27,039 nucleotides of DNA from a virus. The stretch is from the IMG/VR virus record IMGVR_UViG_3300042376_001430, positions 1 through 27,039 of that record. One strand, given 5' to 3'. Both the position numbers and the translations under genes were made by a program. Under the pieces are notes generated by a model. It had not been told where the DNA came from. It ran no database searches and saw nothing but the letters and a program-made list of their open reading frames with translations. Shown here piece by piece: positions 1-27,039 of this stretch. The first letter of the stretch is position 1; every line of letters begins with the position of its first letter.

Positions 1-44
1 GGATGCATTATTCGCTTGCATCCGACCGCCACTCGCCTTAAACA
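1..44 (+). promoter_or_regulatory. Promoter with embedded inverted repeat, upstream of gene 67-456
   Basis: Arms GGATGCA (1-7) and TGCATCC (17-23) flank the 9-nt spacer TTATTCGCT. The right arm contains a -35-like TTGCAT (16-21), followed 17 nt later by TAAACA (39-44). The same arrangement recurs at 2583-2624 and, degenerate, at 3591-3631. I infer a promoter overlapped by an operator for a dimeric regulator. Confidence 0.55.
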
Positions 45-66
45 AAGGTATCAACAGGAGGTACTC

Positions 67-456
67 ATGTCCATCGCACGTTCACTTAAGGTTGGCGACA
101 CCGCCTACATTCTTGCCGCCAGCGGATCGCAACAGGTCTTCACAGGTGTGGTCAAGCGCATTACTGCCACTGGCCAAGTCACCGTCGAGCGCAAGGGTGC
201 TGGCGCTACCTATGACACCCGGTTCAGCGCCGAGGACGAAGAAATCGGCGCGAGCTCCCGATGGCACCGCGACATCCTGATCACGAAAGAGCGGTACGAC
301 TATATCCTGGCCCTTCGGCGTGTGGTTGAGCGCACCCGTACCGCCCAGGGTGCAATGCAGAAGCTGGCCAACGAAGCATGGGGCACGAAGCCTGACGTCC
401 CTGCCCTGCTGAAGCGGCTCGACGAAATCCGAGCACTGGTCAGAGCTATCGACTGA
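67..456 (+). CDS. Small early phage protein, unknown function
   Basis: 129-residue protein. The start is the ATG at 67, because an excellent Shine-Dalgarno (AACAGGAGGT, 53-62) precedes it; the longer in-frame TTG start at 16 lies inside the promoter. Residues 1-60 look like a small all-beta, SH3-like barrel (repeated short strands around VGDTAYIL and QVTVERKG). The C-terminal half is helical and basic. No catalytic motif is visible. It is the first gene after a promoter shared with genes 2651 and 3658, so an early function is likely. It ends 1 nt from the stop of the opposing gene. I do not recognise the family firmly. Confidence 0.75.
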   Translation: MSIARSLKVGDTAYILAASGSQQVFTGVVKRITATGQVTVERKGAGATYDTRFSAEDEEIGASSRWHRDILITKERYDYILALRRVVERTRTAQGAMQKLANEAWGTKPDVPALLKRLDEIRALVRAID

Positions 457-457
457 C

Positions 458-1186
458 CTAACCGATTTCGGCCGATACCGGGACGGGTGGCACATCGGAG
501 CCCCCGTCCCTGCTCTTGAGCGCTGCTAGCTGCTCGTCCCAGTATGCCCGCCGCTCCCGCCGCACCGCGGCCCTGGCCAGCATCTCAGCATGAGCAGCCT
601 TGACCCAGGCGTCCACCTGTTCCAGCTCCAGCTTGGCCGCGGCTCGCACTTCAGCTCTAGCAGCGGCAGCCGCGTTGTCCACCACAATCGGCACAGGGCC
701 GGCTACAGCGACATCTGCCCCACCCTGCGGCACTGGTACCGATCCCGCGTCTTTGCGACCCCTTGCCCGGCTAACGCGCTCCCTGTTCAGACGCTTGGCC
801 CGTTGCTCCTTTGACTCGTTCGGGTTGGCGACGTTGCGCTTGAGGCTCTGAAGCACGGTGACCACGGTAGCAGCTCGCGCCTCGAGCATGGCCAGCAGGG
901 TTAGCGGTGTGGCGTCGGGCAGATGCGGGCATAGCATGGCGAACTCCCTTAGCGTGGGAGCAGGGTGACGATCCAAGTCGCGCGGCCACCAGTCCATGGC
1001 CTGCCAGTACTGCAAGAGCATTGCGTCAGTGACGTATAGGTTCAGGTCCGGCAAGACCAGACCGTTGAGGAGCGCGCCGCTGCGATGTGCTTCGAGCCAA
1101 CAGTACTCTTGGAACTCTAGTACGGTAAGCGTGACGTCTGTTAGACGTTGCTCGAGGTAGTGGTGGCGGGCAATGTCAATGAGCAT
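458..1186 (-). CDS. Orphan minus-strand protein with basic segment; possible initiator or regulator
   Basis: This is the only convincing gene on the minus strand. I take the ATG at 1186 (MLIDIARHHYLEQRL), giving 242 residues. An in-frame ATG at 1288 would add 34 residues, but these look non-coding and lie over repeats. The N-terminal ~100 residues are rich in aromatics and leucine (EYCWLEAH, YWQAMDWWPRDL). A strongly basic stretch near residues 125-145 (AKRLNRERVSRARGRK) could bind DNA or RNA. An Ala/Pro-rich linker and a charged alpha-helical C-terminus follow. No strong Shine-Dalgarno is seen. CTGTAATGG-type repeats begin 22 nt upstream of its start, which suggests autoregulation or origin binding. 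The function is inferred from context only. Confidence 0.6.
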   Translation of the reverse strand: MLIDIARHHYLEQRLTDVTLTVLEFQEYCWLEAHRSGALLNGLVLPDLNLYVTDAMLLQYWQAMDWWPRDLDRHPAPTLREFAMLCPHLPDATPLTLLAMLEARAATVVTVLQSLKRNVANPNESKEQRAKRLNRERVSRARGRKDAGSVPVPQGGADVAVAGPVPIVVDNAAAAARAEVRAAAKLELEQVDAWVKAAHAEMLARAAVRRERRAYWDEQLAALKSRDGGSDVPPVPVSAEIG

Positions 1187-1208
1187 GGTTAGACCGGGGC
1201 TGTGAGGG

Positions 1209-1475
1209 CTGTAATGGTAGCAGGGGGTGGCAGCATTACACAAGCGCAAACATGGGAAATATGGAAATCCCCTATAGTGCATTACCATTACATGGCTCGG
1301 CCGGCCTCTACCCGATCATTACTGTAATGGTGTAATGCTCACTACTTTATGTAGTATATTTATATGTCCATATAGTATTGAGTCCCTTTCCGACTCTACT
1401 GTACAACGGCCGATGCATCGGAACTCTTACTGACTCTACTCTGTAATGGACCCATCTATACTGAAACCATTACAG
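1209..1475. repeat. Cluster of CTGTAATGG / CCATTACAG elements
   Basis: Copies: CTGTAATGG at 1209-1217, 1322-1330 and 1441-1449; the opposite orientation CCATTACA at 1285-1292 and CCATTACAG at 1467-1475. Variants are GCATTACA (1233-1240) and TGTAATGC (1331-1338). CATTAC-T-GTAATG at 1317-1329 is a perfect inverted repeat, and 1441-1449 with 1467-1475 forms a spaced inverted pair. Two more copies lie at 3410-3417 and 3441-3449, the latter inside a promoter spacer. Likely binding sites for a phage regulator or initiator. Confidence 0.65.
1341..1380. other. AT-rich segment, possible DNA unwinding element
   Basis: Only 9 of these 40 bases are G or C, in otherwise GC-rich DNA. It includes two small inverted repeats, ACTAC-tttat-GTAGT (1341-1355) and TATATG-tc-CATATA (1361-1374). 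It sits among CTGTAATGG elements. An unwinding element of an origin, or the promoter of the minus-strand gene, are both possible. Confidence 0.4.
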
Positions 1476-1633
1476 ACAGCTCGCATCATCATCGCTGTGC
1501 ATTTTCTGCTTGCCGGTGGCAGTGGCTTGCCCTAGGTAAGGGGTGGGACCCGCTGCTACCGTGACCGTAGGGACATGGATGTGGCGGGTACTCCGGGGCC
1601 AAGCCCAGGCGAGACCAGCCTAAATCTTGGACG

Positions 1634-1662
1634 GAACGTGAATACGAACCGAACGTGAATAC
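1634..1662. repeat. Two direct copies of GAACGTGAATAC, 17-nt period
   Basis: GAACGTGAATAC occurs at 1634-1645 and again at 1651-1662. A degenerate relative (GAAGCGTGAAAGC) lies near 1788. The 17-nt period is about one and a half helical turns, similar to the array at 1984-2114, but the sequence is different. Confidence 0.5.
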
Positions 1663-1983
1663 CGCCGAAGGTCGGGAGGGATGGACTGGTGTCTATCGGT
1701 CGCCCAACTGCCCCTAGGCCTTGCTAAAGACGTCGCTCCCTATGGCCTCCACCCTCCCCGGTGCGAGGAGATCGCGGGCACATGAACCGAAGCGTGAAAG
1801 CATCGTCCGAAGCCGTCAGTCGGCGTGGTCACCAAGGGCTTGATCTCGGTCGCCTGAGGTGCCACGTCGGTTGGCACTTTACGCTTGAGGGGCGTATGCG
1901 AAAGCAAACGGCCACTAGGCTGTGGATCCGCTGCCTTAGGCATGGGTGAAGCAGACTGAGGGCTTCCTCGTGACTGTCGACAG

Positions 1984-2114
1984 GTCTCCACTACACGGGT
2001 CGGGTCGTGCCTGGTGCAGGCTCGGCCCACCCTCGTATCCACTACACGGGTCTCCACTACAGCGGGTGTCCCCTACACCGAGGTCTCCACTACAGCCGGT
2101 ATCGACTACAGGCG
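1984..2114. repeat. Iteron-like array, consensus GTCTCCACTACASCGG
   Basis: One isolated copy at 1984-1998 is followed by five contiguous copies at 2035-2049, 2050-2065, 2066-2082, 2083-2098 and 2099-2114, with unit lengths of 15-17 nt. The core CCACTACA is intact in four copies; it is CCCCTACA in the 2066 copy and CGACTACA in the 2099 copy. Tandem units of this size are typical of replication iterons or multi-site operators. Confidence 0.75.
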
Positions 2115-2288
2115 ACCTCGACGCATGGCGAGTGGCCGACCAGTGTGGTCATCGAGTCCACGAGCCCTGGCTGTCGCCTGGGGGCTACGTCGCATCTGAA
2201 CGACACTAAAGTCGGTGCCGGCCGGCTAGCACGCTGCGACAAATCGCAAACCGATGCAAGTGCTTTACCTTCGCTCAGCCCAATCAGT

Positions 2289-2307
2289 AACGGCAACAGT
2301 TGCCGTT
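2289..2307. promoter_or_regulatory. Perfect 19-bp palindrome, candidate operator
   Basis: AACGGCAAC-A-GTTGCCGTT is perfectly symmetric about A2298. Its size and symmetry suit a homodimeric HTH repressor. No T-tract follows and no gene adjoins, so a terminator is less likely. Confidence 0.5.
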
Positions 2308-2517
2308 GCCATTCGGTCTACGGGAGGGCGCCCGCGCCTAAAGCAATCGATGCATCGAGTCAAGCAAAAACGCACATTTTTAGATGCAAAGCTGTGGAAA
2401 AGCGGTCGATCGATGTAAACCCCGTTTTTAGCCGGCTACAGCGCGATCGAGCGATTTGGGCGTACTGGTACCGAAAATCAAAAGTTGCCGATTTCGCACT
2501 TTTTCGAGTTGTCGGGG

Positions 2518-2546
2518 TTGCACAACTTTAGCGGATGCATTAGGCG
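2518..2546 (+). promoter_or_regulatory. Promoter-like TTGCAC-17-TAGGCG
   Basis: TTGCAC (2518-2523), then 17 nt carrying GATGCAT (2535-2541 region), then TAGGCG (2541-2546). It lies about 100 nt upstream of gene 2651 and resembles the other TTGC-17-TAGGG elements of this window. Confidence 0.35.
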
Positions 2547-2582
2547 CGCCGAAACGTACCCTGCTAAAAATAGTTCGCCTTC

Positions 2583-2624
2583 GATGCATTATTTTGTTGC
2601 ATCTAGATACAGGTGCTTTAGGGT
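2583..2624 (+). promoter_or_regulatory. Promoter with inverted repeat, upstream of gene 2651
   Basis: GATGCA (2583-2588), 9-nt spacer TTATTTTGT, TGCATC (2598-2603). The -35-like TTGCAT (2597-2602) overlaps the right arm and TAGGGT (2619-2624) follows at 16 nt. This is the second copy of the element at 1-44. Confidence 0.55.
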
Positions 2625-2650
2625 GTAGCTAACAACAACGGAGCTACCCC

Positions 2651-2854
2651 ATGTCGGAAGTCCACATCCTTACCATTACCGCCGATCACGATTTCGATGC
2701 CGTTCGCACGGTGCGCGCATTTGCCGATCGGCAAGCTGCGGAAGCGTGGGCCGCCAAGTGGATCGAAAGCGAAGTGGCTTTCCAAGACAGCATCGACCCC
2801 GCTTTCGGTGCGCACGCATTCACCGCAACGATCAACACCCTCCCCGTTCAATAA
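2651..2854 (+). CDS. Small early protein, unknown
   Basis: 67 residues starting MSEVHILTITADHDFDAV. The ATG follows GGAGCTACCCC, an unusual leader reused almost exactly by the next gene (2868-2879). Predicted alternation of a beta strand (VHILTITAD), a helix (RQAAEAWAAKWIESE) and a terminal strand suggests a small alpha/beta fold. It is acidic, with no catalytic motif or membrane segment. It is the first gene behind the inverted-repeat promoter at 2583-2624 and probably co-transcribed with 2880-3269. Family not recognised. Confidence 0.7.
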   Translation: MSEVHILTITADHDFDAVRTVRAFADRQAAEAWAAKWIESEVAFQDSIDPAFGAHAFTATINTLPVQ

Positions 2855-2879
2855 CACCCCCTCCACAGGAGCTACCCCC

Positions 2880-3269
2880 ATGCACAACCCCATCGAAGCG
2901 CTTGCTGCCCACATGGCCGCCCAACCCTATTACACCCTCACCCATGACATGGATGCGTTGTATTGCATAACCGTTACCGCATACAGTGCCAGCCAGCTGG
3001 AGCTGTGGCAAGCTACCATCCCGGCCGACGAAGCGGTTGCACTGGTGGCCGATGCGCGCGCACTTTTTGACGGGGAGGGGTTGCTTTGCAGCGCCGACTA
3101 CTTTGAGGGGTTGCTCCAGCGTCTTACAACTGAGTGGATTGCAATGTGCAACCCCATGCCCCCGCACCCCGTTTGCAGCCGCCAGCAGGCTGTGGATTTG
3201 CTTGCCGCCCACGTCGGCAAGCGACCCGTTACCCTGTCGATCGACGGCATTGAATGGTCCGTCGCCTAA
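2880..3269 (+). CDS. Early protein, unknown
   Basis: 129 residues starting MHNPIEALAAHMAAQPYYT. The ATG at 2880 is chosen because the leader AGGAGCTACCCCC directly precedes it; the longer frame from 2697 overlaps gene 2651 and has no ribosome site. It contains several Cys (for example the FDGEGLLCSADYF and PHPVCSR regions), but these are not in a clear metal-binding arrangement. Mixed alpha/beta content, no membrane segment. It lies 25 nt after gene 2651, so both form one short operon. Not recognised. Confidence 0.7.
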   Translation: MHNPIEALAAHMAAQPYYTLTHDMDALYCITVTAYSASQLELWQATIPADEAVALVADARALFDGEGLLCSADYFEGLLQRLTTEWIAMCNPMPPHPVCSRQQAVDLLAAHVGKRPVTLSIDGIEWSVA

Positions 3270-3301
3270 ACAACACACTATCGACCTGAGTTGACGCGAA
3301 T

Positions 3302-3325
3302 CCCGATCGGCGAAAGCCGGTCGGG
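3302..3325 (+). terminator. GNRA-capped hairpin after gene 2880-3269
   Basis: CCCGATCGGC (3302-3311) pairs with GCCGGTCGGG (3316-3325) over 10 bp with one G-T wobble, closing a GAAA tetraloop. No T-run follows, so this is either a weak/factor-assisted terminator or an mRNA 3-prime end stabiliser. Confidence 0.55.
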
Positions 3326-3434
3326 TGATCGTCATGTGTAGATCGCTCGGGGCCGCATCTACACCTGACCGACCCTCGCCACTTAAATCAAGTTTACATC
3401 TGTTTAGTGCCATTACACTTTCCCCGCCCTCCCC

Positions 3435-3463
3435 TTGCGTCTGTAATGGAGGTGTCCTAGGGT
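3435..3463 (+). promoter_or_regulatory. Promoter-like TTGCGT-17-TAGGGT with operator in spacer
   Basis: TTGCGT (3435-3440) and TAGGGT (3458-3463) are separated by exactly 17 nt, and that spacer begins with a perfect CTGTAATGG (3441-3449). Protein bound there would block RNA polymerase. The transcript would start about 185 nt upstream of gene 3658. Confidence 0.45.
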
Positions 3464-3590
3464 CAGTTCATTCACGCTTCAATTACCCGGATTTTCGGAC
3501 CGTCCTCTCGACTAGGCCCCATCCCTGCGATTTGTGGTCATCTGATTAAATAGGTCGGGGGAGGGGCTCGGTTGAAAATAGCCGGCCGGT

Positions 3591-3631
3591 GACTTTATTC
3601 GCTTTACATCCGTTTATGCCAGCCGTAGGGT
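3591..3631 (+). promoter_or_regulatory. Promoter of the tiny-gene operon
   Basis: TTTACA (3603-3608), 17 nt, TAGGGT (3626-3631). The preceding TTATTCGCTT is identical to the spacer of the element at 1-23 and CATCC follows, but the left arm is lost. It lies 27 nt before the start of gene 3658. Confidence 0.55.
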
Positions 3632-3657
3632 AGGCGCAAGTTCAACAGGAGGCACCA

Positions 3658-4023
3658 ATGAACCAGGAAAGACGTAAGGACATCGACAAAGCCATCTCGG
3701 CGGTCGAGGTGTGGGGTGAGCTGCAGAAGGCATTCGCTGACAAAGCGGCTACGCTCCGCCGGGAGTTCGAGGATCTGCACGAGAAGGCGCAGGAACTCCG
3801 CGGCAAGATCGAAGACATCCAGTCTGAAGAGCAGGCGGGGTTCGACAACCTCAACGAAGGGCTCCAGCAGGCCGAGAACGGTCAGCGGGTGGAGGAGGCG
3901 ATCAACCATCTGGAGGAGGCGCTTCAGCATATCGACGGGTACGAGGAGCTGGCGGACGACTTTCTGCCGACGCTGGACGTCGAAGAGCTGGTCGGCTTTC
4001 TCGACAACGCGAAGGCAGTCTGA
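3658..4023 (+). CDS. Coiled-coil early protein, conserved phage type
   Basis: 121 residues, with Shine-Dalgarno CAGGAGG at 3646-3652. It is almost wholly charged and helical. A long heptad-like region around residues 20-65 is followed by EEQAGFDNLNEGLQ and a second helical stretch ending DFLPTLDVEELVGFLDNAKAV. The pattern of a coiled coil followed by EEQ-(F/Y)DN-(L/M)-x-E-x-LQ and another helix recurs in small hypothetical proteins of many phages; I recall the pattern but not a function. It heads an overlapping operon (TGATG junction with 4023). Confidence 0.75.
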   Translation: MNQERRKDIDKAISAVEVWGELQKAFADKAATLRREFEDLHEKAQELRGKIEDIQSEEQAGFDNLNEGLQQAENGQRVEEAINHLEEALQHIDGYEELADDFLPTLDVEELVGFLDNAKAV

Positions 4024-4262
4024 TGGCAGATTCCCTTCCCGCTACGCTGCCGAAGGTTTACTGGCTGAGCGAGGTGCCCGCGGGGTGCCAACTCAGCGGA
4101 AAGCCCTTCAACGGGGTGATGTACGACGCAAATCTGCCCGGCATCGGCTGGGGTCTGTGGTGCTACGAGGCATTCGAATACCACGGGGGCAAGCTGGGCA
4201 CCGGTTTCGGACAGAAATACCGCCGTCAAGATGACGGTCGTTGGCTAAAGGTGGCAGGATGA
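4023..4262 (+). CDS. Degenerate zinc-ribbon-like small protein
   Basis: 79 residues; the ATG overlaps the upstream stop as TGATG. The C-terminus (LGTGFGQKYRRQDDGRWLKVAG) and central FNGVMYDA segment match a small phage protein family in which two Cys pairs normally form a zinc ribbon. Here the first pair is CQLS instead of CxxC and the second keeps a single Cys (GLWCYEAF). Zinc binding is therefore probably lost while the fold core remains. It is one of five tightly packed genes. Function unknown; early host-interaction or nucleic-acid binding is conceivable. Confidence 0.7.
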   Translation: MADSLPATLPKVYWLSEVPAGCQLSGKPFNGVMYDANLPGIGWGLWCYEAFEYHGGKLGTGFGQKYRRQDDGRWLKVAG

Positions 4263-4390
4263 TACACATTTTCAGAAAAGTTCTCGGCAGCGCCTTCAAG
4301 CGCTTGATGTGCCGGCACTACTGGGTCTATTCGCGCAGTCGGGGGCGGCTCTACTGCCTAAACTGCAAAGCCACGCGGCGGGTGCCGTGA
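4259..4390 (+). CDS. 43-residue zinc-ribbon miniprotein
   Basis: A short frame starts with the ATG of an ATGA overlap with the previous gene and ends in a GTGA overlap with the next. The product is very basic: MIHIFRKVLGSAF, then CRHYW, a basic loop, and YCLNCKATRR. One C-x2-H pair and one C-x2-C pair are 14 residues apart, a plausible four-ligand zinc site. Small phage proteins with this C-x2-H ... C-x2-C layout are common. Translational coupling on both sides supports it being real despite its size. Confidence 0.65.
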   Translation: MIHIFRKVLGSAFKRLMCRHYWVYSRSRGRLYCLNCKATRRVP

Positions 4391-4647
4391 CCCCCGACGA
4401 ACTCTCCGCTGGTATAGAGGGCCCTCCGGGATACGAAGGGCCAGCCGGACTCTCGCTCTCGCCCGAGGTCTACGAAGAGTGCCTCGCCATGCTTCGTCAA
4501 GCTCGCATCGAGGACGACGAACGCCGGGCTAACGTCTGGTGGAGGCGTCTCGGTCGCAAGCTGCGCTCGATGACCAAATCCGTCATGCCAAGATGGGTGA
4601 AGTCGCCCGCCCTACCGATACAGGGAGGGAAGCATGACCACCCCTGA
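4387..4647 (+). CDS. Small unknown protein, translationally coupled
   Basis: 86 residues from the GTG at 4387, which overlaps the upstream TGA as GTGA. A start at 4309 would overlap the zinc miniprotein by 80 nt, so I prefer GTG. The N-terminus has a Gly/Pro segment (GIEGPPGYEGPAG). A charged helix (SPEVYEECLAMLRQARIEDDERRANVWWRRLGRKLRS) follows, then a basic tail ending KHDHP. No membrane segment. The stop lies 14 nt inside the following gene. Function unknown. Confidence 0.6.
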   Translation: MTPDELSAGIEGPPGYEGPAGLSLSPEVYEECLAMLRQARIEDDERRANVWWRRLGRKLRSMTKSVMPRWVKSPALPIQGGKHDHP

Positions 4648-4795
4648 CATAGCCTGTCCTTTCGAGGAAGAAGGTTTCAGTGCTTACGTTAACGACTGGT
4701 GCCGTGAAGACTGTCCCTACGAAGAAGGAACAGACGGCCAAGCTGGTTGGCTCAAAGGCTACGACCATGCTTACACGGACCATATGAAGCAGTAG
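4634..4795 (+). CDS. RMF-like small protein (ribosome modulation factor superfamily)
   Basis: 53 residues, with Shine-Dalgarno GGAGGGA (4623-4629) inside the end of the previous gene. The core EGFSAYVNDWCREDCPYEEG plus GWLKGYDHAY matches the signature of ribosome modulation factor and its phage relatives: a helix with Gly/Ala, then CPY, then W-L-x-G-(W/Y)-x-x-A. RMF dimerises 70S ribosomes into inactive 100S particles in stationary-phase bacteria. Whether this copy binds ribosomes is inference; it could modulate host translation early in infection. It is acidic, unlike basic E. coli RMF, so another partner is possible. Confidence 0.65.
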   Translation: MTTPDIACPFEEEGFSAYVNDWCREDCPYEEGTDGQAGWLKGYDHAYTDHMKQ

Positions 4796-4817
4796 GGTGT
4801 AACAGACTAATCGAGTT

Positions 4818-4865
4818 TTAACTTGACAATCTTAACTTGACAATCGCGCAGATCCGTGTGTAAGC
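4818..4865 (+). promoter_or_regulatory. Promoter with duplicated -35 box upstream of fibre genes
   Basis: TTAACTTGACAATC is present twice in tandem (4818-4831, 4832-4845), giving two consensus TTGACA boxes 14 nt apart. From the second TTGACA (4837-4842) a -10-like TGTAAG lies at 16 nt (4859-4864). It starts the virion-surface gene block 28 nt before gene 4893. Confidence 0.55.
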
Positions 4866-4892
4866 AGGGCCTCGGCATAACTGGGGAACCCC

Positions 4893-5222
4893 ATGCCTGT
4901 CATAAATCCTATCCTAATCGGGTTTGACTGGTCCCAAGCCTTCGATCTTCCTGCTGGGACAATGCAGGTTGGCGATACTGTCCGCGCCGATTTTAGATAT
5001 GCGGTAACGGATGAAGAGCCCGCTGCTTCTATCGTAAGTGGGGCGGGCGTTGCTATATCAGGTGATCGGATTACGCTAAGCCTCACTGAAGTGCAAACGC
5101 GCACGTTGAAAGTCCGCGATATCCTAACCAGTTTAGTGATCGTGCGAGGTCCGGCTGAGATTGCAATCGGGCAGATAATCACTATTCCGATTGCTCTGCT
5201 ACCGACAAGGAGCATCGTGTGA
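4893..5222 (+). CDS. Putative fibre-associated beta-sandwich protein
   Basis: 109 residues starting [22 protein letters not shown], with Shine-Dalgarno GGGGAA. The sequence is nearly all short beta-strand-like segments with an Ig-like rhythm ([41 protein letters not shown]). There is no signal peptide. Its stop overlaps the GTG of the collagen-like fibre gene (GTGTGA), so the two are translated together. I infer a virion accessory or attachment protein for the fibre. It could also be a chaperone; confidence in the function is low. Confidence 0.6.
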
Positions 5223-6058
5223 CTGCTATTGTCATAACGCCAGTTCCTGCTGAGCCGATTGAACTTGACGGTGTTGCTGGGGTACCCGGTCCTCCAGGAT
5301 ATTCAGCTTACGAGATCGCTGTCGCTAACGGGTTTGTGGGTACCCAAGCCCAATGGTTGGCCTCTCTTGACGGTCCACAAGGCGCGCCAGGTCCCGCTGG
5401 CGCGCAAGGGCCCACAGGTCCAGCTGGGGCAACCGGCCCCGCTGGCGCAACGGGTCCGCAAGGGCTCCAAGGGGCTACTGGCAACGCGGGACCAGCGGGG
5501 GCGACCGGAGCGGCAGGCCCTCAGGGTGACACGGGGCCAGCTGGGCCGGCCGGAGCAACGGGTCCGCAAGGCGTTAAGGGTGATACAGGGGACACGGGAC
5601 CGACTGGACCGACTGGGCCTCAGGGTAATATTGGGCCAGCGGGTGCAACCGGAGCGACGGGTCCAGCCGGACCTAAAGGCGACACCGGCGACACGGGACC
5701 GCAAGGCATCCAAGGGGCGACGGGAGACACCGGACCGGCTGGCCCTACAGGACCTCAAGGTGCAACCGGCGCGACTGGGCCAGCAGGATCGACCGGGCCG
5801 GCTGGCGCGACGGGTCCAGCCGGACCTAAAGGCGACACCGGCGACACGGGACCGCAAGGCATCCAAGGGGCCACCGGCCCTCAAGGCGCCACCGGCCCTC
5901 AAGGCCCTATCGGTCCACAAGGCCCCGCTGGTCCGTCAGGCGGCGGCGGGGGCATCTATGTTCAGCAGACCAGGCCGACAGACCCCGGCCCCTGGCACTG
6001 GTGGGTCACGGACGCGGGCGGCGTCATCATTAATTTAATCGTCAACGACGGGACCTGA
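5219..6058 (+). CDS. Collagen-like tail fibre protein
   Basis: 279 residues; GTG start with Shine-Dalgarno AAGGAG and translational coupling to the previous gene. The N-terminus contains [24 protein letters not shown], a motif frequent in phage fibre proteins just before collagen repeats. Residues ~53-245 are almost uninterrupted Gly-X-Y triplets ([13 protein letters not shown] type), expected to form a trimeric triple helix. A Gly-rich hinge and a short C-terminal piece ([18 protein letters not shown]) follow, too small for a typical receptor-binding head. The fibre probably works with the kelch-like protein downstream. A 65-bp perfect duplication lies inside the repeat region. Confidence 0.9.
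5654..5871 (+). repeat. 65-bp perfect direct repeat inside the collagen-like gene
   Basis: Bases 5654-5718 are identical to 5807-5871, offset by 153 nt (17 Gly-X-Y triplets). Synonymous variation elsewhere in the gene makes this exact match stand out as a recent duplication or gene-conversion tract. Confidence 0.85.
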
Positions 6059-6059
6059 C

Positions 6060-6362
6060 ATGTCGGACCAACAACCCTTCGCCGGGCTGGCGCAAAACGC
6101 AGACGTGACCGGGCTTCTTCAGGAGCTTGCGGTCCGGCTTTCGGATATCGCCGACAGTCTAGGCATCCTTTCCCCGGACGTCGCCGGTCGTCTGCGGGTC
6201 ACGGCCGAGGTCGTGGCCAACATCGCCACCATCACGACGGTGACCACGGTCGGCACGGTTACCAACCAATCTCAAATCGGCGGCCTCGCCGCCAACCAGC
6301 AAATCGTCGCCCTGACCCAGATGGCTGAGGCCAGCCTGCGCCGAAACATCGTGATCAGCTAA
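6060..6362 (+). CDS. Small structural-type protein between fibre genes
   Basis: 100 residues starting MSDQQPFAGLAQNADVTGLLQELAVRLSDIADSLG, beginning 1 nt after the collagen-like gene. The middle is a helical heptad stretch. Then comes a Val/Thr-rich run (ATITTVTTVGTVTNQSQIGG), typical of beta-helical or coiled fibre segments, and a helical tail (ANQQIVALTQMAEASLRRNI). The position suggests a fibre connector or trimerisation protein. No enzyme motif. Similar Thr/Val-rich small proteins accompany phage fibres, but I cannot name a family. Confidence 0.65.
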   Translation: MSDQQPFAGLAQNADVTGLLQELAVRLSDIADSLGILSPDVAGRLRVTAEVVANIATITTVTTVGTVTNQSQIGGLAANQQIVALTQMAEASLRRNIVIS

Positions 6363-6374
6363 GGACCGAAAACT

Positions 6375-7802
6375 ATGCCCGTCGCCAATTTCAACCGCAA
6401 AATTCTCGACCAAAAACGCTGGACGATGATGAGCGCCCCAGCGCCCGTTGCCTCGGCAGCCGGAGCTTTTGTGATATCATCCCGCCTCTCGCAACAGCGG
6501 CAGATGTATGTTACCAGCAACACGGTTCAGTATCTGTACTACCCCGCTGAAGACGGCTACATTCAGATCCCGTCCGCTGCACTGGCCGGCACGTTCGGAG
6601 CCGGGGCCTGCGGAACCAGCGCCGCCATCGGGCCGAGCGGCACGGCCACCGGCGGCAGCACGACGGCGCTGAACACCAACCTGACCCTGGCTCGCTCGCT
6701 CGCCGGTTATCAGATTGAGATCACGGGCGGGCCGGGCGCGGGCGACGTGCGAACCATCGCCTTCAACACGGTCGGTGCCAACGGCGTCGTGACGCCAACG
6801 GTCCCCTTCTCGGCCGCGATCACGGCATCTTCAACCTATCGACTGATCACCCCGCGCTACTATGTGCTGGGAGCGGGAACGCTCGCGGCTGGTTCGTTCA
6901 GGGTCTATGACTTTGCGACGAACGCGTGGACCACGCTGTCGATCACAGGCCTGCCGGGGACTTGGGGCACCGATGGCCGGATGGTGGCGACGCCCAGCTA
7001 TGCTGACAACGGACTTGAGGTCAACTTTGCCACCGGCACGGCCACCGGCGGCACATCAACCACGCTCAGCAACTCTGCGAAAGCCTGGGCCACGAACCAG
7101 TGGGCCAACTCTCAGGTCAAGATCGTCGCCGGCACCGGCATCGGCCAAATCCGCACCATCGCCAGCAACACCGGCCAGGCTCTGACCGTCTCGACGGCGT
7201 GGGCGACGACCCCCGACGCGACCAGCCAGTATCATATCGAGGGCAACGACGACTTCATCTATCTGATGGGGAACAACGCGGTCACGCTGTATCGGTATTC
7301 GATCAGCGCGAACACCTGGACGACGCTTTCTCCTACGGCGGCCCGTGCGGCTGCACCGGGCGTCGGAGCGAGCGGAAGCTGGGTCTATAATGTGCCCTCT
7401 GCCCGCGACTCTCGCTGGACCGATGAGAATAACATCATCAATGGCCGCCGCATCTATTCATTCCGGGGTGCGGCCGGTACGGCGCTGGATTATTACGACA
7501 TTGCCGCAAACACTTGGGTCTCCGCCGTTCCATACGCCCCGGCTACCGAGACCTTCACGACCGGGACGAAGTGGGTTTATGCGGACGGCTATCTTTACAT
7601 CACCAAGGAAGCGACGGGTCGCTGGTTCCGTTATGATTTTGCAGAGCAGTCAATGGTCGGCTGGTCCGTCAACGTCTATCCCTCCGGCGCGGCGATCCTC
7701 GGCGACACAGCGTTTGACACTGTGGAGCCTGAAACTGGGGTCCGGTTCATTCAGTACATCCTGAATACTTCTGCTGTCGTCATGCGCTGCATGATTGTGT
7801 GA
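6375..7802 (+). CDS. Kelch-like beta-propeller virion protein, possible receptor binder
   Basis: 475 residues, with AAGGA Shine-Dalgarno. Kelch-type units with a YDxxxNxWxxL pattern recur: FRVYDFATNAWTTLS (~175), LYRYSISANTWTTLS (~305), LDYYDIAANTWVSA (~375) and WFRYDFAEQSMVGW near the C-terminus, suggesting a beta-propeller. Between them, a ~70-residue module is duplicated (about 89-160 and 221-290). Each copy starts GTATGG and continues with a G-x-G-x-(V/I)-RTI segment. There is no signal peptide. Its location after the collagen fibre suggests an adhesin or tail-tip decoration. Receptor binding is inference. Confidence 0.8.
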   Translation: MPVANFNRKILDQKRWTMMSAPAPVASAAGAFVISSRLSQQRQMYVTSNTVQYLYYPAEDGYIQIPSAALAGTFGAGACGTSAAIGPSGTATGGSTTALNTNLTLARSLAGYQIEITGGPGAGDVRTIAFNTVGANGVVTPTVPFSAAITASSTYRLITPRYYVLGAGTLAAGSFRVYDFATNAWTTLSITGLPGTWGTDGRMVATPSYADNGLEVNFATGTATGGTSTTLSNSAKAWATNQWANSQVKIVAGTGIGQIRTIASNTGQALTVSTAWATTPDATSQYHIEGNDDFIYLMGNNAVTLYRYSISANTWTTLSPTAARAAAPGVGASGSWVYNVPSARDSRWTDENNIINGRRIYSFRGAAGTALDYYDIAANTWVSAVPYAPATETFTTGTKWVYADGYLYITKEATGRWFRYDFAEQSMVGWSVNVYPSGAAILGDTAFDTVEPETGVRFIQYILNTSAVVMRCMIV

Positions 7803-7811
7803 GGTGGAGCG

Positions 7812-7991
7812 ATGGAACCAATCCACGTTGTAGAAATCTTGCCTGGTAGCTTTGCGATGGTTGGAATGGGTCAGTACCAACCTCACGATCCTGAACTGCC
7901 GGGTTTTGTATCGATGGGTCTTGCGCGAGCCGAAGCGGTGGCGGCGGATATGCGACGCGCCCTTGACGAGCTTTTTTGGCAAGTTGAGTAA
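7812..7991 (+). CDS. 59-residue unknown protein
   Basis: A short frame, MEPIHVVEILPGSFAMVGMGQ ... ALDELFWQVE, with Shine-Dalgarno GGTGGAG 10 nt after the stop of the kelch-like gene. The first half is beta-like; the second is an amphipathic helix (GLARAEAVAADMRRALDELFW). It is too short for confident assignment, but the codon pattern and ribosome site support it. It is probably the last gene of the fibre operon, since a new promoter follows at 8001. Confidence 0.6.
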   Translation: MEPIHVVEILPGSFAMVGMGQYQPHDPELPGFVSMGLARAEAVAADMRRALDELFWQVE

Positions 7992-8000
7992 AAGAACTGC

Positions 8001-8031
8001 TTGACTCTTCGTTTGTTCAGCCCATTATAGG
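8001..8031 (+). promoter_or_regulatory. Promoter TTGACT with TTATAG -10 region
   Basis: TTGACT (8001-8006) with ATTATAGG starting at 8024 (17-18 nt spacing, depending on the hexamer chosen). It lies 20 nt before gene 8052, whose Shine-Dalgarno is ACGGAGGT. Confidence 0.6.
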
Positions 8032-8051
8032 GATGTTCAACGGAGGTAAAT

Positions 8052-8438
8052 ATGAAAACGATGTCAGTCGGCGGCGGTGCGGCGCGCGAGTGTCCTGCGG
8101 CCAAAGAACCTTTCCGGACTTCGGCGCACGGGGGCTCGGACCGAGTTTTTGACAATCGTGGGTCGATTGTCAAGAGCAGAACGCACGATGGGGGCTACGG
8201 TGCTCGGACGGTGAACCGGTTTGAGGCTGTTCCGGTGCGCGAGCACGGCGGGTTCCAGTGGACAGGGTCCGCCTTCCCGCTGCGCATCCCGACGACCTGG
8301 AAGGTTGCTGCCCGGAAGCTCGGCGTGAAGCTGTTCAACGCGCTTTCCTACGTCAGACTTGGCGATGTCCTGGCCCTTGTGGTCATCGCTTTCGTTGTCG
8401 GGGTGGCCTGGTACTCTCTTGGCGGGTTTGCAGGATGA
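8052..8438 (+). CDS. Membrane-anchored unknown protein
   Basis: 128 residues with a very good Shine-Dalgarno (CGGAGGTAA). The N-terminal ~75 residues are Gly/Arg-rich and probably disordered. One hydrophobic segment lies near the C-terminus (VLALVVIAFVVGVAWYSLGG, ~105-124). A single C-terminal anchor with a cytoplasmic N-terminal domain is the simplest topology. The stop overlaps the next start (ATGA). No family recognised; it could anchor or deliver the neighbouring peptidase-like protein. Confidence 0.7.
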   Translation: MKTMSVGGGAARECPAAKEPFRTSAHGGSDRVFDNRGSIVKSRTHDGGYGARTVNRFEAVPVREHGGFQWTGSAFPLRIPTTWKVAARKLGVKLFNALSYVRLGDVLALVVIAFVVGVAWYSLGGFAG

Positions 8439-8866
8439 TCGTTGCTCGGAAAGGTCGCGTCACATATCTTGAAACAGGCCCGTGGCCTTTTTACGTCGGG
8501 GTAACGATGTGCTCAAAGGTGTTCAAGAAGGAACTTGACCGCTTGGGCGTGAAGGGTGACTACAAGCTACTCTGCACGCCATGGGCGGATGCTACGACGC
8601 ATCACTTCGAAGACAAGTCCGGTAAGCTCTGCGTGATCATCGGCCTTCGCCACCCGTCAGAAAAGGGTGTGAGTGATGCCCAGTACGCCGCTCTCGTGGC
8701 GCACGAGTCACTTCACGCGGTCCAGGTGCTGCGCAACCGAATCAACGACGGGGACTGCCTCGGTATGGAGGCTGAGGCTTATCTACTCCAGTCGATTGTT
8801 CAATCGTGCCTTGAGATAGCATGGAGGAGGGACGATGCTGTTCCAGCCACACCTCACGCCGGTTGA
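8435..8866 (+). CDS. HExxH metallopeptidase-like phage protein
   Basis: 143 residues; the ATG at 8435 overlaps the previous stop. A longer frame from 8258 would overlap the upstream gene and is rejected. HESLH (residues 90-94) is a canonical HExxH zinc motif, and MEAEAYLLQSI (111-121) supplies a candidate third ligand Glu in a second helix, as in gluzincin-type peptidases. Many phages encode a protein with this arrangement (HE-A/S-x-H then E-x-E-A-Y), generally without demonstrated activity. Substrate and role are unknown; virion maturation or host-protein cleavage are possible. Confidence 0.7.
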   Translation: MIVARKGRVTYLETGPWPFYVGVTMCSKVFKKELDRLGVKGDYKLLCTPWADATTHHFEDKSGKLCVIIGLRHPSEKGVSDAQYAALVAHESLHAVQVLRNRINDGDCLGMEAEAYLLQSIVQSCLEIAWRRDDAVPATPHAG

Positions 8867-9287
8867 AATGCTCAAGCGGGGCGTCTTCGGCAAGAACTAC
8901 TTCGCTTGCGCGACCGCTGAGGACATTCGCGGGATGTCGCCCGAGGTTATGGGCTGTTCGCTTGACGAACGACACCCCTTCGACAAGCGTTGGAACGACT
9001 ACGGCGTCAAGGCGGGAGAGTCTTACGAGAACTGGCTGGCCAACGGATGGATCTTTCCGGAGGACCCGCTCGGGTGGTTCCACTGGTACTGCCGTTACCA
9101 CAACGGTCGGCGCCACCTTCGGGATGATCACCAGATCCGTCGCTGGCAGCGGTACGGCATCCGGTGGGGCCGGTTCGCTCGCACTCAGCTGATCACAAAA
9201 GGTGACGCGTCTCCAGTCGTGAAACAGGGTCTTCTCCAGTGGGGTTACGACCCGATGAAAGTTCTCCACGACCGGGACGGCGTTTAG
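8835..9287 (+). CDS. Conserved phage protein with WYCRYxxGRR motif
   Basis: 150 residues; the ATG at 8835 lies 32 nt inside the previous gene, with Shine-Dalgarno GGAGGAGG. Aromatic-rich N-terminal region (PHLTPVEMLKRGVFGKNYF). The core GWFHWYCRYHNGRR, then DDHQIRRWQRYG, a basic stretch, and a C-terminal QGLLQWGYDPMKV resemble a family found in phages and some cellular genomes (WYCRYYxGRR ... DDxRQIxRW ... LLxWGY). Its function is not known to me. The conserved Arg/Trp pattern suggests nucleic-acid or nucleotide binding, which is inference only. Confidence 0.7.
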   Translation: MLFQPHLTPVEMLKRGVFGKNYFACATAEDIRGMSPEVMGCSLDERHPFDKRWNDYGVKAGESYENWLANGWIFPEDPLGWFHWYCRYHNGRRHLRDDHQIRRWQRYGIRWGRFARTQLITKGDASPVVKQGLLQWGYDPMKVLHDRDGV

Positions 9288-9291
9288 AGGG

Positions 9292-9320
9292 TTGCGATAC
9301 GAAGCTGCTCCGTGTAGGGG
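9292..9320 (+). promoter_or_regulatory. Promoter-like TTGCGA-17-TAGGGG
   Basis: TTGCGA (9292-9297) and TAGGGG (9315-9320) with exactly 17 nt between them, 24 nt before gene 9345. It belongs to the TTGC-17-TAGGG group seen at 2583, 3435 and 3591. Confidence 0.45.
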
Positions 9321-9344
9321 TAACGTCTGTTTAACGGGGTGAAC

Positions 9345-9815
9345 ATGGCGATCAACATCAGAGCGAAGGGGGCGGAGGGCGAGCGCGAGGTCGTTAAGAT
9401 CCTCAGCGCCATTATCATCCAGGTGATGCGCGATCTGAACTACCCGCCCGATGAGATTATCGCTGCCGAGAAGTCGGTTCAGCGCAACCAGAACCAGACC
9501 GCTGTCGGCGGGAACGACTTGAACAACACCTTCGGGATGTCGTTTGAGGTGAAGCGCCAGGAGCAGCTGGCCATCAATACATGGTGGGAGCAGTGCTGCA
9601 TCGCTGCGGCCAGGAACAACGAGCTTCCTGTCCTCATCTGGCGCCAGAACCAGAAGAAGTGGCAAGTTCGCACCTACGTCTGGTTGACGGTGCCGAAAGG
9701 CGATGCGTGGGGCCACAAGCGCATCGTGGCAACCTTCGACATCGACACCTTCAAGGAGTGGTTCGCGGAATGGGTCCGCGGGAAACTCGAAGCCGGTCAC
9801 ACAGTGATCACATAA
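9345..9815 (+). CDS. PD-(D/E)XK nuclease, Holliday junction resolvase-like
   Basis: 156 residues; the ATG at 9345 is favoured over GTG 9339 by spacing to the ACGGGG ribosome site. The nuclease core is visible: KGAEGEREVV (Glu11/13/15), GGNDL (Asp58) and FEVKRQE (Glu68, Lys70), i.e. E...D...ExK as in Hjc-type and other PD-(D/E)XK phage nucleases. A helix (WWEQCCIAAARNNELPVLIWRQ) and strand then complete the fold. It probably resolves branched DNA before packaging or in recombination. It sits next to two tiny genes and a helicase, forming a DNA metabolism block. Confidence 0.75.
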   Translation: MAINIRAKGAEGEREVVKILSAIIIQVMRDLNYPPDEIIAAEKSVQRNQNQTAVGGNDLNNTFGMSFEVKRQEQLAINTWWEQCCIAAARNNELPVLIWRQNQKKWQVRTYVWLTVPKGDAWGHKRIVATFDIDTFKEWFAEWVRGKLEAGHTVIT

Positions 9816-9829
9816 GAGGAGACTGAGCT

Positions 9830-10027
9830 ATGGTACGCAACGCAGGCGAGTTGATCGATTGCATCAAACAGACCGTTCTTAACTTCGGCGCCGGCCCGAA
9901 GACGAAGGTCACGGTTCGCATCGGTGATTTCGGCCCCGAGCACGATGTCGAGCACATCAAGGTACGCGCTGGTCGCGATGGGCCCGAGGTCGTCATCCAG
10001 GCCGCGAAGGTGCCGAACCTTCAATGA
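9830..10027 (+). CDS. 65-residue unknown protein
   Basis: MVRNAGELIDCIKQTVLNFG with Shine-Dalgarno GAGGAGA. Alpha-beta-beta-like pattern: an N-terminal helix, strand TKVTVRIGDFG, strand EVVIQAAKV. It overlaps the next gene by ATGA. Situated between the nuclease and the helicase, it is probably co-expressed with both; no recognisable motif. Confidence 0.65.
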   Translation: MVRNAGELIDCIKQTVLNFGAGPKTKVTVRIGDFGPEHDVEHIKVRAGRDGPEVVIQAAKVPNLQ

Positions 10028-10257
10028 GGACCGGAAGGTTGCTGGTCGAGGCAAGCGGGCTGGGAGCGCGCGTCAAGCGCCTTGCTGATGAATCCGGTGT
10101 CAAGATGAAAGTCTGGTTAGACGCTCTTCCCACACTTGATAGGCGAGCCATTGCGGCTGCCAGGCTTGACTACGAGGAAACGATAGCCATGTGGATGGAC
10201 GCCCACGAGAGGCTTTCTGAGATTCTTGTTGAGCTTGTTGCTCGCGGCGCAAAATAG
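10024..10257 (+). CDS. 77-residue helical unknown protein
   Basis: Starts with the ATG of an ATGA overlap with the previous stop. Apart from a short basic N-terminus (MRTGRLLVEASGLGARVKR) it is mostly helical and charged, ending AHERLSEILVELVARGAK with heptad-like leucines, so it may oligomerise. Last gene of the nuclease operon, since a new promoter (10281) precedes the helicase. Function not recognised. Confidence 0.65.
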   Translation: MRTGRLLVEASGLGARVKRLADESGVKMKVWLDALPTLDRRAIAAARLDYEETIAMWMDAHERLSEILVELVARGAK

Positions 10258-10280
10258 TTCCGACGCGACGCATTTAGAAC

Positions 10281-10309
10281 TTGCACTCCCTATAGGTCCG
10301 CCCTATTAA
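10281..10309 (+). promoter_or_regulatory. Promoter TTGCAC-17-TATTAA upstream of helicase
   Basis: TTGCAC (10281-10286), 17-nt spacer, TATTAA (10304-10309), 25 nt before the helicase start and its GGGAGAA ribosome site. This is one of the clearest sigma70-type promoters here. Confidence 0.6.
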
Positions 10310-10334
10310 GAGTGACCGAAACGGGAGAACGACC

Positions 10335-11858
10335 ATGAGCACCCTGAACATCAACGTCGCTGGAATCACGCCGCACAATCCGCCGGTTGACATCGAGGAC
10401 CAGCCCAAGTCGACGGGCCGCGTGTGGTCACCCTACCAGCAAGCCATCTTCGCGCACATCGAGGACCCGAACGGTGGGAACGCCATCGTGGAGGCTGTCG
10501 CGGGGTCCGGGAAGTCCACGACCATCAAGGAGGGGCTGAAGTACGCTCGCGGGTCGACTATCTTTCTGGCGTTCAACAAGGCGATTGCTGACGAGCTGAA
10601 GAAGGCTGGCGTCAACGCCCGCACCTTCCACTCGCTGGTCTTCGGGCCCGTGATGCGCGCTCGCCGCCAGCAGAACCCGGAGATGAACAAGCTCCGCATC
10701 TTGTGCCAGGCCAACTTGACCAAGTACGAGTTCGAGCTCTACGCCACTTTCATGCAGAAGCTGGTGGGCTTGGCCCGCGGGATGGGGATCGGCTGCCTTC
10801 TGCCAAACGTCCGCGGCGAATGGTTCAAGATTGTTGACCATCATCAGCTGGAGCCCGAGCACGCTGATGCGGACCTCAGCCGGGCCGTGGACCTGTCCAT
10901 GGAGCTGTTGGACTGGTCATGCGCAGACCAGCGCGTCGACTTCGACGACATGCTGTACTTCGCTGTCAAGGACAAGCTCGCCCTGCAGACGTACGATTTC
11001 GTCTTCGTGGACGAGGCCCAGGATACGAACCCGATCCAGCGCGCCCTCCTTCGGAAGATCATGCACAATCGTTCGCGGCTGGTAGCGGTCGGCGACCCTG
11101 CCCAAGCCATCTACGGCTTCCGCGGTGCCGACAGTGAGTCGATGGGAATGATCGCTCGCGAGTTCAACTGCAAGACGCTCCCGCTGAGCATCAGCTACCG
11201 CTGCCCGACTGCTGTGGTCAAGTACGCCCGCCAGTGGGTTAACCATATCGAAGCCGCTCCGGGCGCCAAGGAAGGTCTGGTCGGGCACTTGGGCACGAAG
11301 TGGGAACCGTCGTTCTTCCGGGCGGGCGACCTCATGGTCTCGCGTAAGACTGCGCCCCTAATCACCACGGCGTTCAAGTTCATTCGCGCCGGCGTGCCTG
11401 TCGTCGTTATGGGCCGCGAGATCGGACAGGGGCTGAAGGCGCTTATCAAGAAAATGAAGGTCAGCGACATCGACCTTCTGTCCGCTCGCCTTGACGAGTA
11501 CCGGGCTCGTGAGGTTAAGCTGGCGCTCGCCAAGATGGATGAGCAGAAGGCTGAGGCGATCACCGACCGGGTTGAGTGCATCCAGTTCATGATCGATAGT
11601 CTCGCTGAAGGGTACCGAACCATCCCTGAGCTTGAAACTGCTATCGACTACCTGTTCGCCGATAAGGGTCAGGCGGTCATCTTCGCTACCATCCACAAGT
11701 CAAAGGGGCTGGAGGCCCCGCGTGTCTTCTGGTTAGGCCGCGCCGAGTGTCCCGCCAAGTGGGCTCGCATGGATTGGCAGCGCCAGCAAGAGATCAATCT
11801 CTGCTACGTGGCAACGACCCGGGCGATGGAAGAGCTTTACACCCTGGAACTCCCGTAG
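10335..11858 (+). CDS. UvrD/Rep-like superfamily 1 DNA helicase
   Basis: 507 residues. All SF1A motifs are in order: Q motif around WSPYQQAIF (31-39), Walker A AVAGSGKSTT (54-63), Ia FLAFNKAIADEL, Ib TFHSL, II VFVDEAQDT (223-231), III VGDPAQAIYGFRGAD (252-266), IV SISYRCP (285-291), V ATIHKSKGLE (451-460) and VI LCYVATTRA (489-497). It should be an ATP-dependent 3'-5' DNA translocase acting in phage replication or recombination. At 507 residues it is shorter than cellular UvrD (about 720), with reduced 1B/2B insertions, as usual for phage versions. It is transcribed from its own promoter. Confidence 0.95.
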   Translation: MSTLNINVAGITPHNPPVDIEDQPKSTGRVWSPYQQAIFAHIEDPNGGNAIVEAVAGSGKSTTIKEGLKYARGSTIFLAFNKAIADELKKAGVNARTFHSLVFGPVMRARRQQNPEMNKLRILCQANLTKYEFELYATFMQKLVGLARGMGIGCLLPNVRGEWFKIVDHHQLEPEHADADLSRAVDLSMELLDWSCADQRVDFDDMLYFAVKDKLALQTYDFVFVDEAQDTNPIQRALLRKIMHNRSRLVAVGDPAQAIYGFRGADSESMGMIAREFNCKTLPLSISYRCPTAVVKYARQWVNHIEAAPGAKEGLVGHLGTKWEPSFFRAGDLMVSRKTAPLITTAFKFIRAGVPVVVMGREIGQGLKALIKKMKVSDIDLLSARLDEYRAREVKLALAKMDEQKAEAITDRVECIQFMIDSLAEGYRTIPELETAIDYLFADKGQAVIFATIHKSKGLEAPRVFWLGRAECPAKWARMDWQRQQEINLCYVATTRAMEELYTLELP

Positions 11859-11887
11859 GGGGCGGCTACAGCCGGGGATCGCTGGTA

Positions 11888-11926
11888 GGGGGCCGCAACA
11901 CCCCCGGCAAGGGTTAAGGGGCCCCC
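11888..11926 (+). terminator. GC-rich hairpin region downstream of helicase
   Basis: GGGGGCC (11888-11894) can pair with GGCCCCC (11920-11926) across a 25-nt loop. The whole stretch 11860-11975 is extremely GC-rich with several alternative stems, and no T-tract follows. Rho-independent function is doubtful; a polymerase pause or insulator before the lysis genes is possible. Confidence 0.35.
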
Positions 11927-12046
11927 AGTGCGGCCCCGCGCGGCCCAGCGCGGCTCGTTGCGCAGCGCCCCGTCCTTGTGTTACCCCTACCGCTGCTATC
12001 GTAGTCCATGCGGGACGGTACGCTCACCTTTTTCACGGAAGAGCTT

Positions 12047-12280
12047 ATGACCCTACATCAGGACGCCCGGAAACTGAACTGGTCCATGATTGGCGTGATC
12101 GTCGTGCTGGCCCTTAATACCGCAACGATGTTTTTCTGGACAGGTGGTCTGAGCCAGCGGGTGACAAACCTGGAGCGCCTTGTTGCTCCGCTTGCCGATG
12201 GTACTCTTGCCAGGCTAGACGAGCGAACAAAAGCGATGAAGGAACAGCTCGACCGGATTGAAAGCGATGAGGGTAAATGA
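12047..12280 (+). CDS. Single-span membrane protein of the lysis cassette
   Basis: 77 residues from the ATG at 12047, preceded by GGAAGAG; the in-frame ATG at 12008 lacks a ribosome site. A short N-terminal segment, one membrane helix (SMIGVIVVLALNTATMFFW, ~13-31), then a charged heptad-rich tail (VTNLERLVAP..., LDERTKAMKEQLDRIES) that may form a coiled coil. It overlaps the two-span protein by ATGA. Probably a holin partner, antiholin or haemolysin XhlA-like accessory; the exact role cannot be read from sequence. Confidence 0.75.
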   Translation: MTLHQDARKLNWSMIGVIVVLALNTATMFFWTGGLSQRVTNLERLVAPLADGTLARLDERTKAMKEQLDRIESDEGK

Positions 12281-12549
12281 TAGAAATGCCCAAACGCAAC
12301 TATGAGACTTTGGACGCACTGGTCGTCATGTCTTCTGTCTTCATTGTTGGCGGAGGAGTTGCGGGTCTTATGTTTCTGAAAGTTCCGAGCGAGAACCTTG
12401 CCGTTGTTGCGGGTCTTCTCGGTACTATGTTAGGAACTATCATCGGCGGCTATGCAGGCTTCAGGTGGGGCGCCTCAACAAAGGACTTGCCCCAGCCCGC
12501 CGCAAGACCTCCTCTGGTCTTCACCCCACCGGCTGAGGAAACACGCTGA
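12277..12549 (+). CDS. Putative holin with two membrane helices
   Basis: 90 residues starting MIEMPKRNYETLDALVVMSS. Two hydrophobic segments: ALVVMSSVFIVGGGVAGLMF (~14-33) and LAVVAGLLGTMLGTIIGGYAGF (~42-63). They are separated by a short polar turn and followed by a Pro-rich cytoplasmic-type tail. Length, two spans and position between a small membrane protein and the endolysin (ATGA overlap on the left, TGATG on the right) fit a class II-type holin that permeabilises the inner membrane. The assignment rests on topology and context. Confidence 0.75.
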   Translation: MIEMPKRNYETLDALVVMSSVFIVGGGVAGLMFLKVPSENLAVVAGLLGTMLGTIIGGYAGFRWGASTKDLPQPAARPPLVFTPPAEETR

Positions 12550-13271
12550 TGTCAAAAGCCCTGTTCGATGCTGTTCGCCAGATTAAGCGCGGGGCTTTGA
12601 CAAAAGCAGATGTCGACCTGATCAACGCCGCACTGGTCCCGATTCAAGCTGACGATACCGGGGGCCGGATCGACCCGGGCCGGTTCGCTGCGTGGGCTCC
12701 AAAGGCTATCCCACACACGCTCCACGCTCTGCAATCCGCGGCGAACGCGCACGGGTTCTCCGGCGTCGTTCTCGCCCACTGGCTCGGCCAGATGTATGTC
12801 GAAAGCGCAGGCTTCTCCATCATGTCGGAGAGCCTGAACTACTCGGTCGAGGGGCTCCTCAAGACGTTCGGTCGGCACCGGATCAGCGAGGCGGACGCGC
12901 GCAAGTTCGGACGGACCGCGACCCAGCCGGCGAATCAGGAAGCCTTGGCGAATATCCTCTACGGCGGCGTCTGGGGCGCCGCGAACCTGGGCAACACCCA
13001 GCCGGGCGACGGTTGGCGGTTCCGCGGCTCCGGCTACAAGCAGATCACGGGCCGGGCTAATACTATCGCCAGCGGGTTCTCGCCGGAAGAGCTGCGAAGC
13101 GACCCCGTCAAATCCGCCAAAGCGGCGGCGGAGTTCTTCATCCGTGCCGGATGCGTCACGGCGGCCCAAAAGGACAGCGTCGAAGCCGTCACCCGCAAAG
13201 TGAACGGGGGCGTCAATGGTCTCGATGATCGAATTGTCCGCACGGGACAAGCCAAGGCCGTAATCCTTTGA
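12549..13271 (+). CDS. Endolysin, glycoside hydrolase family 19
   Basis: 240 residues. The GH19 chitinase/lysozyme core begins near residue 70: HWLGQMYVESAGF, with catalytic Glu85 (consensus HESGGF; here the His before Glu is Val), then ESLNYS, ILYGG, and the hallmark LGNTQPGDGWRFRGSGYKQITGR (147-169). It should cleave the beta-1,4 linkages of peptidoglycan. The N-terminal ~50 residues are not a standard cell-wall-binding domain and show no signal peptide, so release is expected through the holin. It lies between holin and spanins. Confidence 0.93.
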   Translation: MSKALFDAVRQIKRGALTKADVDLINAALVPIQADDTGGRIDPGRFAAWAPKAIPHTLHALQSAANAHGFSGVVLAHWLGQMYVESAGFSIMSESLNYSVEGLLKTFGRHRISEADARKFGRTATQPANQEALANILYGGVWGAANLGNTQPGDGWRFRGSGYKQITGRANTIASGFSPEELRSDPVKSAKAAAEFFIRAGCVTAAQKDSVEAVTRKVNGGVNGLDDRIVRTGQAKAVIL

Positions 13272-13311
13272 TCGGCGCCATTGCTTTTGCGATTTACGAA
13301 GGAGCGTGATT

Positions 13312-13698
13312 ATGTTCTCGGTGTTCATGGCGGTCTGGAATCTTGCGCGCAACTTGAGGCCGAGAGGCTGGCTTGTGGTCGCTCTCCTTGCAATGGTGCT
13401 CCTGTTCCTGGGGACATGTACGGTCCAGAAAATCACCAGTCATTTTGAGCGCAACGACGCGGTCAAATCGGAGAACGCAGATCGAGGTTTGCGCGAAGCG
13501 TTGTCCAATGACCGGCAACAAACAGAGTTGGCCATCATTCAAAAGGAAAGTGAACTCAATGAAGCGCTGGATAACCTGCCTGATGACACTCCTTCTTCTC
13601 GGAGGCTTGCTCGTGCTTGCCTCGAGCTGCGCAACGACGGATACGTCGAACTTCCCGCCGCTTGCCGACCTGAAACGAACGGAACGACCTCGCGTTGA
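13312..13698 (+). CDS. Inner-membrane spanin (Rz-like)
   Basis: 128 residues from the ATG at 13312, with AAGGAG 7 nt upstream; GTG 13306 is too close to it. One N-terminal membrane anchor (WLVVALLAMVLLFLGTC, ~20-36) precedes a charged periplasmic helix (ENADRGLREALSNDRQQTELAIIQKESELNEAL), the layout of i-spanins. The C-terminus has a Cys (RLARACLELRND) and a Pro-containing tail. It pairs with the nested o-spanin gene to fuse inner and outer membranes in the last lysis step, implying a Gram-negative host. Confidence 0.8.
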   Translation: MFSVFMAVWNLARNLRPRGWLVVALLAMVLLFLGTCTVQKITSHFERNDAVKSENADRGLREALSNDRQQTELAIIQKESELNEALDNLPDDTPSSRRLARACLELRNDGYVELPAACRPETNGTTSR

Positions 13699-13873
13699 TC
13701 CAGCCCTGATTGAAAGCGAGGCCCATCTGGACGATGTTCAGACAAGACGGGACTCGCGAGCTGAGAGATACGACGGTCAGCTGGACCGGTTGTGCCGCTT
13801 CTTCCAGGGCAAGGGGATGGAAATCGATTGCACCCCGGAACCCGACCCCGCCAATCCAGAGAAACCTCGATAA
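13559..13873 (+). CDS. Outer-membrane lipoprotein spanin (Rz1-like), nested start
   Basis: 104 residues starting MKRWITCLMTLLLLGGLLV. The ATG lies inside the i-spanin gene in the +1 frame and has its own ribosome site (AAGGAAAG). The signal sequence ends in a lipobox-like LASSC, giving a lipoprotein with Cys at about residue 24. The mature part is polar, with a Pro-rich C-terminus (CTPEPDPANPEKPR). It is longer than lambda Rz1, extending 175 nt past the Rz-like stop, so it is partly overlapping rather than fully embedded. Confidence 0.8.
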   Translation: MKRWITCLMTLLLLGGLLVLASSCATTDTSNFPPLADLKRTERPRVDPALIESEAHLDDVQTRRDSRAERYDGQLDRLCRFFQGKGMEIDCTPEPDPANPEKPR

Positions 13874-13893
13874 CAGCCGATTTCCAATATCGG

Positions 13894-13923
13894 TTGCGCA
13901 TTGAGAAAGGCTGTCGCTATACT
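13894..13923 (+). promoter_or_regulatory. Promoter TTGCGC-18-TATACT for the packaging/virion operon
   Basis: TTGCGC (13894-13899), 18 nt, TATACT (13918-13923), 41 nt before the small terminase gene. A small inverted repeat (AGCCGAT/ATCGGTT, 13875-13895) immediately upstream could be the end of the lysis transcript or an operator. Confidence 0.65.
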
Positions 13924-13964
13924 CCGCGACAAGGACCAGCCTATTTCACCCACTGAGAGAGCAG

Positions 13965-14390
13965 ATGGCACTCGACAGAATCCAGTTGGAGGAAGAACTC
14001 AACCTCGAGCAGCGCCAGCTTCGCGATATGTTCGTGGCCGAGTATCTGAAGGATTTTGATCCTCACGCTGCCTGTCTGCGCGTGGGCTTTCTGAGTGCGT
14101 TCGCTGTCCAGTACGCTCAGCAGTTCATGAGCGAAGGTTATGTCCAGCGCCAGATCACTGCTCTAACCCGACAGGCGCCTGCGTCGGCAGCTGAGCAGGA
14201 AGCTACCGACCGGGCGCTGCTTGAGAACAGCTACCGTGAGGCCATGCAGCGCGGGCCATACGCTTCGCGCGTAGCCGCTGGTCGCGCCTTCGCTGAGCTT
14301 AAGGGCTGGAACCGTCCCGAGGGCGGTGCTGGGGCTGAGGACGCAATCATCGAGGCTCTGCGCGACTTCGCCAAGACCGCTCCTGCATGA
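13965..14390 (+). CDS. terS: Terminase small subunit
   Basis: 141 residues. The N-terminal region LRDMFVAEYLKDFDPHAACLRVGF (~19-42) has the helix-turn-helix pattern of small terminases (FVxEYLxDxxxxAAxxRxGF). A helical oligomerisation segment and an acidic tail (EDAIIEALRDFAKTAPA) that may contact the large subunit follow. It recognises viral DNA and loads the motor. It overlaps the large subunit by ATGA and is placed directly before it, as is standard. Confidence 0.88.
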   Translation: MALDRIQLEEELNLEQRQLRDMFVAEYLKDFDPHAACLRVGFLSAFAVQYAQQFMSEGYVQRQITALTRQAPASAAEQEATDRALLENSYREAMQRGPYASRVAAGRAFAELKGWNRPEGGAGAEDAIIEALRDFAKTAPA

Positions 14391-15709
14391 CGGATATCAA
14401 GCTACAGCGGCAGCTCGCTCGCTGGTACCCTCTCATTGACCACGATGTCCAGCTTCGGCTTATTGGGGCGGTCGACAACGGTGTCCGGTTTCCCGTTGTC
14501 CCCGCTGGGCGCCGCTCAGGGAAGACTGAGCGTGCGAAACGCTTTATCTCTAGGCAGGCAATGTATCTAGCGGGCGAGAAGTACTTCGCCGCTGCGCCGA
14601 CCTACAATCAGGCGAAGAAGATCTGGTGGGACGACCTCAAGGCTTTGACGCTTTCGTCGACACACCCTCGCAAGCCAAGCGAGTCTGAACTAAAGATCTT
14701 CCTTCCGAACGAGACCGAGATTCATATCATCGGGCTGGACCAGCCGCAGCGGATCGAAGGTATCAACTGGACTGGCGGCGTCGTGGACGAGATTGCGGAC
14801 GTCAAGGCGGAAGCCCTTCAGGCCAACATCATGCCCGCACTGAACACAGTGAACCCGACCCGTCCGAACTACCGGGCGTGGTGCTGGTTCATCGGGGTGC
14901 CGGACGGCCTCAACCATTACTACGACATGGCTGAATACGCCAGGACCAGTGGGGACCCGGACTGGGAACTGTTCCACTGGACGTCCGAAGAGATTCTGCC
15001 GGCCGACATCATTGAGTCCGCCAAGCGGACCATGTCGAAGAAGCAGTACAATCAGGAATACCGGGCCAGCTTCGAAACGGCCAGTGGTCGTATCTATGAA
15101 GAGTACTCGCCGCGGAACTATACGGAAGCGACCATCCTGGAGCACGAGGCGCTCCACTGGATGCACGACCAGAACTACACGCCCCTGAGCTCTGCGATCG
15201 CGGTCATTCGCGATGAGATCCCCTACCTTGTTGACGAGATCGTTCTTGAGAGCGCTATCAGCAGGCAGTCGGCCGAGGAGTTCGTCGAGCGGTACAAGGA
15301 CCACAAGAACAAGACTGTCTTCATCTACGGGGACCCTTCCGGTAGGCAGGGTGAGAAGCACGGTCACCGTTCGGACTACACCGACATCGAGGACGTGCTG
15401 CGGCGCGAGAAATGGAAGTTCGAGCGCAGGGTTAAGCCCGCCCACCCCGCGATCAAGGATCGCCAGAACGCTGTTCGGGCGAAGATCTGTAGCGCGAACG
15501 ATAAGGTCACCCTGTTCGTTAATCCAAAGACGGCCCCATGGTGCCACAAAGGCTTGGCGACCGTCCAGCTCCAGGAAGGTTCAACTTTCCAGGAAGACCA
15601 GAAGAACCAGTATCAGCACATCACGACGGCGATCGGCTACTTTGTGGATTTCCACTGGCCCGCTGGACGGTCGCTGCTGAAGAGTGCTAGGGTCACCGGC
15701 AATCACTAA
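14387..15709 (+). CDS. terL: Terminase large subunit
   Basis: 440 residues. ATPase domain: Walker A AGRRSGKT (~40-47), Walker B GGVVDE (~130-135, catalytic Glu last) and coupling motif WFIGVPDG (~167-173). The C-terminal RNase H-like nuclease has DQNYTPLSSAIAVIRD (first acidic ligand region ~260), FIYGDPSG (~311-318) and ITTAIGYFVDF (third acid ~420). It pumps DNA into the prohead and cuts concatemers. Its length and GRRSGKT P-loop fit terminases of the Terminase_6/P22-like assemblage, but I cannot place it reliably and so cannot predict pac or cos packaging. Confidence 0.95.
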   Translation: MTDIKLQRQLARWYPLIDHDVQLRLIGAVDNGVRFPVVPAGRRSGKTERAKRFISRQAMYLAGEKYFAAAPTYNQAKKIWWDDLKALTLSSTHPRKPSESELKIFLPNETEIHIIGLDQPQRIEGINWTGGVVDEIADVKAEALQANIMPALNTVNPTRPNYRAWCWFIGVPDGLNHYYDMAEYARTSGDPDWELFHWTSEEILPADIIESAKRTMSKKQYNQEYRASFETASGRIYEEYSPRNYTEATILEHEALHWMHDQNYTPLSSAIAVIRDEIPYLVDEIVLESAISRQSAEEFVERYKDHKNKTVFIYGDPSGRQGEKHGHRSDYTDIEDVLRREKWKFERRVKPAHPAIKDRQNAVRAKICSANDKVTLFVNPKTAPWCHKGLATVQLQEGSTFQEDQKNQYQHITTAIGYFVDFHWPAGRSLLKSARVTGNH

Positions 15710-15724
15710 TTGGGATATAATCCA

Positions 15725-17281
15725 ATGGCGCTGAAATCAGTTCACCCGCTGTATGCCGCCCGCCAGCCCGAGTGGGTTGAGATGCGCGATTTGTACGCGG
15801 GCGAGACGCGCGTCAAAGACAAGGGGGAAGAATACCTTCCCGCAACGAAGGGCATGAAGCTCGACGGTATGCGCCCCACGCAGATCGGGTACGAGGCTTA
15901 CCAGTCTTATCTCAAGCGCACGGTCTTCCCCGACTACGTGAGGGACGCGGTTGAGGCCTACATCGGCTTCATGCACCAGAAAGCGCCGACGATCGAGCTG
16001 CCCGAGCAGATGGAGAAAATGCGCTCGAAGGCAACTGCGCACGGCGAGTCACTGGAGATGCTGCTTCGCCGAATGAACGAGGAGCAGCTTGTCACAGGCC
16101 GGGTTGGCCTCCTGCTGGACCTGCCTCAAGCTCAGTTTGCCCAAACGGACACCCTTCCGTACATCGCTCTCTACGCTGCTGAATCGATTCGCAACTGGGA
16201 CGATGCCAGCATCGACGGTGGCACTTCGAAACTGAACTTAGTGGTCCTGGACGAGTCCGGCTACAGGCGTGGAGGTGACAACTTCGAATGGGACGAGATT
16301 ACGAAGTTTCGGGTGCTTCAGCTTGGCGACCTTGTTGAGAACGAAAGCCCGAACGTCACGGCCAAGTACTTCAACGGGGCGTTTGAGAGCCGTGGGCATG
16401 GTGGGGATCCCACATACGTTCCTTCGGACATGGTTATGCCTGTCTATCGTGGCACTCCGCTGGAAGAGATTCCCTTCGTTTTCGTTAACACGAAAGACGT
16501 CGTTCCCGCTCCCGACATCCCGCCGCTGCTGGGCTTGGCGCGAATCGCGCTCGCCATTTACAGGGGGGAAGCGGACTACCGCCAGAACCTCTTCATGCAA
16601 GGCCAGGACACGTTTGTCACTATTGGCGATTTCCAGCGCAAGGCAAACGTCGACCTCAACGAAATCAAGACCCCTGACGCCGAAGCCGACGGTCTGCGCA
16701 CTGGGGCGGGCTCGCGCATTGCTATGGAGCTTGGCGGGGACGCCAAGTACGTCGGCGTCAACGGTGAGGGGTTAACCGAGCAACGTGAGTCGCTTCAGAA
16801 CGATCGCAAGCGCGCGGAGTCGCGGTCCGGGCAGCTGATCGACGCTCGCAAGAGCGGGGACACGGAGAGCGGCGAAGCCCTCAAGACGCGGGTTGCTGCG
16901 CAGACCGCTACCCTGAATCAAATTGCTAAGACCGGGGCCGCAGGTCTCGAACTGATCCTGAAAGCTGCTGCTCGCTGGATGGGGGCGGACGAGAGCAAGG
17001 TCAAGGTCACGCCGAACCTCGAGTTTGCGGACTTCGAGATCAGCGGCAAGAACCTGGACGATATCATGGTTGCTCGCTCGAAGGGCGCTCCGATCAGCCT
17101 GCGCTCCATCCACGACATGATGTCGGACAAGGGTCTCACGAAGATGGACTACGAGACCGAGCGCCAGATGATCGAGCAGGAGGACAAGGACCTCGCGAAG
17201 CGCGGCATCGTTCAATGGGCTGGCGCCGAGGAGGCACCGCAAGTCCCCGCGCCCCCGCAAACAACCCCGGCTCAGACGTGA
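15725..17281 (+). CDS. Portal protein (DUF4055-like)
   Basis: 518 residues from the ATG at 15725; the TTG at 15710 directly abuts the terminase stop and lacks a ribosome site. The N-terminus (HPLYAARQPEWVEMRDLYAGE), then YLKRTVFPDYVRDAVEAYIGFMHQKAP and the long C-terminal helical region with GEALKTRVAAQTATLNQIAKTGAAGLE are characteristic of the DUF4055 portal family. It forms the dodecameric DNA entry ring at one vertex. The translation start is weakly signalled; TATAAT (15716-15721) lies just before it without a -35. Confidence 0.88.
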   Translation: MALKSVHPLYAARQPEWVEMRDLYAGETRVKDKGEEYLPATKGMKLDGMRPTQIGYEAYQSYLKRTVFPDYVRDAVEAYIGFMHQKAPTIELPEQMEKMRSKATAHGESLEMLLRRMNEEQLVTGRVGLLLDLPQAQFAQTDTLPYIALYAAESIRNWDDASIDGGTSKLNLVVLDESGYRRGGDNFEWDEITKFRVLQLGDLVENESPNVTAKYFNGAFESRGHGGDPTYVPSDMVMPVYRGTPLEEIPFVFVNTKDVVPAPDIPPLLGLARIALAIYRGEADYRQNLFMQGQDTFVTIGDFQRKANVDLNEIKTPDAEADGLRTGAGSRIAMELGGDAKYVGVNGEGLTEQRESLQNDRKRAESRSGQLIDARKSGDTESGEALKTRVAAQTATLNQIAKTGAAGLELILKAAARWMGADESKVKVTPNLEFADFEISGKNLDDIMVARSKGAPISLRSIHDMMSDKGLTKMDYETERQMIEQEDKDLAKRGIVQWAGAEEAPQVPAPPQTTPAQT

Positions 17282-17298
17282 CGAGTCGATATGAACTT

Positions 17299-17334
17299 CT
17301 GACCATGTGGTCAGTTGAGGCCGCGTGATGCGGC
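17299..17334 (+). other. Two small hairpins between portal and scaffold genes
   Basis: CTGACCA-tg-TGGTCAG (17299-17314) is a perfect 7-bp inverted repeat. It is followed by GCCGC-gtgat-GCGGC (17320-17334) just before the scaffold ribosome site (AGGAGAAG). Possible RNA processing, stability or translation-control element; no T-tract. Confidence 0.5.
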
Positions 17335-17346
17335 AGGAGAAGAAAA

Positions 17347-18165
17347 ATGGCTCTAAAAGCAATCGTTGACAGCCTGGACGACATTCCAGCCGACATCCAT
17401 GGTGAGTATGTTGAGCGGAACGGCAAGTTTGAGCTTCAGGTCGAAGGAATGAAGACCGAGGCGGATGTTGCCCGCGTCCAGACTGCTCTGACCAAGGAGC
17501 GAACTGACCACGGGGCGCTCAAGCAGCGTGTCGGACTGCTGGGTGATCGCAAGATCGAGGACGTGGTCCCGCTGCTTGACCGGATCCCCGAACTGGAAGC
17601 AGCCGCTGCGGGCAAAATCGATGACGTCGCAATCGAGCGCATTGTGGAAAGCCGCTTGAACACAAAACTGGCTCCGATTGTCCGTGAGCGCGACCAGCTG
17701 AAAACACAACTGACGGAAGCGCAAGGAACCATCCTGGACTTCACCGGCAAAGAGCGGACCCGCACCATCCATGATCAGGTGCGCCAAGCTGCTGCCCGTG
17801 CCAAGCTGCTGCCTGAGGCAATCGATGATGCGTTGGCGCTTGCCGATCGCACTTTTGAGATCGAGGACGGCACCGACAAGGTCGTCACGAAAGACAAGGT
17901 TGGCGTCACTCCCGGCCTGGAACCTTCTGCGTGGCTGACAGATCTGATGGACAAGAAGCCCCATTGGTGGGGCCCGACCCTTGGCGGCGGCGCTGACGGA
18001 CATCGTGGAGGAGGCTCCGATAGCCGCGCCAATCCATTCACCGCTGAAAACTGGAACCTTACGGAGCAAGGCAGCCTTTATAAAACCAACCCCGCCAAGG
18101 CCACACAGCTTGCCCAAGCGGCCGGCACAACTGTTGGCGGTCCGAAGCCGGCACCCCGGAAATAG
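17347..18165 (+). CDS. Capsid scaffolding protein
   Basis: 272 residues, with an excellent Shine-Dalgarno. Acidic N-terminus, then a long charged helical region with heptads (~35-140: ADVARVQTALTKERTDHGALKQRV, IVRERDQLKTQLTEAQGTIL) as in phage scaffolds. A Gly-rich linker (GGGADGHRGGG) leads to a C-terminus with NPFTAENWNLTEQGSLYKTNPAKATQLAQAAG, a motif common in this class. Position between portal and capsid fits. It should direct prohead assembly and then leave. No protease domain is seen. Confidence 0.85.
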   Translation: MALKAIVDSLDDIPADIHGEYVERNGKFELQVEGMKTEADVARVQTALTKERTDHGALKQRVGLLGDRKIEDVVPLLDRIPELEAAAAGKIDDVAIERIVESRLNTKLAPIVRERDQLKTQLTEAQGTILDFTGKERTRTIHDQVRQAAARAKLLPEAIDDALALADRTFEIEDGTDKVVTKDKVGVTPGLEPSAWLTDLMDKKPHWWGPTLGGGADGHRGGGSDSRANPFTAENWNLTEQGSLYKTNPAKATQLAQAAGTTVGGPKPAPRK

Positions 18166-18179
18166 GGGTTGCTGACCTC

Positions 18180-18223
18180 AGCGGCTCATGTTACCTATCG
18201 CACTCAAGGTGGCATGAGCCGCT
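18180..18223 (+). terminator. Strong hairpin before the major capsid gene
   Basis: AGCGGCTCATG (18180-18190) pairs perfectly with CATGAGCCGCT (18213-18223). Inside the 22-nt loop, ACCT and AGGT can extend the structure. TTCTACC follows, a weak T-tract. Likely partial terminator, RNase processing site or stabiliser for capsid mRNA. Confidence 0.6.
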
Positions 18224-18306
18224 TTCTACCGCAGATCTTCTCCGGGCCATGGGGCGGACAGGAACTGGCAACTCTTTCTTGAAACCCATCATTGGAGGTT
18301 AGCCCC

Positions 18307-19353
18307 ATGGCTGCCGGAGTCACCCGCCTTTCGGACGTTATCGTCCCCGAAATCTTTTCGCCCAACGCCCAGCAACTGACGCAAGAGAAGAGCCGCTTGG
18401 TTCGCTCGGGCGCTCTGTCGATGGACGCAACTCTTTCTGCGGCCCTCAACGGCGGTGGTCTGACGTTCAACGAGCCGTCCTACAAGGACCTCGACAACGA
18501 TGCCGAAAACGTGTCAACCGACGATCCTGGCGTCAACAGCACGCCCAACAAGATCGGCATGGCCACGGAAATCCAGGTCCGTATGTCGCGGAACAACTCC
18601 TGGAGCTCCATGGACCTGACCTCGGATTTGTCCGGCTCAGACCCGATGAGCGCTATTGCCAACCGCGTGTCCGACTACTGGGTACGTCGCCAGCAAGCGG
18701 CCTTCGTCGCTGTGATGAACGGTGTGTTTGCTGACAACGCTGCGGCGCCGACGGGTACCGACACTCACACCCAGAACGACATGACCTACAACGTGTCGAC
18801 TCTGAACGGCGGTGTTTACGCTGCCGGCGTCACCGACTTCTCTGCCGAGGCGTTTATCAACGCAACGGCCACCATGGGCGACTCCATGCAAGAGTTGACG
18901 ATGGTGATGATGCACTCGGTTGTCTACGCCAAGGCGCTGACGAACAACCTGATCGACTTCGTTTCGGATTCGACGAACCAAGCCGCGGTGAGCATTCCGA
19001 CCTTCCTGGGCCGCGAAGTCATCGTGGATGATGGTGTTCCCCAAGCGGCTGGCGTGTTTGACACGTGGCTGTTCGGTCAAGGTGCAATCCGCGCTGGTGT
19101 CGGTCAAGCCAAGGTCCCCACCGAGGTCTTTCGCAGTCCTTCCGCCGGCAACGGCGGGGGCCAGGACACCCTCCACAACCGGGTGGAGTGGACCATCGCT
19201 CCGTCGGGTTACGCCTACATCGGCACCCCGGCAAACGGAGGTCCGTCGAACGCTGCAACCACCAACAACCTGGCCAACGCCGGCTCCTGGAGCCGCGTGT
19301 TCAGCGAGCGGAAGCAGATCCGTATCGCTCGCCTGGTGACTCGCGAGTTCTAA
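18307..19353 (+). CDS. Major capsid protein
   Basis: 348 residues from the ATG at 18307 (GGAGG 8-9 nt upstream). The N-terminus VTRLSDVIVPEIFSPNAQQLTQEKSRLVRSGAL is typical of HK97-fold coat proteins of this type. PTFLGREVIVDDGVPQAAG with the following FGQGAIRAG is the usual axial-domain strand pattern, and the C-terminus reads WSRVFSERKQIRIARLVTREF. There is no long N-terminal delta domain, consistent with the separate scaffold gene. Hairpins on both sides suggest a specially handled mRNA. Confidence 0.9.
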   Translation: MAAGVTRLSDVIVPEIFSPNAQQLTQEKSRLVRSGALSMDATLSAALNGGGLTFNEPSYKDLDNDAENVSTDDPGVNSTPNKIGMATEIQVRMSRNNSWSSMDLTSDLSGSDPMSAIANRVSDYWVRRQQAAFVAVMNGVFADNAAAPTGTDTHTQNDMTYNVSTLNGGVYAAGVTDFSAEAFINATATMGDSMQELTMVMMHSVVYAKALTNNLIDFVSDSTNQAAVSIPTFLGREVIVDDGVPQAAGVFDTWLFGQGAIRAGVGQAKVPTEVFRSPSAGNGGGQDTLHNRVEWTIAPSGYAYIGTPANGGPSNAATTNNLANAGSWSRVFSERKQIRIARLVTREF

Positions 19354-19370
19354 TCGCAGACTGAGAACTG

Positions 19371-19394
19371 GTCCCCGGGCTTCGGTCCGGGGAC
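19371..19394 (+). terminator. GC-rich hairpin after the major capsid gene
   Basis: GTCCCCGG (19371-19378) pairs with CCGGGGAC (19387-19394), loop GCTTCGGT. TTGAAT follows, so it lacks a real T-run. Probably an attenuator or 3-prime stabiliser that raises capsid mRNA over downstream genes. Confidence 0.55.
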
Positions 19395-19433
19395 TTGAAT
19401 CCCCACCCGGCCCGAGGGCCAAGGAACAATGTC

Positions 19434-19946
19434 ATGGGCAAGGGTCTTCCCCGCTCCACCAGCCGTCAGAACGCTGCCACCAGCCCGATCCAGAAGCAGC
19501 TTTTTCGGGTTAACAACCGGGTCCTGGCGGTCGCTAACGGTGCTCCCGGATTTGGCACTGTGGTCATCGGGGATTTCCCCGAAGGCAACATCCTTTTCCT
19601 GGGCGCTATCGCCTACCTCCAGTTCAGCACGGCTGACGCCGACGTCACCGCAACCTTCGACGGGGATTACTCCGTCGGAATCACGCCCACCGCTGACAAC
19701 GTCCTCAGCACCACGGATGCCGACATCATTCCGTCAACTCCTCTTGGGGCAGCTACCGGAAAACTGTCGCCGGTTGTTCGCGGCGCGTCGACCGACGCTT
19801 TGGGCGGCGGGATCCTGGACAACACCGATGGCTCACTTGAGCTGAACCTCAACCTGCTGATCGACGATGCGGCCATCAGCGGAGCCGCGGATTTCACCGT
19901 CAACGGCTACGTTCAAGCGTCCTTCATTGTCCTTGGCGACGACTAA
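19434..19946 (+). CDS. Putative capsid decoration protein
   Basis: 170 residues from the ATG at 19434 (AAGGA 9 nt upstream). The basic N-terminus (MGKGLPRSTSRQNAATSPIQKQLFRVNNRVLAV) could reach into the capsid. The rest is beta-rich with Gly/Asp turns (ADVTATFDGDYSVGITPTADN, GSLELNLNLLIDDA, FTVNGYVQASFIVLGDD) like a jelly-roll or beta-sandwich. Immediately downstream of the capsid gene is the usual place for decoration or capsid-cementing proteins. Function inferred from position and fold type. Confidence 0.65.
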   Translation: MGKGLPRSTSRQNAATSPIQKQLFRVNNRVLAVANGAPGFGTVVIGDFPEGNILFLGAIAYLQFSTADADVTATFDGDYSVGITPTADNVLSTTDADIIPSTPLGAATGKLSPVVRGASTDALGGGILDNTDGSLELNLNLLIDDAAISGAADFTVNGYVQASFIVLGDD

Positions 19947-19957
19947 GGACCAGACCG

Positions 19958-20713
19958 ATGACCGATAAGACCCCCAAGGTTGTTGACGCCCTGCGCAAAC
20001 TGGACATCTCAAATGACGCTCACTGGACAACTGACAACCTTCCCCGCTTGGAAACTGTCAAGTTCCTCGCAGGGGACCAGACCGTCACCCGCGAGGATGT
20101 TACAAACGCGGCCCCGGGTTTCAACCGCCAGGACGTTAGCGCCCTGGAGAGAACCCAAACTGCTATCCTTGCGGAAGCCGAGTCCCAAACCGAAGCCGAA
20201 GCCGAGTCCCAAACCGAAGCCGAAGCCGAAGCCGAACTGGAAGTAGAAGCTGGGGTGGAAACGCCTGCCACCGAACTTCCCGTTCAGGAGGGGGATTTTC
20301 CCGCCGTGCTTGTTTCGCAAGCCGAACCGGTGCAAGTGGAAGGCAAGCCCGCCCACGACGCCGATGCGATTGCAGAGCTTCAGGCGAGCTTGGAAACGGC
20401 GGAAGCCGGCATCGCCAATTTGATGCTGGCCAAAGACGAACTTCTTCGGGAGATCGACTTTGCCAACCGGGCGGCTGACGAACTGCGCGATGCTATCACC
20501 ACGGCAAGGGGTTCCACAAGCACCACCGATGTGATTCAGCAAGCGCTTGAGTCGCGGAAGCGTCAAGCTGAAGCGCGCGGGGAGGTTCGTGCAGCCCTGA
20601 CTGCCAGCGGACTGGACATGAAAGCCCTTGCTCGGGCTGCCGCCAAGTCCCCCGTCGATCAAGCGCTGGCGCGCAAGACCGGGCGCGGAAGCGCTCGCCC
20701 GGCGCATCGGTAG
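19958..20713 (+). CDS. Head-region protein with HWTxDxLPR motif and acidic repeat
   Basis: 251 residues. Residues ~8-58 (DALRKLDISNDAHWTTDNLP, then a GDQTVTREDV and NAAPGFNRQ segment) match a short motif found in phage head-neighbour proteins, such as Mu-like gp35-type proteins. A low-complexity acidic region follows (~70-95: AESQTEAE repeats), encoded by a 24-bp tandem duplication. Then come a heptad-rich helix (AELQASLETAEAGIANLMLAKDELLREI) and a basic Arg/Lys tail. It may be an internal head or connector-associated protein. Function not established. Confidence 0.65.
   Translation: MTDKTPKVVDALRKLDISNDAHWTTDNLPRLETVKFLAGDQTVTREDVTNAAPGFNRQDVSALERTQTAILAEAESQTEAEAESQTEAEAEAELEVEAGVETPATELPVQEGDFPAVLVSQAEPVQVEGKPAHDADAIAELQASLETAEAGIANLMLAKDELLREIDFANRAADELRDAITTARGSTSTTDVIQQALESRKRQAEARGEVRAALTASGLDMKALARAAAKSPVDQALARKTGRGSARPAHR
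20177..20242 (+). repeat. 24-bp tandem duplication in acidic coding repeat
   Basis: Bases 20177-20200 are repeated exactly at 20201-20224 and followed by further GCCGAA hexamers. The unit encodes AESQTEAE. Length polymorphism by slippage is expected here. Confidence 0.8.
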
Positions 20714-20722
20714 GCTTGACGC

Positions 20723-21043
20723 ATGTATCCCTCCGCCAGAACACGTCGCTTTCGCAGGAACGTCGCGGGGTTCAAAGCTCTGTTGGCGTCACCCGCGACT
20801 GTGGCAACAACTTTGCCGGCGGGAACGAACCTCCTTGTGCGATCGGTGGGGGTCATCGCTCAGGGTGTGGCGCTGGGGACCGTTGGCGGGACTTCTTTCG
20901 TTTCGAAAGGGCTAACCGCTGGCGGTCTTCAGCGTCTCGGGTATTTTGAGAGAGGCGCTGCGATCGCCCCTCTAGCGGGTTTAGAGATCATGATCGATAT
21001 AGGTCTTGGTCGTTACCGGAAAATCGTTGCGGTGAGCTCATGA
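20723..21043 (+). CDS. Unknown head-tail region protein
   Basis: 106 residues from the ATG at 20723; no good ribosome site is seen, so the exact start is uncertain. Basic N-terminus (RTRRFRRNVAGFKALL), then a Val/Ala/Gly-rich middle (LPAGTNLLVRSVGVIAQGVALGTVGGTSFV) that is strand-like rather than transmembrane, and an acidic/basic tail overlapping the next gene by ATGA. It lies among connector genes and could be a virion component. No family recognised. Confidence 0.6.
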   Translation: MYPSARTRRFRRNVAGFKALLASPATVATTLPAGTNLLVRSVGVIAQGVALGTVGGTSFVSKGLTAGGLQRLGYFERGAAIAPLAGLEIMIDIGLGRYRKIVAVSS

Positions 21044-21507
21044 CGTTTCTCGTTAAAGAAAATGTCCTGGATGCCGACGGGAACAGCTATGTATCTCTTG
21101 CAGATGCAGACAGTTACTTTGCGGATAGGGTAAACGCGAAGTGGTCCGTTGCTAGCGATTTGGAAAAGAAAGCCGCTTTGATTTCTGCAACCGATTATAT
21201 CGTCGGGCGCTGGGGTGCTTCTTTTACCGACGCTGTCACTGAGTCCGAGACAATCCCGTTGCAGCTAGAGAAGGCGACTTCCGAGTACGCTGTCAGGGCG
21301 CTTGCTGGGCCGCTGATTCCTGATCCCGTAGTTGATAACAACGGGTTTGCCCAAGTTCTGACCCGGAAGAAGACTGGCCCGCTGGAGAAGGAGTTTCAAG
21401 TTGTCGGGAACGTGCGGTACCCGACGGTGTATCGCTCTTACCCTTCAGCCGACCTCATGATGGTGCCTATGCTGAAGCTGTCCCAGACGAATAGGGTGTA
21501 TCGCTGA
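21040..21507 (+). CDS. DnaT-like head-tail adaptor protein
   Basis: 155 residues; ATGA overlap with the gene before. NSYVSLADADSYFADR, WSVASDLEKKAALISATDYIVGRWG and the later IPLQLEKATSEYAVRALAG match the phage family annotated as DnaT-like ssDNA-binding protein, which in structural operons takes the place of the HK97 gp6-like head-tail adaptor. The fold is a helical bundle. An adaptor role is the better reading, given neighbours for head closure and tail terminator; ssDNA binding is an annotation legacy. Confidence 0.75.
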   Translation: MTFLVKENVLDADGNSYVSLADADSYFADRVNAKWSVASDLEKKAALISATDYIVGRWGASFTDAVTESETIPLQLEKATSEYAVRALAGPLIPDPVVDNNGFAQVLTRKKTGPLEKEFQVVGNVRYPTVYRSYPSADLMMVPMLKLSQTNRVYR

Positions 21508-21896
21508 TGGCAGAAAACTACGCCCAAGACGTAATCGACGCAGAAGAGATGATCCGCGAAGCTGGCGAACTTGTGAGCGTAAGCCATACCTCGGCGAGCG
21601 TTGCCGACCTCGAGCAGCCCTGGAAAGAGTCGGTTGGGGCGGTTGTGGTATGGGCTGATATTCCCATCTGCTACATCCCGTCCGGATCCAGCGAAGCGCT
21701 CATGTATGGTAAAGGAACCGATATTCCAGAAGGTGCGCAGGTCGCCCTTCTTCCGGGAAACATCGCGTTTACGCCCGAGCTTGAGATGGTGGTCGAAAGC
21801 GCGTCGCGCGGCAAGCTCAAGATCGATAAGATCATCGACATACTGGCGCCCGGCAGTGTGGTCATCATGTACACCGTGAGGCTCGTTAAGTTGTGA
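21507..21896 (+). CDS. Putative head-closure (stopper) protein
   Basis: 129 residues; the start overlaps the previous stop by one base (TGATGG). The helical N-terminus (AQDVIDAEEMIREAGELVSVSH) is followed by beta-rich segments (SVGAVVVWADIPICYI, AQVALLPGNIAFTPELEMVVE, KIDKIIDILAPGSVVIMYTVRLVKL). This layout and size suit a head-closure/stopper protein sealing the portal exit. Its position between adaptor and tail terminator supports this; there is no direct motif. Confidence 0.65.
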   Translation: MAENYAQDVIDAEEMIREAGELVSVSHTSASVADLEQPWKESVGAVVVWADIPICYIPSGSSEALMYGKGTDIPEGAQVALLPGNIAFTPELEMVVESASRGKLKIDKIIDILAPGSVVIMYTVRLVKL

Positions 21897-22348
21897 GTAC
21901 TCGATTCCCCGACGCCGAGAGTGAGATGTTCGCGGTCGTCCATGACTGGGCGAAGAACTACGCTTCCGTGACCCTTGGATACGCGCTGCCGGTGCGGTGG
22001 CCGGGGAAGGAAGAGGCTCCGCCGGATGAGACGAAGCACTGGGCAAGGGTATCGACACAGACAGTGATCTCGCGTAAGGTGGGATTCGTTGCTGAAGGAG
22101 TCGGTGGTCGAAACCAGAATAAGTTCGAGGTGGCGGGCTTGCTGTTCGTTCAGCTGTTCGCCCCCAAGAAGCCGGGTGCCTATGAGGACTCGAAAACAAT
22201 CTCAGACGGCCTGGTGTCGCTTCTGAGGAAGTACAGGTCAGCTAACACTCTGACCTTCAAGAACGTCCGTCCCGCGCCTCTCAACCCCGAACCGAAACAC
22301 TATCGCATCAACGTCGTATCCGAAACCGAATACGAGCAGCTAGACTAG
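21893..22348 (+). CDS. Tail terminator protein
   Basis: 151 residues; GTG start overlapping the previous TGA. Pattern: an N-terminal helix (DAESEMFAVVHDWAKNY), strand LPVRWPGKEEAPPDETKHWARVSTQ, and a further strand FEVAGLLFVQLFAPKK. Helix DSKTISDGLVSLLRKYRS and final strands HYRINVVSETEYEQLD then complete the alpha/beta fold of gpU-like tail terminators (DUF4128-like). It caps the tail tube when the correct length is reached and joins it to the head. Placement just before the tail tube gene is standard. Confidence 0.78.
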   Translation: MSTRFPDAESEMFAVVHDWAKNYASVTLGYALPVRWPGKEEAPPDETKHWARVSTQTVISRKVGFVAEGVGGRNQNKFEVAGLLFVQLFAPKKPGAYEDSKTISDGLVSLLRKYRSANTLTFKNVRPAPLNPEPKHYRINVVSETEYEQLD

Positions 22349-22359
22349 GGAGATCCATC

Positions 22360-23916
22360 ATGCCCGACAGCATTTCCAGCAACCTCTCCGGGCTTTCCAT
22401 CGCCCAGGAAGCCAGCCCCAAGGTTCTAGGCGCCAACGCCAAGTTCTACGAGGTCGAACCGAACAGCTATGGCGATTTCGGGGCGGACTTCGGTCGCACC
22501 GCGCGCCGCCCGATCCGGGCCAACCGCTCGCGCTCCAAGGGGTCCATCACCTCGCTTGACGCCGGTGGCGACTTCAATACCGACGTCTGCGCCGGCGACC
22601 AGTTCGCGCGGCACGTCCAGGGCTTCCTCTTCGCTGACGCCCGCGAAAAGCCTCGCAACCAGCCGCTGAACGGTACGGCCTATGCTGTAACGAGCATTGC
22701 TGCTGGCAGCGGCGTGTACACCGGCGCAGCCGGCCTGGGGGCGGCATCCGGAATCAAGGCGGGGCACATTGTCCGCATTGCGGGTGCAACGAACCAGCAA
22801 AACAACGGTGTCTTCGATGTGTCAGCGACGGCCTCCACCACTGTCACGACCTCCAACAGCGCCTCGGTCGTTGAAGCCTCGCCTCCGGCGGGTCTGACCA
22901 TCGACGCGGTCGGTGTCAAGTTCGCTTCCGCGGACGTGGTGCTGTCGCTCCCCGCGGGCAGCGGCGTTCTCCGCGCTACTGCAACGGCGGGCGACTTCAC
23001 GGTGTGGGGGCTGTCGGTTGGCGAATGGGTGTTCGTCGGTGGAGATTCCGCCGGCCTGAACCTTGGCGCCAACACCGGCTACGCCCGCATCAAGTCGATC
23101 GCTGCCAAGGTGATGGACTTCGACAAGACGACGTTCGCGGCGGAAGCCAACAACGGCGCCGCCAAGCAGTTCACCCTCTACTTCGGGACGACCGTCCGCA
23201 ACGAAACGGACGTCAACCTGATCAAGACGCGCTCTTACACGATCCAGCGCACCCTCGGAAACGATGGTAGCGGGGTCCAGTCGGAAGCGCTGAAGGGTTC
23301 GTTCGCGTCGGAGCTGGCCTTGCAGTCCCCGCTCGAGGACAAGCTGAACTGCGACCTCACCTACGTCTCCATGGACCACGTCACCCGCACCGGGGCCCAA
23401 GGCCTTCTGTCGGCGGACAACGGGGCGACCCTCCTGCCCGCGGCTTCCGGTCTGGCTGCCTACAATACGACCACAGACGTCTATCGTCTGCGGGCCGCCA
23501 TCCTGGACGCTGCCACGCTGAACCCGACCGCGTTGTTCGGCTATGTCGAAGAATACGACATCAGCATCAACAACAACGTCACTATCAACAAGGCGCAGGG
23601 CTCCTTCGGGTTCGGTGGCAATGTTGGCGGGTTCGACGTCACGGGGTCGCTCACTGCCTACTTCGGTTCGGTGGCAGCGGTCGCGGCGATTCGTGCCAAC
23701 GCAGATGTCACCTTCGACGCCATCTACGCTGCCCGGAACACCGCGTTCATCGTGGACATGCCGCTGCTCTCGTTTGGCGGCGGTCGCCTTGACGTGGAAG
23801 CCGACACGCCGGTCAAGCTGCCGGTGGACACCGAAGCGACGGAAGGTGGAAACGGCGGCCACGCGCTCCTGTTGACCTTCCTGGGCTATGTCCCTACTGT
23901 GGGAATGCCCGCCTAA
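22360..23916 (+). CDS. Major tail tube protein, large type with inserted domain
   Basis: 518 residues, with GGGAGA ribosome site. The N-terminus (SIAQEASPKVLGANAKFYEVEPNSYGDFGADF, RPIRANRSRSKGSITSLDAGGDFNTDV, then HVQGFLFADAREK) matches a family of phage tail tube proteins. Residues ~105-290 hold a beta-rich insertion with two related units (GIKAGHIVRIAGATNQQNNG and LSVGEWVFVGGD...), which may decorate the outer tail surface. The C-terminus returns to the tube fold (YVEEYDISINNNVTINKAQGSFG, DMPLLSFGGGRLDV). It polymerises as hexameric rings. Confidence 0.85.
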   Translation: MPDSISSNLSGLSIAQEASPKVLGANAKFYEVEPNSYGDFGADFGRTARRPIRANRSRSKGSITSLDAGGDFNTDVCAGDQFARHVQGFLFADAREKPRNQPLNGTAYAVTSIAAGSGVYTGAAGLGAASGIKAGHIVRIAGATNQQNNGVFDVSATASTTVTTSNSASVVEASPPAGLTIDAVGVKFASADVVLSLPAGSGVLRATATAGDFTVWGLSVGEWVFVGGDSAGLNLGANTGYARIKSIAAKVMDFDKTTFAAEANNGAAKQFTLYFGTTVRNETDVNLIKTRSYTIQRTLGNDGSGVQSEALKGSFASELALQSPLEDKLNCDLTYVSMDHVTRTGAQGLLSADNGATLLPAASGLAAYNTTTDVYRLRAAILDAATLNPTALFGYVEEYDISINNNVTINKAQGSFGFGGNVGGFDVTGSLTAYFGSVAAVAAIRANADVTFDAIYAARNTAFIVDMPLLSFGGGRLDVEADTPVKLPVDTEATEGGNGGHALLLTFLGYVPTVGMPA

Positions 23917-23923
23917 CGGCGGC

Positions 23924-23953
23924 AGGGGTCCGGGTCTTCTGGCTCGGACCCCT
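23924..23953 (+). terminator. Hairpin after the tail tube gene
   Basis: AGGGGTCCG (23924-23932) pairs with CGGACCCCT (23945-23953) over 9 bp, with TTCATTCC after it. It would reduce read-through into the chaperone and tape measure genes, matching the expected excess of tube protein over those products. Confidence 0.65.
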
Positions 23954-23976
23954 TTCATTCCACAGAGGAGCTCACC

Positions 23977-24417
23977 ATGAGCCTGCGCAGTACTTTCAAG
24001 ACCGACTCCGCGCTGGAGACGGATGGCAAACGCTTCGTGATTGGCGTCAACGAGGACGGCAGCGAGCAGTACGTCGTCCTGGCCCGTATGGGCAAAGCCA
24101 ACAAGGCTTACATCAAGATGGTTGAGAGGCTGACCGCGCCGCACCGGGCCGCGATCGAGAACAACGCGATGCCCGAGAAGCTGTCGACCAAGATCATGCG
24201 CGAGGTGTTCGCCAACACCATCGTGAAGGACTGGGGCGGTCTGCCTGAGTCCGAGTGGACCGGCAACGACGCTGACGTCAAGCTGGTCAAGTTCACCCCG
24301 GAAAAGGCGATCGCGCTGTTCGAAGCGCTGCCGGATCTGTACGACGACTGGGCCGAGAAGGCTCGCTCGACCTCGAACTTCCGCGCGGAGCAACTCAAGG
24401 TCGAATCGGGAAACTGA
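23977..24417 (+). CDS. Tail assembly chaperone, unshifted product (gpG analogue)
   Basis: 146 residues, with GAGGAG ribosome site. N-terminal beta segments (FKTDSALETDGKRFVIGVNEDGSEQYVVLARMG) and a helical remainder (NKAYIKMVERLTAPHRAAIEN, KIMREVFANTIVKDWGG). Size and place between tail tube and tape measure are those of lambda gpG-type chaperones, which coat the tape measure during tail assembly. The stop TGA comes immediately after a GGGAAAC slippery site, so most ribosomes are expected to finish here. Confidence 0.85.
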   Translation: MSLRSTFKTDSALETDGKRFVIGVNEDGSEQYVVLARMGKANKAYIKMVERLTAPHRAAIENNAMPEKLSTKIMREVFANTIVKDWGGLPESEWTGNDADVKLVKFTPEKAIALFEALPDLYDDWAEKARSTSNFRAEQLKVESGN

Positions 24418-24788
24418 AAGCCGTCCTCTACTATGCGCAGGAAGTCGAACCGTTCACGAGGAACTTAGTTAAGCAGGCGATCCGGTTCAACGAACCGATA
24501 CCGGATCGGATCGCCAACAGACCGGAGTTGATATTCGGTCTCGAGCTTTACCTCGTTGCGTGGTTCGATCTCGATTCGGAAAGGGGGATGGGGTTTGGAC
24601 TAGGCCCGATCCCTCGGTCCGCGATGGTAGCCTACGCACACGAGTACGGCCTATCGTTTGAGCAGAAGGAAGACCTGCTCTACCTAGTCCGCGAAATGGA
24701 TAACGACTACTTGCGCCGACAGGCCAAGAAGAAACCCTCCAAAGAGAACGCCGGTGGCAAAGCGGACACTTCTAACGCTAGCGAATGA
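23977..24788 (+). CDS. Tail assembly chaperone, -1 frameshift fusion (gpGT analogue)
   Basis: A -1 shift at 24408-24414 fuses the first 146 codons to 124 residues of the overlapping frame. That frame continues LKAVLYYAQEVEPFTRNLVK..., then RPELIFGLELYLVAWFDLDSERGMGFGLGPIPRSAMVAYAHEYGLS and ends in a Lys/Ser-rich tail. The downstream frame is open from the slip site to 24788 and has no ribosome site or start of its own nearby. This supports expression only as a fusion of about 270 residues, the classical G-GT arrangement of long-tailed phages. Confidence 0.85.
24408..24414 (+). promoter_or_regulatory. Programmed -1 frameshift slippery heptamer GGGAAAC
   Basis: In the zero frame it reads tcG GGA AAC TGA, i.e. 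the X XXY YYZ arrangement in the correct phase. Slippage places GGG and AAA under the two tRNAs. The zero-frame stop follows directly. Confidence 0.88.
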
Positions 24789-25185
24789 GCTGGACCAGCT
24801 TGGCGACAAGATAGCGAAAGACGCGTCGGACCTGTCGGTGACTGTGGCTACCGCTGTGGTCACCGACCTCGCCCTCGTTACTCCCGTCGACACCTCGGAA
24901 GCAATCTCGAACTGGATTGTGGCCCTCGGGGCTCCTTCCAGGCAGACTATTGGCCCGCACTTCGCGGGGGACTTTGGCTCCACCTTCGGAGCGTCCTCGT
25001 CTCAAACCATATCGGAGGCCAAAGCAGTTCTGAAGGCTAAGGCTCCCGGGCAGGCTATATACATTTCCAACAACCTCACGTATATTGAAGATCTCAACAA
25101 CGGCAGCTCACGTCAGGCTCCAGCGGGGTTCGTGGAACGCGCAGAACTACTCGGGCGGAAACTAGTCGAGCAGGGGCTTAAATGA
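24754..25185 (+). CDS. HK97 gp10-like tail completion/neck protein
   Basis: 143 residues from the GTG at 24754, overlapping the chaperone fusion by 35 nt. The N-terminal helix (LANELDQLGDKIAKDASDL) is followed by LALVTPVDTSEAISNWIVALGAP. AKAPGQAIYISNNLTYIEDLNNGSSRQAPAGFVERA is the characteristic signature of gp10-like or neck proteins (TPVDTG...; V-YI-N--PY---L--GSS-QAP-G). Members connect head and tail. Here it lies between chaperone and tape measure rather than before the tube gene. A tail completion role is likely. Confidence 0.75.
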   Translation: MAKRTLLTLANELDQLGDKIAKDASDLSVTVATAVVTDLALVTPVDTSEAISNWIVALGAPSRQTIGPHFAGDFGSTFGASSSQTISEAKAVLKAKAPGQAIYISNNLTYIEDLNNGSSRQAPAGFVERAELLGRKLVEQGLK

Positions 25186-27039
25186 CCAATCCGATCGACA
25201 TTGAAGTCAAAGACAGTGTCGATGGCTCCATTGAGACGAAGCTCGCGTCCATCGCCAGGAATGCTCGCGACGGGCATAAGGCGCTCAATGACCTGAAGAA
25301 GGCTCTCAGCAGCCTTGACGCTTCGGCGCTTGCTGACCTTCAGCGCGCTTCCGCCACGCACACGAACGCCCTGGCCCGCGAGCTGAACGCTCAGGCCCGG
25401 ATGACGGCGGCGGTTGACAAGTCCGCGACCGCTGACGCCCGGGCTGCGCTCGCCAAGCAGAAGCTGGCCACCGAGTCGGCGCGCACGGCAGCGGCTGAGT
25501 CAAACGCTGCCCGCTCGATGTCGCAATCCGAGGCCGCCGCACTCAGGCTGGCGCAAGCTCAGGCGCGGACTGCGCAAGCGAAGAGCGCCAGCCAGAAAGC
25601 GTCCGACGATTTGGCAGCGTCTATGGCGCGCCTGAAGATGTCAGTTGACCCGCTTGCTTCAACTTTAGACCGCCACAACGCTGAGCTGGCCGAAGCGACC
25701 CGCTTGTATCAGGCTGGGGGCATGAACGCTGCCACGTTTGCAACTTACGAGACGACTCTTAAGGGGCGGATCGATGCGACCACACAAGCTATCATTGCTC
25801 AGAACGCTGCAATGAGCAAAGGTGTCCAGACCGGGAAAGCTATGACGCAAGCGGGTCTGAACCTTTCCCGCCAGTTTGCGGACATCGGCGTGACCGCTGC
25901 AATGGGCATGAACCCCCTGATGATCTTGATCCAACAGGGGCCGCAGATTGCTGATGCGTTTGCTACCGCCAAGACTCAGGGGCTTGGCTTCAGCGCTCTG
26001 ATGAGAGGGATGGGGGCAGCGATCGCGCCGGTGCTTCCGTTTATCCTGGGCATCGCTGCGGCCGTTGGGCTGGTGGCCGGTGCATTTGCCCTGTTCCATC
26101 GTCAGCTGTCCAAAGGGTTTCCGAAGGACATTACTGATGGGATGAACCTGACCGAGGAACAGCTCGAGCGGGTCGAATCGCGCACTGTGACCATGGGTGA
26201 CACCATCGCTGCCACCTTCACGGTCATCGGCCAGCGCATCATGGAAAGCCCCATTGGCGATGCGCTCCGCTGGGTCGGTCAAACGGCCTCGGACGTCGGT
26301 GACTGGATTACCAAGACGTATGTCGACGTCACGTCTGTTATGGTCGGACTCCTCAAAGGGGCGTTCAAGACCATCATGGAAAACTGGCGCCAGTTTCCCA
26401 AGGCGTTCGGCGACATGGTTGTGAGCGGTGTCAACGCTGCCATCAAAGCTATCGAAGGGCTGGTCAATAAGGCTATTGTTGGCCTTAATGTTCTTATTAT
26501 GGCATACAACGCCAATCCGACGAACTTGCTTAAGCTCCCTGAGATTGACAACGTCTCGCTCGGTACACTTACGAACGAGTACGCGGGCGCTGGCGCTGCG
26601 CTTGGGGAAGCCTTTGCGACTAATGTGGCCAGCGAGATTGCACAGGCGCGAACGGATCTTGGCAGCTTTGCGTCCGATGTTGGTACGGAGGCCCTTCGTC
26701 GTGCGCGAGCGCGGGCGCTTGAGGAAGCTGGAAAGCCCAACAAAGGGGGCGGCGGAAGCGAGCTTTCGGCTGCCGAAAAGCGCGCGGAAGCTATTGCAGA
26801 AATCAACAACGCGCTGGAAGACGAGCTGGCCCTGATGGGTATGGTCGGTGACGAGCTTCGGGTCGAGGCTCAGATGCAAGGCATCGTCAACAGTTTGGCG
26901 CAGAAGGGCATCCAACTGACCAATGACGAAGCGATCGCAATCCTGGACAAGGTGGTCGCGCTTCAAGAGCTGTCGCACGTTCAATCACAGCTCGAGAACA
27001 TCTACGAGGATGCAATCGGAGCGGAGCGGGACTTCCGGG
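25182..27039 (+). CDS. Tape measure protein, 5-prime part (cut by window edge)
   Basis: Open from the ATG at 25182 (ATGA overlap with the previous stop) to the window end: 619 codons without a stop. The N-terminal ~180 residues are Ala-rich coiled coil (ADARAALAKQKLATESARTAA...). RQFADIGVTAAMGMNPLMILIQQGPQIADAF (~230-260) is a hallmark of lambda gpH-like tape measures. A hydrophobic stretch follows at ~275-306 (GAAIAPVLPFILGIAAAVGLVAGAFALF), then further helical segments. It sets tail length and helps DNA entry. Its C-terminal portion lies beyond this window. Confidence 0.92.
   Translation, partial: MTNPIDIEVKDSVDGSIETKLASIARNARDGHKALNDLKKALSSLDASALADLQRASATHTNALARELNAQARMTAAVDKSATADARAALAKQKLATESARTAAAESNAARSMSQSEAAALRLAQAQARTAQAKSASQKASDDLAASMARLKMSVDPLASTLDRHNAELAEATRLYQAGGMNAATFATYETTLKGRIDATTQAIIAQNAAMSKGVQTGKAMTQAGLNLSRQFADIGVTAAMGMNPLMILIQQGPQIADAFATAKTQGLGFSALMRGMGAAIAPVLPFILGIAAAVGLVAGAFALFHRQLSKGFPKDITDGMNLTEEQLERVESRTVTMGDTIAATFTVIGQRIMESPIGDALRWVGQTASDVGDWITKTYVDVTSVMVGLLKGAFKTIMENWRQFPKAFGDMVVSGVNAAIKAIEGLVNKAIVGLNVLIMAYNANPTNLLKLPEIDNVSLGTLTNEYAGAGAALGEAFATNVASEIAQARTDLGSFASDVGTEALRRARARALEEAGKPNKGGGGSELSAAEKRAEAIAEINNALEDELALMGMVGDELRVEAQMQGIVNSLAQKGIQLTNDEAIAILDKVVALQELSHVQSQLENIYEDAIGAERDFR

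Follow-up and report, generated by a model that had tools for sequence, protein, structure and literature searches.

The inverted repeat GATGCA-N9-TGCATC, which occurs twice in a 27,039-nt phage genome fragment (the window, hereafter), is part of a larger set of related phage promoters. The window comes from a Queuovirinae-like siphophage that is kin of Sphingomonas phage MMDA13. That elements of the W1 to W4 type are promoters is well supported, as are the upstream box that they share and the membership of W4 and P5 in the same family (Table 1). The right arm of the repeat reads as an ordinary -35 box and the left arm as a GAYGCATT box, which in some promoters is preceded by AAATAGTTC. The mirror image in W1 and W2 is probably the site of a putative regulator, and the chances that the repeat is an operator appear about even. 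Comparisons were made with the relatives G001, G004, G006 and MMDA13, plus 26 distinct regions upstream of gp59-like genes.

Table 1. Promoter elements, repeats and genes of the window
Feature	Position	Strand	Description
W1	2..22	+	GATGCA-N9-TGCATC over -35 TTGCAT (16-21); -10 TAAACA 39-44; spacer 17; 5' DNA beyond contig end
W2	2583..2603	+	GATGCA-N9-TGCATC over -35 (2597-2602); -10 TAGGGT 2619-2624; spacer 16
W3	3591..3611	+	TTATTCGCTT core retained, left arm absent; -35 TTTACA 3603-3608; -10 TAGGGT 3626-3631
W4	10252..10287	+	AAATAGTTC 10252-10260; GACGCATT 10267-10274; -35 TTGCAC 10281-10286; -10 TATTAA 10304-10309; spacer 17
P5	1496..1538	+	TGTGCATTTTCTGC (site 1496-1516); -35 TTGCCG 1510-1515; -10 TAGGTA 1533-1538; kept in G004
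P6	9280..9320	+	GCGTTTAG; -35 TTGCGA; -10 TAGGGG; 5' of RusA-like ORF at 9339
P7 (candidate)	3435..3463	+	TTGCGT-17-TAGGGT, 5' of W3
P8 (candidate)	2518..2546	+	TTGCAC-17-TAGGCG; GATGCA half-site adjoins -10
AAATAGTTC element of W2	2568..2576	+	the window has just one other AAA[AT]AGTT[CT] match
Half-site cluster	2253..2541		5 GATGCA, both orientations; non-coding divergent gap
129-aa ORF behind W1	67..456	+	weak Phage_ProQ_C_like match (E 1.5e-4), below family cut-off
67-aa ORF behind W2	2651..2854	+	G004 homologue behind orthologous promoter
121-aa ORF behind W3	3658..4023	+	phrog_4068 (category unknown function); all Pfam matches below cut-off
Gap-side gene	458..1288	-	speculative candidate DNA-binding protein; invariant E-x7-R-x-N-x-E-x3-R in basic stretch; six compared phages have a counterpart

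W1 (GATGCATTATTCGCTTGCATC), which extends to 1-23 with a seventh pair, and W2 (GATGCATTATTTTGTTGCATC) are the only exact copies of GATGCA-N9-TGCATC in the 27,039-base record, so that a random scatter of the element was not seen within this 27-kb fragment; the reversed-pattern control gave 0 matches. The fuller pattern GATGCATTATTYKYTTGCATC had 2 matches at up to 3 mismatches and none in 100 shuffles. With the arms alone and 3 mismatches allowed there were 11 matches against a chance mean of 11.45, and because this is the chance level only the exact pair is notable. One-mismatch repeats are not rare, with 7 listed besides the window copies, among which that of MMDA13 alone was shown at such a promoter. 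W3 (GACTTTATTCGCTTTACATCC) retains the core without the left arm, its right arm being TTTACATC. The pairs TTGCAT-17-TAAACA, TTGCAT-16-TAGGGT and TTTACA-17-TAGGGT were read at W1, W2 and W3, respectively, and the three elements end 44-47 nt 5' of the ATG codons at 67, 2651 and 3658, with a purine-rich RBS-like stretch present. The original prediction was thus correct about the two complete repeats, the derivative with its preserved core, the -10 boxes at 16-17 nt from the right arm and the location just 5' of three gene starts.

For the gene behind W1, no relatives were found in viral_contigs. With a pairwise E of 1e-10, the W2 ORF matches its G004 homologue at 30% across 63 aa. A single YlbF-like Pfam match, below cut-off, was obtained for the W3 ORF, and no such box was seen in the inspected DNA upstream of its relatives L003 and L004.

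Evidence for promoter function came from the spacing of the two boxes. In the window and G004 together, TTGC and TAGG were found 10 times at a distance of exactly 19 nt, where the other spacings average 1.2 (P 6e-7, or 2.5e-4 with three orthologous pairs counted once). TTGC-N19-TAGG corresponds to the spacing of sigma70 promoters, and the spacers of W1 to W4, 16-17 in length, lie inside the tested range of 16-18 bp. A strict scan of positions 1-4100 for the E. coli boxes TTGACA/TATAAT yielded 0 matches (mean of 1.6 in shuffles), a consensus that may not be that of the host. Sites absent from the original prediction enlarge the set. W4, with its repeat-like site at 10267-10287, precedes a UvrD-like helicase ORF at 10335, and P5 is directed into a conserved non-coding stretch. 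The P5 footprint shows 2 differences from G004 in the 30 bases up to TTGC, followed by a poorly conserved spacer and then by the identical TAGGTAAG. Box and -35 of P6 are likewise conserved in G004, which is weak evidence because the box overlaps coding sequence; at the place of P8, G004 has TTGCAC...GATGCTATAGGCG. After training on 8 sites from the relatives, a model gave its five highest + strand ranks in the window to 2583, 2, 10267, 1496 and 3588. The first four scored above the best of 60 Markov background replicates (16.8) and the fifth, at 14.2, did not; the ranking is not independent since the training sites were chosen after the window had been read. With W4 and P5 among the top sites, the set exceeds three members.

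Recurrence of the dyad at several promoters, as expected of an operator, was found: the exact repeat stands at W1, at W2 and in G001/G006, where it precedes the gp59-like gene (2 of the 15 records searched), and MMDA13 has a one-mismatch version there. No clear TANNNN was found 16-18 nt downstream of the gp59 repeats of G001 and MMDA13. The genes behind the G001/G006 repeat are unrelated to those behind W1 to W3 (E 0.01). Three exact copies, from two kinds of phage, are thus each 5' of an unrelated gene. Symmetry itself does not appear to be the conserved property of these promoters, as the G004 orthologue of the W2 promoter is asymmetric, with GATGCG and TTTACATC at a shifted spacing and without the repeat.

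The extra half-sites that had been described at 2253-2541 are indeed there, at 5 GATGCA versus 0.11 expected (Poisson p 1e-7). They show no regular spacing, as judged from their positions. The enrichment is weak in the gaps of G001 (3 vs 0.92) and MMDA13 (4 vs 0.81), and the gap of G004, which is partly alignable with that of the window, contains 0. In all 7 phages compared, a gene with the basic motif of the 458-1288 type adjoins the gap. No regulator gene was recognised by Pfam among the 23 window proteins scanned. The proposal of one regulator controlling a shared regulon therefore holds up in part. The elements are promoter-like, judging by the TTGC-N19-TAGG peak and the P5 footprint, their design is common to several genes and a cluster of half-sites lies next to one of the elements; against it, the right arm is a frequent type of -35, the set has more than three members, symmetry is not conserved and Pfam recognises no regulator.

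We find it somewhat probable that the promoter family is read by host RNA polymerase and that a putative GATGCAW-binding regulator acts on W1 and W2. Members of the family have a -35 TTGCNN, a spacer of 16-17 bp and a -10 TANNNN, which in this lineage often resembles TAGGGT. A subset has an additional upstream module, in which the start of a GAYGCATT box lies 14 bp 5' of the -35 and the end of an A-rich AAATAGTTC about 20 bp 5' of the -35. The two window copies of AAATAGTTC each start 15 nt 5' of the box. With the box GATGCATT and a -35 TTGCATC, W1 and W2 therefore display GATGCA-N9-TGCATC centred near -39. Their -35 and -10 boxes would be weak, and the GATGCAW-binding protein would set the output of W1 and W2, either as an activator contacting RNA polymerase from -39 or as a repressor over the -35, and it would also occupy the half-sites of the gap, while W3 and W4 would escape such control wholly or largely. 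We infer the use of host polymerase, the regulator and its sign as well as the early timing.

A possible, less probable account is that GAYGCATT and AAATAGTTC together make up a module resembling an UP element and touched by the alpha subunits of RNA polymerase, with no dedicated regulator and with TTGCATC as merely the -35; the mirror image would then be a by-product because TGCA is itself palindromic. This agrees with the distribution of TTG[CT]A[TC], which lies 5' of the gp59-like gene in 14 of the 26 distinct regions, just 2 of these 14 having a GAYGCA box at the W1/W2 spacing (3 of 26 before any TTG: L085, L101 and L005). It also agrees with the arms, whose outer positions showed no covariation (18 of 36 complementary pairs against 16.3 in shuffles, p 0.33, from 12 sites only), and with the box GACGCATT, kept in W4 and G004 despite non-matching right arms. 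AAATAGTTC with a CATT-rich box is common to the W2, W4 and G004 promoters as A/T-rich upstream sites. Of the 17 AAA[AT]AGTT[CT] matches listed, 9 are at promoter-like places, 0, 10 or 20-21 nt 5' of the -35, offsets which we read as approximately one helical turn apart. Such a module does not account, however, for the top enrichment of GATGCA (9 vs 0.56, rank 1 of 927) among the 6-mers of the window's gap, where it occurs in both orientations, nor for the presence of three exact repeats, in two kinds of phage, 5' of genes that are unrelated. It is quite unlikely that the main role of GATGCAW is that of a site for replication initiation, or of a similar structural site, in the gap, the W1 and W2 copies coupling it to transcription or merely overlapping with it. 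The clustering of half-sites in a divergent non-coding gap, the basic-motif gene beside it and, as far as the consulted portion of PMC7472734 describes it, the presence of other repeats in the MMDA13 gap would fit such a site, but the irregular spacing, the lack of half-sites in the partly alignable gap of G004 and the location of W1 outside the gap do not.

As single-stranded DNA, the dyads of W1 and W2 fold at -5.3 and -4.1 kcal/mol, the value for W3 being 0. An RNA hairpin or attenuator was rejected, as the dyads lie 5' of the predicted start and the arms lack covariation. In Rfam, the window had no match at gathering thresholds and 1250-2700 none at E up to 1. Searching genome_contigs for GATGCATTNTTNNNTTGCATC returned 48 stretches over many phyla, including 3 unnamed Alphaproteobacteria and 3 Xanthomonas and, by title, no sphingomonad; judged from record titles, this gives no hint of a host regulon. 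GATGCAWTWTTNNNTTGCATC had 16 stretches in IMG/VR, of which 2 are G001 and G006 and 14 are on contigs not returned by the other searches. GATGCATTATTYKNTTGCATC had 0 matches in viral_contigs, a collection that may lack the record of the window itself and those very close to it. The module AAATAGTTC-N6-GAYGCATT was found on a single contig, which is AT-rich and does not match the window by tblastx.

For the Queuovirinae-like phages, which have been little studied, these results provide a promoter grammar that can be tested (GAYGCATT/AAATAGTTC, TTGC, TAGGGT), as well as a route to asking if related phages exchange their early-region regulator. Should the operator reading fail, they are a useful warning that a -35 beside an upstream box can mimic an operator.

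PeSLs consist of an early promoter joined to a stem-loop, the latter being a terminator. As in these mobile regulatory cassettes of T4-like phages, to the extent that the available part of PMC4503421 covers them, a single promoter design stands before unrelated genes in the phages studied here. In contrast to PeSLs, the dyad of W1 and W2 extends over the -35 itself, and copying of the element is not shown. A terminator scan of 1-4100 gave none at W1 or W2 and a terminator-like stem at 3568-3589 directly 5' of W3; with 3 such stems versus 3.3 in shuffles, the one before W3 is at chance level. T4 early promoters are UP/-35/TGn/-10 promoters and, in the portion of PMC2988021 considered, share with the present set the many copies, the conserved bases 5' of the -35 and the host RNA polymerase, which here is putative. 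They differ in that the -35 and -10 boxes of the window fit the E. coli consensus poorly and the upstream box is GAYGCATT/AAATAGTTC. In alphaproteobacterial phages including MMDA13, CtrA sites are located in the gap, according to the part of PMC9437464 used here. The likeness to that account lies in the site of a regulator, putative in our case, being repeated in a non-coding gap between divergent genes, next to the first genes that run rightward (PMC9437464, same part). CtrA control was rejected for this fragment, with 0 TTAA-N7-TTAA in the window and 0 TTAACC in its gap; unlike CtrA-site gaps, the window has GATGCA as its top gap 6-mer. A doubtful extension would be that a putative GATGCAW-binding protein controls the divergent gap and the first operons in place of the CtrA sites of MMDA13, kin phages having swapped their early-region regulator and kept the promoter chassis.

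From their sequence, W1 to W4, P5 and P6 (see the table) are interpreted in our working model as putative promoters of one phage set, and we consider their identity as promoters very probable. In the window and G004 (IMGVR 3300036046_000030) together, TTGC-N19-TAGG occurred 10 times, against a mean of 1.2 at other spacings (range 8 to 30, with 18 and 20 excluded), while TTGC-N19-TATA did not occur. The ten sites include three orthologous pairs, with a position before a gene established for some but not each; counted as seven independent sites, they give P 2.5e-4. Because W2 has a spacing of 18 and W1 and W3 carry other hexamers, the three elements of the original prediction add nothing to this peak. 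The TATA form peaked in the phages G003, PaMx25 and DoCa3 (8 vs 1.5), whereas the TAGG form did not (2 vs 2.4); in G001, MMDA13 and G002 both forms were just mildly raised (7 vs 4.6; 9 vs 3.65). Behind TTGC, a -10 of the form TAGG.. outnumbers TATA in the window and G004, and TATA is the form shown by G003, PaMx25 and DoCa3.

P5 forms a clean footprint against G004, with 2 differences in the 30 bases up to TTGC, a poorly conserved spacer and then TAGGTAAG, identical again. The DNA upstream of the helicase gene has TTGC.. and TA.... at 17 nt in the window, G004, MMDA13, G001 and G002. Counting against the promoter reading, a strict scan with the E. coli consensus returned no promoter in 1-4100. 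A terminator-like stem lies directly upstream of W3; such hits in 1-4100 are at chance level.

Coordinates of the features in the window
Feature	Position	Context or counterpart
W1	2-22
W2	2583-2603
W3	3591-3611
W4	10252-10287	before helicase ORF at 10335
P5	1496-1538
P6	9280-9320	before RusA-like ORF
Gap-side gene	458-1288 (minus)
Non-coding gap	1289-2650	rightward genes from 2651
Conserved non-coding stretch	1484-1658	behind P5; L023 1912-2103 (G004)
(t)ctccactaca(c)-like units	1985-2110	L023 362-430, L057 12548-12613 (G004)
Terminator-like stem	3568-3589
53-aa ORF	4634-4795
Collagen-like/tail-fibre-like ORF	5219-6058

Exact copies of GATGCA-N9-TGCATC were found at both places originally predicted, W1 and W2, and nowhere else in the 27,039-base record (G+C 59.7%); W3, as had also been proposed, retains the core and has lost the left arm. 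An arms-only scan allowing up to 3 mismatches gave 11 hits in the window, equal to the shuffle level, which leaves the two exact copies as the basis of the claim. The predicted cluster of half-sites was borne out (5 GATGCA vs 0.11 expected), and no 6-mer of the gap is more over-represented than GATGCA (9 vs 0.56, rank 1 of 927). As these nine include both W2 arms and two 8-bp palindromes, each counted twice, they represent about seven separate places. A different spaced repeat, GATGC-N9-GCATC, which is spaced otherwise and does not overlie a TTGC -35, was seen upstream of the gp59-like gene in L107.

Several observations bear on whether the symmetry itself matters. The symmetry is supported by three exact copies before mutually dissimilar genes, namely the W1 gene, the W2 gene and the gp59-like gene of G001/G006. 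MMDA13 has a one-mismatch repeat at the gp59-like gene, which, as one of seven such hits outside the window copies, counts only through its position at the same gene. Against the symmetry, TTG[CT]A[TC] lies 45-125 nt ahead of the gp59-like gene in 14 of the 26 distinct upstream regions, with the left arm accompanying it in just 2 of the 14; in a further region, GACGCA precedes TTGCCG. Over 12 sites, 18 of 36 pairs of outer arm bases were complementary, and shuffles gave 16.3 (p 0.33). In G004, the orthologue of W2 is followed by a homologous first gene and retains AAAAATAGTTCG and GATGC, but its GATGCG and TTTACATC lie two bases further apart, which also argues against symmetry. TGCA being palindromic, the sequence does not tell a direct from an inverted reading of the two TGCA cores.

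We consider it likely that the left arm is a separate box, shared among promoters of the set. GCATT-N6-TTGC has 12 occurrences in 11 phage sequences, not all promoter-like, including window positions 5, 1499, 2586 and 10270; the counts form only a modest peak at this spacing (12 at 6, 10 at 5, 9 at 9). A site model was built from 8 sites of relatives, with the window sites excluded. Its five best plus-strand sites in the window were 2583 (27.8), 2 (25.4), 10267 (20.6), 1496 (17.3) and 3588 (14.2); the sixth was intragenic (13.1), and the top minus-strand hit was W2's own palindrome (12.7). Among 60 Markov replicates the highest score was 16.8, which the first four sites exceeded; the fifth was below that value but above each replicate's fifth-best (11.5). 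The model sites were picked after inspection of the window and some are orthologous to its promoters, so this result is corroboration rather than independent discovery. A simpler mismatch scan gave 24 hits in the window vs 7 in the reversed control and separated sites poorly from chance. AAATAGTTC has only two copies in the window, each starting 15 nt upstream of a box; in G004, AAATAGTTC or AAAAAGTTC stands upstream of three boxes, and W3 carries AAAATAGCC. Among 17 matches of the A-rich element listed over 27 loci, 9 are, in our reading, at promoter-like places.

The promoter set is probably read by the host polymerase, as the ORFs scanned in this 27,039-base genome fragment included none recognisable as a polymerase gene; in MMDA13 the sole polymerase label seen was on a 132-base ORF. 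By their position, the box and A-rich element would sit where alpha-CTD or an activator binds. The W1/W2 repeat is centred about 38-39 bp upstream of the predicted start, from where a bound protein could either help or block polymerase. The chances that a regulator binds GATGCAW appear evenly balanced.

ORFs of the window matched phage families of terminase, portal, scaffold, major head, tail and helicase proteins. In the major head protein, the Nipunavirus-type records listed share 74.5-76.4% identity with the window and Sphingomonas phage MMDA13 shares 69%; helicase identity is 60-66% in the 19 best-matching records. A contig of only 5.4 kb (L008) encodes a 99% identical major head protein and belongs to a near-identical phage. 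The gap-side gene, non-coding gap and rightward genes are the counterpart of the MMDA13 divergent gap (PMC7472734). G004, the closest relative found to cover this region, aligns piecewise through the gap and also along the helicase. An alignment of the gap-side gene from 7 phages (20-45% identical to the window copy) shows an invariant E-x7-R-x-N-x-E-x3-R within a basic stretch; a Pfam search gave no family above cut-off. The collagen-like/tail-fibre-like ORF lies with the rightward genes that precede the helicase, not in the tail module. A weak match of the 53-aa ORF to ribosome modulation factor (E 9e-4) stayed under the curated cut-off.

Within the gap, the conserved stretch is 68.8% identical to G004 over 192 columns and alignable also with MMDA13 and G001. 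It had no Rfam match and folded no better than shuffles (z -0.28), leaving a structured RNA without support there. TGTAATG/CATTACA repeats occur in the gaps of the window, G004, MMDA13 and G001 (4, 5, 5 and 5 TGTAATG copies), and (t)ctccactaca(c)-like units are repeated in the window and at two G004 places.

Judged by title and abstract start, no description of the element was found among the open-access matches listed for Nipunavirus/Queuovirinae promoters, phage operators, Sphingomonas start sites and mobile regulatory cassettes; GATGCATC as a regulator binding site or palindrome was likewise absent from the open-access matches listed. In the MMDA13 gap, 12-bp repeats overlap predicted CtrA sites (PMC9437464 and PMC7472734), whereas the window has no such CtrA-type sites. 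TTAACC/GTTAAC rank with the most enriched 6-mers in the gaps of MMDA13 and G001 (L005 7760-8945, L052 9366-10752), which for MMDA13 agrees with those predictions. The nearest functional parallel is provided by the T4 early promoters (PMC2988021).

Follow-up and report, generated by a model that had tools for sequence, protein, structure and literature searches.

A conserved TGTAATG repeat cluster as a candidate replication origin and early switch in siphophages related to Nipunavirus

We found that a 27,039-bp fragment from a viral contig collection (IMG/VR record IMGVR_UViG_3300042376_001430; the window, that is, the whole record) carries a cluster of the 7-mer TGTAATG directly upstream of a minus-strand gene, and that the same word is clustered at the corresponding place in five relatives, next to the AT-richest part of the gap and beside an HTH/primase–helicase module. 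We read the cluster as an origin of the iteron type, or a region that binds an initiator, with a possible further role in the control of early promoters, and on sequence comparison, which makes up the whole analysis, give this reading a probability of about one half. The window terminase is ~75–81% identical to those of Nipunavirus-like siphophages (NP1, PaMx25, MMDA13, MiCath and others), and phages of Pseudomonas, Xanthomonas and Sphingomonas are among the members of the Nipunavirus-related group (Queuovirinae). No mapped origin for Nipunavirus-related siphophages was found in the literature examined, and the cluster is a concrete candidate for the origin and an early switch of these lytic phages, one that can be tested. 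The main comparison covered five phages: the window, its nearest sister for this region (contig G051, locus L161), Sphingomonas phage vB_StuS_MMDA13 (L006; the nearest named relative with a homologue of the minus-strand gene), G009 (L113) and G023 (L116). Pseudomonas phage MiCath, of the same group, was added as a sixth.

A repeat cluster upstream of the minus-strand gene

The first-pass annotation had described a repeat family, written as the 9-mer CTGTAATGG, with at least seven copies or close variants in the 270 bp upstream of the minus-strand gene. The family is real: with up to one mismatch there are 13 copies against 3.13 ± 1.74 expected, and none of 100 shuffles reached 13. Exact copies number five in the record (plus strand, 1209, 1322, 1441 and 3441; minus strand, 1467), and the one-mismatch copies include two on the minus strand at 1285 (ATGTAATGG) and 3410 (GTGTAATGG). 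The count of seven stands for a shorter unit, TGTAATG, mostly followed by G or C, and not for exact 9-mers, only four of which lie in the cluster. TGTAATG occurs nine times in the whole record, seven times at 1210–1474 and otherwise at 3411 and 3442, a pair 31 bp apart (p ~0.002 for two random positions). The 314 bp from 1187 to 1500 thus hold seven copies, on both strands, against 0.08 expected, and GTAATG is present nine times within the cluster.

The cluster copies lie in both orientations at irregular spacing, a pattern that would suit operators and iterons equally well. The copy nearest the minus-strand gene is a plus-strand CTGTAATGG (1209–1217), 22 bp upstream of its ATG, followed by a minus-strand TGTAATG (1234–1240; GTGTAATGC) and a minus-strand tandem of GTAATG and TGTAATG (1280–1293; CATTACCATTACAT). 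Beyond these is a palindrome, CATTAC-T-GTAATG (1317–1329), with a second direct copy, the whole spanning 1317–1338 and including a direct TGTAATG pair (1323 and 1331) 8 bp apart; CATTACTGTAATG of this palindrome region is also present in MMDA13. The far end is formed by an inverted CTGTAATGG pair (1441–1475) around a −10-like TATACT (1457–1462).

Conservation in related phages

Directly upstream of their homologues of the minus-strand gene, G051, MMDA13, G009 and G023 have five TGTAATG copies each (7, 5, 5, 5 and 5 with the window), and G007 is the same as G023 in sequence at the cluster. TGTAATG was the only 7-mer with at least two copies in all five upstream regions—the next best had a minimum of one—and the minimum count never exceeded one in 300 shuffled upstream sets. 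The sites are kept although the adjacent proteins share only ~20–30% identity with those of the window. MiCath has four copies at the corresponding place, where its gene (570 aa) is unrelated to, or unrecognizable against, the minus-strand gene. That chance or base composition produced the cluster is rejected by the shuffle tests and by this conservation, and we give it a negligible probability. The likewise clustered 7-mer in four relatives and MiCath, by the AT-richest stretch, points to use of the repeats by a site-specific DNA-binding protein, for control or as an origin, as the first-pass annotation had suggested.

Clusters were found in relatives in which the homologue of the minus-strand gene heads the leftward arm. 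No TGTAATG cluster was seen in G003, G004, G011, G002, NP1 and probably G001, where the gene is present, inside an operon or behind other upstream DNA. The site-bearing phages do not form one clade in a primase–helicase tree (at least three changes), and G003 and G004 fall inside a clade of site-bearing phages. As these close relatives keep the gene, the HTH protein and the primase without the cluster, the same replication genes are not always accompanied by the element, and the TGTAATG sites cannot be the sole initiation route in the group.

The cluster is not described in the MMDA13 papers (PMC7472734 and PMC9437464), which do describe another repeat of the gap, a 12-bp repeat upstream of gp54 (PMC7472734) that overlaps predicted CtrA sites (PMC9437464). 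This repeat shares the intergenic gap with the cluster but differs in sequence and lies at the gp54 end, whereas the cluster is at the gp53 end. Because CtrA-binding sites are predicted there (PMC9437464), host regulators may act in this gap, and TGTAATG could likewise be the site of a host-encoded factor. We regard this as highly improbable, given that the same 7-mer is found in MMDA13 (Sphingomonas) and MiCath (Pseudomonas putida), whose hosts belong to different classes, and that no known TGTAATG factor was found among the top-ranked titles of the literature searched; the CtrA consensus TTAA-N7-TTAA has no match in the window. Plasmid and bacterial-genome searches gave no useful match, nor did top-ranked titles on TGTAATG, CATTACA, TGACCACA or the 8-mer TGTGGTCA (see below) with origin, iteron or phage.

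The AT-rich element and the replication module

The most AT-rich 45 bp of the gap (1339–1383; 76% A+T) has TGTAATG on both sides and is a candidate melting element. In all six phages sites adjoin or enclose the AT-richest 45-mer of the gap: they lie on both sides of it in the window, G051 and MiCath, and adjoin it or lie to one side in MMDA13, G023 and G009. NP1 and G002 have the AT-rich element and no TGTAATG.

The cluster occupies the point at which a leftward replication arm and a rightward early arm diverge. The window begins inside this region, such that the replication module would fall beyond its edge; the module was read in relatives. After the gene, MMDA13, G009, G023, NP1 and others encode an HTH_17-like protein and, beyond it, a DUF3987/NrS-1-like primase–helicase; a primase–helicase of this kind lies within ~3 kb in G051, MMDA13 and MiCath. 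All site-bearing relatives checked have the HTH_17 protein and the primase–helicase, and MiCath lacks the gp53-family gene; all three are also found in phages without sites. The recognition helices of HTH_17 proteins showed no clear difference between phages with and without sites. In MMDA13 and G023 cumulative GC skew reaches its minimum here (in the 48 kb and 9 kb bins, respectively). An origin would fit this minimum, but divergent transcription alone predicts it as well.

We propose that the TGTAATG array provides sites for one phage-encoded DNA-binding protein where the two arms diverge. An initiator would load onto these sites, the AT-rich element that they flank or adjoin would melt, and the phage primase–helicase, whose gene in relatives lies one or two genes along the leftward arm, would then be loaded. 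Binding to the same sites may also repress or time local promoters, such as that with TATACT at 1457 and, in this phage alone, that with TTGCGT/TAGGGT at 3435. Candidate binders are the HTH_17 protein, the primase–helicase and the gp53-family protein, the last being the least likely on present evidence.

Other origin-like features were found nearby. G053 (L181), a relative with other sequence here, has at the same place seven direct TTTTGAGATCTTA repeats with a 27–29-bp period (L181 3706–3882), abutting the gene upstream of HTH_17. The window has a second, regular array (1988–2110), absent from the first-pass annotation, that consists of CCACTACA (reverse TGTAGTGG) on the plus strand at 1988, 2039, 2054, 2070, 2087 and 2103, the last five copies being 15–17 bp apart and all copies on one strand. 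The word is one base away from the reverse complement of TGTAATGG; the array is conserved in G051 (L161 2168–2273), and no exact copy of the word was found in the examined stretches of MMDA13, G023, G009 and MiCath. One-mismatch matches of CTGTAATGG at 2054 and 2087 (TGTAGTGG) belong to this separate array and were rejected as members of the cluster. On the minus strand, TTTTCCACA (2393–2401) matches the DnaA-box consensus TTWTNCACA, with an equivalent in G051 at L161 2577. At its rightward end the gap carries a GTTAAC cluster in MMDA13, G009 and G023, which in MMDA13 corresponds to the published 12-bp repeat (PMC7472734) and predicted CtrA sites (PMC9437464); by eye, the window has GATGCA-type copies instead (2345–2610).

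The minus-strand gene product as a candidate binder

The minus-strand gene (458–1186) encodes a 242-aa homologue of MMDA13 gp53 and heads the leftward replication arm in relatives. Its product had been put forward as the protein that recognizes the repeats, with co-conservation of gene and repeats as the measure. The two proved separable, because the gene occurs without sites (NP1, G002–G004 and G011) and the sites without a detectable gene (MiCath); the first-pass annotation had itself listed relatives with the gene but not the repeats as a refuting outcome, and its choice of binder is not supported. Strict coupling of gene and repeats is contradicted by these relatives, and the pairing of gp53-family gene and sites that an autogenous operator implies does not hold across the group.

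A looser form, in which the gp53-family product is both binder and autoregulator, perhaps through a basic helix (RLNRERVSRARGRK) before a long helix, draws on the position of the gene beside the sites in all five main-set phages and on a conserved basic motif around NRE..xR. The product is predicted to be all-helical (AlphaFold, mean pLDDT 79.5), the model placing a basic helix (126–148) ahead of a low-confidence loop and a long helix (168–227). Set against this are the gene kept without repeats in G003, G004, G011, G002, NP1 and probably G001, the repeats of MiCath with no detectable homologue, and the lack of a PDB fold match and of a Pfam or PHROG family; we consider this role doubtful. A bZIP-like reading of the basic motif was rejected, as the zipper helix is not continuous with the basic helix in the model, and the protein has no structural match.

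Promoter-like sequences and the operator alternative

About 2 kb from the cluster, an inverted TGTAATG pair (3410–3449) surrounds a −35-like TTGCGT (3435–3440), which is followed by a 17-bp spacer starting with CTGTAATGG and by TAGGGT (3458–3463). The plus-strand copy of the pair thus sits between −35 and −10 as first described, and the distances to the −10 are indeed similar, 8 nt before TAGGGT and 7 nt from 1441–1449 to TATACT at 1457–1462. The window has two such promoter-like matches that end in TAGGGT, TTGCGT-17-TAGGGT (3435–3463) being one of them. It is possible that the inverted pair controls the tiny-gene operon, as the first-pass annotation also suggested, but the pair is absent from the sister phage G051.

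Such pairs bear on the main rival to the origin reading, in which the sites are purely transcriptional operators and a phage repressor or activator bound to TGTAATG controls divergent early promoters (those of the minus-strand gene, the rightward RNA and the tiny genes) with no replication role. Inverted pairs bracket both TATACT (1441–1475) and TTGCGT (3410–3449), the second pair lies 2 kb away from the cluster, and promoters are AT-rich as well. Yet the promoter pair at 3410–3449 is missing from G051, the majority of conserved copies surround the AT-rich core instead of keeping fixed promoter positions, and unrelated viruses have TGTAATG arrays around AT-rich cores by SF3 helicase genes. We therefore hold the purely transcriptional account to be possible, though somewhat unlikely, and continue to favour an initiator-binding region that may double as a regulator.

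Promoter-like sequences were also noticed ahead of short plus-strand genes in the window (17–46, 2597–2624, 3435–3463 and 3603–3631), with the pattern TTGCAT/TTGCGT/TTTACA, 16 or 17 bp, then TAGGGT or TAAACA; two of the four were found by eye. A perfect tandem duplication (TTAACTTGACAATC twice, 4818–4845) lies upstream of the gene at 4893.

Recurrence of TGTAATG in other viruses

Viral contigs were scanned for three direct TGTAATG copies, with GTAATGT as the control word. Among the 120 matches listed, at least 12 stretches had at least five TGTAATG on both strands, compared with six for the control. Spacings in the listed TGTAATG stretches were such as 5, 8, 9 and 10 bp, and all spacings were divisible by three in 43 of 120 TGTAATG stretches versus 105 of 119 control stretches, among the matches listed. 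A reading as coding repeats was rejected, as the control word forms mostly in-frame coding repeats and TGTAATG mostly does not. TGTAATG arrays in mixed orientation, their spacings short and irregular, were also found in unrelated viral contigs, in two of which (L197 and L265) the cluster adjoins an SF3-type helicase gene. DUF5906 passed the cut-off in 3 of the 15 other records with clusters, as against none of 31 controls (Fisher p ~0.03), an enrichment that weighs less than its p value suggests because several of the 15 records are near-duplicates, the sample being small, partly redundant and chosen by motif. The co-occurrence of DUF5906 and TGTAATG is suggestive only. That TGTAATG is an origin word common to unrelated DNA viruses, the present siphophages among them, with iterons around an AT-rich core read by related or convergent SF3/PrimPol-type primase–helicase domains or by HTH partners, seems to us quite unlikely.

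A candidate structured RNA and a genome-wide 8-mer

A conserved noncoding block of ~540 nt separates the TGTAATG cluster from the rightward genes in MMDA13 (L006 34088–34625), G023 (L116 9690–10240) and G009 (L113 138–682). In these three sequences alone, 41 of 157 predicted pairs are kept with both sides changed, and an RNA model of the block (R1) finds it only in the MMDA13, G023 and G009 phages. An Rfam search of the gap gave no match of note (one far sub-threshold miRNA match), and we regard the block as a candidate new large structured RNA. The window has a plus-strand noncoding stretch (1470–1915), partly conserved in G051 (L161 3698–4215), that is itself a candidate structured RNA; the two share, for example, GGGGCCAnGCCCAGG and CCTAAATC, and the G051 stretch has moved downstream of two tiny genes. 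Searching the window with model R1 gave weak matches only (best, 8.1 bits); the stretch may belong to this RNA class in diverged form.

The whole phage group is strongly enriched in the 8-mer TGTGGTCA: 10 copies in the window (0.7 expected), 49 in MMDA13 (1.7 expected), 52 in G023, 53 in G009, 29 in the 43.6 kb of NP1, 27 in the 49 kb of MiCath and 32 in the 50 kb of VPv62, against 1 in the 40 kb of the unrelated G022. The window copies are all on the plus strand (147, 2144, 3533, 8378, 10423, 11213, 17306, 19559, 21857 and 24855). Mean spacing is ~1.2–1.3 kb in MMDA13 and G023, often with alternating strands, and copies fall in several reading frames, on either coding strand. They are candidate sites of nicking, packaging, recombination or modification. 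The RNA candidate, the second iteron array and TGTGGTCA are perhaps more interesting than the TGTAATG cluster itself.

Comparison with known origins

In mini-F, an iteron plasmid, the initiator RepE is autoregulated. The window resembles this type in that one region has related words both in a direct array (TGTAGTGG, 15–17 bp apart) and in inverted pairs (CTGTAATGG), the link between the two words being putative; unlike the mini-F type, no Rep-family protein was found here. The origin of satellite phage P4 has type I iterons bound by the alpha protein, a primase–helicase initiator. It shares with the present cluster short iterons in both orientations and AT-rich DNA, but differs in sequence, and no binding domain was identified in the present phages.

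A matching layout is that of the pri-rep-ori replicons of PICIs, among them EcCICFT073 of Escherichia coli CFT073, the origin of which is functional (PMC6092414). Read from the CFT073 genome, this origin follows a D5_N/DUF5906 primase–helicase gene and has repeats of the GTCTACC type on either side of an AT-rich stretch. The present cluster likewise combines short 7–8-bp repeats in both orientations, an AT-rich stretch and, as read in relatives, a primase–helicase gene nearby, and in the window the short repeats form two sets flanking the AT-rich region, as in PICI/P4-type origins. It differs in its word (TGTAATG), in its helicase (DUF3987 with an NrS-1-like domain) and in its setting, a divergent gap in lytic siphophages as opposed to a position just 3′ of the primase gene. 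The likeness to PICI/P4-type origins is thus one of layout only, and we claim no membership. Because the EcCICFT073 origin has such a layout, we take the TGTAATG cluster as candidate initiator-binding sites of an origin, perhaps serving as operators too.
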